This document shows positions 1 to 64,000 of a stretch of 64,000 nucleotides of DNA, piece by piece. The stretch lies in NCBI GenBank assembly GCA_031761875.1, contig CP134492.1, positions 2,604,001 through 2,668,000 on the forward strand. Reading direction: 5' to 3'. The position numbers and the translations under genes are program-made. The stretch's first letter is position 1. The number at the start of each line of letters is the position of its first letter. Under the pieces are notes generated by a model that saw only the letters and a list, made by a program, of their open reading frames with translations, ran no database searches and was not told the origin of the DNA. This stretch comes from Bacillaceae bacterium IKA-2. GTDB lineage: Bacteria > Bacillota > Bacilli > Bacillales > Anaerobacillaceae.

Positions 1-587
1 AACGGCTTAGCTGCCCGATGACTTTCTTGATGGATGAGTCTGGCAATCACTTCTTTTCCAGTTCCTGTATCCCCTTGGATTAAAACAGTTGTATCTGTTG
101 CTGCTGCTAATGCTACTTTTTTTATTATATTTTGCATTTGCTTTGATTTAGCAATAAACGTTTGTCCTTCAAGACGCTCAGACCAGTCAATATTAGCGTT
201 TTCAAGGACATCGACTAGCCGTCCAACCTTCTCAAATGCCTTTTCAACTTGTTCAATAAGCTCTTGCAACTCAAAAGGTTTACTAATAAACTCACATGCT
301 CCACCTTTAATTGCTTTCATTATTAATTCTGTGCTGTCGTAAGCCGTCATGATGATAACTTGGATATCAACCCATCGTTCTTTAATCTCATATAAAAAAT
401 CCATCCCGTTTCCATCTGGTAAGCGTACATCTAATAAAACAACATGGGGTAGAAATGTTTCAATTGATTTTCTACCTTCTTTCAATGTTTCTACCGCTTC
501 TACTTCATAACTACAATCCTGTAAACCAGCTTTTAAGGAAAGACGAATCGCAAGCTCATCTTCAATTATTAATACTCGCTTTTTCAC
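1..587 (-). CDS. Sigma-54-dependent response regulator (NtrC/AtoC/DctD type), 3' part missing
   Basis: This gene is cut by the window edge; only the first ~195 residues are visible. They form a CheY-like receiver (KKRVLIIEDE start, phospho-acceptor Asp in VLLDVRLPDG, conserved Lys in SKPFE) and then the beginning of an AAA+ sigma-54 activator domain with Walker A GDTGTGKEVIAR. By family knowledge it would activate sigma-54 promoters when phosphorylated. The start is the GTG at 587, preceded at good distance by GAAGGG, and it overlaps the end of the kinase gene by 26 bases, implying translational coupling. The partner is the adjacent histidine kinase, and the likely target is the solute symporter upstream in the operon. 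I did not find a convincing -24/-12 promoter before the symporter. Confidence 0.9.
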   Translation of the reverse strand, partial: MKKRVLIIEDELAIRLSLKAGLQDCSYEVEAVETLKEGRKSIETFLPHVVLLDVRLPDGNGMDFLYEIKERWVDIQVIIMTAYDSTELIMKAIKGGACEFISKPFELQELIEQVEKAFEKVGRLVDVLENANIDWSERLEGQTFIAKSKQMQNIIKKVALAAATDTTVLIQGDTGTGKEVIARLIHQESHRAAKP

Positions 588-2235
588 TTTGAACAATCCC
601 TTCTAATGAAATTTTTACTGCAGTTCCATAGCCTACTTGACTCTCTACTTGAATTTCACCTTCATTTTGAAGAAGAAGTTGTTCAACGACTGCTAAGCCT
701 AGTCCTGTCCCTTTTGTACTTGTAGTGAAAAACGGATAAAATATTTTTGCGAGATGTTCTTTTTCAATACCGACTCCGTTATCAATAATGCTAATCTCAA
801 CATTCTCTTCTATTTGTTTGACCGTAATATTAATTTGTCCCTGTCCTTCAATCGCTTTAATCCCGTTCAATAAAAGGTTTAAAAGAATTTGTTTTAAATG
901 ATCTTCATCAACATTAGCAAAAATCGAAGCGTTTGCCTCAATAATTATCTGGATATTTTTATCTTCGGTTGTTTTCTTTAACATTGTTACTGTTTCCAAT
1001 ATAACCTCAGCAACCTTAATCATTTTCCTGTTTGCTTTTTTTGGTCGAGCAAAATGGAGCATTTTTGATAACGAGTTGTTCAACCGATCAATCTCACCTA
1101 CTAAAATGGAAAAAAGCTGATCATCTTCCTGTTCGAGATTTAATCTCTTTTTTAATACTTGTACGGTCGTCTTCATGCCTGTTAGCGGATTACGAATTTC
1201 ATGGGTGATTTGTGCCGTTAACTCACCAAGAGCTGCAAATCTATTTAATACTTCCATCCTTTTTTCAATTTGAACTCTTTCTGTGACATTTTCTGCTGTA
1301 CAAAGAACACCAATTACTTCATTTTCTTTCGAAATTAACGGCACTTGCCGAATTGAAAAAACTTTCTCTTTACCATGATTTTGAAACGTCCACTGAACCG
1401 GTTCTACTATCAATCCAGAAGTCTTTTTCAGCCACATTTCCATTTGTTGTTCAAGCTCCGGACTATTTTCACAGTGGTTTCTCCAACGTTCGTTTCGATA
1501 AATCGTCTGATCAGAAAATGTTTTAGTATACACTCCAATAAATGTACTAGTCAAAATTTCTTCTTGAAACGTTTTTAATCTCTCCAAATAAAGCTGTTTA
1601 TTAGATAATGATTCGACCATTTCACCCAAATGATCGCCAAGTACTTGAATTTCATCTTCCCGGCCTTTAATGTACTCCGTTGGCAGGCTAGTATCCATGC
1701 CTAGTCCAATTTCACGACAATATTCTGCTAGTTTCCGAATCGGCTTAGATAAATGGTGAGAAAGGAGAACAATGCTTTGAACGGCTACGATAATAGCAAT
1801 CATAACGACAATAATAGTATATTTCTGAATTTCTAGTAGTTCATCAGTCCAAAGTGTCACTGATAGCGGCAGCACAAATGCTGTACCATCCAAGGCCGCT
1901 TGTTCATACATCCAATCAGTACTAGTATATGTACTTGCTTGAATCTTCCAACCTGCTTCGGCTATTTCAAAATTACGGATAAGTTGTAGACTATCGTTAG
2001 TTTTCATTGCTTTAAGCTCACTTAAAGCATCGTCTGTACTCATTCCCATCATAATCAGTCGATCATATACAGAAATCATCTGCAATACCTCTTGCTCCCC
2101 TTTAAAGAGAATCTGATTTTTATACGAGGAAAAAGCAAACCAATATGAAACTATCCCAGTTACAATAATCGGGACTGTGACAACTAAAATAAACGATATC
2201 AGCATTTTTCTTTCAATTGAATGTTTAATTTTCAT
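562..2235 (-). CDS. Membrane sensor histidine kinase (NtrB/DctB-like, with HAMP and PAS)
   Basis: The 557-residue protein has a membrane segment at about residues 12-34, an extracellular loop of about 100 residues and a second membrane segment at about 139-158. These are followed by a HAMP linker, a PAS-like region, a HisKA domain with the phospho-acceptor His in THEIRNPLTG, and a HATPase with DNGVGI and GTGLGLAVVEQ boxes. It should autophosphorylate and pass phosphate to the overlapping response regulator. It overlaps the symporter gene by 11 bases, with an AGAGGAG ribosome site inside the symporter's 3' end, so all three genes are probably one operon. Such kinase/sigma-54 regulator/SSS arrangements usually sense the transported solute; the ligand is unknown. 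Confidence 0.92.
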   Translation of the reverse strand: MKIKHSIERKMLISFILVVTVPIIVTGIVSYWFAFSSYKNQILFKGEQEVLQMISVYDRLIMMGMSTDDALSELKAMKTNDSLQLIRNFEIAEAGWKIQASTYTSTDWMYEQAALDGTAFVLPLSVTLWTDELLEIQKYTIIVVMIAIIVAVQSIVLLSHHLSKPIRKLAEYCREIGLGMDTSLPTEYIKGREDEIQVLGDHLGEMVESLSNKQLYLERLKTFQEEILTSTFIGVYTKTFSDQTIYRNERWRNHCENSPELEQQMEMWLKKTSGLIVEPVQWTFQNHGKEKVFSIRQVPLISKENEVIGVLCTAENVTERVQIEKRMEVLNRFAALGELTAQITHEIRNPLTGMKTTVQVLKKRLNLEQEDDQLFSILVGEIDRLNNSLSKMLHFARPKKANRKMIKVAEVILETVTMLKKTTEDKNIQIIIEANASIFANVDEDHLKQILLNLLLNGIKAIEGQGQINITVKQIEENVEISIIDNGVGIEKEHLAKIFYPFFTTSTKGTGLGLAVVEQLLLQNEGEIQVESQVGYGTAVKISLEGIVQSEKASINN

Positions 2236-3664
2236 GTCTCAAATCTCCTCTTTGCCGAAACATAAAAAAGACTATTCCTGAAATTATTAGAGCCGGCACA
2301 ACTGGCTGTATATAATACTGCCAATGAACAGGAATGAAAACAAGCCAGCTTAAATAACAAACTAACCCGATCACAATTGAATAAAAAGCTCCTTTTCGGG
2401 TTGCATTTTTAAAAAACAGACCACCAAAAAGTGGGAAGAAAAATGTCACAGCAATAATTCCCCAAATTTGTCCGCTAAAAGCAACAAGCTCCCTTAGTGG
2501 CTGTAAAGAAATAAGCAGTGATCCAAAAGCAAAAATAATGACCGACCACTTATTAATGGAAAGACGCTTTTTATCTCCTAATTTTTTCTTTATCAATTGC
2601 TCATAAAAATCATAAACAAAACTACTACAAAGAATTAGCAACTGAGAATTAGCTGTTGATACACAAGCAGCTACAATACTCATTAAAATCCATCCTTTTA
2701 ACGGTGAATCAAAGACTTCATGAATCAAGTAAGGAAGTAGCTCATCACCATGAACAAACATACGCCCCTCAAAAATAGCGATTGATCCAAAACCAATTAT
2801 AATTATTGCTACATAAGCAAAGCCGAGGATAAGCGTACTTAACCCTACCATACGAATCGCGACTTTCGTTGATGACGCTGATAAAATCCGCACAGCATAT
2901 TGTGGATTAGCAGCTAGTCCAAGTCCAAGCGAGAAAAACGCACTAATGAAAATAATAATTGTCCCAATTCCATCGGGAAATAAATCAAACCATTGCTCTA
3001 CTTCCACTGTGGAATTAGTTGCGATAATTGATTCATGAATAGAAATAAATCCACCTGTTTTTTCAAGAACGTAATAAGCAGCCAGTGTTATACCAGAAAT
3101 AATCAGCAGAAAATTAAAGACATCTGTACGTGCAACAGAAATTAAACCTCCATAAGTCGTATACAAAAGAAACATAAATACAAAGACAACTGCTACCGAA
3201 TAAGGAATATCTAACATATACGAAACAACAATCCCAAAGCCACGAATTTGAATACCAATATAGAGCATGTAGCTTATAATTAGGATGATACTTGTCATTA
3301 CTTGTAAACCTTTGCTATTATATCTTTTATGAAAAAACTCAGGAATCGTTAAAATTTGATAGGACCTTAATCTCTTAGCCATTAAAATTATAAAAACTGA
3401 ACCGAGTAACCAACAAATCACTGTTGTAAAAATAATAGAGTAACCATTTTCATAAATAAGTGCTGGCATACCTAGCATGGAAGCAGCACTAAACCAAGTG
3501 GCTGAAAAAGTGCATACGCTTAAAAAAAGACCCAATGAGCGATTCGCAACATAATAATCACTGACAGTTTCCGAACGATTAATTCCTTCTTTGCCAAGAT
3601 ATAAAATCACGATTATATAAATGAAAAAGAACCCTAAATAGTAAAATGGTTCAAACACCGTCAT
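2225..3664 (-). CDS. Sodium:solute symporter (SSS family)
   Basis: This protein of about 479 residues is almost entirely hydrophobic, with some 12-13 membrane segments. It carries SSS-family features, including an N-terminal DYYVANRSLG motif and the ATWFSAASMLG stretch. It should import an organic solute with Na+; sequence alone does not fix the substrate (acetate, proline, pantothenate and others are possible). The ATG at 3664 sits about 5 bases after AGGGGG; a GTG at 3667 is one codon earlier but too close to that site. It overlaps a 37-residue membrane protein upstream and the kinase downstream, so expression of all components is coupled. Confidence 0.9.
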   Translation of the reverse strand: MTVFEPFYYLGFFFIYIIVILYLGKEGINRSETVSDYYVANRSLGLFLSVCTFSATWFSAASMLGMPALIYENGYSIIFTTVICWLLGSVFIILMAKRLRSYQILTIPEFFHKRYNSKGLQVMTSIILIISYMLYIGIQIRGFGIVVSYMLDIPYSVAVVFVFMFLLYTTYGGLISVARTDVFNFLLIISGITLAAYYVLEKTGGFISIHESIIATNSTVEVEQWFDLFPDGIGTIIIFISAFFSLGLGLAANPQYAVRILSASSTKVAIRMVGLSTLILGFAYVAIIIIGFGSIAIFEGRMFVHGDELLPYLIHEVFDSPLKGWILMSIVAACVSTANSQLLILCSSFVYDFYEQLIKKKLGDKKRLSINKWSVIIFAFGSLLISLQPLRELVAFSGQIWGIIAVTFFFPLFGGLFFKNATRKGAFYSIVIGLVCYLSWLVFIPVHWQYYIQPVVPALIISGIVFFMFRQRGDLRHEN

Positions 3665-3764
3665 CACTGCCCCCTTTTTTTATAAGGATTTCAGCACATA
3701 TAAAGGGGGCAATTATAGATATTACCAATACAAAACTAGTAAAAATTATCGTTCCCCATGGCAT
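3651..3764 (-). CDS. Small membrane protein, putative symporter accessory subunit (37 aa)
   Basis: This 37-residue gene begins MPWGTIIFTSFVLV and ends KKGGSDDGV. It is one hydrophobic helix (about residues 5-27) with a short charged tail. The ATG at 3764 follows ATAGGATG with about 9 bases of spacing. Its last 14-17 bases overlap the start of the SSS symporter gene, a stop-start overlap typical of coupled subunits. Very small single-helix proteins encoded just before SSS genes are known in Bacillaceae and annotated as symporter small accessory proteins; I infer the same role here from position and composition. It is too short for most gene callers. Confidence 0.7.
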   Translation of the reverse strand: MPWGTIIFTSFVLVISIIAPFICAEILIKKGGSDDGV

Positions 3765-3833
3765 AACGACACATCCTATTTTTATTTTCATTATAATCAA
3801 TACTTTCAATTAATAAAAGGATTGTCAAAAAAC

Positions 3834-3861
3834 AAAAAAATACTGCCAGTCAATTTGGCAG
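3834..3861 (-). terminator. Intrinsic terminator of the VanW-type gene
   Basis: On the minus strand CTGCCA, a 7-base loop and TGGCAG are followed by seven T's. It lies just after the stop of the VanW-family lipoprotein gene. Confidence 0.75.
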
Positions 3862-3877
3862 CATCGAAAGTTAAATT

Positions 3878-4840
3878 TTAAGCATCATTTATAGCCTTTG
3901 CATTTTCTTTAGATGTTCTGACTTCAATTTTTATTTGCCCCGGTGTTATATATGTTTTTAAGATAACTGGGAATGGATAGTCGTTTCTAAAACGTAAGTC
4001 GCTCGTACCCCAACTCACCATCGCATCCCTTCCTTCTGGCACATAAGAAATTGGTAGTGAATGTGGCCTCCGCTCAATTATTGTTAAACCAGAATAATCT
4101 GCTGCATTATATAACGTTGTAGATGTTTGACAAATTCCGCCACCTAGCGCTTCTACATAATCACCTTCTAGGATAACATTTGCTTCTTTATAGCCACGTG
4201 CTTCTGTTCGTTGACCTACTATAGAGTTGAAACTGAATGTGTCACCTGTTCCTAATATTAAGCCTTCAATACTCTCTGCTGATAAGCGAATGTTTTCACT
4301 TCTTCCAGCTACCTCTGCATTATATCTAGTTGAATATTCACCGATAACTACTTTATCTATATCTACTATTTCTTCTGCAGTAAAGCTAGGTTGTTTGATA
4401 TAGATTGGTAACTCTACTTCAGTTCCATAAAACCCCAAGACGCTCAACACTTCAACAAGTTCTTTTTCACGCATGATAATTTCTGGTTTACCTTTTGTTG
4501 TTGATCGATCTGATAGTAGTTTTGGGTTTACCATTCTTTGGTCAATACCATCTTCGCCCCTAGCTAATTTTTTAGCTAATTCAACTAAGTTTTTTTTGTA
4601 TGCTTCTTGACCTTCCCGGTAACCTAATTCATCAGGTATTAGTTCATAAACTATTTGGGCAGTATGAACATTTATTAGTTTGATGGGTTTTCTACTTGGT
4701 GTACTTTTAGTGACTGATTCTTCCATTTCTACTATTAAATTACTTGCCACTAATATTTGCTCTTCCTCTCTTATACTACTACATGAAACTAAAAATATAG
4801 TAATCAAAATAAGGATAACTAACTTACTCCACAATGCCAT
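3878..4840 (-). CDS. VanW family lipoprotein
   Basis: The 320-residue protein starts with a lipoprotein signal peptide: a positive N-end, a hydrophobic stretch and the lipobox LVSC with Cys at about 20. It should therefore be exported and lipid-anchored outside the membrane. The C-terminal half (about 175-310) has the VanW domain hallmarks, including FSFNSIVGQRTEARGY, GGGICQTSTTLYNAA, ERRPHS and a final FRNDYPFPV. The middle part resembles the YoaR-like region that often precedes VanW. The biochemical role of VanW is not established; it is linked to the cell envelope. It is a single-gene unit with its own terminator. Confidence 0.85.
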   Translation of the reverse strand: MALWSKLVILILITIFLVSCSSIREEEQILVASNLIVEMEESVTKSTPSRKPIKLINVHTAQIVYELIPDELGYREGQEAYKKNLVELAKKLARGEDGIDQRMVNPKLLSDRSTTKGKPEIIMREKELVEVLSVLGFYGTEVELPIYIKQPSFTAEEIVDIDKVVIGEYSTRYNAEVAGRSENIRLSAESIEGLILGTGDTFSFNSIVGQRTEARGYKEANVILEGDYVEALGGGICQTSTTLYNAADYSGLTIIERRPHSLPISYVPEGRDAMVSWGTSDLRFRNDYPFPVILKTYITPGQIKIEVRTSKENAKAINDA

Positions 4841-5147
4841 AAAATCAACCCTTATCTAGTAATTGATCTAAATAATTTGTGTCCTTTAAAAATATAGATA
4901 TTTAGGATTCAATACCCATATTTTTCATATTACCATACTTTTTTAATAAGTATGTATAAAACTATTCTAATTGATCAAAGTTTGTTGCTGTCAAGGATTT
5001 ACCTCCTTTTATATACATATGCTGCCTCAAAAAAACATATCCATGAACATGCCTAAAACAATCAGAGTGAAAAAAGCAAGCCGCCTGAGTTAGGCATTAT
5101 TTTGATTTCAAAATCATTTACTTTCTTAATTCGCTACCTAACCAAAC
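4841..5147. other. Intergenic region upstream of the VanW-type gene
   Basis: Apart from the short interrupted frame at 4902-4994, this AT-rich stretch holds only a weak small hairpin (GCCTGAGTTAGGC near 5086). I see no gene, and no promoter with a correctly spaced -35/-10 pair. Confidence 0.4.
4902..4994 (-). pseudogene. Short ORF with a perfect Shine-Dalgarno, interrupted by TAG (possible gene remnant or leader)
   Basis: On the minus strand an exact AAAGGAGGT lies 6 bases before a TTG that opens a 10-codon frame (MTATNFDQLE) ending in TAG. The same frame then continues as FYTYLLKKYGNMKNMGIES before TAA. Such a strong ribosome site without a real gene suggests a decayed small gene or a leader peptide for the VanW gene downstream. 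TTGACA at the same place could instead be a promoter -35 box. I do not recognise the peptide. Confidence 0.2.
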
Positions 5148-5182
5148 AAAAAAGCTGCAGTCATTAAACCGCAGCTTTTTTT
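5148..5182 (-). terminator. Bidirectional intrinsic terminator of the oxidoreductase gene
   Basis: The arms AAAAAAGCTGC and GCAGCTTTTTT pair perfectly around a 12-base loop, with T-runs in both directions. It lies about 50 bases after the Gfo/Idh/MocA gene. Confidence 0.8.
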
Positions 5183-5233
5183 GTTCCTAATTGATTACTC
5201 TTTATTTTTTAGTTATTCAAGGATTCGCCTAAA

Positions 5234-6292
5234 TCATTGTTCTTTGTGAGATTTCCTTATCTCATCTAGAAGCATTTGTACCTGATGTCCAGATTCGAAA
5301 GTTGGCAAATCAGAATTCATCTGTTCATTTGTGATGGCTTCATAAACTTGCTCTAAAAAAGGATAAAAAGCTTGGTAATAACGTGCCGCAATTTCACTCA
5401 TATCTTCTGGGGCATTAAGTTCAGCCTCTACTTCTACTTCTGCAACTGGTTCGCTACTGATTCCTACAAATACTTTTTTGTCTTCTGTCATAATTAGCGT
5501 TCCAGCAGTTCCATAAACCTCAAGTCGCCACCCTGGTGAGTGCTGGGCAACACTTATTAATCCAACTGTAAACGTTGTGCCACTAGTAAAAGAACCCGTC
5601 GCTTGAAATGAATCATCTGCAGTCCGAACTTCTTTTTCGCCATTCTCGTCAACGAATAAAGGAACGTGTGTCGCCAATTGACCTTTAACCGTATTTACTT
5701 TATCGTCCATCCACCATAATAAGGAATCAAACATATGCGAACCAATTGCACCAAGCATACCTCCCGCTTGATCTTCTTGGCTCAGCCAACCTCGTTTATT
5801 TGAAACGGCTCTTTCATAACCAGGAAAACTAGCTGTATAGTTCACATGCATAATTTTTCCTAGTTGACCGCTTGAAATGATTTCCTTTACTTTTTGTCTT
5901 GCAGGTAAAAACCGGAATTCAAAATTAATAAAAGCTAGTTTTTTTGCGTTATCCTTTGCTTTAATCATGCTTACTGCTTCATCAGTATTAGCTGCCATTG
6001 GTTTTTCACATAAAACATCACAGCCATGTTCAAAAGCTTTTAAAACCATATCATGATGCAACAATGGAGCAGAAACAATCGAAACTAAATCTAGCTTTTC
6101 TTTCTCAAGCATTTCTTGCCAATTATCATAAACATGGTCAAGTCCTGTTTCTTGTTTAATGTCCTCAATTTTACCTCTTGAAACACTTGAAATGGCAACC
6201 ACTTCAAATCCTGGATGGCTTTTCATCAATGGCACATGAACTTTTGCACCAAAGCCTCCTCCAATAATACCTACTCTAATCTTTTTGTTCAT
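5234..6292 (-). CDS. Gfo/Idh/MocA family NAD(P)-dependent oxidoreductase
   Basis: The 352-residue protein has an N-terminal Rossmann fold with the dinucleotide motif GIIGGGFGAKVH (about 8-19) and the family motif CEKPMA near residue 95, where Lys is the usual catalytic residue. The C-terminal substrate-binding domain is typical of the family, with GGMLGAIGSHMFD carrying the conserved His. Members oxidise or reduce sugars, inositols and related compounds; the substrate cannot be read here. It lies 54 bases downstream of the methionine gamma-lyase gene on the same strand and may be co-transcribed with it, although no metabolic link is obvious. Confidence 0.88.
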   Translation of the reverse strand: MNKKIRVGIIGGGFGAKVHVPLMKSHPGFEVVAISSVSRGKIEDIKQETGLDHVYDNWQEMLEKEKLDLVSIVSAPLLHHDMVLKAFEHGCDVLCEKPMAANTDEAVSMIKAKDNAKKLAFINFEFRFLPARQKVKEIISSGQLGKIMHVNYTASFPGYERAVSNKRGWLSQEDQAGGMLGAIGSHMFDSLLWWMDDKVNTVKGQLATHVPLFVDENGEKEVRTADDSFQATGSFTSGTTFTVGLISVAQHSPGWRLEVYGTAGTLIMTEDKKVFVGISSEPVAEVEVEAELNAPEDMSEIAARYYQAFYPFLEQVYEAITNEQMNSDLPTFESGHQVQMLLDEIRKSHKEQ

Positions 6293-6346
6293 GTAATTTT
6301 CCCCTTTTCATTATCTAAGCTTAACGGCTACCTAGGTAGGTGATTA

Positions 6347-7537
6347 CTATCCCTTTATTTGTTCAAGACTTTGCTTAATATCGTCGCGGATATCTTCCCA
6401 AGCTTCTAATCCAACTGATAAGCGAATTAGTTGATCGGTAATTCCCATTGATAATCTCACATCCTCAGGAATTCCTGAATGCGTCATCGTTGCTGGGTGC
6501 TGAATTAATGTTTCTGCATCGCCTAGGCTAACGGCGATTTTAATCATTTCTAAGTTGTTGATAAAAGAGCGCATCTCTTGTTTTGTACCATTTAGTTCAA
6601 AAGAGAAAAGTCCACCGCCACGATTCATTTGTTTTTTCATAATCGCATACTGAGGATGATTGGGATCACCTGGATAATATACTGATTTAATCTGTGGCTG
6701 TTTTTTTATCCACTCGACAAGTTTTTCCGTATTATCACAGTGTCTGTCCATACGGATTGGCAACGTCTTTAAGCCTCGGAGTAGCAACCATGCATCAAAA
6801 GGTCCGAGAATTCCACCAATGTCTTTTTGTGTAGTCATCGCTATTTTACTAATTAATTCTTGGCTTGCAATTGCTAACCCTGCTACAACATCACCATGAC
6901 CACAAATATATTTCGTCGCACTATGAACAACAACATCACAACCAAGTGTCAATGGTTGCTGTAAATATGGCGAGCAAAAAGTGTTATCAACGACAACAGG
7001 GATGTTATATTCCTTTGCGATCGCTACAACCATTTTAATATCTATCAATTTCATTGTTGGATTAATTGGTGTTTCAATGTAAATACACGTTGTCTGGGGT
7101 TTAATTAATTTCTTTATTTGTTCTTCATTTTCCATGAAACTAAAATCATGGCTAATCTGATACTTTTCTTCCATTAATTTTAATAAACCGTAAGTACAAC
7201 CATATACACCTTGGGAAACGAGCACGTGATCATTTGCTTTCGTTAAAGAAAACAGTACTGCGGAAATTGCTGCCATTCCAGAGCCAAAGGCTAAACTGGC
7301 TTCACCTTCCTCAATTTCGGCTATTTTCTCCTGTAAGACAGATACAGTTGGATTACCTAATCTCGAATAAATGTAGCCACTCTCTTCACCTGCAAAAAAA
7401 CGTTCCCCTTGCTCTGCTGTATCAAACGTAAAAGTAGATGTTTGATAAATTGGTGTTGATAAACTTCTTAAATGCTCTTTTGAATCATATCCAGCGTGAA
7501 TGACCTTTGTTTCAAAATGTTTGTTTTTTGTCTCCAT
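6347..7537 (-). CDS. PLP-dependent Cys/Met metabolism enzyme, probably methionine gamma-lyase
   Basis: This is a full-length (~396 aa) member of the cystathionine gamma-synthase/gamma-lyase fold. It has the PLP Lys in HSATKYICGHGD, YSRLGNPT near the N-terminus, and the VYGCTYGLL segment whose Cys occupies the position typical of methionine gamma-lyases. That enzyme splits methionine into methanethiol, 2-oxobutyrate and ammonia. Cystathionine gamma-lyase or O-acetylhomoserine sulfhydrylase activity cannot be excluded. I chose the ATG at 7537 (METKNK), 8 bases after AGAGGA; the ATG at 7546 lies directly on the ribosome site. The leader before it is strikingly purine-rich. Confidence 0.82.
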   Translation of the reverse strand: METKNKHFETKVIHAGYDSKEHLRSLSTPIYQTSTFTFDTAEQGERFFAGEESGYIYSRLGNPTVSVLQEKIAEIEEGEASLAFGSGMAAISAVLFSLTKANDHVLVSQGVYGCTYGLLKLMEEKYQISHDFSFMENEEQIKKLIKPQTTCIYIETPINPTMKLIDIKMVVAIAKEYNIPVVVDNTFCSPYLQQPLTLGCDVVVHSATKYICGHGDVVAGLAIASQELISKIAMTTQKDIGGILGPFDAWLLLRGLKTLPIRMDRHCDNTEKLVEWIKKQPQIKSVYYPGDPNHPQYAIMKKQMNRGGGLFSFELNGTKQEMRSFINNLEMIKIAVSLGDAETLIQHPATMTHSGIPEDVRLSMGITDQLIRLSVGLEAWEDIRDDIKQSLEQIKG

Positions 7538-7546
7538 TTTTCTCAT

Positions 7547-7610
7547 CCTCTTTTTCTCTTTGTTTTTTTCTCTTTTTTGTTTTCTTTTTTTTCTCTCTAT
7601 TATTTATAAC
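7547..7610 (-). other. Purine-rich 5' leader (polypyrimidine on the plus strand)
   Basis: About 60 bases just before the lyase start consist almost only of A and G on the coding strand, with several AGAGAAAAA-like units. It is probably untranslated leader. No riboswitch fold (S-box) is recognisable. Confidence 0.5.
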
Positions 7611-7715
7611 ATATAAGTAATGAAAACGCTTTCTTTTTCCGTCGTTTATCGGACAAAATGAACAATCGCTCAATTTTCGAAAATCAAAATTAAAGATAAA
7701 TAAATCATTTTATGC

Positions 7716-7721
7716 TACAAT
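7716..7721 (+). promoter_or_regulatory. Possible extended -10 promoter of the DUF2621 gene
   Basis: TGCTACAAT gives an extended -10 element about 35 bases before the start codon. The -35 region is weak. Confidence 0.35.
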
Positions 7722-7755
7722 ACACTAATTATCTAATGACAATGAGGTGGAATAA

Positions 7756-8181
7756 ATGCCTAATCAATGGTTTATGTGGTTTATATTTTTATGGTCTGTA
7801 CTTATCTTAGTATTAATGGCTATCGGTGGCTATTTTATGTTTCGAAAATTTTTAAAAAAGATGCCAAAAGCAGATGGAATGTCAATTTTGGATTGGCAAG
7901 ACCATTTTCTTAAAGAAACAAAGCAGCTTTGGACTGATGAAGGAAAAGCTTTTTTAGAAGAATTAGTAGATCCTGTTCCACTTTTGTTTCGAGATATTGC
8001 GAGAGACAAAATTGCCGGAAAAATTGGTGAATTAGCGCTTGAGGAAAACGCCACGGAAATAACAAGTAATCTCATCATAAAAGGATATTGTTTAGCTACA
8101 CCAAAGCGTGATCATAAGTTTTTAGTAAAAAAATTAACCGAAAAAAACATTGATAAATCTACTTACGCACAATATTTATGA
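7756..8181 (+). CDS. DUF2621 membrane protein (YneK-like)
   Basis: The 141-residue protein has one N-terminal membrane helix (about residues 8-30) and a cytoplasmic domain rich in Asp, Glu and Lys. The sequence resembles the DUF2621 family, represented in B. subtilis by YneK. The function is unknown. In B. subtilis yneK lies beside ccdC (yneJ); here ccdC is present about 3 kb away with spore-coat-like genes between them, which supports the assignment. The start ATG follows GAGGTGG at proper spacing, and a strong terminator follows the stop. Confidence 0.78.
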   Translation: MPNQWFMWFIFLWSVLILVLMAIGGYFMFRKFLKKMPKADGMSILDWQDHFLKETKQLWTDEGKAFLEELVDPVPLLFRDIARDKIAGKIGELALEENATEITSNLIIKGYCLATPKRDHKFLVKKLTEKNIDKSTYAQYL

Positions 8182-8186
8182 ATTCG

Positions 8187-8230
8187 AAAAACAATGGTTT
8201 AGCCGAATATTTAGCTGAACCATTGTTTTT
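8187..8230 (+). terminator. Intrinsic terminator of the DUF2621 gene
   Basis: AAAAACAATGGTT and AACCATTGTTTTT form a 13-bp perfect stem immediately after the stop codon. Confidence 0.85.
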
Positions 8231-8264
8231 GATTGTGAAAGCAAAATTACTTATATACTTGATT

Positions 8265-8279
8265 GAATGAAATTCATTC
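8265..8279. repeat. Perfect 15-base palindrome matching the tips of the local inverted-repeat element
   Basis: GAATGAAATTCATTC is a perfect palindrome. It resembles the two outer tips of the MITE-like elements at 12.0, 25.5, 49.4 and 62.3 kb joined together; it may be a remnant of one or coincidence. Confidence 0.3.
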
Positions 8280-8322
8280 GATTACAATAACAAAAAAAAT
8301 AACCAACTGGGTATTAGCCTAT

Positions 8323-8349
8323 ACCTAGTCAGTTGTTACGCATACGATA
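8323..8349 (+). promoter_or_regulatory. Sigma-K-like promoter of the coat-like gene at 8381
   Basis: AC at 8323-8324, a 16-base spacer and CATACGATA at 8341-8349 match the mother-cell sigma-K pattern (AC, 16-17 bases, CATANNNTA). It lies 31 bases before the start codon, which fits a late spore-coat gene. Confidence 0.55.
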
Positions 8350-8380
8350 GTTTTATATTGAGCCTAAAGGGGGAACATTT

Positions 8381-9163
8381 ATGACCCAATCTTCTAAAAA
8401 CAATACAGTAGTTCCAGAATCAAAAACTCCAATAAAGTATTCTGAGAATAGGGAGTGTCATCCACAAGTTAGTCTTGGGAAAATTATTACAAAGGTGCCT
8501 GTTGTTCTTGCTGAGCTAACCCTACAAGTGAATATCGATGCAAAAACCACTTTTCCTGAACCAGTATTAGAAATTAAAGATATTAAAAAGAGGGTAAAAT
8601 TAACACAATGTCGCTTATTATTGCCAACAAATAAATTATTTGTAAAAGGCGTTGTTCGTAAAAATATTCAATATGCTAGCCCTTGTAGAGATATAGCAGA
8701 AAGTACTTCAACGTCGGTAGCTTCAGATATGCATTCCTATACAGTAGAAATTCCCTTTGAATGTGTAACAGAGATTAAGAAGTACTTAACAAAGCCTGTT
8801 ATGCCTAAAATTAATTCGCAGCAAGAATTCGATTTTGTTGTTGCAAAGTCGCTGTCTAATGGTTTACTAGAAAAGGATGAATACCTTTCTAGTGATCTTT
8901 CTCAATTCCATCAGGAAAGCACGCATTATTACAATGAATTACCATTTTGTGAATTATTATCTAGCCAAATTATAGAATGGGACGAAGCAATTGATCGAAT
9001 GCCCCTCCCAAATACAGCTCCTCTTGACGAAGGATATTTTTCTACAGTGGAAGAAAAGATGGTGCTTGATTTAACTTTAAATGTACTCCAAAAACAGCAA
9101 ATTCTCGTTACCTCAGCAACAAATAATGAGGATGATGATGGTGATTACAAGGAATGCGATTGA
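8381..9163 (+). CDS. Spore-coat-like protein with a SPOCS/DUF3794-like region (CsxC-type)
   Basis: The 260-residue protein has a core at about residues 40-105 (KVPVVLAELTLQVNIDA, then LFVKGVVRKNIQYASP). This core also occurs in the genes at 9296 and 10400. The core resembles DUF3794/SPOCS-type spore surface proteins, including those databases call CsxC or BC_2427-like. I infer a structural role in the outer spore layers. A sigma-K-like promoter precedes it, which agrees with late mother-cell expression. The C-terminal part holds another beta-rich stretch ending in an acidic tail (NNEDDDGDYKE). The start ATG follows AAGGGGG. Exact naming is uncertain. Confidence 0.65.
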   Translation: MTQSSKNNTVVPESKTPIKYSENRECHPQVSLGKIITKVPVVLAELTLQVNIDAKTTFPEPVLEIKDIKKRVKLTQCRLLLPTNKLFVKGVVRKNIQYASPCRDIAESTSTSVASDMHSYTVEIPFECVTEIKKYLTKPVMPKINSQQEFDFVVAKSLSNGLLEKDEYLSSDLSQFHQESTHYYNELPFCELLSSQIIEWDEAIDRMPLPNTAPLDEGYFSTVEEKMVLDLTLNVLQKQQILVTSATNNEDDDGDYKECD

Positions 9164-9206
9164 AATGTGTTTGTACCAGTAACTAAAAATATCCAGAAAA
9201 AATCAG

Positions 9207-9238
9207 AGAGGCTGACACTTTTAAGTCAGCTTCCTTTT
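9207..9238 (+). terminator. Intrinsic terminator after the coat-like gene
   Basis: GAGGCTGAC and GTCAGCTTC pair (one G-U) around an 8-base loop, followed by CTTTT. Confidence 0.55.
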
Positions 9239-9295
9239 AAGATATCCAACAAACATACATAGAAAAATTTTTCTTATAAGGAGGCGAATCACGAA

Positions 9296-10276
9296 ATGAG
9301 CGCATCGAAAAAGACCTCAGATAAAATATTTGTGCCAAACAATCATAAAAAGAAGAAAACTAATCCCAATCATTTACCCTATGAAACAAATCTAAAACAG
9401 GCACCGATTCCAAAAATATTCCTTCCTCCAAAAACTACTCCTACGCGAATAAAATTTGGTTTAAATAGTAATAAAAATATTTCTAATCTAAAGGCCCAAG
9501 ATGACGATACACTCATAGTAGAAACTAAAGAGGAAACAACCCAGCCTAAATTTGAAGAAAAAGTAATTGATGAGGTTAAGGACCAAATAGTGTCACCCAT
9601 TGAACACGAAGCAAAAGCGGCTATTCCACTTCGTCTTAAACGGAGAAGATCACCAATTCGAACCGGTAAAAGTCGATCTATTCATGCTAGAAAAGTAAAT
9701 CCAAATATGACGTCTCAAAGTAGTGAGTCGAATCAAAAGCAATGGCCAATCATAAAAGTGCCGATACTGCTTTCAAGAGTAAATATTGATTACAACATCG
9801 TTCATTCGGCGAACTTAATAGTACCGAATTCTAGTATCGTAAAAACTAATTGGTTTCTACACTCCTATGAAGGCCGAATACTCCTTCCTAGTAACACTTT
9901 GTTTCTTAAAGGGATTTTCATTTTAGATGTTGAATTTAACAGTCAAAATGGTCACAATACTATTCATAACAAAAAAATTCCGATACCATGGAAAAAAACG
10001 ACAAAAGTTAACTGGATCAAAGAACCAAGTCTGTCATTAAGCAACGAAAAACAGTATATGTTCCAATCTTCACCTGATAAAGGGGAGATTAGCTTTCATC
10101 ATCAATCAGAAAAAAATTATGTAGATCCGATTCAATATGAGCTGCGACGATTAAACTTCATTTGGCATGATGAGGTCAAACCTCAGGTAGACAGTTCACT
10201 ACTATGTATCCTGGGAACTGCACAGTTATCATTTGATCTATTACAACGACAATTAATTGACCTGAACTTGTTTTAA
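9296..10276 (+). CDS. Divergent spore-coat-like protein with a long basic N-terminus
   Basis: The 326-residue protein begins with about 150 low-complexity residues rich in Lys, Pro, Asn and Thr, including a basic block (LRLKRRRSPIRTGKSR). A domain follows that aligns with the neighbouring coat-like proteins (KVPILLSRVNIDYNI, then LLPSNTLFLKGIFILDVEF). The core is more diverged: the KNIQY motif is lost, and the cysteines found in both relatives' cores are absent here. The basic disordered head could bind other coat components or nucleic acid, but that is a guess. It has its own ribosome site (AAGGAGG, 11 bases before ATG) and shares a strong terminator with the convergent gene at 10400. Confidence 0.6.
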   Translation: MSASKKTSDKIFVPNNHKKKKTNPNHLPYETNLKQAPIPKIFLPPKTTPTRIKFGLNSNKNISNLKAQDDDTLIVETKEETTQPKFEEKVIDEVKDQIVSPIEHEAKAAIPLRLKRRRSPIRTGKSRSIHARKVNPNMTSQSSESNQKQWPIIKVPILLSRVNIDYNIVHSANLIVPNSSIVKTNWFLHSYEGRILLPSNTLFLKGIFILDVEFNSQNGHNTIHNKKIPIPWKKTTKVNWIKEPSLSLSNEKQYMFQSSPDKGEISFHHQSEKNYVDPIQYELRRLNFIWHDEVKPQVDSSLLCILGTAQLSFDLLQRQLIDLNLF

Positions 10277-10353
10277 AGTGAAAAATACCATCAGTAGAAA
10301 GTTACTAAACGAAAAAAAATGATAAGAAATACTGTTTGTACAATTAATTTAAA

Positions 10354-10393
10354 AATAATTTAGGGGTTCTCAGATGAGATCCCCTAAATTATT
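10354..10393. terminator. Bidirectional terminator between convergent coat-like genes
   Basis: AATAATTTAGGGG and CCCCTAAATTATT form a 13-bp perfect stem between the genes ending at 10276 (+) and 10400 (-). Confidence 0.85.
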
Positions 10394-10399
10394 ATACTA

Positions 10400-11218
10400 T
10401 TAACGATTCATTCTGCCGAAAATTCGTTTAAGTCTATCTAGAGCAACTGGTTTTGCTGTTGTTTGAGTTGATGTCTCATTTTCAGCAACTGCGTTTGTGT
10501 CTCCACCATTTAAATCTGTAGAAACCTGTTGTTTTTGAGTCAATTTGACTAATAAAAGGACTTCCATTTTCTCAGTCACTTGATTAAATCTGCCCATATT
10601 ATCAAAGTTATGATAAATATCCAAACTATTAACTGCGGAAGCCATTATTTTACACGTAATTGGCTCATTGTAAATTTCAAATGTTAATGAACCTGTCTCA
10701 CAGCGGTCTGCTCCATGCCCGTCTTTAGCTATTTGTCTTCTCTCTAAGACAGAATTTTTATTACTAAATTCAAAACCAAGAGGATAAAACAATTCATTTT
10801 CAAGTTCCACCGATTGAATACAGCTAAACGGAACATCGACGCTATAATCACGCATAAAACCACTTGCACTTTCTACATATTGAATATTTTTATGAACAAC
10901 ACCTGTAATAAATAATTTTACTGTCCCCGTTGGATCCAATATTGATGGGACTGCTTTACATTGTCTCAATGAGATGTTCTTCCTCATCCATTTAATTTCT
11001 CTTGCTGATGTAGGCAAACTAATATTCGCTTCTACATCTGCTTGTAATAACACATCTACAAGAGGAACTGCAACATCTACAGCACTTGGTAGATTTGTAT
11101 TAGCAAAATCAGCTGGATCAAATCCCTCAATAACCTGACAAAATACATCTTGTGTATCTGCCTGATCACCTGGCATTGGTTCCGGACACTTGCCAGTAAG
11201 ACTAGTATTTCTTTGCAT
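10400..11218 (-). CDS. Spore-coat-like protein with a SPOCS/DUF3794-like region (CsxC-type)
   Basis: The 272-residue protein shares its core with the two genes on the opposite strand: AVPLVDVLLQADVEANISLP at about 48-67 and LFITGVVHKNIQYVES near 100-115. It then has a second conserved part ending VTEKMEVLLLVKLTQKQQV, which also closes the gene at 8381. The tail is basic (DRLKRIFGRMNR). A role on the spore surface is inferred from this family and from a CATAAAGTA element resembling a sigma-K -10 box upstream. The start ATG follows AAGGAGTGAAGG. Confidence 0.68.
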   Translation of the reverse strand: MQRNTSLTGKCPEPMPGDQADTQDVFCQVIEGFDPADFANTNLPSAVDVAVPLVDVLLQADVEANISLPTSAREIKWMRKNISLRQCKAVPSILDPTGTVKLFITGVVHKNIQYVESASGFMRDYSVDVPFSCIQSVELENELFYPLGFEFSNKNSVLERRQIAKDGHGADRCETGSLTFEIYNEPITCKIMASAVNSLDIYHNFDNMGRFNQVTEKMEVLLLVKLTQKQQVSTDLNGGDTNAVAENETSTQTTAKPVALDRLKRIFGRMNR

Positions 11219-11250
11219 TAACCTTCACTCCTTTTTTTTTGTTAAATCAA

Positions 11251-11284
11251 AATCGTATTTAACTTGCTAAATCAAAATACGATT
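11251..11284. repeat. Inverted repeat in the leader of the coat-like gene
   Basis: AATCGTATTT and AAATACGATT are perfect 10-base inverted arms separated by 14 bases. They lie between the putative promoter and start of the gene at 10400-11218. It could be an operator or a leader hairpin. Confidence 0.5.
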
Positions 11285-11298
11285 ATTTGATTTCTCTT

Positions 11299-11307
11299 TA
11301 CTTTATG
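11299..11307 (-). promoter_or_regulatory. Possible sigma-K -10 element of the gene at 10400-11218
   Basis: The minus strand reads CATAAAGTA, matching CATANNNTA, about 80 bases before the start codon. The -35 position has GC rather than AC. Confidence 0.4.
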
Positions 11308-11370
11308 ATTGTAATTTTAAATTGCATAGACACGTCGACTTGGTCATAAGCACATTTTTACTATGACAGA

Positions 11371-11403
11371 AAAACCACCTAAGAAATACATTCCTTAGAT
11401 GGT
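11371..11403 (-). terminator. Intrinsic terminator of ccdC
   Basis: ACCATCTAAG and CTTAGGTGGT pair (one G-U) on the minus strand and are followed by TTTTTC, about 30 bases after the ccdC stop. Confidence 0.7.
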
Positions 11404-11434
11404 CTGATAATTCTATGCACTTTTTAGGTTAATT

Positions 11435-11941
11435 TTATATAGAAGCAACCTTATTAGGTAAAGAATTGTTTGTTTGTTTCTCTTTCTCCAACACTTTTTC
11501 AAGCTTTTTAAAACCAATAAACATCGAAATTCGCCATGGCAATATCATGCCGTAAGCAAGAATAAAGAACATTCCACTTAAGTGGATCGGATCAATGTAG
11601 AACCCTAAAATATATTTCGAAATCAACCGAGCGATTAATAATCCTACTAAAATAAATAGAAATGCTTTTGTTTGCTTTAAGTAAATTTGGTCGTTCTTGA
11701 TTTCGAATTTTGAAGTTCTTGCTAAAAAAAACGAAAAAAACAATCCAATTGCTAGCGCCTCAAAAACTTGTGTAAAACTAATTTGCGCTGGTTCATATAA
11801 AAACATAAAAAAACCTGTAGACATAAATATTGGCGGTAAAATTATTTTTTTTACAGTCGCTGGATTTTTAGCTGCTCTCATTCGGATAAAAAAAGCCATG
11901 AAAGCCATAAATACAGCAACTCCTGTTGCTAAATATGTCAT
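11435..11941 (-). CDS. ccdC: CcdC family membrane protein (cytochrome c biogenesis region)
   Basis: The 168-residue protein has about five membrane helices and matches the CcdC (YneJ, DUF1453) family. In B. subtilis it lies in the ccdA-yneI-ccdC-yneK cluster; its exact function there is not established. I place the start at the ATG at 11941 (MTYLATG), or the GTG just before it at 11944, because the strong GGGGAGG lies upstream of these codons but downstream of the more distal ATG at 11971. ccdA itself is not in this window. Confidence 0.82.
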   Translation of the reverse strand: MTYLATGVAVFMAFMAFFIRMRAAKNPATVKKIILPPIFMSTGFFMFLYEPAQISFTQVFEALAIGLFFSFFLARTSKFEIKNDQIYLKQTKAFLFILVGLLIARLISKYILGFYIDPIHLSGMFFILAYGMILPWRISMFIGFKKLEKVLEKEKQTNNSLPNKVASI

Positions 11942-12027
11942 CACAAATTTACAGCCTCCCCTATTTAACACTGTAATAACAATTATAACACAGGTTAATT
12001 TGTATCTTTATTAAATTTTTCTTAATT

Positions 12028-12170
12028 AAATGCATTTCATACCACCAAAAACTAGCCACATAAAGCTACAAAGTTGAAAACTGTTCATTTCAACTCCCTA
12101 GTTGAAATGGTTTTAATTTAACTATATGTAGTATCCTAGTGGCGCAGAATCTGCATTATGAAATTCATTT
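12028..12170 (-). repeat. MITE-like inverted-repeat element, copy A (long form)
   Basis: The ends AAATGCATTTCAT and ATGAAATTCATTT are inverted repeats with one mismatch. Read on the minus strand it has the family core CAGATTCTGCGCCACTAGG, an internal perfect hairpin (CATTTCAACT/AGTTGAAATG) and the right core ATGTGGCTAGTTTTTGGT. It is nearly identical in layout to copy C at 49.4 kb. AATT flanks both ends, a possible short target duplication. Confidence 0.75.
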
Positions 12171-12179
12171 AATTTCTTA

Positions 12180-12243
12180 CAAAAAAAAACGCCTATCTCC
12201 GACTAAATCGTAAAGTGCCCGGTTTAGCGAAGTATTTGGCGTT
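12180..12243 (-). terminator. Probable terminator of the copper operon
   Basis: On the minus strand AACGCC pairs with GGCGTT, with an internal partial stem, and is followed by a run of nine T's, just after copZ. Confidence 0.6.
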
Positions 12244-12262
12244 AGTTTTGTTAAGCTATCTT

Positions 12263-12469
12263 TTAAACAACATCATAGCCAGCTTCCTCAATTTCATTTT
12301 TAAGGACGGCTTCGTCAACCTTTGTACGATCAAAAGAAACTGCAACGTTTTTTGCTTCTAGGTTCACTTCAGCACTAGCAACACCATCTAGTTTTGCTAA
12401 CGCTCCTTCAACAGCCGACTTACAATGACCACAACTCATACCTTCTACTGAAATTGTAACTTCATTCAT
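12263..12469 (-). CDS. copZ: Copper chaperone CopZ
   Basis: The 68-residue protein is a single heavy-metal-associated domain with the Cu(I)-binding motif GMSCGHC near the N-terminus. It carries Cu(I) in the cytoplasm and delivers it to the N-terminal domains of CopA or to CsoR. It is the last gene of the csoR-copA-copZ operon, 25 bases after copA. The length is typical. Confidence 0.95.
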   Translation of the reverse strand: MNEVTISVEGMSCGHCKSAVEGALAKLDGVASAEVNLEAKNVAVSFDRTKVDEAVLKNEIEEAGYDVV

Positions 12470-12494
12470 TTTCCAACACTCCCAATCAATAATT

Positions 12495-14882
12495 TTATTT
12501 AATTTTTACGCGTTTTAAGCGTAATGAATTACTAACAACAGAAACTGAGCTAAATGCCATCGCTGCGCCCGCAATCCACGGTGCAAGAAGGCCAGCGGCT
12601 GCAATAGGTATCCCGATCGAGTTATAAACAAAGGCCCAGAACAAGTTTTGCTTAATATTACGCATTGTTGCTCTGCTTAGTTTAATTGCTTCTGGAATCG
12701 ATCGTAAGTCACCACGCATTAACGTTATATCAGAAGCCTCCATCGCGACATCTGTCCCAGTACCAATCGCCATTCCGATATCAGCAAGGGCAAGAGCCGG
12801 GGCGTCGTTAATCCCGTCACCAACCATAATAACTTTTTTCCCTGAATCTTTTAACTCTTTTATTTTGTCAGCCTTTTTATTTGGCAAAACTTCCGCAAAA
12901 ACATGATCGATATTGACTTGCTTGGCAATCGCTTGAGCTGTCCTCTCATTATCACCAGTTAACATAATTACTGTATAACCCATCTTTTTTAACTGATCAA
13001 CAGCTTCTTTAGAACTATCCTTTACTTGGTCAGCAACAGCAATGATACCTGCGGTTAGACCGGCAACACTAATTAACATCACTGTTTTACCATCTTCCTC
13101 AAAACGGGTCATTTCCTTTTCTAGCAGACTAAATTCGATATTATTTTCACGAAGAAGCTTTCGTGTCCCGATGAATACTTCTTTTCCATTTAGCTCAGCT
13201 TTAAGGCCATATCCAGGAAGTGCTTCAAACCGGCTTACTTCATCAAATTTTATCTCTTCGTTTTGAGCAGCTTTGACAATTGCTTGACCTAATGGATGCT
13301 CTGACCCCTTCTCGATCGAAGCTGTAAGCCTAAGCAACTCGTTACGCTCCCAACCGGCAACTGTCATAACATCTGTTAATTCGGGTTCACCTTTTGTAAT
13401 TGTTCCCGTTTTATCTAAAACAATTGTATCTGTTTTATAGGCGCGCTCTAAGTGTTCGCCACCTTTATATAAAATTCCATTTTCAGCACCTCTGCCTGTT
13501 CCGACCATAATCGAAGTTGGTGTCGCAAGTCCCAATGCACAAGGACAAGCGATAACAAGAACGGCAGTAAAATTAATTAATGCGACTTGAAAACTGGCTC
13601 CTAAAAAGAAGTACCAAGTAACAAAAGAAATTATCGCAATCAATAAGGCTGTTGGCACAAAATACCCAGAAATAATATCTGCAAGACGTTGAATCGGCGC
13701 TTTCGAACCTTGCGCATCTTCAACCACTTTAATAATTTGAGCTAGTACTGTTTCTTTGCCTACTTTTGTGGCTTTCATTTTAAACGAACCATGCTTATTA
13801 ATTGTTGCTCCAATAACTTCATCATCAATACTTTTATCAACCGGAATACTTTCGCCGGTTAGCATCGACTCATCAATAGTAGTATATCCTTCAACGATGA
13901 TTCCATCGACTGGAATTTTTTCACCTGGTTTTACAACGACAATATCATTAATTGTAACGTCTTCAATCGCGATTTCTCTTTCTAGACCATCACGAATAAC
14001 GACTGCTTTTTTGGCCTGTAAACCCATCATTTTTTTGATTGCTTCAGACGTACGTCCTTTTGCTCTAGCTTCTAATAATTTACCTAGTAATATTAAGGTA
14101 ATGATAATCGCACTTGTTTCAAAAAACAGCATCACTTCACCTTGAAGAACTAACCATACTGAATAGAAATACGCTGCTGATGTTCCCATCGCGACAAGAA
14201 CATCCATATTAGCACTGCCACCTCGAAGCGACTTATATGCACCTCGATAAAACTGCAAACCCGCATAGAATTGGACAGGAGTTGCAAGTGCCCATTGCAA
14301 GTAACCGTTCATAAACCAATGCGGTAGAATCATTTGATCTGGAGAAAAATGATCAATCATCATCACAAAAAGTGGTATTGAGAACACTAACGCAATGATA
14401 AACATCCGTTTTTGCTTAGCAATTTCTTTATTTTTTAAATCTTGCTTTTCTACTTTACTGTCTTTCAGTGGATTAGCTTTGAAACCAATTTTTTCAATAC
14501 GTTTAATAATTTCTGTTTCTGAAACAAAGCCATCAAAATATTCGACAGTGCCCCGTTCAAGTGGTAAATTAACCGTCGCTAGTTGAACACCTTCTAATTT
14601 ATTCAAAACCTTTTCAATTCGTGAAGAGCAAGCTGCACATGTCATTCCCTCAATAGCAAGGTCTATTTTTATTTTACTGACTCTGAATCCTATTTTTTCG
14701 ATTTTCGCTTCGAGCTCATTTAAAGAGATCTTAGCAGGGTCAAATGAAATCGCCGCGTTCTCCATGGCTAGATTTACAGAAGCACTGACACTTTCCTGCT
14801 TATTCAAAACTTTTTCAATTCTAGAGGAGCAGGCTGCACAAGTCATGCCTTCGATTTTCAACTGAACGTTCTTCTCACCCAT
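12495..14882 (-). CDS. copA: Copper-exporting P1B-type ATPase CopA
   Basis: The 795-residue protein has two N-terminal metal-binding domains, each with GMTCAAC (Cys at about 15/18 and 82/85), then eight membrane helices. It carries the Cu(I) transport motif CPC in VIACPCALGLATP, the phosphorylation site DKTGTITKGE, the HP motif (SEHPLG) and the hinge GDGINDAPA. It pumps Cu(I) out of the cytoplasm. It sits between csoR and copZ on the same strand with short gaps, so it should be induced by copper through CsoR. Length and all key residues are intact. Confidence 0.97.
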   Translation of the reverse strand: MGEKNVQLKIEGMTCAACSSRIEKVLNKQESVSASVNLAMENAAISFDPAKISLNELEAKIEKIGFRVSKIKIDLAIEGMTCAACSSRIEKVLNKLEGVQLATVNLPLERGTVEYFDGFVSETEIIKRIEKIGFKANPLKDSKVEKQDLKNKEIAKQKRMFIIALVFSIPLFVMMIDHFSPDQMILPHWFMNGYLQWALATPVQFYAGLQFYRGAYKSLRGGSANMDVLVAMGTSAAYFYSVWLVLQGEVMLFFETSAIIITLILLGKLLEARAKGRTSEAIKKMMGLQAKKAVVIRDGLEREIAIEDVTINDIVVVKPGEKIPVDGIIVEGYTTIDESMLTGESIPVDKSIDDEVIGATINKHGSFKMKATKVGKETVLAQIIKVVEDAQGSKAPIQRLADIISGYFVPTALLIAIISFVTWYFFLGASFQVALINFTAVLVIACPCALGLATPTSIMVGTGRGAENGILYKGGEHLERAYKTDTIVLDKTGTITKGEPELTDVMTVAGWERNELLRLTASIEKGSEHPLGQAIVKAAQNEEIKFDEVSRFEALPGYGLKAELNGKEVFIGTRKLLRENNIEFSLLEKEMTRFEEDGKTVMLISVAGLTAGIIAVADQVKDSSKEAVDQLKKMGYTVIMLTGDNERTAQAIAKQVNIDHVFAEVLPNKKADKIKELKDSGKKVIMVGDGINDAPALALADIGMAIGTGTDVAMEASDITLMRGDLRSIPEAIKLSRATMRNIKQNLFWAFVYNSIGIPIAAAGLLAPWIAGAAMAFSSVSVVSNSLRLKRVKIK

Positions 14883-14902
14883 ATCTCTATCACCCAGTTT
14901 GT

Positions 14903-15229
14903 TTATGATTTTGAGAATTGTTGAATTACTTTCATCAATTCTTCAATTGCTTCGTCACCTTCACCGTCGACAACTGCTTGACTAACACAACCTCTTGTAT
15001 GGTCATCTAAAAGGGTATAGCCTACTTTTTTTAAAGCTGCACTAACAGCTGAGACTTGTACTAATACATCGACACAATAGCGATCATCTTCTATCATCCG
15101 TTGAACCCCTCGAACTTGACCCTCGATTCGTTTCAAACGATTGATAAGCTTATGTTTGTCTTCTTCACGCCTTTTTACAGCAGGACTTTTTTCAGAATGG
15201 AGGGGTATATTTAATATCTCATTATCCAT
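14903..15229 (-). CDS. csoR: Copper-sensing repressor CsoR
   Basis: The 108-residue all-helical repressor has the Cu(I) ligand set Cys52, His77 and Cys81 (RYCVDV; DDHTRGC), with the same spacing as other CsoR proteins. It binds DNA when copper-free and leaves it when Cu(I) binds. It is the first gene of the copper operon, and an operator lies in its own promoter. The N-terminus is about 10 residues longer than in B. subtilis. Confidence 0.95.
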   Translation of the reverse strand: MDNEILNIPLHSEKSPAVKRREEDKHKLINRLKRIEGQVRGVQRMIEDDRYCVDVLVQVSAVSAALKKVGYTLLDDHTRGCVSQAVVDGEGDEAIEELMKVIQQFSKS

Positions 15230-15254
15230 TTGATCACCTCACCTCTTTAAATAT

Positions 15255-15283
15255 ACAATACCCCTGAAGAGTATTTTTGTCAA
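15255..15283 (-). promoter_or_regulatory. csoR-copA-copZ promoter with embedded CsoR operator
   Basis: TTGACA (15278-15283), a 17-base spacer and TATTGT (15255-15260) form a sigma-A promoter on the minus strand. The dyad ATACTCTTCAGGGGTAT (15258-15274) lies in the spacer and -10 box and matches the CsoR operator type (TACCC...GGGTA). Confidence 0.8.
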
Positions 15284-15304
15284 CGAAAAAAGAGCTAGAG
15301 ACGA

Positions 15305-15325
15305 GAAAAGCTAGGTACCCTAGCT
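15305..15325 (-). terminator. Terminator of the ABC exporter operon
   Basis: On the minus strand AGCTAGG, GTA and CCTAGCT form a perfect 7-bp stem followed by TTTC, 34 bases after the downstream exporter gene. Confidence 0.55.
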
Positions 15326-15358
15326 AGACACGAAGTCGCTCATTTTTGTCATAGATTA

Positions 15359-17167
15359 TTATTTATTTGTTAGAGACTCAATTTCCTTTGGATCTCCTTG
15401 CTGCAGTAAATACATTTTATAGTATAATCCAGCTTTTTCAATCAGTTCTTGATGTGTGCCACGTTCAACAATTTCTCCTTGATGCAAAACTATAATTTGA
15501 TCAGCATCTTGAATTGTCGAGAGACGGTGGGCAATCGCTACCGTCGTTCTACCTAAGCGCATTTTTGATAATGCTTGTTGAATTTCACCTTCTGTTTCAG
15601 TGTCAACATTAGCCGTTGCTTCATCCAGAACAAGGATGCTCGGATTTATCGCAATTGTACGGGCAAAAGACAATAGTTGTCTTTGACCACTTGATAATGT
15701 CGAGCCACGTTCGCCAATACTCGCATCATACCCCCCTGGGAGATTTACTATAAAAGGGTGAGCATGAACAAATTTTGAGGCTGCAACGATCGCTTCTTCC
15801 GTTAATGAATGTTGATAAAATTTTATATTGTCCGCGATTGTTCCAACAAATAAAAATGGATCCTGAAGGACAAGTCCCATTTTTGTTCTCAATTCCTCGT
15901 TGGCATAACGATCAATCGGCACCCCATCAATAAGAATTTCTCCTTTTACTCCAGGGTAAAAGCGCATTAATAAGTTAATAATTGAACTTTTTCCACTACC
16001 AGTATGACCAACAAGAGCAACAGTCTCACCCTTTTTCGCTTTAAAGGAGATGTTTTTTAGGATCTCATTCTTACCGTCATACGAAAAAGATACGTTACGA
16101 AATTCAACTTCACCTTTTTCAATCTTTGGATACCCCTCACCTTTTTTAGTTGGCGCTATTTCTTGATGATCTAATAGTCGAAAAACACGACTTGCCGAGA
16201 TTAACGCTTGTTGAAAAATGGATAAACGCATCATCATTTGATTTACTGGCTCAAAAAAACGGTCTAAATAATTGATGAAGGCGTATAAAACGCCGATCTC
16301 GACAGGACTGTTCAATGAAGTAATTCCAAAATAACTTAGTACAAGGATTAATGCCAAAACTGCGATAAAATCAACAGCTGGTCTTAGTAAAAGTCCATCT
16401 AACTTAATCCCCTTAAACCATGCTTTCTGATGCTCATCATTAATCGTCTCAAATTCATTACGTAGTCTTTTTTCTTGACGGAATATTTGAATAACCGTCA
16501 TTCCTTGAATTGATTCATTTATTTTTGAATTAAGTTGACTTAATTTTTCACTCATCTGTGCATAATACTTTGAACTAAAAGATCGATAAACCTGCATTAA
16601 CACTAAGAGTAATGGTAATATGAACAAACAAAACAGGGCAAGCTGTACATTTAAATAAAACATTGCAATAAAAACACCAATTAAAAAAAGGATATTTTGC
16701 ACAAAGTTTGACAGCACAGTAACATACAAGTCTTTTATTGTTTCAGTATCGTTAGTAATTCTAGAAACAAGTCCGCCTGTTGGAAATTTATCGAAAAAAG
16801 CTAATCCTAAGTTCTCAACCTTGCTAAACACATCTATTCGTAATTGCTGAATAATTTGTAAGGCAATTTTTTGAAAAATAAATAATTGAAAATAATTGAT
16901 AACAACACTCGCTAAATGGAGACCAACATATATTCCGCCCAACAACATGAGCGGTTCCACATCAAAAATTCGTGGTGTTAAATAATCATCAATAAATATT
17001 TTCACTAATATTGGCCCGAGGATTTGTGCTCCAGTTCCAAAAAGGAGAAGTAAAAAAGCAATAAAAAGCCAGCGAAGATGGGGCTTTGTATAACCTATTA
17101 ATCTCTGAAAAACAACTTTTTGATTCATCGGCTCAAGCAAGAGAGATTCCTGTTTTTTGTTATCCAT
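15359..17167 (-). CDS. ABC exporter half-transporter with the canonical catalytic Glu (YheH/BmrD-like)
   Basis: The 602-residue protein has six N-terminal membrane helices and a C-terminal nucleotide-binding domain with Walker A GHTGSGKS and Walker B LVLDEATANVD carrying the catalytic Glu. Its signature is LSSGQ rather than LSGGQ. The gene just upstream encodes the partner half with Asp at the catalytic position and a normal LSGGQ signature. This is the hallmark of heterodimeric exporters with one degenerate ATP site, such as BmrC/BmrD. Drug or lipid export is likely but the substrate is unknown. It overlaps its partner by 8 bases. Confidence 0.85.
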   Translation of the reverse strand: MDNKKQESLLLEPMNQKVVFQRLIGYTKPHLRWLFIAFLLLLFGTGAQILGPILVKIFIDDYLTPRIFDVEPLMLLGGIYVGLHLASVVINYFQLFIFQKIALQIIQQLRIDVFSKVENLGLAFFDKFPTGGLVSRITNDTETIKDLYVTVLSNFVQNILFLIGVFIAMFYLNVQLALFCLFILPLLLVLMQVYRSFSSKYYAQMSEKLSQLNSKINESIQGMTVIQIFRQEKRLRNEFETINDEHQKAWFKGIKLDGLLLRPAVDFIAVLALILVLSYFGITSLNSPVEIGVLYAFINYLDRFFEPVNQMMMRLSIFQQALISASRVFRLLDHQEIAPTKKGEGYPKIEKGEVEFRNVSFSYDGKNEILKNISFKAKKGETVALVGHTGSGKSSIINLLMRFYPGVKGEILIDGVPIDRYANEELRTKMGLVLQDPFLFVGTIADNIKFYQHSLTEEAIVAASKFVHAHPFIVNLPGGYDASIGERGSTLSSGQRQLLSFARTIAINPSILVLDEATANVDTETEGEIQQALSKMRLGRTTVAIAHRLSTIQDADQIIVLHQGEIVERGTHQELIEKAGLYYKMYLLQQGDPKEIESLTNK

Positions 17168-18917
17168 TATTTGAACCTCCTCGTTCTACCAATGATTCTA
17201 GCTTTTGTTTTTCATACATCTCTTTATACCAACCATCACACGCCATCAACTTGATATGGGTTCCACGTTGAATAATTTTGCCACGCTCAATGACTAAGAT
17301 AAGGTTAGCGTGTTTAAGTGCACTTAGCCGATGCGAGGTAATCATCGTCGTTTTACCTTGACGAACTTTCCTTAATGAATCTAAAATCTCTTCTTCCGTT
17401 TTCGCATCAACAGCTGATAAACTATCATCTAGAATTAACACTTCGGGATCAGCAATAAGAGCTCTTGCAATCGAAATTCGCTGTTTTTGCCCTCCAGATA
17501 AAGTTACACCACGTTCACCAACCATCGTTTCATACCCCTCAGGAAAGCCACTAATATCGGCATGGATAGCAGCCATTTTAGCCGCTTCAACAATATCTGA
17601 GATTGTTGCATCAGGCTTAGCAAAAGAAATGTTGTCAGCAATTGTCGCGGAAAAAAGAAAACTATCTTGTGGCACATAACCGATTGATTTTCTTAGTTGA
17701 TCTAGTCTATAGTCATTTATCGATCGATGAGAAAAAGAAATTTCACCATTTATTACGTCAAATTGTCTCATAAATAACTTCATTAGCGTTGTTTTCCCAC
17801 TACCGGTTCGGCCAACTACACCCAATGTTTCTCCCTTATTTATCTTAAAAAAGATATCTTGTAAGGTAACTTCATCATCTGTATAAGAAAAGTTCTTAAT
17901 TTTATATTCAATATCACCAAGCGGTTGTTCACTGACAGCTGACTCACTGTCTTTAATATCAACCTGGACACTAAGCAACGAAGCAACACGATCATAAGAA
18001 GCTCGTCCACGCTCAACAATATTAAATAACCACCCAAAAGCTAACATTGGCCAAATTAGTAAGCCTAAATAAATTGTAAAACTTGTTAACTGTCCAATTG
18101 TCAGTTCATCTGTGACAACATATCGTGCTCCAAAAGCAATTGCTAAGAAAAATGAGATCGAGATGATTAGTGAAATTGTTGGATCAAATAATGCATCTAC
18201 TTTGGCAACTGAAATGTTTTTTTGGACAACATCCGCAGATTTTTTTCGAAACGCTTCAACATCATCAGCCTCATAACCAAACGTTTTAATTACCCGAATT
18301 CCTGACATACTTTCTTGAACTTTATCATTTAAACTTGAAAAAGCAGCTTGGGCATTTTTAAAGCGTTCATGAAGTAACGATCCAAAATAACTTGTCGCAA
18401 AAGCCAAAAAAGGCATTGGAATCAAAGCAATAAGTGTTAACTTCCAACTAATCGTAAAAGCCATAGTCAAGATAACTAGACCCCCCATAGTTAACGAATC
18501 AACAAGAATTAATACTCCAATACCTGCTGTTTGTTCAATCGCTCGAATATCATTAGTAGAATGAGCCATTAAATCGCCCGTTCGTCGTGAATGATAGAAA
18601 TGAGGGGACATCCTCGTAAAATGTTCAAATAATTGATTTCTAAGTTTTCTAGCTAAGCGAATCGAAGCGCCAAATATCATTACCCGCCAAAAAAAGCGGA
18701 ATATATAGATGGCAGCCGCAACTACTAGAAGTACTCCGCTCCACAGATATAAATCAGAAGTTGTCAATGTTCTTTTTTCAATATGATCGACAATCACACC
18801 GACTATATATGGAGGTATTAAAGACAAAAGCGAAACTATTATGAGTAAAGAAACGCCAATTATGTACTTCCTTTTTTCTTCTTTGAAAAACCAAAGTAAA
18901 TCGATAAAAACTCTCAT
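17160..18917 (-). CDS. ABC exporter half-transporter with a degenerate catalytic site (YheI/BmrC-like)
   Basis: The 585-residue protein has six membrane helices and a nucleotide-binding domain with Walker A GRTGSGKT and signature LSGGQKQR. Walker B reads LILDDSLSAVD, with Asp replacing the catalytic Glu. Its length equals that of B. subtilis BmrC (YheI). Together with the overlapping downstream gene it should form a heterodimeric multidrug-type exporter. I looked for a BmrB-like leader peptide upstream and did not see one. Confidence 0.85.
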   Translation of the reverse strand: MRVFIDLLWFFKEEKRKYIIGVSLLIIVSLLSLIPPYIVGVIVDHIEKRTLTTSDLYLWSGVLLVVAAAIYIFRFFWRVMIFGASIRLARKLRNQLFEHFTRMSPHFYHSRRTGDLMAHSTNDIRAIEQTAGIGVLILVDSLTMGGLVILTMAFTISWKLTLIALIPMPFLAFATSYFGSLLHERFKNAQAAFSSLNDKVQESMSGIRVIKTFGYEADDVEAFRKKSADVVQKNISVAKVDALFDPTISLIISISFFLAIAFGARYVVTDELTIGQLTSFTIYLGLLIWPMLAFGWLFNIVERGRASYDRVASLLSVQVDIKDSESAVSEQPLGDIEYKIKNFSYTDDEVTLQDIFFKINKGETLGVVGRTGSGKTTLMKLFMRQFDVINGEISFSHRSINDYRLDQLRKSIGYVPQDSFLFSATIADNISFAKPDATISDIVEAAKMAAIHADISGFPEGYETMVGERGVTLSGGQKQRISIARALIADPEVLILDDSLSAVDAKTEEEILDSLRKVRQGKTTMITSHRLSALKHANLILVIERGKIIQRGTHIKLMACDGWYKEMYEKQKLESLVERGGSNNG

Positions 18918-19030
18918 TTTTCTCTCCTTAAACTTTAATGTTCTAGTAAGTCAAACATAGTTTACCAAATTCACACCAAATAGAGTAATAAATTGCATCT
19001 ATTTTAAGGCTGTGGAGCTAGAAAACAGAA

Positions 19031-19054
19031 AGAAAGAATGGCAATCAGCCATTC
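19031..19054 (-). terminator. Intrinsic terminator of mnmH
   Basis: GAATGGC, TGATT and GCCATTC form a 7-bp stem on the minus strand followed by TTTCTTTC, directly after the stop. Confidence 0.65.
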
Positions 19055-19062
19055 CAAATTCC

Positions 19063-20115
19063 CTATTCATTTTCATTTATAGCATCTTTAACACCATTTA
19101 CCGCTTCGTCGATGTGAGTAAATTTTATCAGGCTGTACTGCTTATTATAACCGCTTGTTGCATGAGTGTACATTGGATCATAATAATGGGTTAACAAAAG
19201 TGAAAAGGCTTTATCGTATTGTTGATTCGAAAAAAAATCTTCAATTTCATTAGCTATATGGCCTTGGAAACGTTTCTTTATTCGTTGAAATGCCGCAACG
19301 AGTTCATCATGGTTTTGTTTTGGTTGATATGTCTCCAGCAAATGATCGATCCGCTGTGTAATTGGGTATTCCAATTCAATTCTAATTCCATTTTCTTTAC
19401 CGATCATAAAATAATTGGGGATTGTAATGTTGCCTACCCGTTTGCTTTCCGACTCCATGATGTAGTAAGGAAAATCTTTATAGCGTTCCAACTCCTCTAC
19501 AAGCAGAGCATCAAACTGCTTTTGAGATCGAGCTTTTAAACCGATTCCACCAAAGGCCGAGCCACGATGTCTTGCTAGACCTTCAAAGTCAAGAACTGGA
19601 TAGCCTTCTTTCTTTAATATCTTCAAAATTTCCGTTTTTCTTGTACCTGTATTTCCAGAAACAATATAAACCCTTTTTTCAACTTTTGTATAATTATCAA
19701 GGTATTCGACAATTGATTCTCGATATGAGCGTATTCCACCCTCAAGCTGGTAGCAATGTATACCAACCATGTTTAACATTGAAACAACGCTACTACTTCG
19801 CATTCCGCCTCTAGCACACGTAACTACCAATTTCTTCTGAGGAAACTGTTTTTTTAATTTAAGTACCGTTTCATGGATCTGGGGTAGCTTATCACTGAGC
19901 GAAACTAGACCTTCTTTTATAGCTGCTTCTTTACTTTCTTGTGTATAAATTGTTCCTATTTTAGCGCGCTCATCATTATTAAATACCGCAACATTTACTG
20001 AATTAGGGAAGGAAAATTCTTCAAATTCCTTTGGTGACCGAACGTCAATCATTACATTCAAGTCAAAATCCAAGTTAGAAACAGATAGTTTTGGAATCGA
20101 AAATTCTTGTCCCAT
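19063..20115 (-). CDS. mnmH: tRNA 2-selenouridine synthase MnmH
   Basis: The ~350-residue protein has an N-terminal rhodanese domain with the catalytic Cys in VVTCARGGMRS (about residue 100) and a C-terminal P-loop domain. The enzyme replaces sulfur by selenium in the wobble uridine of some tRNAs via a geranylated intermediate, using selenophosphate. The start is set at the ATG at 20115 (MGQEFS) because AGAAGGTGAG lies 6-8 bases before it. The P-loop reads GNTGTRKT, with Arg where the usual Walker A has Gly before Lys; the Arg codon AGA is one base from GGA. Selenium use would require selD, not seen here. B. subtilis lacks this gene. Confidence 0.9.
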   Translation of the reverse strand: MGQEFSIPKLSVSNLDFDLNVMIDVRSPKEFEEFSFPNSVNVAVFNNDERAKIGTIYTQESKEAAIKEGLVSLSDKLPQIHETVLKLKKQFPQKKLVVTCARGGMRSSSVVSMLNMVGIHCYQLEGGIRSYRESIVEYLDNYTKVEKRVYIVSGNTGTRKTEILKILKKEGYPVLDFEGLARHRGSAFGGIGLKARSQKQFDALLVEELERYKDFPYYIMESESKRVGNITIPNYFMIGKENGIRIELEYPITQRIDHLLETYQPKQNHDELVAAFQRIKKRFQGHIANEIEDFFSNQQYDKAFSLLLTHYYDPMYTHATSGYNKQYSLIKFTHIDEAVNGVKDAINENE

Positions 20116-20210
20116 GTTAAAGCTCACCTTCTTATTTTTTTGTAATGCCTTAATCACTACACTAAATTTATTTTCATAATAAAGCAAGCAGTAGTAATAT
20201 CAATATAAAT

Positions 20211-20236
20211 GAAAAAACACCCCGAAAATGGAGTGC
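20211..20236 (-). terminator. Intrinsic terminator after yneF
   Basis: CACTCC and GGGGTG (one G-U) form a stem on the minus strand followed by TTTTTTC, 11 bases after the yneF stop. Confidence 0.7.
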
Positions 20237-20246
20237 TTGTCCTCTA

Positions 20247-20462
20247 TTATTTCGATTGTTGATTATTCATTGCTTTCATCATTTGGGTAATTTTCTTCTG
20301 CGATGGGTTCATTCCCATTTGCATCATCATTGTTCTTAACATTTTTTCATTAATAGGTGGGTTTTTCTTTAGATAATTCATCATTGTTTTGCGGGCAATA
20401 AAAAAGCCAATCGCAGCACCGGCTATTAATGATAGTATGCCGATTAAAAAATAAATCCACAT
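20247..20462 (-). CDS. yneF: YneF family small membrane protein (UPF0154)
   Basis: The 71-residue protein has one N-terminal membrane helix ([19 protein letters not shown]) and a Met- and Lys-rich cytoplasmic tail typical of YneF. The function is unknown. The ATG at 20462 follows AGAAGGAGG at ideal distance; longer readings of the frame start before that ribosome site. Its place after sirA and tkt matches B. subtilis. Confidence 0.9.
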
Positions 20463-20563
20463 TTTGTATCCTCCTTCTAGTTGTGCCGACGTTAGGCAGC
20501 AATTTACATCCAATTCATTATAACCTAATCAATAATTGAATTAAAGTTTTTTCTTTTAGAAAG

Positions 20564-21004
20564 TTAAATATAATTAACTTGTTTAACCGGATTTAACCAA
20601 CCAAAATTTTTATTTTCATAATCAACTGCAAAAAAACCACTATTAATCTGCCGGAGAACCTCGAAGAAAGCAGTCTCACCTTGATAAGTTCCGCTAGCTG
20701 AAATCGATAGCATTGTTCCATGATCTTTCAAAACAACACTACTACTAAACGCTTTTTTATCTAAGTAATAATCTCCTTCTATCATATGAAATTCCTGACA
20801 AGTTTTAAATGATCGTTCTAGACTTTTTTTTATTTGTAACGAAGGAATTGTTCCACTTATATAATTAACTTGTTTACGAACAATTTCCCTTAACTGTTCA
20901 GTTGCTGTTTCTCTTTCAATAAACAACTGGAAAATCAATCGTTCTTTCCCAAAAAATCTGGTGGCAATTTCTGGCTTTAATAAATAGACATGATAATGCC
21001 TCAT
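20564..21004 (-). CDS. sirA: Sporulation inhibitor of replication SirA
   Basis: The ~146-residue protein matches SirA (YneE), ending in the characteristic GWLNPVKQVNYI (B. subtilis GWLNPVKERNFV). SirA is made under Spo0A control at the onset of sporulation and binds DnaA domain I to stop new rounds of replication. It also shares ASGTYQGETAFFEVLRQ with the family. The start is the ATG at 21004 (MRHYHVYLLK), 9 bases after GGGGG. It lies between tkt and yneF as in B. subtilis. No clear Spo0A box was found upstream. Confidence 0.9.
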   Translation of the reverse strand: MRHYHVYLLKPEIATRFFGKERLIFQLFIERETATEQLREIVRKQVNYISGTIPSLQIKKSLERSFKTCQEFHMIEGDYYLDKKAFSSSVVLKDHGTMLSISASGTYQGETAFFEVLRQINSGFFAVDYENKNFGWLNPVKQVNYI

Positions 21005-21155
21005 GTACTGATTCCCCCATTCAATCATTGATTTCTTCTAATTCCACTATAAAACATGTCTTTAGAAATGATTGTCAAAAACTGGAGCAATAATCCACTA
21101 ATTTTGTCTAACAATGCAGATTCCAGAAAAGTATTTGAAGAATAATTCCTTATGG

Positions 21156-21196
21156 AAACAACCTCCACTTTATGAAGAAAAATGTGGAGGTTGTTT
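21156..21196. terminator. Terminator hairpin after tkt
   Basis: AAACAACCTCCAC and GTGGAGGTTGTTT form a 13-bp perfect stem with T-rich ends in both directions, 5 bases after the tkt stop. Confidence 0.75.
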
Positions 21197-21200
21197 TTAT

Positions 21201-23201
21201 TTATTTTGCAAATGAAGTCTTAAATTTGGCAACAACATTTTCGACAGTAAAGCCATACTCTTCGATAATCTTTTCGCCTGGAGCAGATGCACCGAACTTA
21301 TCAATCGCAATTACTTCACCGTTATCACCACTATACTTATGCCAACCTAGCGATGACCCCATTTCAATTGCAACACGCGCCTTAATCTCTTTCGGAATGA
21401 CAGATTGCTTATATTCTGGTGATTGCTTTTCAAAACGGTCCCAGCTTGGCATGCTTACTACTGAAACATAAGTACCATCTTTTTCAAGACGCTCCTGGGC
21501 CGCTACCGCTAACTCAACTTCAGAACCAGTAGCAAGTAAGATCCCATCATGTTTGCCATTAGCCGGCGAAATAACATAAGCACCTTTTTTTACACCTTCA
21601 TAAGCTAGTTCTTTTGTCGCTTTTTGTGTCATCAAGTTTTGACGCGACAATACTAATATTGTCGGCTCATCAGTACTTTCTAAAGCTAACTTCCATGCCG
21701 CCACAGTTTCGTTACTATCAGCGGGTCTAATTACTGAAATTCCTGGCATAGCACGCAGCGAAGCGATTTGTTCAACCGGTTCGTGAGTAGGTCCATCTTC
21801 ACCGACAGCAACGCTATCATGTGTAAATACAAAAGTAACAGGCAAACTCATTAACGCAGCTAAACGAATTGAAGCACGTAAGTAATCAGAGAATACAAAG
21901 AACGTTGCACCAAACGGTTTCACACCACCATGAAGGGCCATACCATTTAATGCGGCACCCATTGCAAACTCACGAACACCGAACCAAATATTCCTACCGC
22001 TATAATCATCTCTTGTAAAATCGCCTTCGCCTTTTAGCGTCGTTTTGTTAGAAGAAGCTAAATCTGCTGATCCACCGAACACTTGTCCTATATTTTTAGC
22101 TAATACATTTAATGCTTCACCTGAAGAAGAACGAGTCGCAACATTATCCTTGCCACCTTCATATACAGGTAAGTTTTGATCCCAACCTTCAGGAAGTTCT
22201 CCACTGATCGCTTGCTCTAGTTGTTTAGCTAGGTCTGGGTACTGTGATTGATATTGATCTAATAGCTCATTCCAAGCATTTTCTTTTGCATGACCAGCTT
22301 CTTTAACAGCGGAAAATACTGCTGAAACAGCTTCTGGAATATGGAACTCCTCTTCAAACGTCCATTGGTAGGCTTCTTTTGTAAGCTTTATCTCATCTTT
22401 CCCTAAAGGGGCACCATGAGAAGCCGACTTTCCTCCTTTATTAGGGGAGCCATAACCGATTGTCGTTTTCACTTCAATTAATGTAGGTCGCTCATCTTGT
22501 TTCGCTGAATCAATTGCATTATTAATTTCTTCAATGTCATTTCCATTTTCGACACGAATAACTTGCCACCCATATGCATTATAACGATCCTCAACACTTT
22601 CGCTAAATGATCGATTTAAGTCACCATCCAAAGAAATGTCATTTGAATCATAAAGTACGACTAATCGACCTAATTTAAGATGTCCGGCAAGTGATGCTGA
22701 CTCTCCTGATACACCTTCCATTAAGTCTCCATCACCACAAATTGCATATGTATAATGATCAACGATTTGGAAATCTTTTTTATTATAAACGGCCGCTAAA
22801 TGTCTTTCAGCCATTGCCATTCCTGTCGCCATTGCAAGACCTTGTCCAAGTGGTCCAGTCGTTGCGTCAACTCCAGCTGTATGACCAAACTCTGGATGAC
22901 CAGGTGTTTTACTTCCCCACTGTCGAAAGCTTTGTAAATCCTCTAAAGATAAATCATATCCAGATAGGTGTAGTAAACTATATAGAAGCATTGAACCGTG
23001 TCCCGCCGATAATACAAACCGATCCCTGTTAAACCAACTTGGGTTACTAGGATTATGATTCATATATTTAGTAAAAAGACTGTACGCCATTGGGGCTGCC
23101 CCCATAGGCATTCCAGGGTGTCCTGAGTTCGCTTTCTCAATACTGTCAATCGATAAAGTACGTATCGTATTAACAGCTAATTCATCAACGTTAACTGTCA
23201 T
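21201..23201 (-). CDS. tkt: Transketolase
   Basis: The ~666-residue enzyme has three domains. The N-terminal part shows [13 protein letters not shown] and the thiamine diphosphate motif [13 protein letters not shown]; the middle part has [11 protein letters not shown] and [10 protein letters not shown]; a C-terminal domain follows. It moves two-carbon ketol units in the pentose phosphate pathway. The start is taken as the ATG at 23201 (MTVNVDEL), after AAAGGATG, rather than the longer reading from 23234. Its own promoter is likely at 23249-23277. Confidence 0.95.
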
Positions 23202-23248
23202 GTAGAAATCATCCTTTCCCATCTTATTTAACATTATATACGTTTTTT

Positions 23249-23277
23249 ATCATATACTTTCTTTTGCTATTTAACAA
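23249..23277 (-). promoter_or_regulatory. Probable sigma-A promoter of tkt
   Basis: TTGTTA (23272-23277), a 17-base spacer and TATGAT (23249-23254) on the minus strand, about 50 bases before the tkt start. Confidence 0.5.
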
Positions 23278-23333
23278 GGATATCTCAAGTAAATAATCAT
23301 AATTTGTCGAAAAAAAAAACAAGTTAAAGGCTC

Positions 23334-23373
23334 AAAAAATGGAGACATGAGCGACTGAGCACTTCATACCTCC
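23334..23373 (-). terminator. Intrinsic terminator after ynzC
   Basis: On the minus strand GGAGGTATGA pairs with TCATGTCTCC (two G-U pairs), followed by ATTTTTTG. It ends the yneA-yneB-ynzC unit. Confidence 0.7.
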
Positions 23374-23411
23374 TTATTTCAAGAACCTTTTTCAAATTGA
23401 CTTTCCGATGC

Positions 23412-23645
23412 CTAATTTGTTTTTTTTCTAATTTTACTTGCTTTTAGTTTTTTCGGAGTTACGTCAGTACCTTCTTCATCAACAATCTTCACCGAATGAA
23501 GCTGGTTTTTAAATGAAGAACGAAACGTTTCGATATATTCTTGGCGAAGCTCCTGTTGCTCTTTCGATTCAGCTAACGTAAGTTCCGTAGTCTTTGACTT
23601 TTTTGAAAGTTCATTAATTCGACTAATCTTCTCTTTTGATAACAT
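23412..23645 (-). CDS. ynzC: YnzC family small protein (DUF896)
   Basis: The 77-residue protein matches DUF896: MLSKEKISRINELSKK at the start and LRQEYIETFRSSFKNQLHSVKIVDEEG. It is helical, cytoplasmic and of unknown molecular function; the B. subtilis homologue lies in the SOS-induced yneA operon, as here. The ATG at 23645 follows GGGGGG by about 9 bases. Confidence 0.9.
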   Translation of the reverse strand: MLSKEKISRINELSKKSKTTELTLAESKEQQELRQEYIETFRSSFKNQLHSVKIVDEEGTDVTPKKLKASKIRKKTN

Positions 23646-23706
23646 TGAATTACCCCCCACACCTTTTATACACTATCTAAAAATGTACAACAAATGATGT
23701 GTTTTA

Positions 23707-24664
<958 letters not shown>

Positions 24665-24690
24665 TTAACACACGTCACTTTCTATAAAAG

Positions 24691-24758
24691 GAATGTTTGT
24701 TCGTCTTTATATTATCAAGAACGAGTGTTCTTGTCAACTGTTTTTAGAACTTATGTTT
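24691..24758. promoter_or_regulatory. Three LexA boxes in the yneA-lexA control region
   Basis: GAATGTTTGTTC (24691-24702), GAACGAGTGTTC (24719-24730, best) and GAACTTATGTTT (24747-24758) match the Bacillus GAACNNNNGTTC SOS box. The middle one lies in the spacer of the yneA promoter: TTGACA at 24732-24737 and TAATAT at 24709-24714, 17 apart on the minus strand. Confidence 0.85.
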
Positions 24759-24785
24759 GCATAACATAAAATGTTATTGTATAAT
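24757..24785 (+). promoter_or_regulatory. Sigma-A promoter of lexA
   Basis: TTGCAT (24757-24762), a 17-base spacer and TATAAT (24780-24785). It overlaps the third LexA box, giving autorepression. Confidence 0.75.
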
Positions 24786-24819
24786 TTATCTAATAAAAGA
24801 AAAAATGGGGTGCTTAATA

Positions 24820-25443
24820 ATGACGAAAGTATCAAAACGACAAGAAGAGATCCTCCAGTATATAAAAGACGAAGTTCGTAAAAAAGGCTATCCACCATCC
24901 GTACGAGAAATTGGCGAGGCTGTGGGATTAGCCTCAAGCTCTACTGTTCATGGTCATTTATCACGTTTAGAAAAGAAAGGCTATATCCGCAGAGATCCAA
25001 CGAAACCTCGTGCTATTGAAATATTACATGTAGATGGTCAACAGAGCTCATCAGCCCACACCGCAACATCTTACGCTCCTGTGATTGGTAAAGTAACAGC
25101 TGGACAGCCAATAACTGCTTACGAAAACATTGAGGATTACCTACCTCTTCCAGAAAAACTTGTCGGAGACGATAAAGTTTTTGTGCTTGTAATCCAAGGA
25201 GATAGTATGATCGAAGCTGGTATTTTCGATAAAGATATGGTTATTGTCAAACAACAACAAACGGCTAATAATGGCGAAATTGTTGTTGCGATGACCGATG
25301 ATGATGAAGCAACAGTTAAACGCTTTTTTAAAGAAAAAGATTTCTTTAGACTGCAACCAGAAAACTCGACAATGGAACCGATTATTCTTCAAAACTGTAC
25401 GATTCTTGGCAAAGTAATTGGTGTATTCCGAACGGTTCATTAA
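24820..25443 (+). CDS. lexA: SOS repressor LexA
   Basis: The 207-residue protein has an N-terminal winged helix ([15 protein letters not shown], with [21 protein letters not shown]). It has the self-cleavage site Ala-Gly in GKVTAGQP, the catalytic Ser in GDSMIEAG and the catalytic Lys in ATVKRF. RecA filaments trigger its self-cleavage and derepress the SOS genes. The ATG at 24820 (MTKVSK) follows GGGGTG; a longer in-frame reading begins inside the promoter and is rejected. Confidence 0.97.
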
Positions 25444-25462
25444 AACTTAAAAAATATCAGAC

Positions 25463-25502
25463 AAAAACGCTAGGATAAAATTAATTATCCTAGCGTTTTT
25501 TT
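25463..25502 (+). terminator. Intrinsic terminator of lexA
   Basis: AACGCTAGGATAA and TTATCCTAGCGTT form a 13-bp perfect stem, followed by a T-run. Confidence 0.9.
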
Positions 25503-25547
25503 ATTGTTTGCTAATCTGAGAGGTATTCCTAAAAGCTATTTTTTATT

Positions 25548-25622
25548 GAATGAATTTCATAATGCAGATTCTGCGCCACTAAGGCTTGATGTGGCTAATT
25601 TTTGGTATTATGAAATTCATTC
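25548..25622 (+). repeat. MITE-like inverted-repeat element, copy B (short form)
   Basis: This 75-bp element has perfect 16-base terminal inverted repeats (GAATGAATTTCATAAT and its complement). It has the family cores CAGATTCTGCGCCACT and GATGTGGCTAATTTTTGGT but almost none of the variable interior. TATT borders both ends, a possible short target duplication. Confidence 0.8.
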
Positions 25623-25758
25623 TATTAAAAGATTTTAACAAAATACTTTTTCATATAAGGGTTAAATGCCCCTCCTCTAAGCGAAGATGGATACTTCTAC
25701 AAGTGAATTAAGACTCAATCTGAAATGCCGATATTCTAGCAAAGCTAGGACGAGTTCT

Positions 25759-26640
25759 CTAGTTCATATTTGCTGGTTTCTCAATTGTTTCATACTTAAA
25801 TCCTAGCCCATCTTCAACAATAACATGAAGTTCAACACTAGGAACATCCCTGTCAACTTCATTGTCAACTTCATCGGTAAGATTTAAGTAATCATGATAA
25901 TAAATACTCTCACCATATGAATCAGAATGGAAATCTTGATTTTGTTTTAGTAAATTTAATTCTTTGAGTAGCACACCATCTAAATATAGAAAAGCCTTTG
26001 CACTTTTTATTTTAAGATCGTTTTTATTTTTCGCAATCATAAATTCATGTTCTAAGTGATTATTAATATCTATATTCACATTAACATCGCCATGACCATC
26101 ATAATGTACGTCAGCGTAGACAATAATCCGGGAGTCTAACTGCTCTTTAAAGCGCAAATCTAGCAAATCCTCACTTCTCTTACCAGCTTCTGACGTTGCA
26201 ATTACTTGTGTTACATAATTCCCTTGCAATGGGAATGTGTGATCTAATCTGTAATTTAGGCCACTATTACTACTAACTTCTAATTCGGTCCATTCCTGAA
26301 CACTTTCTTCACGATATAAGAAAGATATTTGCTCTTGATGAAGTTGATCACGCATACTCCATTCTAGAGTTACATCTATTGAATTTTCTTCGATATTGAC
26401 ATCAGTAATTTGATAACCTTTTTCTGGTACCCATAATTGCTCTTTTAATAATTCATTCATGTTCGCATCCACTTGTTGAGATATATTTTCAACAGAATAG
26501 TTTACATTTTGAACATCGCTTTGCAGATTACTTAACATCCGCATTGTTCCTTCTAAGTTACTTATTTTATTGTAACTTAATATATTATAAATAATTAGCA
26601 CTCCAATTCCAATTGTTAAAATCACTTCTCGTTTTGACAG
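25759..26640 (-). CDS. Unknown membrane-anchored extracytoplasmic protein, probable CTG start
   Basis: I do not recognise this family. The protein (~293 aa) has one N-terminal membrane helix (REVILTIGIGVLIIYNILS), a coiled-coil-like stretch (about 25-65) and a mostly beta, acidic domain outside the membrane, ending PANMN. In the GTG-start reading (26625) no ribosome site is at a usable distance. Five codons upstream a CTG at 26640 lies 8 bases after AAAGGAG and would give the natural membrane-protein start MSKREVILT, so CTG initiation is inferred. It is monocistronic between lexA and nhaC and converges on repeat copy B. Confidence 0.6.
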   Translation of the reverse strand: MSKREVILTIGIGVLIIYNILSYNKISNLEGTMRMLSNLQSDVQNVNYSVENISQQVDANMNELLKEQLWVPEKGYQITDVNIEENSIDVTLEWSMRDQLHQEQISFLYREESVQEWTELEVSSNSGLNYRLDHTFPLQGNYVTQVIATSEAGKRSEDLLDLRFKEQLDSRIIVYADVHYDGHGDVNVNIDINNHLEHEFMIAKNKNDLKIKSAKAFLYLDGVLLKELNLLKQNQDFHSDSYGESIYYHDYLNLTDEVDNEVDRDVPSVELHVIVEDGLGFKYETIEKPANMN

Positions 26641-26807
26641 TTTTATCGCTCCTTTTTTTCAAGTTTAACAAAGTTAAATAAAGACTTACTTCACCTAAAT
26701 TAGTTAAGTCAAAGAAAATAAATTTCATAATGCCAATTAACTAGCGCCAACAATTTACATTTAGTTATTCAGTATATTACTAACCCCACATTCAATTCGA
26801 ACAAATT

Positions 26808-28169
26808 TCAAATTGCTATCTTATGCGGAAAATCTGCTTGATATTTTGGGCGGTAAAAGAAACTTACTGCAATTGTCATGATCGGCCCAAGCCATAAAAA
26901 TGAGGCATATAGAGCATAATCTAATGTAGGCACACCGATTGCTGCGGCTGATAAGATCGCCAACATATTCCACGGAACTAATCCTGATGTGACTAGTGCC
27001 GAATCACATACGACTCTGCCAAGGTCTTCTTTTTGATAGCCAGCGTCGACCCAAGTGTCTTTTAAAGATCGCCCTGTCAGCATAACTGGAAAGGCTTGAT
27101 TGCCACCGACAATCGCAAAGATTGTTCCAATTACTACTGTGCGGGCTGTGTAGCTTGTAAGTGAAGATGCTTTTTCAAACATTTTTTTCATAAACACTTT
27201 GAACAATTGGGTCTTATCTAGAATACCGTTCATGATACTCGCTAAAGTAATAAAAATGAACATTTGCCACATCGTAAAAATACCGCCACCTCTTAGGATC
27301 TCTTCTAGTCCGGAGCTTGAATGATGATATCCAAAAGCTAAGTTTTGCAAAATATCTACTACTGGCAGGTTTTGAAAAAATGCAGCTATCACTATTGCTG
27401 TTATTACCCCTAATCCTAATGAGAATATTGTCCGAACTTTTAAAAGAATACTCCCAAATAAGACGACAATTGGTAATAAAGTAATGATTGAAATTTGAAA
27501 ATGCTCTTGTAATAAATTCGTAACTACCACATTCCCAATTAGACCTTGTGGTTCAATAAAAAATCCAATAAAGAAATAAAATAAGGCGGTAAAAAAGATC
27601 ATCAAAAGTGTCGTTGGGATCATCTTTCTAAACATTTTTTTTGGATCTACTTCAACAGAATTAGCTGCTAAGTGAAATGCCGATGACAACGGTGAAGAAC
27701 GGTCGCCAACGAAAGCACCAGAAACAAGTGCTCCAGCCACAAGAGCGATCGGAACTTGTACCGTTATCGCAACTCCAATAATGATAATTCCAAGTGAACC
27801 TAGCGTTCCAATCGCTGTTCCAAAGACGAAAGATGTTAGAGCTGCAATAAAAAATGCAAATAATAAAATCCAATTCGGTTCTATCCAATTAACTATATAA
27901 AAAATCATTGTTGGAACGGTACCACTCATAATCCATGCCGGGATAAGAAGCGTGATTAACCCTAATATAAAGATAACGGGCTTAATTCTCTTTATCCCAT
28001 CAAGACTTGCAAAAGTAATCTCTTTAACAGTAAATCCTTTTCGTAAAACTAGTAAGATAACTAATGATAAAGCGACTGCAAATCCAACCACTAAAGGGAA
28101 CTTAAAAATAGCAGCCAGTCCAAGGCTTGTGATGATAAATAAAAATGTTAAAATTGCGTCCTTCAACAA
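26808..28169 (-). CDS. NhaC family Na+/H+ antiporter-type transporter
   Basis: The 453-residue protein has about 11-12 membrane helices. It carries the NhaC-family region GALVSGAFVGDRSSPLSSAFHLAA (residues about 150-170), in which a conserved Asp sits inside the membrane. Relatives exchange Na+ for protons, or malate for lactate (MleN). Such antiporters help with sodium and pH balance, which would suit an alkaliphile. The start is one of two adjacent TTG codons after TAGGGGG. It is a single-gene unit. Confidence 0.85.
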   Translation of the reverse strand: MLKDAILTFLFIITSLGLAAIFKFPLVVGFAVALSLVILLVLRKGFTVKEITFASLDGIKRIKPVIFILGLITLLIPAWIMSGTVPTMIFYIVNWIEPNWILLFAFFIAALTSFVFGTAIGTLGSLGIIIIGVAITVQVPIALVAGALVSGAFVGDRSSPLSSAFHLAANSVEVDPKKMFRKMIPTTLLMIFFTALFYFFIGFFIEPQGLIGNVVVTNLLQEHFQISIITLLPIVVLFGSILLKVRTIFSLGLGVITAIVIAAFFQNLPVVDILQNLAFGYHHSSSGLEEILRGGGIFTMWQMFIFITLASIMNGILDKTQLFKVFMKKMFEKASSLTSYTARTVVIGTIFAIVGGNQAFPVMLTGRSLKDTWVDAGYQKEDLGRVVCDSALVTSGLVPWNMLAILSAAAIGVPTLDYALYASFLWLGPIMTIAVSFFYRPKYQADFPHKIAI

Positions 28170-28241
28170 AAGTCCCCCTAGTAAATATATTACTAACTCA
28201 TTTTATACTTAAGTTAAAAAGTCAGCAATATAAACGATGCC

Positions 28242-28272
28242 AAAAAAAAGAACCAAACTATGATGTATAGTT
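28242..28272 (-). terminator. Weak terminator after the orphan kinase
   Basis: AACTAT and ATAGTT form a short stem on the minus strand, and TGGTTC then eight T's follow. It lies ~120 bases after the kinase stop. Confidence 0.4.
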
Positions 28273-28393
28273 CGTACTTCAAAACTACTTATTTGATCAA
28301 AATCATTGTTATCGAAAGTTGAATCAAGATAACCAACGCCAACTTGCCCCGCAGATTAATCATAATTTTTTCTTAGCTGCAACTTCAGCGGAT

Positions 28394-29656
28394 TCATTTG
28401 AAATTTTTTGGAAAATGTATTTTGAATTGAGTTCCTTCGTTTAGATGGCTCGTTACAACTAACTTTCCGTTCATCATTTCAATAATTTGGATAGCTGCCA
28501 TCATTCCCAAACCTGTTCCTTCTAGACCCTTCGAAGTATAGTAAGGCTCACCTAATCGATAAAGTTGTTCTTCTGTCATCCCTTTTCCGGTATCCGTAAT
28601 CGCGATCATTATTTCACTATTCATTTCTTTTGTTTCTATGAAAAGACTTCCACCACTTGGCATTGCCTCTATACAATTTTTTGTAATATTCAAGAGCGCT
28701 TGTTGTAAAAGTTGCGGTTCTCCTTTTATATAACATCGATCAATTCTAGTATTTATTTCAACACAGTTCATATTAGCCATTGGGGTAATAATATTAATGG
28801 CCTGTTGCAATTCTTGTTTTAGGTCTATATTCACAGTGGTTTCAGGATTAGGCTTGGCAAACGTTAAATAATTTCCAATGATATCATTTGCTCTATTTAT
28901 TTCTTCAAGAGAATAGTTAATAAACTCTTTTCTTTTGTTTTCTGAAATATCATTTTGAGCTAACAGTTGCAAAAATCCTTTAACGACTGTTAGCGGATTT
29001 CGTACCTCATGGGAGATACTCGACGCAAGCTGACTTATTATTTCTAATTTTTCTACTTTAAGTATTCTTCTCTTAATAAAAGATATTTCTCGTGATTGTT
29101 CTGTAAAGTAAATCAGTAAAAAAGTACTAGCTACATATAGTGTCGAAAAAGCAGTCGCAAAATAAAGACTTACAGATTGATTGAATATAAAAGCAAAAAC
29201 AAATAAAACTATTATACTTATGAATAGTGAAAGATTACAGCCAATAATAATTTTTTTCTTTTTCGTTGTCTTATTGAAAGTATTATGCAGAATAAACAAA
29301 CAAATTAAAGTTATTATACCAATGATAACCGCTATATTGAAACCTATTCCGAACCCACCTAAAAAATAATGAAAGGCTAAGGTACCCCCAATTATAATAA
29401 CACTCGCTCGTTTACCCAGATATAATCCACCTACAATAAACGGAACGGCCCGTAAATCCATTTTAATTCCCTCACTAATTTCAAAAGAAAAAGCTATGCA
29501 ACTTATCGCCGCCAATAATGTAGCAATTAACATGATAAAATATTTATATTTTTCAGAGAATACCTTTAGCTCGGTTTCTATTAAATAAGGAATAAATAGT
29601 AGTAAAACTATCAAAAATAGCAGATTCAATAATAATGTATCCAGATAAATAGGCAT
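28394..29656 (-). CDS. Orphan membrane histidine kinase, sporulation-kinase (KinB) type
   Basis: The 420-residue protein has about six to seven N-terminal membrane helices with little outside the membrane. A HisKA domain follows (phospho-acceptor His in SSISHEVRNPLTVVKG) and then a HATPase with ITDTGKGM and GTGLGMMAA. No response regulator is adjacent. This architecture matches KinB-like kinases that feed the Spo0F-Spo0B-Spo0A phosphorelay, so a role in starting sporulation is a fair inference. Other orphan sensor kinases cannot be excluded. Confidence 0.8.
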   Translation of the reverse strand: MPIYLDTLLLNLLFLIVLLLFIPYLIETELKVFSEKYKYFIMLIATLLAAISCIAFSFEISEGIKMDLRAVPFIVGGLYLGKRASVIIIGGTLAFHYFLGGFGIGFNIAVIIGIITLICLFILHNTFNKTTKKKKIIIGCNLSLFISIIVLFVFAFIFNQSVSLYFATAFSTLYVASTFLLIYFTEQSREISFIKRRILKVEKLEIISQLASSISHEVRNPLTVVKGFLQLLAQNDISENKRKEFINYSLEEINRANDIIGNYLTFAKPNPETTVNIDLKQELQQAINIITPMANMNCVEINTRIDRCYIKGEPQLLQQALLNITKNCIEAMPSGGSLFIETKEMNSEIMIAITDTGKGMTEEQLYRLGEPYYTSKGLEGTGLGMMAAIQIIEMMNGKLVVTSHLNEGTQFKIHFPKNFK

Positions 29657-29809
29657 CTTTTATTTCTCCAATCATGTCGATTAAGGCACTAGGACTAACA
29701 CTATCATATCCTATAATTTATCTAGATAATAGTTTTTTTGGGGATTATTGGTAAAGTAAGCTTGTAACTTTGGATAAATTACTAGTAAAAACCTTCGTCA
29801 AAATGACAT

Positions 29810-29968
29810 TCAGACTTTTTTAAATGCCCTTCTCTCAGCGTACTCAAGGCATTTCGAACAAACATCAACTTTTTCACCTTTCACCTCATACTGAGTAAAA
29901 TAACCTTGTCTGCTTCTACAAATAAAACAATGACTTTTAGTAAAGAGTGATTTTATGTATTTAATCAA
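29810..29968 (-). CDS. Small zinc-ribbon-like protein with TTG start (52 aa)
   Basis: This 52-residue frame begins MIKYIKSLFTKSHCFICRS and has two Cys pairs, CFIC and CSKC, 19 residues apart, as in small zinc ribbons. The end is basic (AERRAFKKV). The TTG at 29968 is preceded by GAAGGAG with about 8 bases of spacing. The function is unknown; small Cys4 proteins often bind nucleic acid or other proteins. It lies between the glnA terminator and the orphan kinase on the minus strand. Confidence 0.7.
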   Translation of the reverse strand: MIKYIKSLFTKSHCFICRSRQGYFTQYEVKGEKVDVCSKCLEYAERRAFKKV

Positions 29969-30046
29969 TTTTCACACTCCTTCGGCTTGTAATTTTGATC
30001 GTGGTAATTTTCCACTTATAACTTGCTACTTATCTACTTTGACCTA

Positions 30047-30086
30047 AAATAAAACCCTCAACACCGCAGTGTCAAGGGTTTTTATT
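30047..30086 (-). terminator. Intrinsic terminator of glnRA
   Basis: AAAACCCTTGACAC and GTGTTGAGGGTTTT form a long stem on the minus strand followed by ATTTT, directly after glnA. Confidence 0.8.
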
Positions 30087-30087
30087 A

Positions 30088-31425
30088 TTAGTAGTTCGTC
30101 ATGTATTGCTCGCGCTCCCAAGGGTGAACTTGTGTGCGGAACATATCCCATTCGATCTCTTTTGATTCAACGAAATGTTCTAGAGTATGCTCGCCAAGTG
30201 CTTTTGAAATAACTTCATCAGCCACTAATTTATTAAGGGCGTCATGTAATGTTGCTGGAAGGTCATTAATTCCTGCTTCAATACGCTCTTCTTTGTTCAT
30301 GACATAAATGTTACGGTCTGTTGCTGGAGGTGGTGTAAGCTTATTCTTAATTCCATCTAATCCTGCAGCAAGCATAACAGCAATAGCTAAATATGGGTTT
30401 GCAGCTGGGTCTGGACTACGTACTTCCACACGTGTACTCAAGCCACGTGATGCCGGAATTCGAATAAGCGGGCTACGGTTACGCATTGACCATGCAACAT
30501 AACACGGTGCTTCGTATCCGGGTACTAGACGCTTATAAGAGTTGACAATCGGATTTGTAATAGCTGTAAATGCCTCGGCATGCTTAAGAATTCCTGCTAG
30601 AAATTGCATTGCCGTTTCACTTAAACCAGTTTCAGTTGATTTATCTTCAAATAAATTTTGATTACCCTTAAATAGAGACATGTTACAGTGCATTCCAGAA
30701 CCGTTGACACCAAATAGTGGTTTAGGCATAAAGGTTGCATGTAATCCATGTTTCCTAGCGATCGTTTTTACAACTAGCTTAAAAGTTTGGATGTTATCAC
30801 AAGTTGTTACAGCGTCAGCGTATTTAAAGTCAATTTCATGCTGTCCTGGCGCAACCTCGTGATGAGAAGCTTCAATTTCAAAGCCCATATCCTCAAGTTC
30901 TAGAACGATATCACGGCGGCAGTTTTCTCCTAAGTCTGTTGGTGCTAGGTCAAAATAACCACCTTTATCGTTAAGCTCTAAAGTCGGCTCGCCATTTGAA
31001 TCTACTTTGAATAAGAAAAATTCAGGCTCCGGGCCAATATTAAATGATGTAAAACCCATGTCTTTAGCCTCAGATAATACTCGCTTTAGTACACCACGAG
31101 GATCACCGTCAAAAGGTGCACCAGTAGCATCATAGATGTCACAAATCAAACGGGCAACCTTTCCTTTTTCACTTGTCCAAGGGAATACTACCCAAGTATT
31201 TATATCTGGATATAAATACATATCAGACTCTTCAATTCGTACAAAACCTTCGATCGATGAACCGTCGAACATCATTAAATTGTTTAGTGCCTTTGTTAGT
31301 TGGCCTACTGGAATTTCAACATTTTTAATACTTCCTAATAAATCAGTAAATTGCAAGCGGATAAACCTGACATTCTCTTCCTTAACCATTGCCATAATAT
31401 CTTCTTTAGTATACTTTACTCCCAT
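30088..31425 (-). CDS. glnA: Glutamine synthetase (type I)
   Basis: The 445-residue enzyme is of the short Gram-positive GSI-alpha type. It has the beta-grasp start, [11 protein letters not shown]-like residues ([13 protein letters not shown]), the metal and ATP site [15 protein letters not shown], and NRSPLIRIP. It makes glutamine from glutamate, ammonia and ATP. It is the second gene of the glnR-glnA operon. When feedback-inhibited by glutamine the B. subtilis enzyme also controls TnrA and GlnR; the feedback Arg near [10 protein letters not shown] cannot be checked further here. Confidence 0.97.
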
Positions 31426-31519
31426 AATTCTTTACTCCTCCTAAAGGTCAATTTTGTTCTATAACAACCATCTTATCAAGACTTCTTCTTTCTAAGATGA
31501 AAGTTTACTTAGTTGATAC

Positions 31520-31930
31520 TTAGTGAAAAAAACTTGATATTTGCCCTTGAATTAATGATGCCTTACCAAATCTCCCGGCCATCTTCAGATCATTTTTTAA
31601 GTAGTTCCTCAGTTGGCTGTCAGTTAATTCTTTTCGTACCTTGTGATCAACTTCAGGGCCAATTTCAAGTAAGTTATTTTTTTTTGTTTGATTTAATAAG
31701 AAAATTTGCTTTATACCAGAGATATTAATTTTACGTTCTATTAACTGTTTTATTTCTAATAATCGGTCTATATCGTTTAAGGAATACAATCTTTGATTGC
31801 CACTTGTACGAGCTGGGTAAATTAAACCATGTTCCTCGTAATAGCGAATTTGTCTTGGAGTCAATTCAGTAAGCTGTTTCACGATCCCGATCGGAACCAG
31901 TGGTATGTTTCTTCTTATTTGATCTCCCAA
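31520..31930 (-). CDS. glnR: MerR-type repressor GlnR
   Basis: The 136-residue protein has an N-terminal MerR winged helix (LTPRQIRYYEEHGLIYPARTSGNQRLYS) and a short C-terminal part that senses feedback-inhibited glutamine synthetase. It represses glnRA under nitrogen excess. The start is a TTG at 31930, five bases after GGGGGAGG. Two TGTNA-N7-TNACA boxes lie upstream, as expected for autoregulation. Confidence 0.93.
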   Translation of the reverse strand: MGDQIRRNIPLVPIGIVKQLTELTPRQIRYYEEHGLIYPARTSGNQRLYSLNDIDRLLEIKQLIERKINISGIKQIFLLNQTKKNNLLEIGPEVDHKVRKELTDSQLRNYLKNDLKMAGRFGKASLIQGQISSFFH

Positions 31931-31981
31931 TTGCCTCCCCCTTTTCTTTGATACTATTAGCTTACCGGAGGATTAAATAGC

Positions 31982-32008
31982 TGTCAATACGTGTGAGCTT
32001 AGTTAACA
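31982..32008 (-). promoter_or_regulatory. glnR promoter -35 with proximal GlnR/TnrA box
   Basis: TGTTAACTAAGCTCACA (minus strand, 31992-32008) is a perfect TGTNA-N7-TNACA box. It ends four bases before TTGACA at 31982-31987. A -10 at 17 spacing reads TAAGCT, which is weak. Confidence 0.75.
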
Positions 32009-32017
32009 CAAAAACTA

Positions 32018-32034
32018 TGTCAGAAAATCTAACA
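32018..32034 (-). promoter_or_regulatory. Distal GlnR/TnrA box, overlapping the ynbB terminator
   Basis: TGTTAGATTTTCTGACA (minus strand) is a second perfect TGTNA-N7-TNACA box, 26 bases (about 2.5 helix turns) upstream of the first. It is also the core of a hairpin (CTATGTTAG/CTGACATAG) followed by TTTTTG just after the ynbB stop. The same bases may thus act as both terminator and operator. Confidence 0.65.
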
Positions 32035-32071
32035 TAGCTTTTGTCGATTCATAGAGAGATATTCATGTATT

Positions 32072-33340
32072 TTAAATTTTAAGTAAACCTTTTTTAATCA
32101 GATGGTCTACAGCAATTAATATGCCTATTTTTACATGTGCATATGTAAGCCCACCCTGAACATAAGCGATATAAGGTGGACGAATTGGTCCATCAGCAGA
32201 AAGCTCAATACTTGCTCCTTGAATAAAAGTACCAGCTGCCATAATTACTTTATCTTCGTAACCGGGCATCTCGCTAGGATATGGAATGACATGGGCATTA
32301 ATTGGAGCCGCTAGCTGAATTCCCTGACAAAATGCGATCATCATTTGCTCATCATCAAATTGAACTGACTGAATTAAGTCTGTTCGCTTTGCGTCCCACT
32401 TTGGATTTGTTTTAAATTGCAGTTTCTCAAGGAATGACGCCGTAAATATCGCTCCCTTCAAAGCTTGTCCAACGACATGAGGAGCTAGAAAAAAACCTTG
32501 ATACATTTCTAGAAGACTATATAAGGATGCCCCGACTTCTTTACCAATCCCAGGCGCAGTTAATCGATATGAAGCTAAGTCAACTAGTTCCCGCTTCCCA
32601 ACAATATAGCCACCTGTTTTGACGATGCCACCACCTGGATTTTTAATTAAAGATCCGGCAATTAAATCCGCACCAACGTGACACGGCTCCTTCGTTTCAA
32701 CAAACTCCCCATAACAATTATCTACAAAAACGATCACATCTTTTTTGATTTCTTTTACAAATCTAATCATTTCTGTTAATTTACTAATCGTGAAAGAAGG
32801 TCGCTCGGCATAGCCTTTTGACCGTTGAATGCCTATAACTTTCGTATTTGGTTTGATCCTTTTGGCAACCTCATCAAAGTCAATATCACCTTCATTCAAA
32901 AGCTGGACGCAATCGTAACTAATTCCAAACTCCTTTAAAGACCCATTGCCATTTCCTCTAATTCCAACAACCTCTTCTAACGTATCATAGGGCTGTCCAG
33001 TAATATAAAGGAGCTCATCACCTGGACGTAATACCCCAAATAAACAAGTCGCAATCGCATGGGTTCCTGAAATAATTTGCGGCCGAACGATCGCTGCTTC
33101 ACCACCAAATACATCGGCATAAATAGCTTCTAACTTATCTCTACCAACATCATCATATCCATACCCAGTAGATGGTGTGAAATGAAAATCAGCGACTTGA
33201 TGCTCTCGATATGATTTCAGAATTTTAAATTGATTTTCTTCCATCGTTACTTCAATTTGTTGCTGAATTTCTTTTATTTGTGATTCCACTTCTTTAACTA
33301 GCGGTTTTAACTTTTCTCCATTTTGAAGTTGCTCGTACAT
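32072..33340 (-). CDS. ynbB: PLP-dependent 'methionine gamma-lyase family' protein YnbB
   Basis: The 422-residue protein belongs to the YnbB (formerly 'aluminium resistance') branch of the fold-type I PLP enzymes. It has VFVDNCYGEFVE and the PLP Lys in GSLIKNPGGGI. The substrate is not known. The gene lies between hflX and glnR, exactly as in B. subtilis. It differs from the true methionine gamma-lyase at 6347, with which it shares only the fold. The start ATG follows AAAGGGG. Confidence 0.9.
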   Translation of the reverse strand: MYEQLQNGEKLKPLVKEVESQIKEIQQQIEVTMEENQFKILKSYREHQVADFHFTPSTGYGYDDVGRDKLEAIYADVFGGEAAIVRPQIISGTHAIATCLFGVLRPGDELLYITGQPYDTLEEVVGIRGNGNGSLKEFGISYDCVQLLNEGDIDFDEVAKRIKPNTKVIGIQRSKGYAERPSFTISKLTEMIRFVKEIKKDVIVFVDNCYGEFVETKEPCHVGADLIAGSLIKNPGGGIVKTGGYIVGKRELVDLASYRLTAPGIGKEVGASLYSLLEMYQGFFLAPHVVGQALKGAIFTASFLEKLQFKTNPKWDAKRTDLIQSVQFDDEQMMIAFCQGIQLAAPINAHVIPYPSEMPGYEDKVIMAAGTFIQGASIELSADGPIRPPYIAYVQGGLTYAHVKIGILIAVDHLIKKGLLKI

Positions 33341-33351
33341 AATAACCCCTT

Positions 33352-34608
33352 TTATGCTTTTAATTGTTTAAATAAGTTTGAGTCAGCAGGAATGTATCCT
33401 TTTAAAAAATAACTTTCTTCTTCTTCAAGCCAAATTTGTTCTTCAATAATTGCATTACTTTGACATTTTGCTAGAAGCTTTCCATCACTAGCATGTATTT
33501 TCGCTTCGAAATATTGAAGCAGTCCTTTTATTTCCTCTTCTAGTTTCAATAATAATTTTTTTAAATCGTTCTCTTGAAGAGCGGATATAAGAATTGATTT
33601 TTTCCCTTCTGAAGGAACGAATTGTGACGATATCTGATCGATTTTATTATAAACTGTAAAAATCGGAACATCTTTGACATTTAATTGTTCCAACAGCGAT
33701 GTCACTGTCTCTTCGTGATTGAAATAATCTTCGTTAGATGCATCGACAATATTTAATAGAAAATCTGCTTCACAAACTTCTTCAAGTGTAGAACGAAACG
33801 CTGCTACTAAAGTTGTTGGTAGGTCCTGAATAAAGCCTACCGTATCCGTTATCAAAACTTGAAAACCACTTGGTAATTTTAATCTCCTAGTTAAGGGATC
33901 TAGTGTCGCAAACAATTGATCTTCTGCTAATGAATCAGCCAGCGTCAGGCGATTATGTAGAGTTGATTTCCCCGCGTTTGTATAGCCAACAAGAGCGATC
34001 TGCATCGTTCGATTTTCTTTGCGACGATCTCGGTATAACGCTCGGTGCTTAACAATCGCTTTTAACTGTTCTTTTATTTCATCCATTCTGCGTCGAATGT
34101 GGCGTCGATCCGTTTCTAGCTGCGTTTCCCCAGGACCTCTAGTCCCGATTCCACCACCAAGTCTTGATAACCCATGTCCTTGTCCTGCCAAACGAGGCAA
34201 TAAATAATTTAGCTGGGCTAATTCAACTTGCAATTTTCCTTCTTTGGATTTTGCTCGCTTTGAAAAAATATCCAAAATAAGCTGTGTGCGATCAATAACC
34301 CTAGTAGGTATATTTGCTGTTAAAGCTTTAACTTGACTACTTGTAAGTTCATCATTAAAGATAACAACGTCAATTTCTAATTCTTCGACAAGCGGAATAA
34401 GTTCAGCGATTTTTCCTTTACCAATATAAGTGGACCGATCAAAACTATGACGATTTTGAAAAATTGTACTATAAACCTTTCCTCCTGCAGTTTTTGTTAG
34501 TGCCGCTAACTCTTCCATAGAATAAATAAAGCGTTCTTCATCTATGCTAGTTAACCGACAGCCGACAAGTAAAACTCTTTCTATTGTGTTTTTGCTGTTT
34601 TGATCCAA
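33352..34608 (-). CDS. hflX: Ribosome-associated GTPase HflX
   Basis: The 418-residue protein has the N-terminal HflX domain, a linker with the glycine-rich GGGIGTRGPGETQLETDRR, and a G domain: G1 GYTNAGKST, G3 DTVGF and G4 NKID. HflX splits or rescues stalled ribosomes, especially after heat or antibiotic stress. The start is probably a TTG. It lies directly upstream of ynbB (11-base gap), suggesting co-transcription. Confidence 0.93.
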   Translation of the reverse strand: MDQNSKNTIERVLLVGCRLTSIDEERFIYSMEELAALTKTAGGKVYSTIFQNRHSFDRSTYIGKGKIAELIPLVEELEIDVVIFNDELTSSQVKALTANIPTRVIDRTQLILDIFSKRAKSKEGKLQVELAQLNYLLPRLAGQGHGLSRLGGGIGTRGPGETQLETDRRHIRRRMDEIKEQLKAIVKHRALYRDRRKENRTMQIALVGYTNAGKSTLHNRLTLADSLAEDQLFATLDPLTRRLKLPSGFQVLITDTVGFIQDLPTTLVAAFRSTLEEVCEADFLLNIVDASNEDYFNHEETVTSLLEQLNVKDVPIFTVYNKIDQISSQFVPSEGKKSILISALQENDLKKLLLKLEEEIKGLLQYFEAKIHASDGKLLAKCQSNAIIEEQIWLEEEESYFLKGYIPADSNLFKQLKA

Positions 34609-34744
34609 AGCTTCACAACCTTTACTTAAACTTTAATTACAAATAATAATACCATGCTTTACTATAATCTTTCTGATTATAATACTGCAAGCGCCTTGGG
34701 CTATTAAGTAACTCAGATGATGGGTCTAGGGGCTAGACAGAAAT

Positions 34745-34769
34745 AAAAGCAAGTGCCTTAGACACTTGC
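34745..34769 (-). terminator. Intrinsic terminator of spoVK
   Basis: GCAAGTG, a 7-base loop and CACTTGC on the minus strand, followed by TTTTATTT, about 45 bases after the spoVK stop. Confidence 0.7.
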
Positions 34770-34812
34770 ACTGACACGTTGGGTGAAGGTATATACACCC
34801 TTAAATTCATCG

Positions 34813-35775
34813 TTAACGATCCCTTGAAACTTTTCTCTCTATTTTGAAATCTTCTTTTGTTAATAGGAGCAATGCTTTGCGATCATACTGACCTCGATAT
34901 AATAATCTTACTGCCTGGGCACGGACTGCTTTTTCAATGATATTGCGAATCAGTCTGCCATTACTAAAGTTATAACTTCTTTCAACTTTAAGGCTTTGTA
35001 AGTACTCAAAAAGCTTCCATTCGGCTTCTTTTGAAATTTCATATTCCCGTTCAGTGGCCATTCTTCTAGCAATCTCCATTAATTCATCATTTGAATAATC
35101 AGGAAATTTCATTGTAATTGGGAACCTCGAGGGGAGCCCTGGATTTAATGATAAAAAATATTCCATCTCCCGAGAGTACCCAGCTAGGATGAGGACAAAG
35201 TCATGCTGTTGGTCCTCCATTGCCTTCACTAACGTATCAATTGCCTCTTTACCAAAATCTTTTTCGCCTCCCCTAGCAAGTGAATAGGCTTCATCAATAA
35301 AAAGTACTCCACCAACAGCCTTTTTTACTAAATCACGGGTTTTTTGAGCAGTGTGACCAATGTATTCACCTACTAAATCAGCACGCTCCACTTCAAGAAA
35401 GTGACCTTTTGATAAAACTTCCATTTCTTTAAAGAGCTTTGCTAGTAGTCTTGCCACTGTCGTCTTCCCAGTCCCAGGGTTACCTTTGAAAATCATATGC
35501 AATACTTGGTTGCCTACCTTTAAACCCTCTTCTTTTCGACATTTATTAATGTATAACCAAGCATATATTTCTTTAATAAACCGTTTCATCTCTTTTAAAC
35601 CAACTAGTTCCTCTAACTCTCTTTCTATTTTTTCGAGGATATAGTGTTTTTCGCGTTCAAAATCAGAAATTTCATTGCGATTATTAGAATCGTTTTTCAG
35701 TTCCTTTTGATTTAGTACAATATTTATTTGTCCTCGCGACTTAAGTGACAAGGGTTTATCCAAACGCTTCACCAC
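34813..35775 (-). CDS. spoVK: Stage V sporulation protein K (CbbX-like AAA+ ATPase)
   Basis: The 320-residue protein has one AAA+ module: Walker A GNPGTGKTTVAR, Walker B GGVLFIDEAYSLA, and a sensor region at LILAGYSREME. In B. subtilis SpoVK is needed for mature spores and is made in the mother cell; the mechanism is unknown. Here it lies just upstream of hflX, as in B. subtilis. The start is one of two adjacent GTG codons. Confidence 0.92.
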   Translation of the reverse strand: MVKRLDKPLSLKSRGQINIVLNQKELKNDSNNRNEISDFEREKHYILEKIERELEELVGLKEMKRFIKEIYAWLYINKCRKEEGLKVGNQVLHMIFKGNPGTGKTTVARLLAKLFKEMEVLSKGHFLEVERADLVGEYIGHTAQKTRDLVKKAVGGVLFIDEAYSLARGGEKDFGKEAIDTLVKAMEDQQHDFVLILAGYSREMEYFLSLNPGLPSRFPITMKFPDYSNDELMEIARRMATEREYEISKEAEWKLFEYLQSLKVERSYNFSNGRLIRNIIEKAVRAQAVRLLYRGQYDRKALLLLTKEDFKIERKVSRDR

Positions 35776-35895
35776 CCTACCAACAAAATTGTATTGTCTT
35801 TTTGCCTAGTTGTGAACAGTATACTCAAATACATTAAAAAAGTGACAAATGCCTATTCTTTTTTAAAGCTTCATAGGCGTTTCTTATATATATAT

Positions 35896-35904
35896 TGTTA
35901 TAAT
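35896..35904 (+). promoter_or_regulatory. Possible extended -10 promoter of the recombinase-like gene
   Basis: TGTTATAAT fits TGNTATAAT. The -35 is poor, and the start codon is 140 bases away. Confidence 0.35.
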
Positions 35905-36043
35905 TAGAAAAGGACTGAAGTGACCGAGCTCGTCGACGCTAGACCTAGACAGAATAAAGCAGAAGCATAACGGAGCTAGTAATCACTCTAAGTGAAATGT
36001 TATAAGGTCCTATTGTTCAATCACTCTAAATAGGAGGGTTCAA

Positions 36044-37033
36044 GTGGAGTCTTTAATGGGAATCACCTTACCAGAATTTGTTAATGAATACCTAGATTCG
36101 CTTGTCAAAAAAAATCGAAAACCTGCAACGATTAAACGATACAGATATGATCTCGAAGATTTTTTTCTATGGCTAAGAACCGAAAAAAATGATCAGTCAT
36201 TTTCAATATGGTCTAACTTAAAAACTACTGACATTGAAAAATATATTTTTTTATTAACAGATACGAGAAACTATCATCCGCGAACAACAAAGCGGATAAT
36301 TACTGTATTAAACCAGCTCTATAAATATTATGACAACTTAGGGTTATCCCAAAACCCTATTTCAAAAATTGCTAAAATAGAAATGGATGAACCAACGATG
36401 ATTGCGACGGATTTTTTAACTAGTACTGAAATTAATAAGTTGTTTTTATCAATTGCCTCTAGTGATGGTTTATCTGAAAATCAGCTAAAAACAAGACATT
36501 TCATTGTAAATCGTAATGAAGCAATTATTATTTTATTTTTATATTACGGGTTAACTCTTCAAGAAGTAACGAATATCGTGATGACTGATGTCCATTTTGA
36601 AACGAGTACACTCAATGTTTCGGGATCTGAAAAAAGTAGGTCGATAAAACTTTCCATTGAACATAAGCAATTACTATACAAATATTATCAAGTCATCCCA
36701 GAACCTGTCCGACCTAGCTATCATCAAAATGATCCCTTTTTTGTGGCCTTTGACTTTCAAAGGGGCACCTACCGCTGGATTTACGATACGAATAAACCGA
36801 AAAGCTTAACAAATATTGCTGTTCAAAGAATGATTCAAAAAGAGATAAGGCGGGGCAAATTGCGAAAACAAATTTCTCCTCAACATTTTCGGAATACATT
36901 TATTTTAAGTAAGATTAAAGAAGGTAGATCTATGTTAAGACTCAAGGAGCTTAGTGGGCTTAAAACAGAGCTTTCTTTAAAAAAATACTTTCAGTATGCG
37001 ACTCTAACAATTAAGGATCTGGAGCTAGAATAA
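36044..37033 (+). CDS. Tyrosine recombinase-like protein with altered catalytic residues
   Basis: The 329-residue protein has the SAM-like core-binding domain (about 8-105) and a C-terminal tyrosine recombinase fold. Tyr315, Arg283 and a beta-hairpin Lys are kept. However the first catalytic Arg position is Thr171 (GLTLQEV for the usual GLR-S-L), the HxxR His is Gln280 (PQHFRNTF) and the late His/Trp is Leu306. Strand exchange therefore looks unlikely or reduced. The start is a GTG at 36044, right after AGGAGGG. It is a lone plus-strand gene between spoVK and hfq, without att sites or phage genes nearby, so it appears to be a resident chromosomal gene. Confidence 0.8.
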   Translation: MESLMGITLPEFVNEYLDSLVKKNRKPATIKRYRYDLEDFFLWLRTEKNDQSFSIWSNLKTTDIEKYIFLLTDTRNYHPRTTKRIITVLNQLYKYYDNLGLSQNPISKIAKIEMDEPTMIATDFLTSTEINKLFLSIASSDGLSENQLKTRHFIVNRNEAIIILFLYYGLTLQEVTNIVMTDVHFETSTLNVSGSEKSRSIKLSIEHKQLLYKYYQVIPEPVRPSYHQNDPFFVAFDFQRGTYRWIYDTNKPKSLTNIAVQRMIQKEIRRGKLRKQISPQHFRNTFILSKIKEGRSMLRLKELSGLKTELSLKKYFQYATLTIKDLELE

Positions 37034-37072
37034 ATAAAAAAAACGAAAGTACCTTGATTGTTAGGTTAGAAA

Positions 37073-37105
37073 AAAGAGCATGATCAACTTCTGATCATGC
37101 TCTTT
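37073..37105 (+). terminator. Terminator of the recombinase-like gene
   Basis: AAAGAGCATGATCA and TGATCATGCTCTTT form a 14-bp perfect stem 40 bases after the stop. Confidence 0.7.
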
Positions 37106-37121
37106 GCTGACGGGAGAACTT

Positions 37122-37149
37122 AAAAAAGCTCCCATTTATGGGAGCTTTT
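37122..37149 (-). terminator. Terminator of hfq
   Basis: AAAAGCTCCCAT and ATGGGAGCTTTT form a 12-bp perfect stem, with a T-run on the minus strand, 11 bases after the hfq stop. Confidence 0.85.
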
Positions 37150-37159
37150 AAACACTAGC

Positions 37160-37390
37160 TTATGCTTCAGGATTTAATGGTACATTTTTTTGTGGCGAAA
37201 ACGTTGAAATCGCATGCTTATAAACTAATTGTTGTTTTCCTTCTGTTTCTAAAACTACCGTAAAGTTATCAAAACCTTTAATAAGGCCTCTTAATTGAAA
37301 GCCATTTAACAGAAAAACGGTAACTGGAATACTTTCTTTTCTTAGTTGATTTAAAAATACATCTTGCATATTAACCGATTGTTGCTTCAT
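37160..37390 (-). CDS. hfq: RNA chaperone Hfq
   Basis: The 76-residue protein has Sm1 and Sm2 signatures ([13 protein letters not shown]-like [25 protein letters not shown], the Bacillus form of YKHA). It forms a hexamer that binds small RNAs and A-rich RNA. It follows miaA by 20 bases on the same strand and is probably co-transcribed with it, the ancient miaA-hfq pairing. Confidence 0.97.
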
Positions 37391-37410
37391 TGTTAGTCCC
37401 CCTCTAATAT

Positions 37411-38361
37411 CTATGTTTTACTATTTCGCCTTTTATTAAAACTTTCCTCTATTAATTTTTGTATTTCTTGCATTTTTTCTGAAAAATTAAGTTCATTTAA
37501 TTCAAACCAGTTAATATCAAGCTTATTTCGAAACCAAGTTAATTGCCTTTTCGCGTATCTTCTTGAATTTCGCTTTAGTAGCTCAATTGCTTCTTCTTTT
37601 GTTAACCTAGCTTCTAAATAATCATATATTTCTTTATAACCTATCGCTTGAACAGATTGACAATCCCTGATACCCTGATCATAAAGGGTACGAACTTCTT
37701 CAATAAGACCAGCTTCAATCATCAGATCAACTCTGAGGTTAATCCGTTCATAAAGCGCCGTGCGCTCCATCGCCAGACCAATTATTACGACGTCATAAAG
37801 ACTTTCTTTAGGTTGAACGCTTTGGAAGTCATGAATAGTTTTTTTGGTAACATGAAAAACTTCTAGAGCCCTAATGACACGACGGTAATTATTAGGATGA
37901 ATGGTTTCATAGCTAATTGGATCAATCATTTTAAGTTTTTCATGGAGTTCAATTACGCCATGCTCATCAACAAATGATTCTAAACATTGACGATAGCTCT
38001 GATCACTAGGTGCCTCGGCAAAGTTGTAATCATAAATAACTGAGTTAATATAAAGGCCTGTTCCACCGACAATAAGGGGTAGCTTACCTTTTTCATTGAT
38101 CTCTGTAATTAGCGGTTTTACTAAACTTTGAAATTCCGCTACTGAAAAACTGTCCTGCGGCTCTTTAAAGTCAATTAAATGATGGGGAACACCCTCCATC
38201 TCATCGACCGAAATCTTTGCGGTACCAATATCCAACTCTTTATAAATTTGCATCGAATCGCCACTAATAATTTCCCCATTCAGGCTCTTAGCTAATTCAA
38301 TACCTAATTTTGTTTTACCAACTGCGGTAGGTCCAACGATTACAACAACTTTTTCTTTCAT
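37411..38361 (-). CDS. miaA: tRNA dimethylallyltransferase MiaA
   Basis: The 316-residue enzyme has the P-loop [28 protein letters not shown], and [10 protein letters not shown]. It transfers a dimethylallyl group to N6 of A37 in tRNAs reading UNN codons, giving i6A, the substrate of MiaB, which is also encoded in this window. The start ATG follows AAGGAG. Confidence 0.97.
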
Positions 38362-38384
38362 GAAAAACTCCTTTATCCAACCAC

Positions 38385-39158
38385 TTATAATTCAATTGAA
38401 CCATAATGAAACAGTGATGTTACACGCTTGTAAACAAAAAAGTTAAAGCGAGAAAATCGAGTACTCTGCCAGTGGTCCTTTAAAACGACTCGGTGTTTAG
38501 CAACACGTTTTGCTTCTTCAACAGCTTCTTCTTTGAGTCGATCATATAAGGCAAGCTTTCGAAGTGGACTGATCCCATCTGATGAGTCAATCTTCACTTC
38601 AAACATTGGATCAAAATACACAACATCAAACGAATTTTCTTTGGCTGAACGTAGATATTCAAGATGATTGCAATGAGTAACGGTCATACGCTGCATCGCA
38701 TCATCAACTTCAGCTAAGCCAGTTTTCCAGCAATGCAAACCTTCACTAACTATATAAGCTAGATAAGGACTTGCTTCTAACCCTATTACTTGGCCATTTT
38801 TTCCAACAACTACGCTTGATAATATACTATCAGATGCTAGCCCCAATGTACAATCGAGAATTGACATATTTTTAGCAAGTTTTGTCGCTTCTAAAAACGG
38901 GTCTGTTTCCCCTCTTAAAAATCGCTTTACTCGAAACATCGCTGAATTAGGATGAAAGAAAAAAGGCTCAAGATTACCTTGTTGGTAAACTGTTAACCGA
39001 TTTGAGCCAACGACAAGAACATCCCTTTGATAATGCTTAATTATCAAAGGGATAGGCTGTTGATTTCGTTCAATAAATCGCAAACCGAGTTCAGTGGCGA
39101 CCTTTTTCGCTTTTTCAGTTATTTGTTCAGTTGTTCGGAGTGATGTTGTGATAATCAT
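38385..39158 (-). CDS. Class I SAM-dependent methyltransferase (RsmJ-like family)
   Basis: The 257-residue protein has a Rossmann methyltransferase core: motif I ILDCTLGLASDS, an acidic residue after GQVIGLEASP, and the catalytic-type motif VVYFDPMF, similar to the DPMY motif of RsmJ. RsmJ methylates a guanine of 16S rRNA in enterobacteria; the target here is not known and could be rRNA. It sits between mutL and miaA, an arrangement common in Bacillaceae, with short gaps on both sides. Confidence 0.75.
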   Translation of the reverse strand: MIITTSLRTTEQITEKAKKVATELGLRFIERNQQPIPLIIKHYQRDVLVVGSNRLTVYQQGNLEPFFFHPNSAMFRVKRFLRGETDPFLEATKLAKNMSILDCTLGLASDSILSSVVVGKNGQVIGLEASPYLAYIVSEGLHCWKTGLAEVDDAMQRMTVTHCNHLEYLRSAKENSFDVVYFDPMFEVKIDSSDGISPLRKLALYDRLKEEAVEEAKRVAKHRVVLKDHWQSTRFSRFNFFVYKRVTSLFHYGSIEL

Positions 39159-39197
39159 ATTTCACCTCTATGTGATCTTTAAGTCATATATTTAGTT

Positions 39198-41057
39198 TCA
39201 CATAATTCGCTTAAACATCTTTTCCATTTCATAGGTCGTATACTGAATAAAAATCGGTCTGCCATGTGGACATGTAAACGGATCTTCGCATGTACGTAAT
39301 GTTTCAAGTAGTTGAAACATTTCATCATTGCGCAAATAACGATTTGCTTTAATTGAAGCTTTACAGGCCATCATAATTGCTGCATCTTCTCTTAGCTTAG
39401 CTAAGGTAACTTTTTTACCGTTCATCATTTCCTCAACAATATCTCTAATTATTTCTCCTTCTAGTCCTTTTGGAAACCAGGTTGGATAAGAGCGAACGAT
39501 GAAGCTTTGAATACCGAATGGTTCCATAAAAATTCCCAATTCTTGTAGGGCCAGTTCATTTGTTGTAATTCGTCCCACCTCTGAAGCTGTAAATTCAAAC
39601 GTAATCGGGACTAATAAGTCTTGTAATTGCTTTTTGTCTTCAGCAACTTTTTTACGATAATATTCATATTTGATTCGTTCCTGTGCGGCATGTTGATCAA
39701 TGATATACAAACCTTTTTCATTTTGCGCTAAAATATAAGTTCCATGCATCTGACCGATTGGATAAAGAACAGGGACACGCCCTTCAAATGCTGTTGTAGT
39801 TTCTAAAGTTTCACCTGTTGATTGGACTTGAGTTTGGTCTTGATAATAAGACAGAGCTTTATTAATTGGCTTAGAAGTACCAGAAACTATGGTATTCTCA
39901 CCTAATAATTCTTGTGTCTCTCTTACCGTTACCTGACTTTCATTAGGCTTACTTTCGCTATCATTAGACTTTTCCTCAGTTTCCTCTTCACTAATCGCAT
40001 GCTCAAGTTGAAATGACACTTGTTGAGACTTTATTTTATCAAAAGATGGCTTTTTAACCTCCGGAATTAACCTCATTTGTTTAAACGTTGCTTTAATAGT
40101 TTCTGTAACAAGTTTATTTAATTCAGCTTCTTTACTTAAGCGCACCTCTAATTTAGCTGGGTGAACGTTAACATCCACTAACGTCGGATCCATTTCAATA
40201 TGTAGAACGACAACTGGATAGCGTCCTATTGGTAATAACGTGTGATAGCCTGCTTGGATTGCCTTTGATAACGGAAAGTTTTTAATAAAGCGATAGTTAA
40301 TAAATGTTGAGATATACTGCCTAGAAGCTCGTGTCACTTCAGGTTTGGCTATATAGCCAAACACCTTAAAATCTAATGAGGAATTTTCAAAATATATCAT
40401 TTGCTTGGCAATATTGAATCCATAAATAGCCGCGATTACTTGTTTTAAATCACCATTTCCATTAGTTGAAAAAACTTTTTTATCATTATGGTCGAGACGA
40501 AAAGCAATAGCCGGATAAGCTAGAGCAAGCCGATAAACAAAATCTGTAATATTACCAAGCTCTGTATGGATCGTCTTTACATATTTTAGTCTAGCTGGAG
40601 TATTATAAAAAAGATTTGTAATCGTTACCTCAGTACCTTTTCTACTAGCGGCACTCCCCTCTCCTACTACTCTACCTCCTTCAATAGCGATACTAGTTCC
40701 AGCACCGATCCCTGTACAAGTTTTTAACTCTAAGTGTGAAACAGATGCGATACTAGGCAGAGCCTCTCCACGGAAACCCAAGGTGTGAATTCGAAATAAA
40801 TCTCGATCAGTTGAGATTTTACTTGTAGCGTGTCTTTCAAAGGCCAGTAGACAATCCTCTGTCTCAATACCATCACCATTATCAACGATTCGAATTTTTT
40901 GTAAGCCACCATCTTCTACTTGTATATGAATCTGGGTGCTGTTAGCATCAATTGAGTTCTCTACTAGTTCTTTGACAATGGAAGCTGGGCGTTCGACTAC
41001 TTCTCCTGCTGCTATTTTGTTAGATAAATATTCATCTAATTTCTTGATTTTACCCAA
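39198..41057 (-). CDS. mutL: DNA mismatch repair protein MutL
   Basis: The ~619-residue protein has a GHKL ATPase N-domain ([34 protein letters not shown]) and a C-terminal dimerisation/endonuclease domain with [11 protein letters not shown] and the metal-site-type motifs ACKASIKAN and CPHGRP. It connects MutS-mismatch complexes to strand nicking. The start is taken as the TTG at 41057 ([14 protein letters not shown]), 5 bases after AGAAGGTGAG; the longer reading from 41111 is not supported. Confidence 0.95.
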
Positions 41058-41158
41058 TGATCTCACCTTCTCTTTAAAGTACGTGTTCAAAATGTAAATA
41101 ATCAGAGCCAACGAAAAGATTTGCTCGCTTGATTACCAGATTTTTTAAACTTCCTCAT

Positions 41159-43765
41159 TTACCTTTTAAGCTTTCGTTGCAGCTCATTAAGCTTTTGGAT
41201 TGCCTCAATAGGTGTAATATTGAGAATATCTATTTTTTTCAATGCAAAAATAATTTTTTTCTCAGAATCATTTAGCACTGCTTTTGCGTATCTTTTTGCC
41301 GCTTCTTCCTCTTCTTTAAATAAAGAAAGCTGGATCGGGTCTTCTGTTTCATTTGTTTTTTCACCATATTGTCTAGTATTGTTTGCTTGTTCTTCTAATT
41401 TAGCTAAAATTACTTTCGCTCGATTGATTACTTGCTCCGGCAAATCTGCTAACTCGGCTACATAAATCCCATAACTTTTATCAGCTTGTCCATCAACAAC
41501 TTTATGTAAAAAGACTACCTTGCCGTCTTCTTCAACTGCGCTTACATGAACATTTTTTAATGCTGAAAGCTCATTTTCAAGAGCAGTAAGTTCATGATAA
41601 TGAGTTGAAAACAAAGTTTTTGCCCCAATTTCATCATGGATATACTCAATAATGGCTTGCGCTAATGCCATGCCGTCGTAAGTTGATGTTCCTCTACCAA
41701 TCTCATCTAATAAAATTAAACTTTTTTGGGTTGCTTTTGAAATGGCATTTTTCGTTTCTAGCATTTCAACCATAAACGTACTTTGACCACTTGCAAGATC
41801 ATCGGCCGCACCAATCCGTGTAAAAACTTGATCAAAAATCGGGATCTGAGCTTTTTCAGCTGGTACATAACAGCCAATTTGCGCTAGTACGGAAATTAAA
41901 GCCAGTTGCCTCATGTACGTGCTTTTTCCTGCCATATTTGGTCCAGTAATTAATAGAATTTCCCGTTCAGCGTTCATGACAACATCATTAGCGACATACT
42001 CGCCTGAGTTTAAGACCTTTTCAACAACAGGATGACGGCCACCGGCAATGCTAATCTCACGTTCTTCTGTAAACTCTGGTTTACAATACTGATTTTCTTC
42101 ACTAACTTGAGCAAAACTTTGTAAAGCGTCAAGCTCACTAATTTTTTTGGCGACATACTGAAGCTTTGAAATATATTCTTTCACCGTTTCGCGAATTTGC
42201 AAAAATAACTCATATTCAAGTTGTTCGATTTTTTCGACTGCTTCTAAAATTAACGCTTCTTTTTCTTTCAGTTCAGGTGTTATATAACGTTCGGCATTCG
42301 AAAGTGTCTGTTTTCGTTCATAGCGGCCTTCAGGAAGATGGATAAGGTTAGCTCTCGTTATTTCAATGTAATAACCGAACACTTTGTTATAACCGACTTT
42401 TAACGATTTAATTCCAGTTTCAAGTCGTTCTTGTTTCTCTAACGCGGCGATCCAATTTTTTCCGTTACGACTAGCATCTCGATATTGATCTAGAGTTTCG
42501 TTATAGCCGTCTTGGATAATACCGCCTTCTTTAATTGAAAATGGCGGATCCTCCTTTAACGACTGCGTTAATATCGCTAGCAAGTGATCACAGGTGTCGA
42601 TATCTCTGACTAGTTCTTCACCATAATTATTTTTTAATTGTTCGACAGTGGAAATTACTTGCGGTAATAAATGCAAAGACCGCTGTAATTGCTTAAGTTC
42701 TTTCGCATTCACGTTACCATAAGCTACTTTCCCAGCGAGACGTTCAAGGTCATAAACTTCCTTTAAAAGCTCACGTAACTCTTCTCTTCCAAAAAACTCT
42801 TTGATAAACGTTTCGACCATACTTAATCGTTTTTCAATTTGGCTTTGATTTAACAACGGGCGTTCAACCCACTGTTTAAGTAGTCGCCCTCCCATTGCTG
42901 TTACTGTTTTATCTAGTAACCAAAGAAGCGAGCCTTTCTTTTTCTTTTCACGGAGAGTTTCCACTAATTCAAGATTTCGCTTTGAATGCAGATCAACTCT
43001 CATGTAATCAGTTAGAGTGTAGTAGATGACTGGTTGTAAATGATCTAACGACCGTTTTTGAGTTCGGACTAAATAAGCCCCAAGGCGTCCAAAGGTTTCG
43101 ATAAGTTTCTTTTGACCTAGATGATTACATAAAGGTAAAAAGCTTTCTGGTGGTTCTTCTAGCTCTTCAAATGACAAGGTTACTTGTAGTTGTTGGTTTA
43201 ATTGAGTGATTTTCACTTCATCTAGCTCAGGAGCGAAAATAATTTCTTTGACACCTGCTGTAGCAATTTCATTAATAACGTCTTGCCAACTACCCTGAAT
43301 GATCGTTACAAAATTTTCCCCAGTTGTTAAATCAGTCATCGCAAATCCATATGTCCCATCTTGAAAGTCTTTAACGGAGGCAATAAAATTATTTTCTTTA
43401 TCTTTAATAATTTTCCCACCCATTACCGTACCAGGGGTAATCAGTTTCACTACCTCTCGTCTGACGATTCCCTGCGCTTGACTTGGGTCTTCGGTTTGCT
43501 CACAAAGAGCAACTTTATAGCCTTTTTCAATCAATGTCTGGATATATTGATCTGCTGCGTGATGAGGAACACCACACATTGGAATCCGCTGATTGTCAGC
43601 TCCAGTTCCTCGACTCGTTAATGTTATTTCCAGTTCTTGAGACGCCAGTTGCGCATCTTCAAAAAACATTTCATAAAAATCTCCTAAACGAAAAAATAAA
43701 AAGGCATCTTTATATTCTGCCTTTATTGTTAAGTATTGTTTTATCATAGGTGTATGCTCAGCCAT
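41159..43765 (-). CDS. mutS: DNA mismatch recognition protein MutS
   Basis: The ~868-residue protein has the mismatch-reading Phe-X-Glu in RLGDFYEMF, the connector, lever and clamp domains, and the ATPase with Walker [16 protein letters not shown] and [14 protein letters not shown]. It recognises mispairs and recruits MutL, whose gene follows 48 bases downstream. The ATG at 43765 ([10 protein letters not shown]) lies 8 bases after GGGGG. Confidence 0.97.
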
Positions 43766-43815
43766 CCAATTTTCCCCCATGTTTCTCGTATTCATCAGTT
43801 TTCAGTATACCATAT

Positions 43816-44994
43816 TCATAGGATGTCTCGATAGTTTCTGGCCAGTTTTCTAAGGGTACTAACGAAGGATAAAAATTGGTTCTCCCCGCCAATTTTTACA
43901 GAAATATCTTTATTCTCATTAACCCACTCTTCTAATGATCGCTGTTGTACATCGATGTGATAGTATGCTTTTACATCAATAACAGCAATTTTTGAACTAG
44001 GTAGTTGCGCGGCGTTTTCAAGTAAAAATTCGATCCATTGTAACACTGGTAAATACTCAGGGATCAGTGAAAGCCATGTCGGTAGAACTCGATATTCAAA
44101 TCCATTAAATTTATTTTTTCGTACAGACCCTAATCTTCCATAATTATTTCTGCGTTTATATGAAGGATTTGATTCTACTAATGATAAAGGGATCGCTAAA
44201 AATTGGTCTAGTAGCTGTACATGATGAAAGGTTAAAGGAACATTTCCAAAGTGAATATGTCCACCTAGAAAAAAACGGTCATGTAAATTAGTCGCCGTTA
44301 CCAACGCTAGCTTATTTAAACTAGCTTCCTTTGTTAATTTTTGATATAAAAGAAGTAAATTTCCATACAATTCTGCCATATTATTAGCAGGTTTAGGGCG
44401 CATTTCAAAAATGGGATGGCTTACTCCCTCCCCATTTAGACAAATGGCATCATCAAAACCAATCTGATTATACTTAGGAAGTAGATCAGCTCTAATAAAA
44501 TTGTTTGTTTGCTTATTTAAGAGCATAAATTCTAAATCACAGCCATAAGTGATTCCAGTGCTTTTGGGATGCGCCTGTAAATTTATCTCTAGTCTTTGTT
44601 TTTCAGGTTTTGTTAATTGCTTAACCGATAACGGTTGAATTTCAACTACCGCTAAGTCTTTTTTTTGACACCTCTGAACAATACATTCCCCTAAAATTGT
44701 ATTGGTTAAATACAAGCAATGTAATGCAAATTCGATTAACTCTTTTTCATAATAAAAGAAACTAGAAGTGATTTTTTCCCATGCTAATTTCTCGTCGACA
44801 AGCATCGCAAGCGGTGATATACATCTCTGGGCTGTTAAAATCTTAAAGTTCGATGCTCTAACCTTTATTTTCGTTCTCCTTATCTGATCTACAGCCACTA
44901 TTTTGATGCTGTGATTGGTTAAGGTTTCAATATCCGCTTTTTTCAATCTTTTATTATCATATGTACTTTGATCCACATTCATCATGTCTGCCAC
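43816..44994 (-). CDS. Putative amidoligase (phiEco32-like COOH-NH2 ligase type 2)
   Basis: The 392-residue protein has the motifs of the ATP-grasp/GCS2-like amidoligases: GCDLEFML near 150-158, FEMRPKP near 196-202, GGHIHFG near 244-250, and RLGSVRKNKFNGFEYRVLPTW near 287-307. Such enzymes join carboxyl and amino groups, acting on proteins or peptidoglycan-like material; a target for this branch is not established. It follows cotE on the same strand, separated by the cotE terminator, and precedes mutS. Its location suggests, without proof, a spore-coat crosslinking or modification role. The N-terminal 150 residues are unassigned. Confidence 0.72.
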   Translation of the reverse strand: MADMMNVDQSTYDNKRLKKADIETLTNHSIKIVAVDQIRRTKIKVRASNFKILTAQRCISPLAMLVDEKLAWEKITSSFFYYEKELIEFALHCLYLTNTILGECIVQRCQKKDLAVVEIQPLSVKQLTKPEKQRLEINLQAHPKSTGITYGCDLEFMLLNKQTNNFIRADLLPKYNQIGFDDAICLNGEGVSHPIFEMRPKPANNMAELYGNLLLLYQKLTKEASLNKLALVTATNLHDRFFLGGHIHFGNVPLTFHHVQLLDQFLAIPLSLVESNPSYKRRNNYGRLGSVRKNKFNGFEYRVLPTWLSLIPEYLPVLQWIEFLLENAAQLPSSKIAVIDVKAYYHIDVQQRSLEEWVNENKDISVKIGGENQFLSFVSTLRKLARNYRDIL

Positions 44995-45032
44995 CTTACT
45001 CTTACTATCTTAAAGAAAATAATCAAAAAGTG

Positions 45033-45067
45033 TAAAAAAATAGGAAGAAGTTTAACTTCTTCCTATG
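45033..45067 (-). terminator. Intrinsic terminator of cotE
   Basis: ATAGGAAGAAGTT and AACTTCTTCCTAT form a 13-bp perfect inverted repeat, with seven T's on the minus strand, 4 bases after the cotE stop. Confidence 0.85.
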
Positions 45068-45070
45068 ACA

Positions 45071-45643
45071 CTATTCTTCTAGCTCCCCCGCTAAGAAATT
45101 AGGATCTAAATCTTCAAATTCCTCATCTGCAACATCATAGTCCCAAGTTTTGGCGTCTAAATCATCACTGATCCCATCTGGGTTTACGTAAACACAAATT
45201 TTTGTTTCACCAATAACCTCAACTAAAAATTCACGCTCAACTTGAACAATGACACTCGTTCCATTTGGTGCGATTGTCGCTTCAAGAGTGTTTGGCTGTT
45301 GAATTGCCCTTGCCATTACTTCTAAATCATCACTCAATACATTTTTGTCTTGAAGTGTAAGTGGAACTACATCTGTATAAGTAACAGTCTCCGTGGCAAC
45401 CTCAGTTTTTGTATTATTACTGAAAGAGAACCAAATGTTAATATCATAACTTCCACGTACTTCAATACAATCTCCCTTCTTTTCCGCCTCATACTTATGG
45501 TTAATAATCCAGCACCCTAAAATACTTGACGGTTTATGGGAAGGCCTTATCGTATGACTTGCCTGTGAGAACTTTCTCCCTTTTCCACAAACGGCTTTTG
45601 TAATAATCTCTCTGTAATTTAATTCTTTTTCTGTTTGCGACAT
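45071..45643 (-). CDS. cotE: Outer spore coat morphogenetic protein CotE
   Basis: The 190-residue protein matches CotE along its length: [18 protein letters not shown] near the start, [35 protein letters not shown], and a very acidic C-terminus. CotE recruits the outer coat onto the forespore in the mother cell. It lies between ricA and the amidoligase-mutS genes, as in B. subtilis (ricA-cotE-mutS). The ATG follows GGAGGG. Confidence 0.95.
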
Positions 45644-45735
45644 TTGTTTTTACCCTCCTCAAACAATTGGTTGATCTCCGCGGAACTTTTATATAAAGAT
45701 TCTTTAAGTTCCTTCCAAGCAGTTTTCACTTTCAT
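45619..45735 (-). CDS. Possible small ORF overlapping the start of cotE (38 aa)
   Basis: A 38-codon frame starting [18 protein letters not shown] overlaps the first eight cotE codons in another frame. It looks helical and basic at the end. The ATG has no spaced ribosome site; a GTG two codons on follows AGGA by 5 bases. A sigma-K-like promoter (AC, 17 bases, CATAGGATG) overlaps its start, which argues against it. Confidence 0.25.
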
Positions 45736-46000
45736 CCTATGCAAGACAAATGACTATTGTGCTAACTATTTGGGCGCTGAAATAGAAAAGCTTTAACTAT
45801 TAGTCCAATTACAATGTAACTGTTTCTAAAATCTCAATACGATCAAAATACTTCCCTAACATATAGTTATTAAAGCTTATGTCAAAACATTCGTAGTTGT
45901 GTTATTTTTATTTTCTTTTGATTTATTTCCAAGATTCCCTTGCTGTTTTTATGATAATATGAATATTACTTCAATACGGTACGTGAAATATTAAAATCGT
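45736..46000. promoter_or_regulatory. Long cotE upstream region
   Basis: This gene-free stretch precedes cotE. On the minus strand it holds TTGACA with TATGTT 16 bases on (near 45860), and a sigma-K-like AC-17-CATAGG pair near 45737-45760. I could not place a sigma-E promoter with correct spacing. Confidence 0.35.
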
Positions 46001-46040
46001 TAAAAAAAGCCCATCCCTACATATTCGTAAGGATGGGACT
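46001..46040 (-). terminator. Intrinsic terminator of miaB-ricA
   Basis: On the minus strand GTCCCATCC and GGATGGGC form a stem followed by seven T's, about 60 bases after ricA. Confidence 0.8.
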
Positions 46041-46101
46041 AATTTTTAGTAGCATTTTTGCCAGATTGGCGCTTACTTTTTTCTTTGTCTAGCTTCAGCG
46101 C

Positions 46102-46509
46102 CTACTCTTTTTTTCCTGTCGTACCTTTTAAAAGGTCGCCACCTGTAGATTTAATGATTTCATCAGTAACATTATTTGAAATTGTACTCGCGACAAGTTG
46201 CAATAGTCCATTTACACCCATTTGACTTTGTTTAAATTCTTTTACGAGTGGAATTTGGTCTATTTCATCTTGCAGAGATTCAATTTTTTTCTCAACCTTT
46301 TTTAAGGCTTCACTTTTATCAAAATGGTCTAAATTAACAGCTTCTTTTTGGGTATATTTAATCCCGCTAATTAGTTGTTGAACTCTTACATTTTCATTGA
46401 CTTGCTTTTCTGCTTTTTTAAAAAATTCAACTTCTTCTGTTTCTGCAATCATTTTTGCTAGTTCTTCTGCCTTGGCAACAATATCATCTTTTGTATACAT
46501 TTTTCCCAT
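46102..46509 (-). CDS. ricA: RicA (YmcA), RNase Y-associated regulator
   Basis: The 135-residue helical protein matches the YlbF/YmcA family, with TKDDIVAKAEELAKMIAETEEVEFFKKAE. RicA forms the Fe-S-containing Y-complex with YlbF and YaaT, which affects RNase Y activity, biofilm, competence and sporulation. Its ATG overlaps the miaB stop (TAATG), so translation is coupled. RNase Y itself is encoded 9 kb away. Confidence 0.92.
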   Translation of the reverse strand: MGKMYTKDDIVAKAEELAKMIAETEEVEFFKKAEKQVNENVRVQQLISGIKYTQKEAVNLDHFDKSEALKKVEKKIESLQDEIDQIPLVKEFKQSQMGVNGLLQLVASTISNNVTDEIIKSTGGDLLKGTTGKKE

Positions 46510-48053
46510 TAAGCTTCCACCTCCACTTTTTCAACTACACAGCCATTTAATGACCATGTTTTGGCTTCTGTTATTTTAACATTGATCATCTCACCAATAA
46601 TAGTATTAGGTCCTGCAAAATTTACAAGCTTATTTGTTCTAGTTCTACCAGAAAGAATTTCAGGGTTTTTCCTACTCTCTCCTTCAACAAGAACCTCAAC
46701 TATCGTTCCTTCTAGCTGTTTATTTTTCATCAGTGAAGTATCATTAATAACTTTATTTAGCTGTTGCAGTCGCTCCTTTTTAACTTCTAAGGGGACATTG
46801 TCTTCCATCTTTGCAGCAGGCGTACCTTCTCTTGCTGAGTAAATGTACGAAAAGGCGCTATCGAACTCTACCTCTTTCATTAAAGACAATGTGTCTTCGA
46901 ATTGTTCTTCAGTTTCATTTGGGAAGCCAACAATAATATCAGTTGTCAGCGTTGCGTTAGGAATTTTCGCTTTAATTTTATTTGCTAGTTCCAGATACTG
47001 TTCTCGAGTATACTTTCTTGCCATAATTTTCAACATTTCTGTACTACCGCTTTGAACCGGTAAATGGATGTGCTCGACTAAGTTTCCACCTTTAGCAAGG
47101 ACTTCAATCAAATGATCATCAAAATCGCTCGGGTGACTTGTTGTAAAGCGAACTCTTGGGATATCTATTTTTCGAATTTCATTCATTAAATCACCTAAAC
47201 CGAACTTCATTTCTTCAAAGTCTTTTCCGTAAGCATTTACATTTTGTCCCAATAGGGTAATGTCTTTATAACCTAATCGAGCTAAGTCGCGGACTTCACT
47301 AATAATATCTTCTGGAAGACGACTTCTTTCTTTTCCTCTTGTATAGGGTACGATACAGTACGTGCAAAATTTGTCGCAACCGTACATAATATTAACCCAA
47401 CCTTGCAATTTACCACGGCGAGCACGAGGCATATTTTCAATAATATCGCCTTCTTTAGACCAGACCTCTACGACCATTTCCTTGTTGAAAATAGCATCTT
47501 TTAAAAGATGTGGTAACCGATGGATATTATGCGTTCCAAAAATAAGGTCGACATGTTGATGCTTTTTCAAGATGCGATTAACGACAGATTCTTCTTGAGA
47601 CATACAGCCACAAACAGCTATCATAAGCCCTGGCTTTTCTGTTTTTAACGGCTTTAAATTACCAATTTCACCAAACACTTTGTTTTCAGCATTTTCACGA
47701 ATTGCACATGTATTCAAAAGAATTAAATCAGCATCTTCATTGTTTGATGTCGGTTCAAAACCCATGTCTAATAAAATACCTGCCATATTTTCAGAATCAT
47801 GTTCATTCATCTGACAGCCATAAGTTCGGACAAGAAATTTTTTACCAACTCCTAATTGCTTCATTTCTTCGGGAATATCAAAATTATAATGAACTTTTAC
47901 ATCTTCTTTACCGCGACGTTTCGCATCTTTTAAGCTTGGTTGTGTAAAAGTTGTTTGAAAATATTGACCAAAATCTTTTTTCTGTTCGGATTTTTTGTCC
48001 GCAGAATCAAGACCCTGGTTAATCATCGTTTGCTTTTTTTGTTGTTCATTCAC
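46509..48053 (-). CDS. miaB: tRNA methylthiotransferase MiaB
   Basis: The 514-residue radical-SAM enzyme has an N-terminal domain with three Cys for the auxiliary cluster ([29 protein letters not shown]), the radical-SAM CDKFCTYC motif, and a C-terminal TRAM domain. It adds methylthio to i6A37 in tRNA, completing the work of MiaA. It begins with GTG after AAGGAGA. Confidence 0.96.
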
Positions 48054-48170
48054 TACACATTCTCCTTCTTTAGATAATAGTAACTACCAATACTATAGTA
48101 TATATGTTTCTATCATTAAACTCAATAGAAAGAAAAGTAGAAGCTAGGCACTGGAGGATATACCTTAAGA

Positions 48171-48200
48171 AAAAGGAGGCAATGCCCCCTTTTAATTTTT
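48171..48200 (-). terminator. Intrinsic terminator of kbl
   Basis: On the minus strand AAAAGGGGGC, ATT and GCCTCCTTTTT form a stem (one G-U) with a T-run; it is stable only in this direction. Confidence 0.75.
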
Positions 48201-48216
48201 GCTTTATATGACATTC

Positions 48217-49395
48217 TTACTTGATAATCGCTAACTCTTTCCCAGCCTTCTTAAAAGCATTGATTGCTTGTTGCAATTCTTGTTTTGAATGAGCTGCAGA
48301 AACAATTGTCCTTACACGCGCTGCTCCTTTTGCAACTGTTGGGAAAGCAATCCCTTGGGCAAAAACTCCATACTCTAATAATTTATCTGATAATTTATGA
48401 CAAAGCTCCTCATCGCCAACAACAACAGGTGTTACAGGTGTTTCACTATGTCCAGTGTCAAATCCTAACTTTTTTAATTCAGCTTTAAAGAACTTTGTAT
48501 TGTCCCATAACTTTTCAATTAACTCCGGCTCTTCTAAAAGAACGTCGATAGCTGCACTACATGCCGCTGTTACCGCAGGAGGATGTGAAGTACTAAATAA
48601 GAACGGTCTTCCTTTATGAATCAAATAATCACGAACAGTTTGTGTACTTGCTACATATCCACCAAGAACACCAATCGCCTTACTGAGTGTGCCTACTTGA
48701 ATATGAACACGACCATTTAAGTCAAAGTGATCAACAGTCCCTCTGCCGTTTCGTCCTAATACACCACTAGCATGAGCATCATCAACCATAACCAGGGCAT
48801 CGTATTTTTCACAAAGTTCAACAATCTCTTTTAACGGAGCAATATTGCCATCCATCGAAAATACACCATCTGTAACGACAAGTCGCTTTCGATATGCTTT
48901 CGATTCTTGTAATTTCATTTCTAAATCTGCCATGTCTACATGTTTGTAAACTTTTCGATCCGCTTTTGTAAGTCGAATTCCATCAATGATTGAGGCGTGA
49001 TTTAGAGCGTCAGAAATAACTACGTCTTCCTTTGTTAAAATCGCTGATAAAACCGCTTGATTTGCTGTAAAGCCAGATTGTAATACTAGTGTTGCTTCAG
49101 TGTGCTTAAATTTCGCAAGCTTCGTTTCTAGCTGTTCGTGCATCGTGAATGTACCTGCTATTGTTCGAACTGAACCTGTTCCTGCACCAAACTGTTCAAC
49201 TGCCTTTATGGCAGCTGCTGTCAATCTTGGATGATTCGTTAACCCCAAATAGTTGTTTGACGATAATTGAATAACTTCTTTTCCGTTAATGATTACCTTC
49301 GAGCCTTGGTCAGACTCAAGTGGTACAAGCTTACGAAAAACACCTTGTTGTTTCATTTCGTCTAGTTCAGTTTGTAAATATTCAAAACCATTCAC
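48217..49395 (-). CDS. kbl: Glycine C-acetyltransferase (2-amino-3-ketobutyrate CoA ligase)
   Basis: The 392-residue PLP enzyme has [25 protein letters not shown] and the PLP Lys in [13 protein letters not shown]. It splits 2-amino-3-ketobutyrate with CoA into glycine and acetyl-CoA, the second step of threonine degradation. The first step is the neighbouring Tdh. The GTG start at 49395 lies 7 bases after GGAGG. Repeat copy C lies between tdh and kbl. Confidence 0.95.
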
Positions 49396-49427
49396 ATAAA
49401 AACCTCCAATTAATTTTAATTTTTTTT

Positions 49428-49569
49428 AATGAATTTCATAATGTAGATTCGGCGCCACCAGGATACTACATCTAGTTGAATTAAAACGCTTTCAACTAGG
49501 GAGTTGAAATGAACCGTTTTCAACTTAGTAGCTTTATGTGGCTAGTTTATTGGTATTATAAAATTCACT
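49428..49569 (+). repeat. MITE-like inverted-repeat element, copy C (long form, inside tdh-kbl)
   Basis: The ends AATGAATTTCATAAT and ATTATAAAATTCACT are inverted repeats with small mismatches. The interior closely matches copy A, including the TTTCAACT/AGTTGAAA hairpin and GCTTTATGTGGCTAGTTT. It is read as RNA if tdh and kbl are co-transcribed. Confidence 0.75.
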
Positions 49570-49585
49570 CAAACAAGTAAGGCTC

Positions 49586-50626
49586 TTAAGGATGTAGAAT
49601 AACTTTTCCACATTTCCCTTGTATCATTAACTCAAAACCTTTTTCAAACTCTTCTAATTTAAAATGATGAGTGATGACCGGTTTTAAGTCTACTTGACCG
49701 CTTTTTAATAATTGTGAGACTTGCTGCCATGTTTCATACATTTTTCTTCCAGTAATTCCTTTTACAGTGATCCCTTTAAAAACGATATCATTGGTAACAT
49801 CTATTTCTACTGGGCGGACAGGAAGGCTAAGAATTGAGACAGAACCGCCATTTGTAACCATTTTAAAACCTTGGTTCATTGCGATAGGGTGTCCGCTCAT
49901 TTCACAAACTACATCAACACCATTTCCTCCTGTCAGTTTGTTAACAACTTCAAGTGGATTTTCATTGTTAGAGTTTACAACAGTTGTCGCTCCCATTTGC
50001 CTCGCTAACTCTAAACGGTAGTCATTTAAATCAAATGCTAATACTTCAGAAGCACCACAAGCTTTTGCAACTCCTACCGCCATTAATCCAATCGGGCCGC
50101 AACCAATAATAGCTACTTTTTTTCCGGCAACATCTTGGGCTAGTACTGTGTGTACAGCATTACCAAATGGTTCCTGGACACTTGCTACATCGTATGGCAT
50201 TGTCGGATCATTTATCCATAAGTTTGTTGCGGGCAAGGCAACATAATCAGCAAAACAACCGTCCCGGTCAACGCCAATTATTTTTGTTTCTTTACATATA
50301 TGAGCTTTACCGGTTAAACATTGTTGACATTTACCGCAGACGATATGCGTTTCAGCAGATACGTAATCGCCAACTTTTACGTTTGTGACATTGCTACCAA
50401 TTTCCTCAACAAATCCTGAAAACTCATGTCCAAAAACATATGGTGGATGAACACGGCTTTGCGACCATTCATCCCACGTATAAATATGAACATCCGTTCC
50501 GCAAATTGATGTTGCCTGAACCTTAATAAGCACTTCATTTTGATTTATTTTTGGAACCTTTAATTCTACAAGTTTCGCTCCATGACCTCTTTTATCTTTA
50601 ATAACCGCTTTCATCATTCTCTCCAT
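49586..50626 (-). CDS. tdh: L-threonine 3-dehydrogenase
   Basis: The ~346-residue zinc alcohol dehydrogenase family enzyme has the catalytic-zinc region SICGTDVHIYTWDEWSQ and GHEFSG, the structural-zinc four-Cys loop CGKCQQCLTGKAHIC, and the NAD motif IIGCGPIGLMAVG. It oxidises threonine to 2-amino-3-ketobutyrate, which Kbl then cleaves. The ATG at 50626 (MERMMKAVIK) follows GAGGTG; the frame also opens at a GTG that is part of that site. Confidence 0.95.
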   Translation of the reverse strand: MERMMKAVIKDKRGHGAKLVELKVPKINQNEVLIKVQATSICGTDVHIYTWDEWSQSRVHPPYVFGHEFSGFVEEIGSNVTNVKVGDYVSAETHIVCGKCQQCLTGKAHICKETKIIGVDRDGCFADYVALPATNLWINDPTMPYDVASVQEPFGNAVHTVLAQDVAGKKVAIIGCGPIGLMAVGVAKACGASEVLAFDLNDYRLELARQMGATTVVNSNNENPLEVVNKLTGGNGVDVVCEMSGHPIAMNQGFKMVTNGGSVSILSLPVRPVEIDVTNDIVFKGITVKGITGRKMYETWQQVSQLLKSGQVDLKPVITHHFKLEEFEKGFELMIQGKCGKVILHP

Positions 50627-50635
50627 GACGTACAC

Positions 50636-50923
50636 CTCTTTATCTGTTTATAAGCTATCAACTCTCTATTTAATAATATCTTAGCATTTTTCTGAATTCT
50701 CGTAAAGTAGGTGTGTCCTCGTCTCAAGGACAAATGAATTCCCCTTAAAAAATTTAAATAAATTCGATAATACTTTTCCAGCAACACTTAAGGAACTACA
50801 GCTAATTGAGTAGTGTTATTCTAAATTAGCTGGATGATTTGAGGCAAGTTTATTGTCATTATCAAATTGACTTGATCGTTCGCTACAAACAATATATAAG
50901 AAGTTCCAATTTTTTCTGGAAAC
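50636..50923. other. Intergenic region upstream of tdh
   Basis: No gene is seen. It holds a perfect 9-bp inverted repeat (CAGCTAATT/AATTAGCTG, near 50800-50833) and a smaller one (TGTCCT/AGGACA, near 50712), possibly leader hairpins. No promoter could be fixed. Confidence 0.4.
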
Positions 50924-50957
50924 AAAAAAAGTGTTCCATAGCGGAACACTTTTTTTT
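50924..50957 (-). terminator. Intrinsic terminator of korAB
   Basis: AAAAAAAGTGTTCC and GGAACACTTTTTTT form a perfect stem around a 5-base loop, just after the beta-subunit stop. Confidence 0.9.
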
Positions 50958-50968
50958 GCAACCTTACA

Positions 50969-51835
50969 TTACATAAATTCAGTTAAGAGACCATCAAATG
51001 TCTCTTTATCTAATGAAAGATTTTGTTTAACCATTGGAGTTTCTCTAAAACCGTTCACTAATTGCTCGTATGAAGGTTTTTCTTTATTTTGATAGATTAA
51101 TCCAGTGACTAACCCATCATTTTCCATAAGTGTATTAACAGCTTGTGCTCGATTTGTCGGATCATAGCCCTCAATTGAGCTTAACTTCACAATATTTTCT
51201 TTAAACCACTCATACGTATTCACTTTGTTAAAGGTCACACAAGGACTAAAGACATTAATAAACGAAAAACCTTTGTGATTAATTCCTTGTTCAATAATCG
51301 AAGTTAGTTCCTTTAAATCACTTGAAAAGCTTTGCGCAACGAAACTAGCACCTGCTGAAATCGCTAATTCCATAATGTTAATTGACGATTCAATTGAACC
51401 CATTGGTGTACTTTTCGTTTTAAAGCCCATCGCACTTCGTGGCGATGTTTGGCCTTTTGTTAACCCATAAATTTGGTTATCCATAACGATGTATGTTATA
51501 TCAATGTTTCTTCTAATCGAGTGAACAGTATGGCCCATACCAATTGCGTATCCATCCCCATCGCCACCAGAGGCAATTACGGTTAATTCACGATTTGCCA
51601 TTTTTACGCCTTGAGCAATAGGTAATGAACGACCATGGATTGAGTGAAAACCATAAGAATTAATATAACCAGAAATACGACCAGAACAACCTATTCCTGA
51701 AACTAATGCTAGATTTTTTGGTTCTAATCCAACATTTGCTGTGGCTCTTTGAATCGCAGCCTGCACTGAGAAATCCCCACATCCCGGACACCAATTTGGC
51801 TTTATGTTATTTCGGAAGTCTTTAAATGTTGCCAT
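50969..51835 (-). CDS. korB: 2-oxoacid:ferredoxin oxidoreductase, beta subunit
   Basis: The 288-residue subunit binds thiamine diphosphate (SGGDGDGYAIGMGH, then MDNQIYGLTKGQ). It has Cys ligands for a [4Fe-4S] cluster: WCPGCGD, GIGCSGR and SPCVTFN. With the alpha subunit it decarboxylates 2-oxoacids such as 2-oxoglutarate or pyruvate to acyl-CoA, passing electrons to ferredoxin. The start codon lies directly after the alpha-subunit stop. Exact substrate is inferred only by family. Confidence 0.9.
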   Translation of the reverse strand: MATFKDFRNNIKPNWCPGCGDFSVQAAIQRATANVGLEPKNLALVSGIGCSGRISGYINSYGFHSIHGRSLPIAQGVKMANRELTVIASGGDGDGYAIGMGHTVHSIRRNIDITYIVMDNQIYGLTKGQTSPRSAMGFKTKSTPMGSIESSINIMELAISAGASFVAQSFSSDLKELTSIIEQGINHKGFSFINVFSPCVTFNKVNTYEWFKENIVKLSSIEGYDPTNRAQAVNTLMENDGLVTGLIYQNKEKPSYEQLVNGFRETPMVKQNLSLDKETFDGLLTEFM

Positions 51836-53572
51836 TTATAACAACTCCTTGCATTGAGTATAAATTTCAGATGGTAAGAAAGGATTGCCATCATACTTCA
51901 AAATATTTTCTAACGTATTACATGAATTCATTTTAATAATATTAGCAAGTTGACCTGTTGCATTATTTTCAACGACACAGATTTTTTTCGCTGAATCCAT
52001 TAATGGCTGTAATTCCGCTATTGGAAACGGGTGCAATAAACGAATTTGAGCATGATTAACTTTTATTCCATCCGCATTAAAGCGCGGAAGAGCTTCTTCA
52101 ATTGTTCCTCTTGTAGAATTAAAGGCAATAATTAGTAAATCAGGTTCTTCATGAGGTGCATTTGTATGAATTGGATTAGAAAAGGTCTCATGCAATGTAC
52201 TGAGCTTTCTTAACCGTTTATTCATTTGATTATTTCGATTCGTTGGATCTTCTGATGGCTTACCTTGCTCATTATGTTCAACACCTGTAACATGGTGAAT
52301 ACCATTTTTCATACCTGGTACAACTCGTGGTGAAATTCCGTCCTCAGTTACTTCATAGCGCTTAAAATACTCTCCATCTAAATCTGGTAATTCAGCATCT
52401 AAGTCCAACTTTCCACGACGGATTTCAACACGACCAATGTCTAAGGGCTCGACTGTTTGCTTTCCTAAAGATAGCGCTAGATCTGAAAGAATAATGACTG
52501 GACATTGATACTCTTCGGCAATGTTAAATGCTTCTGCCGTATCATAAAAAGCTTCTTCTACCGTACTAGGCGCAATAACTACTTTTGGAATTTCACCAGT
52601 AGTACCATAAATCATTGCCATTAAATCTGATTGCTCTTGTTTAGTTGGAAGTCCAGTACTTGGACCACCACGACTTGAATTAACAATAACTAAAGGAGTT
52701 TCGGTAATTCCAGCTAGTCCAATTGCCTCCATCATTAATGCAAGCCCTGGTCCAGATGAAGCAGTTAACGTACGTACTCCCGCATAATTTCCGCCTATTG
52801 CCATTGTGCAAGCAGATATCTCATCTTCTGTTTGAATAACAACCCCACCAAATTCAGGTAGTTTTTTTGTTAAGTATTCCATAATTTCAGTTGCAGGGGT
52901 AATTGGGTAAGCTGGCATAAATCTTGCTCCTCCAGCAAGAGCACCCATTGCAATAGCGTGATTACCAATCATGAACATACGCTTTTTGCCATCTGCTTTT
53001 TCTAGCTGAAAAGACTTGAAGCCACTTCCTGCAGATTCTAGTAAAAATTCTGCCCCTTTTTTAATGGCTTCCATATTTTTTTCTACAACTGAACTTCCTT
53101 TACGAGAAAAGATTTCCTCTACTACTTCACGGTAAGCTTCAGGTGGCAACCCGAGAACTGCACTAGACGCTCCTACTGCAACCATGTTTTTCATTAGTGA
53201 CGTTCCAAGATCGTTAGCAATATCTGTAAATGGAACCGCATACATTGTTGCACGAGAACCTTCTGGTAGTTTTGGACTGAATTTCGTGTCCGCAATAACA
53301 ACTCCACCAGCTGTTAGTTCATGTATGTTTACATCAATTGTTTCTTGATCAAATGCAACGAGTATATCTAAGTCATCGGAAATTGAATTGATAGCTTTTG
53401 TCGTGACACGTATCTTATTATTTGTGTGTCCACCTTTAATACGAGAAGAAAAGTGTCGATAGCCATATAAATAATACCCCATTCGATTCAAAGCTATCGC
53501 AAAAATTTCACCGGTACTTTCAATACCTTCTCCTTGTTGTCCTCCAACTTTCCAAGAAAGTTGATTGATCAT
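51836..53572 (-). CDS. korA: 2-oxoacid:acceptor oxidoreductase, fused gamma-alpha subunit
   Basis: This ~578-residue protein carries an N-terminal gamma domain (about 1-185; SWKVGGQQGEGIESTGE, FSSRIKGGHTNN). The alpha domain follows with FMPAYPITPATEIMEYL, QTEDEISACTMAIGG and SSGPGLALMMEAIG. The fusion is the usual two-subunit bacterial KorA form. The ATG at 53572 (MINQLSWK) follows AAGGGGTG; the frame's earlier GTG lies in that site. Confidence 0.9.
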   Translation of the reverse strand: MINQLSWKVGGQQGEGIESTGEIFAIALNRMGYYLYGYRHFSSRIKGGHTNNKIRVTTKAINSISDDLDILVAFDQETIDVNIHELTAGGVVIADTKFSPKLPEGSRATMYAVPFTDIANDLGTSLMKNMVAVGASSAVLGLPPEAYREVVEEIFSRKGSSVVEKNMEAIKKGAEFLLESAGSGFKSFQLEKADGKKRMFMIGNHAIAMGALAGGARFMPAYPITPATEIMEYLTKKLPEFGGVVIQTEDEISACTMAIGGNYAGVRTLTASSGPGLALMMEAIGLAGITETPLVIVNSSRGGPSTGLPTKQEQSDLMAMIYGTTGEIPKVVIAPSTVEEAFYDTAEAFNIAEEYQCPVIILSDLALSLGKQTVEPLDIGRVEIRRGKLDLDAELPDLDGEYFKRYEVTEDGISPRVVPGMKNGIHHVTGVEHNEQGKPSEDPTNRNNQMNKRLRKLSTLHETFSNPIHTNAPHEEPDLLIIAFNSTRGTIEEALPRFNADGIKVNHAQIRLLHPFPIAELQPLMDSAKKICVVENNATGQLANIIKMNSCNTLENILKYDGNPFLPSEIYTQCKELL

Positions 53573-53581
53573 ATTCTCCAC

Positions 53582-53945
53582 CCCTTTTAATAAATGAAAA
53601 TATCTTCTAACAATATTGCATAGTGAAACTAAATAGAAAATGTGACAAATTTGTTATAAGTTCTAAACGATTATAATGATAGACCTATTATACGTAAAAA
53701 TCAAGCACTTTCTTTTACTTTAGTCATTTAAAAAACAAGATAATTTTTCGTCTAATTAAGTTTAGAAAATTAGGCTTATGCCAAAGCAAAAACTTTACTA
53801 TTCTTATTTTAGTAAACGCTCTCAAAAAATAAAAATAACAACAAACAAACAAACAAACACAACGTTCTCAATTTCTAATTTAGTAAGCCGATTTGGCATT
53901 AAGATCTTTTTCTTCTTTCGTCATAATTTCAAATGATAGTTATAC
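53582..53945. other. Intergenic region between spoVS and korAB
   Basis: No gene is seen. The stretch is AT-rich and holds a short ACAA tandem tract (about 53836-53858). Two TATAAT-like boxes occur on the minus strand near 53680-53700, without good -35 partners; one may serve korAB. Confidence 0.4.
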
Positions 53946-53997
53946 TATATAACAAAAATCCTGCATGTTCAAAGAACAGCAGGATTTTTGTTATATA
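53946..53997 (-). terminator. Very long terminator hairpin after spoVS
   Basis: TATATAACAAAAATCCTGC pairs perfectly with its complement, and the loop adds TGTTC/GAACA, giving about 24 paired bases with one bulge. It lies 13 bases after the spoVS stop. Confidence 0.85.
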
Positions 53998-54010
53998 AAT
54001 TAGAATTTTT

Positions 54011-54271
54011 TTATCTTGGTTCAATAATTAGCTTAATCGCTGTACGCTCTTCGCCATTAATTTTAATGTCTATAAAAGCTGGAATACAAATTAAATTAAT
54101 ACCACTCGGCGCAACAAATCCTCTAGCGATGGCCACTGCTTTTATCGACTGATTTAGGGCACCTGCACCAACCACTTGGATTTCGGCCGCTCCTCGTTCA
54201 CGTATGACACCTGCAAGGGCACCTGCTACTGAATTAGGACTAGATTTTGCTGAAACTTTTAATATTTCCAT
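54011..54271 (-). CDS. spoVS: Stage V sporulation protein S
   Basis: The 86-residue Alba-like protein is strongly conserved (MEILKVSAKSSPNSVAGALAG at the start, RGFVAPSGINLICIPAF). It affects septation and coat assembly in sporulation. The ATG at 54271 follows GAGGGGG. A sigma-H-like promoter lies about 110 bases upstream, fitting early sporulation expression. Confidence 0.96.
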   Translation of the reverse strand: MEILKVSAKSSPNSVAGALAGVIRERGAAEIQVVGAGALNQSIKAVAIARGFVAPSGINLICIPAFIDIKINGEERTAIKLIIEPR

Positions 54272-54376
54272 TTCTTCGAACCCCCTCAAAAGTTAAGCCT
54301 AGTATTTACAATAGTGGAATTATAAATAGTCTCATTAAAAAACTCATAATACATACAATAGTTCCATGCTCAATAT

Positions 54377-54402
54377 ATTCGGAAATGGGCGTGATATTCC
54401 TG
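54377..54402 (-). promoter_or_regulatory. Sigma-H-like promoter of spoVS
   Basis: On the minus strand TCAGGAATA and TCCGAAT are 11 bases apart, close to the sigma-H pattern (RNAGGAWWW, 11-12 bases, RNNGAAT). The first base of each box differs. Confidence 0.55.
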
Positions 54403-54473
54403 AAATAATTCTTTATGTCGGAGTTCAATAATTAATTTAGGATAATGAATTTAATAGGATTGAAACAGCGCAT

Positions 54474-54516
54474 TAAAAAACTACATCAAGTAGAGTCATT
54501 ATCTACTTGATGTAGT
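54474..54516 (-). terminator. Intrinsic terminator of ymdB
   Basis: ACTACATCAAGTAGA and TCTACTTGATGTAGT form a perfect 15-bp stem, followed on the minus strand by TTTTTTAATG, about 150 bases after ymdB. Confidence 0.85.
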
Positions 54517-54667
54517 CGATTGTAGCTTATTAATTATAATTATAAAATTTACCAATTCATTCACTCACTGAGTCATTTCCAAAAAAATGGATCAGTATGA
54601 AAAATTTGATAATTCTATTTTAGGTTACCGTTAGGAAATTTACTCGTTGGTTTTTTTTTTCAATGTC

Positions 54668-55462
54668 TTATTCAAAAAAAGGATGATCTTCATTAATTAT
54701 AATTGGAGATATTGATTTTGCAGCTCCGGTATTTGAATCTACATCAATAATTACGCCATTTAACTGTTCTCTACCTTTTGCCACTTCAAATCGCACTGGA
54801 AGGCTAGTTAAAAATTTATGTATAATATCCCCTCGTTCCATTCCTAAGATCCCGTCATAAGGTCCCGTCATGCCAACATCTGTCATATAAGCAGTCTTAT
54901 TTGGTAAAATTCTATAGTCATTAGTTTGAACATGAGTGTGTGTTCCAATAACTGCGGTTACTCTCCCATCTAGATACCATCCCATTGCTTGTTTTTCACT
55001 TGTAGCTTCAGCGTGAAAATCAACGAAAATGATCGGTGTCTTCTTTTTTATTTCAGCAATTAACTCATCAACTTTTTTAAACGGGCAATCTAAGGGAGGT
55101 AAAAACGTTCTTCCTTGAATACTAATTACGCCTACTTCCAATTGATTTACCTTGAGGATAGCATATCCGCTTCCTGGGACTCCTTCCGGAAAATTAGCTG
55201 GGCGAATTAAATTAGGACAATAGTCAATGACCTCAATGAGTTCCCGTTGATCCCAAGTATGGTTTCCAAGAGTCACTGCTTGTGCACCTGCTTCTAATAT
55301 CTGCTTGTATATTTTTTCGGTAATTCCTTTTCCAGAAGCTGAATTTTCTCCATTTACGATTGTAATGGTTGGTTTATATTTAGATTTTAACTTTGGTAAG
55401 TATGTAGCTATCATTTCACGTCCAGGAGAGCCAACTACATCACCAATAAATAATATTTTCAT
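54668..55462 (-). CDS. ymdB: YmdB metallophosphoesterase (2',3'-cAMP phosphodiesterase)
   Basis: The 264-residue binuclear metal phosphoesterase has FIGDVVGSPGRE, GNHTWDQ, DFHAEATSEKQAMG and IGTHTHVQTND metal-binding motifs. In B. subtilis YmdB acts on 2',3'-cyclic nucleotides and influences biofilm and motility choices. It follows rny, as there. The terminator between the two genes may pass some transcripts. Confidence 0.94.
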   Translation of the reverse strand: MKILFIGDVVGSPGREMIATYLPKLKSKYKPTITIVNGENSASGKGITEKIYKQILEAGAQAVTLGNHTWDQRELIEVIDYCPNLIRPANFPEGVPGSGYAILKVNQLEVGVISIQGRTFLPPLDCPFKKVDELIAEIKKKTPIIFVDFHAEATSEKQAMGWYLDGRVTAVIGTHTHVQTNDYRILPNKTAYMTDVGMTGPYDGILGMERGDIIHKFLTSLPVRFEVAKGREQLNGVIIDVDSNTGAAKSISPIIINEDHPFFE

Positions 55463-55523
55463 TTATTACACCTCAATTTGGACATTTGTTTTGAATACTA
55501 TCATATTATCTTTAAAAGGAAAA

Positions 55524-55553
55524 AAATAAAGCAGCTTTTAGGCTACTTTATTT
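55524..55553 (-). terminator. Terminator overlapping the rny stop codon
   Basis: On the minus strand AAATAAAGTAGC and GCTGCTTTATTT form a stem (one mismatch), followed by TTTTCC. The 5' arm begins at the end of rny. Confidence 0.7.
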
Positions 55554-57113
55554 TGCGTACTCAACTGCTCTGGTTTCACGAATAACAGTTACTTTAATAT
55601 GCCCAGGGTAGTCAAGTTCTTCTTCAATTTTCTTGGTAATATCTCTTGCTAAACGATAAGCTTCGCTATCATCGATCAAGTCAGGCTTAACCATAATTCT
55701 AACTTCTCGTCCAGCTTGAATAGCAAACGTCTTTTCGACACCATCAAAAGATTCAGAAATTTCTTCAAGTTTTTCTAAGCGACGAATATACGTTTCAAGA
55801 GTTTCACGTCTAGCACCTGGACGTGCAGCTGACAAAGCGTCAGCAGCTGCAACAAGGCTTGCAATAATAGATGTTGCTTCTGTATCACCATGGTGAGAAG
55901 CAATACTATTAATAACAACTGGATGTTCCTTATATTTAACAGCCAACTCGACTCCAATTTCCACGTGGCTACCTTCAACCTCATGGTCAATTGCTTTTCC
56001 AATATCATGGAGAAGACCTGCTCTTTTTGCTAGTTGAACATCTTCTCCTAATTCTGCAGCCATAATTCCCGATAATCGGGCAACTTCAATAGAATGTTTA
56101 AGAACATTTTGTCCATAACTTGTTCTATACTTCAATCGTCCTAAAATCTTAATTAAATCAGGGTGTAAACCATGGATACCAATCTCGAAAGTAGTTTGCT
56201 CTCCATATTCTCTAATCATTTCATCCACTTCACGTCTTGATTTATCGACCATCTCTTCAATACGCGCTGGGTGAATTCTACCATCTTGAACAAGCTTTTC
56301 AAGAGCCGTACGGGCGATCTCTCTTCTGATCGGATCGAATCCTGATAAAATAACCGCTTCTGGTGTATCATCGATAATCAGATCAATACCTGTTAACGTT
56401 TCAAGAGCACGAATATTCCGACCTTCTCGTCCAATAATTCTCCCTTTCATTTCATCATTTGGAAGAGTTACGACAGATACTGTAGTTTCAGCTACATGAT
56501 CTGCTGAACAACGCTGAATCGCTAGTGAAATGATTTCTTTTGCTTTTTTATCAGCATCTTCTTTTGCTCGGATAACTGATTCTTTCACCATTATCGCCAT
56601 TTCGTGAGTTAATTCATTTTTTACGTCTTTCATAATGATTTCCCTAGCTTCTTCTCTAGTAAAACCAGAAATACGTTCAAGCTCTAATTGTTGCTTTTGT
56701 AAGAGCCCCTCCACTTTGCTATCCATCTCTTCAATATGTCGTTGTTTTTTGGTGAGAGCTTCCTCTCTTCTCTCAAGTGATTCCTCTTTCTTATCTAAGG
56801 TCTCACTCTTTCGATCAAGGATCTCTTCTTTTTGTACCAAACGATTCTCTTGTTTTTGAATCTCATTTCTTCGTTCACGAATATCCCGTTCAGCTTCCTG
56901 ACGTAATTTATGGATTTCGTCCTTTCCTTCAAGGATTGCTTCCATTCTCAGTCGATCTGCTTCGCGTTTGCTTTCCTCAATAATTTGCTTTGCTGCATGT
57001 TCAGCACTAGAAATTTTCGCTTCTGCAATGGATTTTCGAACAAGATATCCAACAACTGCACCAAGGGCCACAGAGACAAGCAAAATGAAGATGAGTACAA
57101 AATTGTTGTCCAT
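55548..57113 (-). CDS. rny: Ribonuclease Y
   Basis: The ~521-residue protein has an N-terminal membrane anchor (about 4-24) and a long coiled coil rich in Glu, Lys and Arg (about 30-200). A KH domain ([15 protein letters not shown]) and an HD domain ([12 protein letters not shown]) follow. It starts decay of most mRNAs in Bacillus as an endonuclease at the membrane. The ATG at 57113 (MDNNFVLIF) follows AGGAGG. A good sigma-A promoter lies about 140 bases upstream. Confidence 0.97.
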
Positions 57114-57254
57114 TACTTTCACCTCCTCTTGCTATCTAATTGTTGGTTTCATAATACATTATTTCATTCATTATTGGTGTGCACATCCAGCACGGGTTAC
57201 TTTTCTTATCATTATAAAAAAAATAGCCAATAGTAAATTGCAGTATTCCAAACA

Positions 57255-57283
57255 ATTGTATAATTGGATAATGTTATTGTCAA
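57255..57283 (-). promoter_or_regulatory. Sigma-A promoter of rny
   Basis: TTGACA (57278-57283), a 17-base spacer and TACAAT (57255-57260) on the minus strand. It implies a 5' leader of about 130 bases. Confidence 0.7.
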
Positions 57284-57360
57284 GCATCGTCAACATCTGA
57301 CGGTTTTAAACATAGTTTTAAAGATGGACATACTGATAAAAAAAACTGGTTAAAAATATA

Positions 57361-57404
57361 AAAATGCGTCTCTCCCAAGAAATCTAATAGATTTCTTGGA
57401 AGAG
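57361..57404 (-). terminator. Intrinsic terminator of recA
   Basis: On the minus strand CTCTTCCAAGAAATCT and AGATTTCTTGGGAGAG form a 16-bp stem (one G-U), followed by ACGCATTTTTAT, about 40 bases after recA. Confidence 0.75.
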
Positions 57405-57442
57405 TCCGCTAAGTTTTGATCAATAATCTCAAGCTAACTTTA

Positions 57443-58492
57443 TTACTTTACTTCAACCGGCAGATCAGCTTGTTCACTCATGTTTGCTGGCTCAGTCACA
57501 TTTCCACCATTTAATCCGTAATGTTGACGGATTTTCGCATCAATTTCTTCTGTGATATCCTGATTTTCCTTTAAGAATTGTTTTGCATTTTCTCTTCCTT
57601 GCCCTAAGCGCTCTTCCTTATATGAGTACCAAGCACCACTTTTAAGAACAATATCTAAATCTGAACCAATATCTAACAGTGATCCTTCTCTAGAAATACC
57701 TTCACCATACATAATATCTACTTCTGCTTGCTTAAACGGTGGAGCAACTTTGTTTTTTACTACTTTAATTTTCGTTTTGTTTCCAACCATATCGTTCCCT
57801 TGTTTGATAATTTCTGCTCTACGCACTTCTAAACGAACAGAGGAATAAAATTTAAGAGCCCGTCCACCTGGAGTTATTTCAGGGTTTCCAAACATCACTC
57901 CAACTTTTTCACGAATTTGGTTAATAAAGATAGCGATCGTCTTTGATTTACTAATTGCACCAGAAAGCTTTCTAAGTGCTTGCGACATTAAGCGAGCTTG
58001 AAGTCCAATATGACTATCTCCCATTTCGCCTTCAATCTCTGCTTTCGGGACAAGAGCAGCAACTGAGTCGATGACAAAAATATCAACAGCTCCACTACGA
58101 ACTAGTGCCTCAGCGATCTCCAATGCTTGCTCACCGGTATCTGGTTGTGAAAGTAATAATTCATCAATGTTTACGCCTAGATTTTGAGCGTAAATTGGAT
58201 CAAGTGCATGCTCAGCGTCAATAAACGCCGCTGTTCCACCTTGACGCTGTACTTCAGCTATCGCATGAAGCGCTACCGTCGTTTTACCTGAAGATTCTGG
58301 TCCGTAGATCTCAATAACTCTTCCCTTTGGATAGCCACCTACTCCTAAGGCAATATCAATCGCTAAAGATCCAGTTGAAGTCGTTGCAACTCTTTTTTCA
58401 GCTTGTTCCCCTAATTTCATAATGGAACCTTTTCCAAACTGCTTTTCAATTTGGCGTAATGCCATTTCTAATGCCGCTTTACGATCACTCAT
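57443..58492 (-). CDS. recA: Recombinase RecA
   Basis: The 349-residue protein has Walker A GPESSGKT, the DNA-binding loops and the invariant [17 protein letters not shown]. It forms filaments on single-stranded DNA, drives strand exchange and activates LexA self-cleavage. The ATG at 58492 ([14 protein letters not shown]) follows AAGGAGAG. A LexA box and promoter lie upstream. Confidence 0.98.
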
Positions 58493-58555
58493 TTTTTCAT
58501 CTCTCCTTATATGTATCATAATCAATTTATGTCTTTATTCAAATCCCATATCATT

Positions 58556-58607
58556 ATCATAACTTGTTTTTTGAGATTTGCCAATAGTTTTTACGAACAT
58601 TTATTCG
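58556..58607 (-). promoter_or_regulatory. recA promoter with upstream LexA box
   Basis: TTGGCA (58579-58584), 17 bases, TATGAT (58556-58561) on the minus strand. CGAACATTTATTCG (58594-58607) differs from the CGAACNNNNGTTCG box by one base. Confidence 0.75.
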
Positions 58608-58823
58608 TTTTTTTGTTTATTTGGTTTGATCATGGTATTTTAAAAAAACAAATTCAAAATAATAAGACTTACCCCACTCTAGCAAAAAAAAGTTAGCTTC
58701 ACATACAACTACTGTGGTCGCACGCTTTTAAATAACTTGCTAGAAGAGCTAGTCTCTATTAAAGAAAGATTTATCTTGATTTATAAGGGTTAAGCCCTAT
58801 CCATAAAGCGTAGGCGAGATTTT

Positions 58824-60416
58824 TTACTTGAAATTACCATCTCGTTTCGGTCTTGGTTTTGCTGGTTCTAAATTAACTCTAGCACCATTTAATCTTGAAT
58901 AGCGAAGCGCTTCGTATACAAATGGAGCACTTTCTTCTGGAACTTCAAGAAAAGTAAAGTTTTCAAAAATATCAATTCTGCCAATGGCTTTCGCCGCAAT
59001 CCCTACCAACTCGGAAACCTCATCCATAATAATTTTTGGAGTTAACTTGACATTTCTTCCGACGTTAATAAAGAAACGTACCATTCCTTTAGCCGCTCCT
59101 GTATCTCCAAAATTATAGCTATCATCTCCTGCGTCAAATTCATGATGAAAGGCAACTTTCATTAATGCACCGACAACTTTTTCGGCCGGGTGATCAGAAA
59201 GCATTTCCTTAATTAATGGATCAAAGAGAACTGGTTGTTCATTTGATTGAATAATATTTACTAATTGTTGCTTCCATGATTCTTGCTGTTTTTCAACAAC
59301 ATCTTCAATTGTTGGGATATTTCGAGACGGTAAAGTCATTTTAATTTCCAATTCAATCGAACGTAAATGCTTCATTTCTCTTGGAGTTACTAAGGTTAAT
59401 GCTAATCCTTTTCGTCCTGCACGTCCAGTGCGACCAATCCGATGAACATAGCTTTCAGGATCTTGCGGAATGTCATAATTGATGACATGAGTAACGTTTT
59501 GGACATCAATTCCCCTTGCCGCAACGTCTGTTGCGATTAGAAATTCAATTGTTGCATCGCGGAATTTCTTCATAACACTATCACGTTGCATCTGTGTTAA
59601 ATCACCATGAAGACCATCAGCCATATAACCACGAGCTTGTAAGGCTTCAGTAAGCTCATCAACACCTTTTTTTGTGCGGCAAAAAATAATTCCTAAATCA
59701 ATCTCTTCACTATCGATAATTCGGCAAAGTGAATCTAACTTATTTTTTTCTAACACTTTAAAGTAAATTTGGTCTATAGACGGGGCAGTTACTTCCCCTT
59801 TATTAATTGAAACGACTTTTGGTTGTTTCATATATTTTCGCGACAGCTTGACGATCGCATTTGGCATCGTTGCAGAAAACATAAGTGTTTGTCGATCACT
59901 ACTTACTTCTTTTAAAATCAACTCTATATCTTCAACAAAACCCATATCTAACATTTCATCGGCTTCGTCTAACACTACAGTATGAACTCGGTCTAGTTTT
60001 AATGTTTTGCGACGCAGATGATCAAGGACACGGCCTGGAGTTCCAATCACAACATGAACTCCTTGATTTAAGGCGCGAATTTGATGGCCAATTGATTGGC
60101 CCCCATAAATCGGTAAAGTTCGGGTTCGTTTAAATTTCGAAAGCTGTTGTAGCTCAGCCGCCACTTGAATTGCTAACTCTCTTGTCGGTGTTATAATAAT
60201 CGCCTGAACATGAGGTGACGTTGTTACTTTGTCTAACAAAGGTATTCCAAATGCAGCTGTTTTCCCTGTACCTGTTTGCGCTTGTCCAATAACATCGCCA
60301 CCATCAAGAATGAGTGGAATAACTTTTTCTTGAATTGGCGATGGCGCTTCGAAGCCCATCTCTTTTACTGCTTTTTTTAAATCAGTTGAAATTTGAAAAT
60401 CATCAAAATACATCAT
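58824..60416 (-). CDS. DEAD-box RNA helicase with DbpA-type RNA-binding domain
   Basis: The ~530-residue helicase has the Q motif (PSPIQEKVIP), Walker A AQTGTGKT, DEAD (VLDEADEMLDMGF), SAT and HRIGRTGRAG. Its C-terminal domain (about 450-520; GMVRFFINVGRNVKLTPKII, ending in VNLEPAKPRPK) matches the DbpA RNA-binding domain. DbpA-type helicases act in 50S ribosome assembly by recognising 23S rRNA. It sits between cinA and recA, which usually adjoin, and its ATG at 60416 overlaps the cinA end by 14 bases, so it is translationally coupled to cinA. Confidence 0.9.
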   Translation of the reverse strand: MMYFDDFQISTDLKKAVKEMGFEAPSPIQEKVIPLILDGGDVIGQAQTGTGKTAAFGIPLLDKVTTSPHVQAIIITPTRELAIQVAAELQQLSKFKRTRTLPIYGGQSIGHQIRALNQGVHVVIGTPGRVLDHLRRKTLKLDRVHTVVLDEADEMLDMGFVEDIELILKEVSSDRQTLMFSATMPNAIVKLSRKYMKQPKVVSINKGEVTAPSIDQIYFKVLEKNKLDSLCRIIDSEEIDLGIIFCRTKKGVDELTEALQARGYMADGLHGDLTQMQRDSVMKKFRDATIEFLIATDVAARGIDVQNVTHVINYDIPQDPESYVHRIGRTGRAGRKGLALTLVTPREMKHLRSIELEIKMTLPSRNIPTIEDVVEKQQESWKQQLVNIIQSNEQPVLFDPLIKEMLSDHPAEKVVGALMKVAFHHEFDAGDDSYNFGDTGAAKGMVRFFINVGRNVKLTPKIIMDEVSELVGIAAKAIGRIDIFENFTFLEVPEESAPFVYEALRYSRLNGARVNLEPAKPRPKRDGNFK

Positions 60417-61662
60417 TTTTGCCACCTTTATTAAATTGTTTCAACAAACTATACAAGCCGTGTTTCACTGACCTGTTTTGTATCTGTTCTCTTGTACCCG
60501 CGAGTTTTAGAGAATAAACTTTCGTTTTCTCACCTGCCATTGAAACAGCAATGAAAACTGTTCCAACCTCTTTTTCTTCTAGTAATGACGGTCCCGCAAC
60601 TCCTGTGAAACTAATCCCAATGTCAGCATTTAATAATTCCCTAACATTTTCCGCTAAACAGCTAGCACATTCTTTACTTACCTCACCATATTTTTGGAGA
60701 GTCTCTTTTGGTACTTGAAGAATAGTTTGTTTCACTTCGCTATCGTAGCAAACTATACCACCTTTAAATATTTTAGAAGCGCCATGTATGGCTGTCAATT
60801 CAGCAGAAAAACGTCCGCCGGTTATACTTTCTGCGGCCGCTACTGTTTTATTTTGCTCACGAGTATATTTCAAAACTTCACTAAGGAGTGAGGTTTCATT
60901 ATAACCATAAAAAAACTTACCTACCCTTGATAAAACCTTATTTTCCAACTCATCGAGTAGTTTCTCCCCGACTTGTCTATTTTCATGCTTAACGGTTAAA
61001 CGGATCGTCACTTCGCCCTCTTTTGCTAGTGGGGCTATCGTAGGGTTTGTTTGAGTCTCAATTAAATCTAGAAGTTCTGTTTCAAGCTGAGATTCACCAA
61101 TGTCAAAAAAATTTAAAACTCTCGAGATGATTTGAATCGATTTTTCTTGTTGAGATAGGATAAAGGAAAGTCCATACTTAGTAAACATCGGTTCCATTTC
61201 CTTTGGTGGTCCAGGTAAAAGTATATAGTGAATTCCACCTTCTTTAAAAGCCATCCCGGGAGCCATTCCATTATCATTAGGCAAAATCGTTGATCCATCA
61301 ATGACCAACGCTTGCTTTCGGTTATTATCGGTCATGACAAGATTACGCTTTTTATAATACAGCTCGATTCTATGTAGAGCTTCGGCATCGCTAATTAAGT
61401 GACGTCCAACGCAAGTAGCAATCGTTTCTTTTGTTAGATCATCCTTTGTTGGGCCGAGACCACCTGTAAAGATAATTAAGTTAGCACGCTTTTGCGCTTG
61501 TAAAACGAGATCTGTTAATCGAGATTTATTATCACCAACAACACTGTGATGATAAACATTTACCCCAATATTTGCTAATTCCTTTGAGATATATTGAGCA
61601 TTTGAATTAGCAATTTGTCCAAGTAAAAGTTCCGAACCAATTGCGACAATTTCTGCGTTCAA
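60403..61662 (-). CDS. cinA: CinA family nicotinamide-nucleotide amidohydrolase/competence protein
   Basis: The 419-residue protein has an N-terminal MoCF-like domain (IVAIGSELLLGQ, FTGGLGPTKDDLTKE, LLPGPPKEM) and a C-terminal PncC-like domain (AAAESITGGRFSAELT, SFTGVAGPS). It converts or repairs pyridine nucleotides and is linked to competence. It starts with TTG, after GGAGG. The downstream helicase overlaps it. Confidence 0.94.
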   Translation of the reverse strand: MNAEIVAIGSELLLGQIANSNAQYISKELANIGVNVYHHSVVGDNKSRLTDLVLQAQKRANLIIFTGGLGPTKDDLTKETIATCVGRHLISDAEALHRIELYYKKRNLVMTDNNRKQALVIDGSTILPNDNGMAPGMAFKEGGIHYILLPGPPKEMEPMFTKYGLSFILSQQEKSIQIISRVLNFFDIGESQLETELLDLIETQTNPTIAPLAKEGEVTIRLTVKHENRQVGEKLLDELENKVLSRVGKFFYGYNETSLLSEVLKYTREQNKTVAAAESITGGRFSAELTAIHGASKIFKGGIVCYDSEVKQTILQVPKETLQKYGEVSKECASCLAENVRELLNADIGISFTGVAGPSLLEEKEVGTVFIAVSMAGEKTKVYSLKLAGTREQIQNRSVKHGLYSLLKQFNKGGKNDVF

Positions 61663-61676
61663 AATAAAACCTCCAC

Positions 61677-62255
61677 TTACTTAGATTTAAGGATAATATG
61701 TTTATTTTTCAGAAAATAATCCAATCCTGAGATGATTGTTAAAATTGTTGCAATCCAAACTGTAATCATTGCAAATGGAACTCCGATTAATTCAAAAGGA
61801 AGATTATGAAGCATTAACGCTGAAACAGCAATAATTTGAAATACGGTTTTCAATTTCCCTAAATTACTAGCGGCGATGACTTGTCCATCGGCAATAGCGA
61901 CGAGCCTAATGCCAGTAACAGCAAATTCCCGACTAATAATAACAATCGCAATCCAAGCTGGTAAAAAAGTTAATTCAACCAAAGCTATTAATGCTGCGGT
62001 CAATAATAATTTATCTGCTAATGGATCTAAAAATTTCCCGAAATTTGTTACTAAATTGTATTTTCTCGCATAATAACCGTCTAGCCAATCGGTACTAGCC
62101 GCGAGAATAAACATTAATGCCCCAAAAAAATGGGCCAAAGGTAATTGATAATCGAAAATAAATAAGCTCCCTAAATCGATTGGCGCTAGGAAAAAAATTA
62201 AAAATAGGGGAATAAGAAGAATTCTTGAAATTGTAATTTTATTCGGTATGTTCAC
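61677..62255 (-). CDS. pgsA: CDP-diacylglycerol-glycerol-3-phosphate 3-phosphatidyltransferase
   Basis: The 192-residue membrane protein has the CDP-alcohol phosphotransferase motif (STDWLDGYYARKYNLVTNFGKFLDPLADK) within several membrane helices. It makes phosphatidylglycerophosphate, the first committed step to phosphatidylglycerol. The GTG start follows GGGAGG. cinA follows 14 bases downstream. Confidence 0.95.
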   Translation of the reverse strand: MNIPNKITISRILLIPLFLIFFLAPIDLGSLFIFDYQLPLAHFFGALMFILAASTDWLDGYYARKYNLVTNFGKFLDPLADKLLLTAALIALVELTFLPAWIAIVIISREFAVTGIRLVAIADGQVIAASNLGKLKTVFQIIAVSALMLHNLPFELIGVPFAMITVWIATILTIISGLDYFLKNKHIILKSK

Positions 62256-62296
62256 ATGTATCCTCCCTATCTAACTGAATAAAACCTTACTTACTA

Positions 62297-62401
62297 GAAT
62301 GAAATTGATAATACCAAAAACTAGCCACATCAAGTTACCAAGTAACTTGAATCACTAACAAGTTACCTAGTGGCGCAGAATCTGTACTATGAAATTCATT
62401 C
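62297..62401 (-). repeat. MITE-like inverted-repeat element, copy D (middle form)
   Basis: The ends GAATGAAATTGATAAT and its partner ACTATGAAATTCATTC are inverted repeats with a few mismatches. Read on the minus strand it has CAGATTCTGCGCCACTAGG, an internal perfect hairpin GTAACTTG/CAAGTTAC not found in copies A and C, then CTTGATGTGGCTAGTTTTTGG. It lies between yajQ and pgsA. Confidence 0.75.
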
Positions 62402-62425
62402 ACTTATCTAAAGAATAGATAGCTA

Positions 62426-62920
62426 TTATCTCATATTTACATACTGAACTGGGAAATCTAAATCTAATTCCTTAACTAGTTGAATAACCGATTGTAAGTC
62501 ATCAATACTTTTTGCAGTTACTCGAATCTGCTCATCCTGAATTTGTACTTTTATCTTTAACTTAGCATCACGAATCGCAACAGTAATTTTTTTTGCGCGA
62601 TCAGAACTTATCCCGGCAACAAGCGTGATTACTTGCCGGACTGTGCCACCAGAAGCCTGCTCAACTTTTCCGAAATCCATTATTTTTTGAGATAAATCCC
62701 GTTTAATAAATTTTATTTGCAAAATATCAATAACGCTTTCTAGTTTATAATCATCGTCAGAAGTGATTGTAATTTGGTGATCACCACTACGTTCAATGTT
62801 ACTTTTTGAATTTTTAAAATCATAACGTGTTTTTATTTCTTTTAACGCCTGGGCAATCGCATTATCAACTTCTTGCATTTTCACTTCAGAAACGATATCA
62901 AAAAAGTGTTCTTTTGCCAT
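62426..62920 (-). CDS. YajQ family cyclic-di-GMP/nucleotide-binding protein (UPF0234)
   Basis: The ~164-residue protein has two ferredoxin-like folds typical of Yaj[30 protein letters not shown], then [11 protein letters not shown]-like [18 protein letters not shown], and [16 protein letters not shown]. Some YajQ proteins bind cyclic di-GMP; the role in Bacillaceae is unclear. The start lies in a run of ATG codons at about 62920, after GAGAGG. Confidence 0.88.
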
Positions 62921-63016
62921 CATCATCATCCTCTCATTAAGCATACTAGTAATGCATGTTCTTTTTGCAACCTTAAATAATTTTATCACATTACACTTTC
63001 AATGTGTAATCCTAAC

Positions 63017-63057
63017 GTGTTAAAAAGAGTCATCGACGCGATGACTCTTTTTAACAC
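63017..63057. terminator. Strong hairpin between rodZ and yajQ
   Basis: GTGTTAAAAAGAGTCATC and its complement form an 18-bp perfect stem with a 5-base loop. T-rich arms work in both directions; it lies 17 bases after the rodZ stop. Confidence 0.8.
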
Positions 63058-63073
63058 AAAAAATTAAATTCAT

Positions 63074-63943
63074 TTATTGATCAGCACTTTCCTGAATGAA
63101 ATGAAACGTTACTTTTTGATGGACAATATCTAAAGGAAACTCAAAAGGCTCTTCATTTATAAACAGTTTCACATTATTTGATGCACCAAAGTTAAACTGA
63201 ATTGTTTCCTCTTCTGAAAAATCAAACTTTAAAGTCTTACCACCATCTTCAGTAAGTGCATGAAACGTTTTTCCTTTACGATTATCAATTTCTACATAAC
63301 TCTTGCCCACAAGATCAATCTTAAATTTGAACTCCTTAGCGTTGATCAAGTTATATATCGTTTCCTTACCTTTTGTTTCGACAACTTCAACTTCTTGATT
63401 GACTTCCTCTTCTTCTTCTTCTATTATTTCTTCTTCAATTTCAATTGCCTCCTCACCACCTTTTGCTGGTTGAAGAGCATCATCATTTCTCCCACCTTCA
63501 ACGGAAGGTGAATGGGGTTGTTCATATTCAGTTGCTTCGTCTCTAGCTGAGTCATCCTGGAGGTAGAACCATGCCCCAATAAAAATCGAAATAATAAAAA
63601 CTACTACAATTACTAATGGGAGTACTGCTAAAAATCGAAGGGTTTTTTTTGTACCTCTTTTCTTTTTTTGCTGCACACGTGCTGGAATTTCCTCGACTCG
63701 CTTATTTATAGTTGGAAGTTCGCTTGCATGCTCTTCAAAAAGAATATCTGGATCGATCCCAACTGCATCAGCATAACTCTTTACAAACCCTCTTGCGTAA
63801 AAGGTTCCTGGCAATATATCTAGATTGCCTTCTTCAATTGCTTGTAAGTAACGTTTTTGTATTTTTGTAATACTTTGAAGTTCCTCTAGCGATATATTTT
63901 TTTCTGCCCTTGCATTTTTCAGCCGAAGCCCTAATTCTGACAA
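63074..63943 (-). CDS. rodZ: RodZ-like helix-turn-helix membrane protein (YmfM)
   Basis: The ~289-residue protein has an N-terminal RodZ/XRE helix-turn-helix (SELGLRLKNARAEKNISLEELQ), then a basic juxtamembrane stretch (RVQQKKKRGTKK) and one membrane helix (about 105-128). An acidic linker (EEEIIEEEEEEVNQE) and a C-terminal DUF4115 beta domain follow. RodZ links MreB to the cell wall elongation machinery. The TTG at 63943 follows AGGTG and gives the usual MSELG start. Confidence 0.88.
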   Translation of the reverse strand: MSELGLRLKNARAEKNISLEELQSITKIQKRYLQAIEEGNLDILPGTFYARGFVKSYADAVGIDPDILFEEHASELPTINKRVEEIPARVQQKKKRGTKKTLRFLAVLPLVIVVVFIISIFIGAWFYLQDDSARDEATEYEQPHSPSVEGGRNDDALQPAKGGEEAIEIEEEIIEEEEEEVNQEVEVVETKGKETIYNLINAKEFKFKIDLVGKSYVEIDNRKGKTFHALTEDGGKTLKFDFSEEETIQFNFGASNNVKLFINEEPFEFPLDIVHQKVTFHFIQESADQ

Positions 63944-64000
63944 TACTAACACCTACTAACTTTAACTAATATCAAATGAAGAAAAACCTGAGTCTATAAC

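Follow-up and report, generated by a model that had tools for sequence, protein, structure and literature searches.

The 64,000-nucleotide stretch of Bacillaceae bacterium IKA-2 DNA analysed here (the window) contains three real open reading frames between yneK (7756-8181, forward strand; DUF2621, Pfam PF11084, 232 bits) and ccdC (11435-11971, reverse strand; DUF1453, Pfam PF07301, 174 bits). These encode the CsxC family proteins CsxC1 (8381-9163, forward; 260 aa, 6 Cys, pI 5.0) and CsxC3 (10400-11218, reverse; 272 aa, 6 Cys) and, from the middle gene, MID (9296-10276, forward; 326 aa, 1 Cys). A cluster at 8381, 9296 and 10400 had been proposed in the original prediction, and the frames were confirmed, except that the third gene lies on the opposite strand and is convergent; the end points given to the cluster, 8323 and 11307, correspond to the two sigma-K-like sites described below. 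The yneK/CsxC1 gap holds a strong terminator-like hairpin (8187-8230, inverted repeat I3; RNA fold -22.2 kcal/mol, z -6.6), the CsxC1/MID gap a forward-strand hairpin that may act as an attenuator (9205-9235; -15.0 kcal/mol, z -3.8), and the convergent MID and CsxC3 genes are separated by a bidirectional-terminator-like hairpin (10354-10393, inverted repeat I2; -23.4 kcal/mol, z -6.3). The list from the terminator scan does not contain the hairpins folded later, that at 9205-9235 among them, and the sigma-70 scan returned promoters no more numerous than in shuffles. The predicted splitting of the yneK-ccdC pair is real, the gap measuring 3,253 bp in the window versus 102-174 bp between match ends in five congeners, and the two genes are neighbours in 5/5 congeners where both were found. 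Base composition is uninformative as to whether the module is foreign (G+C about 33-35% in the module, 31-33% in the nearest flanks and 37-41% farther out). A mobile-element origin was rejected: among 72,556 plasmid records, 3 carry CsxC1 relatives (E<=1e-5) and none carries MID (E<=0.01), and a search of 50,697 phage records for CsxC1 found nothing at E<=0.01. A 16-nt A+T-rich inverted pair (I9, 15/16), chosen out of 16 pairs, flanks the module, with one arm within the end of yneK (8130-8145) and the other at the end of ccdC (11421-11436); no further copy was found in the window at up to one mismatch (0.02 expected).

To our knowledge, few exosporium families have been named beyond the Bacillus cereus group, and CsxC is among them. 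Judged by profile scores, CsxC1 and CsxC3 are members of this family, passing the NF045794 cut-off of 135 bits with 257.3 and 165.9 bits and covering nearly the whole model (positions 1-202 and 2-202 of 203, respectively), whereas MID scores far lower (23.2 bits). The three genes had been described as related, and profile comparison indicates common ancestry, with homology beyond chance for all pairs (CsxC1 and CsxC3, E=6.8e-24; MID and CsxC1, E=4.7e-12 by profile-profile hhalign; MID and CsxC3, E=1.3e-6). The motif then held to unite them, FxxGVVxKNIQY, is present in CsxC1 (FVKGVVRKNIQY) and CsxC3 (FITGVVHKNIQY); MID has FLKGIFILDVEF and lacks it. DUF7852 (PF25250), matched by 62/63 CsxC members at E<=0.01, is passed by CsxC1 (55.7 bits, cut-off 22) and not by CsxC3 (18 bits). 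CsxC1 is related to the BC_2427 family (NF045793) without being a member (67.2 bits, 200 required; CsxC3, 18.3 bits). A weak similarity to the SPOCS domain of SipL (PF12673), which we take to be of the DUF3794 type, reaches 20.7 bits in CsxC1 and extends to 22/63 CsxC members (E<=0.01). The family takes its name from a Clostridium sporogenes exosporium protein that was identified by mass spectrometry in a gel band of purified exosporium and has 14 Cys in 273 aa (PMC4942563). Compared with this founding protein, the window has a three-paralogue module and modest cysteine contents (6, 1 and 6); among orthologues of CsxC1 and CsxC3 type at the module loci, the number of Cys ranges from 3 to 14. 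The SipL similarity could be taken to mean that these proteins are SPOCS-type morphogens, distant SipL/DUF3794 kin working as adaptors that recruit coat proteins and forming no bulk subunit. This is considered quite unlikely, as the CsxC1 score lies below the Pfam cut-off of 23.6, PF12673 is matched by only 2/33 MID members, and the founding CsxC was detected in an exosporium gel band (PMC4942563).

The domain layout of the proteins is predicted from models. The AF2 model of CsxC1 shows an eight-strand beta domain (mean pLDDT 83), and MID is modelled as a disordered, basic N-terminal tail (9296-9727, forward; residues 1-144) followed by a divergent CsxC-like domain (9728-10276, forward). Blocks of the tail have pLDDT values of 46-73 and no secondary structure; its pI is about 10, residues 1-145 comprising 29 K+R versus 16 D+E, while from residue 151 eight strands are modelled with block pLDDT values of 82-98. 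MID exceeds the cut-off of no Pfam or NCBIfam family. From the profile-profile comparison and the tree described below, it is best described as a divergent CsxC relative and not as a family member. A fold search of the PDB with both models gave no Foldseek match at E<=0.001, the best VIA match was weak (Z 3.0, rmsd 6.1, 107 aligned), and sequence searches of the PDB gave no usable match for CsxC3 or for the CsxC alignment. No solved structure found at these thresholds thus backs a lattice, which does not imply that the CsxC fold is new.

Relatives were compared using profiles built from five loci (L036, the window's own, L038, L044, L053 and L054), the named loci being a sample (at least 58). 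CsxC1 was present at 39 loci, of which L060 and L064 were excluded because the sequence stops soon after CsxC1; in all 37 loci with room MID follows CsxC1, and CsxC3 is convergent in 34/37. MID matches of at least 66 bits were found in 36 genomes, and each of these has, on the contig and strand of the MID match, a CsxC match starting 1.2-2.3 kb away; this count leaves out matches of 64 bits or less, mostly CsxC proteins aligned over the first ~120 positions, together with weak matches of longer span such as those in G065 (53.7 bits) and G189 (26.6 bits). In a tree built on 34 loci chosen by hand (94 rows, those below 60 bits having been dropped), CsxC1, CsxC3 and MID each form one clade with many genera, and G000 and G002 are sisters in all three; the CsxC1' label needs three changes on this tree and so does not mark a single clean clade. 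The locus had been suggested to be lineage-specific, which was rejected for the genes themselves because the same paralogues occur in the same order across Bacillaceae and Caryophanaceae, over many genera. In the genomes compared, lineage specificity holds for the position only, since the yneK-ccdC site is closed in 5/5 congeners, and it is this position that appears peculiar to the window's genome. Gene order, shared ancestry and changed position are thus observed. Most relatives carry the module with an extra CsxC gene, a divergent actin-like gene (ALP) and a small partner. The window locus is without ALP, partner and CsxC1'.

A sigma-K-type element, AC-N16-CATACGATA, lies about 40 nt upstream of CsxC1 (8323-8349, forward; AC at 8323-8324, a 16-nt spacer and CATACGATA at 8341-8349), an exact match to AC-N16/17-CATANNNTA, which we take to be the sigma-K consensus. 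This upstream element is conserved: a weighted sigma-K score, devised once the plain pattern counts were known, reaches at least 6.5 upstream of CsxC1 at 30/37 loci versus 40/305 control genes, the control being the stricter for including ALP genes. By Fisher tests that count related genomes as independent, the AC-spaced pattern is enriched upstream of CsxC1 (11/37 versus 24/305 controls, p=0.0004) and plain CATANNNTA does not differ (11/37 versus 59/305, p=0.19). First-pass ORF starts in relatives were assigned mechanically, so that some promoter distances are wrong (positive positions). Sigma-K-like elements had been noted before two of the genes, and the second is less clear: upstream of CsxC3, CATAAAGTA (11299-11307, reverse) is an exact -10 with a -35 lacking AC, and the score is weak over the loci (5/37; MWU p=0.056, not significant). 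MID has no CATANNNTA upstream in the window, and its sigma-K score is under the threshold in 36/37 loci. From these elements, CsxC1 would be expressed late in the mother cell from the promoter at 8323-8349, MID probably through read-through from that promoter past the hairpin, and CsxC3 from its own, weaker promoter.

The exact CsxC1 promoter also bears on whether the locus might be a decaying remnant, a module that is being lost and has ceased to function. CsxC1', ALP and partner are missing at the locus, as is the genus's usual CsxC site, and the MID tail is short, with 144 aa against a median of 320 over 37 loci (domain or start calling seems to have clipped the lengths for L059, L083 and L091). 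The tail is also basic, in contrast to the Glu/Ser-rich composition of the pooled tails. Decay is nevertheless considered very improbable, given that the three frames are intact, the CsxC1 promoter is exact, CsxC1 and CsxC3 are 77% and 68% identical to their G002 counterparts, and the upstream CsxC1' is also absent from 7 other loci of the 37.

The locus is instead likely to be a conserved spore-surface module of the Bacillaceae that has been reduced and has moved, with CsxC1 and CsxC3 as structural subunits of the outermost layer. The proposed spore-surface role is sustained at the level of the family, profile searches having returned spore-surface homologues: CsxC1 and CsxC3 both pass the CsxC cut-off, and in relatives collagen-like repeats are fused to the CsxC domain in 10/10 long CsxC proteins examined, these being hand-picked and the remaining ORFs of 320-450 aa left out. 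The window further encodes CotE, SpoVS and SpoVK, and in relatives the module has CotZ-like neighbours and, at one locus, a BMQ_0737 coat protein nearby, in line with such a role. CsxC1 and CsxC3 would contribute to the outermost proteinaceous layer of the spore, the exosporium basal layer or its equivalent, their compact all-beta domains assembling into a sheet. MID, whose version of the domain bears a long flexible tail, may serve as a tether or spacer between this sheet and an adjoining layer, above or below, and the collagen-fused domain of relatives, a fourth use, may fasten hair-like filaments to this sheet as well. A comparable arrangement has been proposed for F-Anchor-3, in which, according to a preprint, a CsxA-like domain within a larger anchor protein would fix fibres to the exosporium lattice (PMC11952670); the likeness lies in the collagen-like repeats carried by CsxC domains in relatives, whereas F-Anchor-3/CsxA is another protein family, and anchoring is proposed in both, here from sequence alone.

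The layer itself may be a different one, in that these could be outer-coat (crust-like) or interspace proteins and not exosporium subunits, the CsxC name misleading as to layer and the collagen fusions merely using the CsxC domain as a coat anchor. In the window's genome no CotZ/ExsY match and no collagen-fused CsxC were found, CotE is encoded within the window, and the proteins have few cysteines. The founding CsxC, however, came from purified exosporium (PMC4942563), and in relatives a CotZ-like sequence cluster (one member scanned) lies near 24/37 module loci, so that a coat location is regarded as somewhat unlikely. Points against the outermost-layer reading are the modest cysteine contents, the fold searches that gave no solved structure to back a lattice, the non-significant CsxC3 promoter match and the plain CATANNNTA count for CsxC1. 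In addition, no CotZ/ExsY match, module actin or further CsxC was found in this genome, so that the organism may have no exosporium of the usual kind or may put the proteins into an ordinary coat. The conserved gene order around CsxC, its partner protein MID and the collagen-repeat fusions make a role as shell subunit directly testable.

The association with ALP is close. Among 397 genomes ALP occurs in 34, all of which have MID, and of the 36 MID genomes 34 have ALP, the window's genome, in which no module-type actin was found, being one of the two without. ALP is present at 36/37 module loci if L081, with a gene split in two, is included; counts of promoters and motifs are restricted to the 35 genes of full length. 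Together with its partner of 122-144 residues, ALP is divergently linked to the module and forms what may, by analogy, be a ParM/ParR-like pair. The element GCAC-N12-18-CATANNNT, with a -10 of mother-cell type, lies upstream of 35/35 full-length ALP genes versus 10/544 controls, having been derived from the very sequences on which it was counted, with controls that exclude ALP genes and are drawn from more loci, and with related genomes again counted as independent. It is tentatively suggested, as a possible but doubtful extension, that a dedicated mother-cell actin-like filament helps to place or lay down the CsxC spore layer. If so, the window's genome, having kept the shell genes without the actin, would amount to a natural experiment, and a functional link would bring a cytoskeletal filament into spore-surface assembly; in the literature collection searched, with candidates judged on title and start of abstract, no paper linking ALP to the CsxC module was found. 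A distant actin-like protein of the same genome (L119:6244-7428) has 30% identity to the module type and was rejected as the module's own. Its gene lies near transposase-like ORFs, recognised by eye.

Between yneK (DUF2621 by Pfam scan) and ccdC (DUF1453) lie three intact ORFs, CsxC1 (8381-9163, + strand, 260 aa), MID (9296-10276, + strand, 326 aa) and CsxC3 (10400-11218, - strand, 272 aa), in agreement with the original prediction of a three-gene cluster splitting that pair. The orientation needs correction, CsxC3 being convergent to the other two, and the end points first proposed coincide with the -35 of one sigma-K-like element and the -10 of a second. CsxC1 and CsxC3 score 257 and 166 bits against the NCBIfam family CsxC_fam, over its cut-off of 135, and CsxC1 also matches Pfam DUF7852; family membership is established for these two genes, and the proposed spore-surface reading was right in kind. 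MID reaches 23 bits, under the same cut-off. Profile-profile comparison relates CsxC1 to CsxC3 (E=6.8e-24) and MID to both (E=4.7e-12 with CsxC1, E=1.3e-6 with CsxC3), so that the predicted kinship of the trio holds for all three genes, but the common core does so only in part, as MID is without the second motif (F-x-x-G-V-V-x-K-N-I-Q-Y). AlphaFold2 predicts an eight-strand all-beta domain for CsxC1 (mean pLDDT 83.2, pTM 0.67) and, for MID, eight strands after a disordered stretch of about 150 residues (mean pLDDT 75.4, pTM 0.54), most blocks of the stranded part exceeding pLDDT 90. Structure search found no convincing likeness of either model to solved structures, sequence searches found no solved structure related to CsxC proteins, and 22 of 63 family members showed weak similarity to the SipL SPOCS domain. 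In the limited literature collection searched, two papers mention CsxC alongside the exosporium, and none on the BC_2427 name was found. According to the founding report, CsxC is named after a 273-aa protein with 14 cysteines from purified C. sporogenes exosporium (PMC4942563). In contrast to those 14, CsxC1, MID and CsxC3 have 6, 1 and 6 cysteines, and the cysteine-rich label is therefore not transferable.

The cluster in the window represents a widespread module in reduced form and at a changed position. Among 77 sampled loci (at least 58 from named genomes and 19 stretches from others, the window's own included), 39 carry a window-type CsxC1; in the 37 whose sequence continues past this gene, MID comes next in the same orientation every time (37/37), CsxC3 is convergent in 34/37, and 29/37 have an additional CsxC gene (CsxC1') upstream. 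No CsxC3 was seen at the Halobacillus alkaliphilus locus (L079); at two from Solibacillus its place is taken by a gene on the same strand. Neobacillus mesonae has CsxC3 in triplicate, as a tandem array (L067:10801-13445) in which two copies lie very close together in the tree. In a 94-row tree CsxC1, CsxC3 and MID each form one clade (support 98/99, 100/99 and 100/100) spanning many genera, and in all three the gene of congener G002 is sister to that of the window. Order-wide, CsxC_fam was found in 81/397 genomes (80 over the cut-off) and MID in 36/397 (at least 66 bits), all 36 with a CsxC match on the same contig and strand, starts 1.2-2.3 kb apart. This conserved order, the many-genera clades and the co-occurrence argue that the paralogues are old and have stayed together; on such sequence comparisons they are not a novelty of the window's lineage, as had been proposed, and position alone is peculiar here. 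The MID tail is short and basic in the window, whereas pooled tails are Glu/Ser-rich (E 15.4%, S 13.3%) and 8-728 residues long (median 320).

yneK and ccdC are adjacent, their match ends 102-174 bp apart, in five congeners (G001, G002, G003, G005 and G006), and yneK had no match in the sixth, G004. The usual CsxC site in the genus is elsewhere, beside nitroreductase-like and amidohydrolase-like genes (named by eye), where G002 carries the full module and G001, G003 and G005 carry CsxC genes, those of G001 and G003 belonging to another clade (tree without G005). In the window's genome these two neighbours lie close together (1475751-1478617), and the 849 bp between them yielded no CsxC gene (best tblastn match E=0.42); no other CsxC was found in that genome. 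Relocation, or loss at that site with gain at yneK-ccdC, fits these observations equally well. G050, from another family, also has CsxC close to yneK-ccdC; its gene is of a different clade and lies beyond yneK as seen from ccdC. A 16-nt inverted pair (15/16) flanks the module (8130-8145 and 11421-11436), with no further copies in the window at up to one mismatch. Beside ccdC, 12263-15229 (- strand) holds ORFs recognised by eye as small metal-binding chaperone-like, copper-type P-ATPase-like and CsoR-like.

The most surprising feature of the module, a linked actin-like protein gene (ALP), is missing from the window. ALP lies divergently upstream in 36 of the 37 loci (split in two pieces in L081), the window's being the sole locus without it, and a small partner gene (122-144 residues, with an ILEAFGG-like ending in most) is likewise divergently upstream in 34/37; example coordinates from ALP-partner loci are L065:5505-6707 (-) and L056:6256-6627 (-). 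The two ALP proteins scanned match ALP_N (48-50 bits, cut-off 26) and also Alp7A_like_C, and the phosphate and adenosine motifs of ALP are kept (GDLGGD in 35/35, VGGAA in 34/35, D-x-G-N type in 31/35). Order-wide, ALP occurs in 34/397 genomes (E<=1e-60), all 34 with MID, divergent from CsxC1 and with starts within 3.0 kb; MID without ALP is found in two genomes, G370 and the window's own, where the module actin was not found. The latter has a distant actin-like gene with a downstream 207-aa ORF near transposase-like ORFs (L119:6244-8061; contig C1 near 318,250).

Upstream of CsxC1 stands AC-N16-CATACGATA (8323-8349). Exact-pattern counts, made before any scoring, gave a mixed picture: CATANNNTA precedes CsxC1 in 11/37 loci against 59/305 controls (p=0.19), or 11/37 against 24/305 with AC at the right spacing (p=0.0004), other CsxC genes in 21/32 (p=1e-7), CsxC3 in 13/37 (p=0.03) and MID in 2/37, rarer than in controls (p=0.04). 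Scored against the sigma-K consensus with a threshold of 6.5, 30/37 CsxC1 and 21/32 other CsxC upstream regions passed, against 40/305 control genes, as did 5/37 before CsxC3 (p=0.056) and 1/37 before MID. Hairpins are predicted at 8187-8230, 9205-9235 and 10354-10393 (fold z -6.6, -3.8 and -6.3). The simplest transcription unit would be CsxC1 with partial read-through into MID, CsxC3 being separate. GCAC-N12-18-CATANNNT precedes ALP in 35/35 cases against 10/544 controls, the pattern being derived from the same sequences; since 10/35 reach the sigma-K threshold, the -35 part of the element may differ in type.

CotE, SpoVS and SpoVK are encoded in the window, and the host is therefore probably a spore former; CotZ/ExsY (PF10612) had no match in its whole genome, the same family matching in B. 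subtilis. Among relatives, members of a CotZ-like sequence cluster occur close to the module at 24/37 loci (167 bits for the one member scanned), and in G052 a BMQ_0737-family morphogenetic spore coat protein with 20 cysteines adjoins the module (L053:12118-13245). In G002 the module is adjoined by a 131-aa protein with 20 cysteines and many histidines (L038:4976-5371), for which neither Pfam nor NCBIfam gave a match at E<=0.1. The CsxC domain forms the N terminus of long collagen-like-repeat proteins in 10/10 long ORFs picked (L039:4922-7984 (-), L088:7926-10541 (+) and L124-L131), with GXY repeats and lengths of 347-1020 aa, two ORFs running off the contig end; in one of them there is also a match to the BclA C terminus, weak at 25.9 bits (cut-off 38). 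On a stretch (L132) of the Bacillus paramobilis plasmid NZ_CP155625.1, two CsxC genes occur together with a collagen-like gene and one for a spore-coat protein, some genes being repeated.
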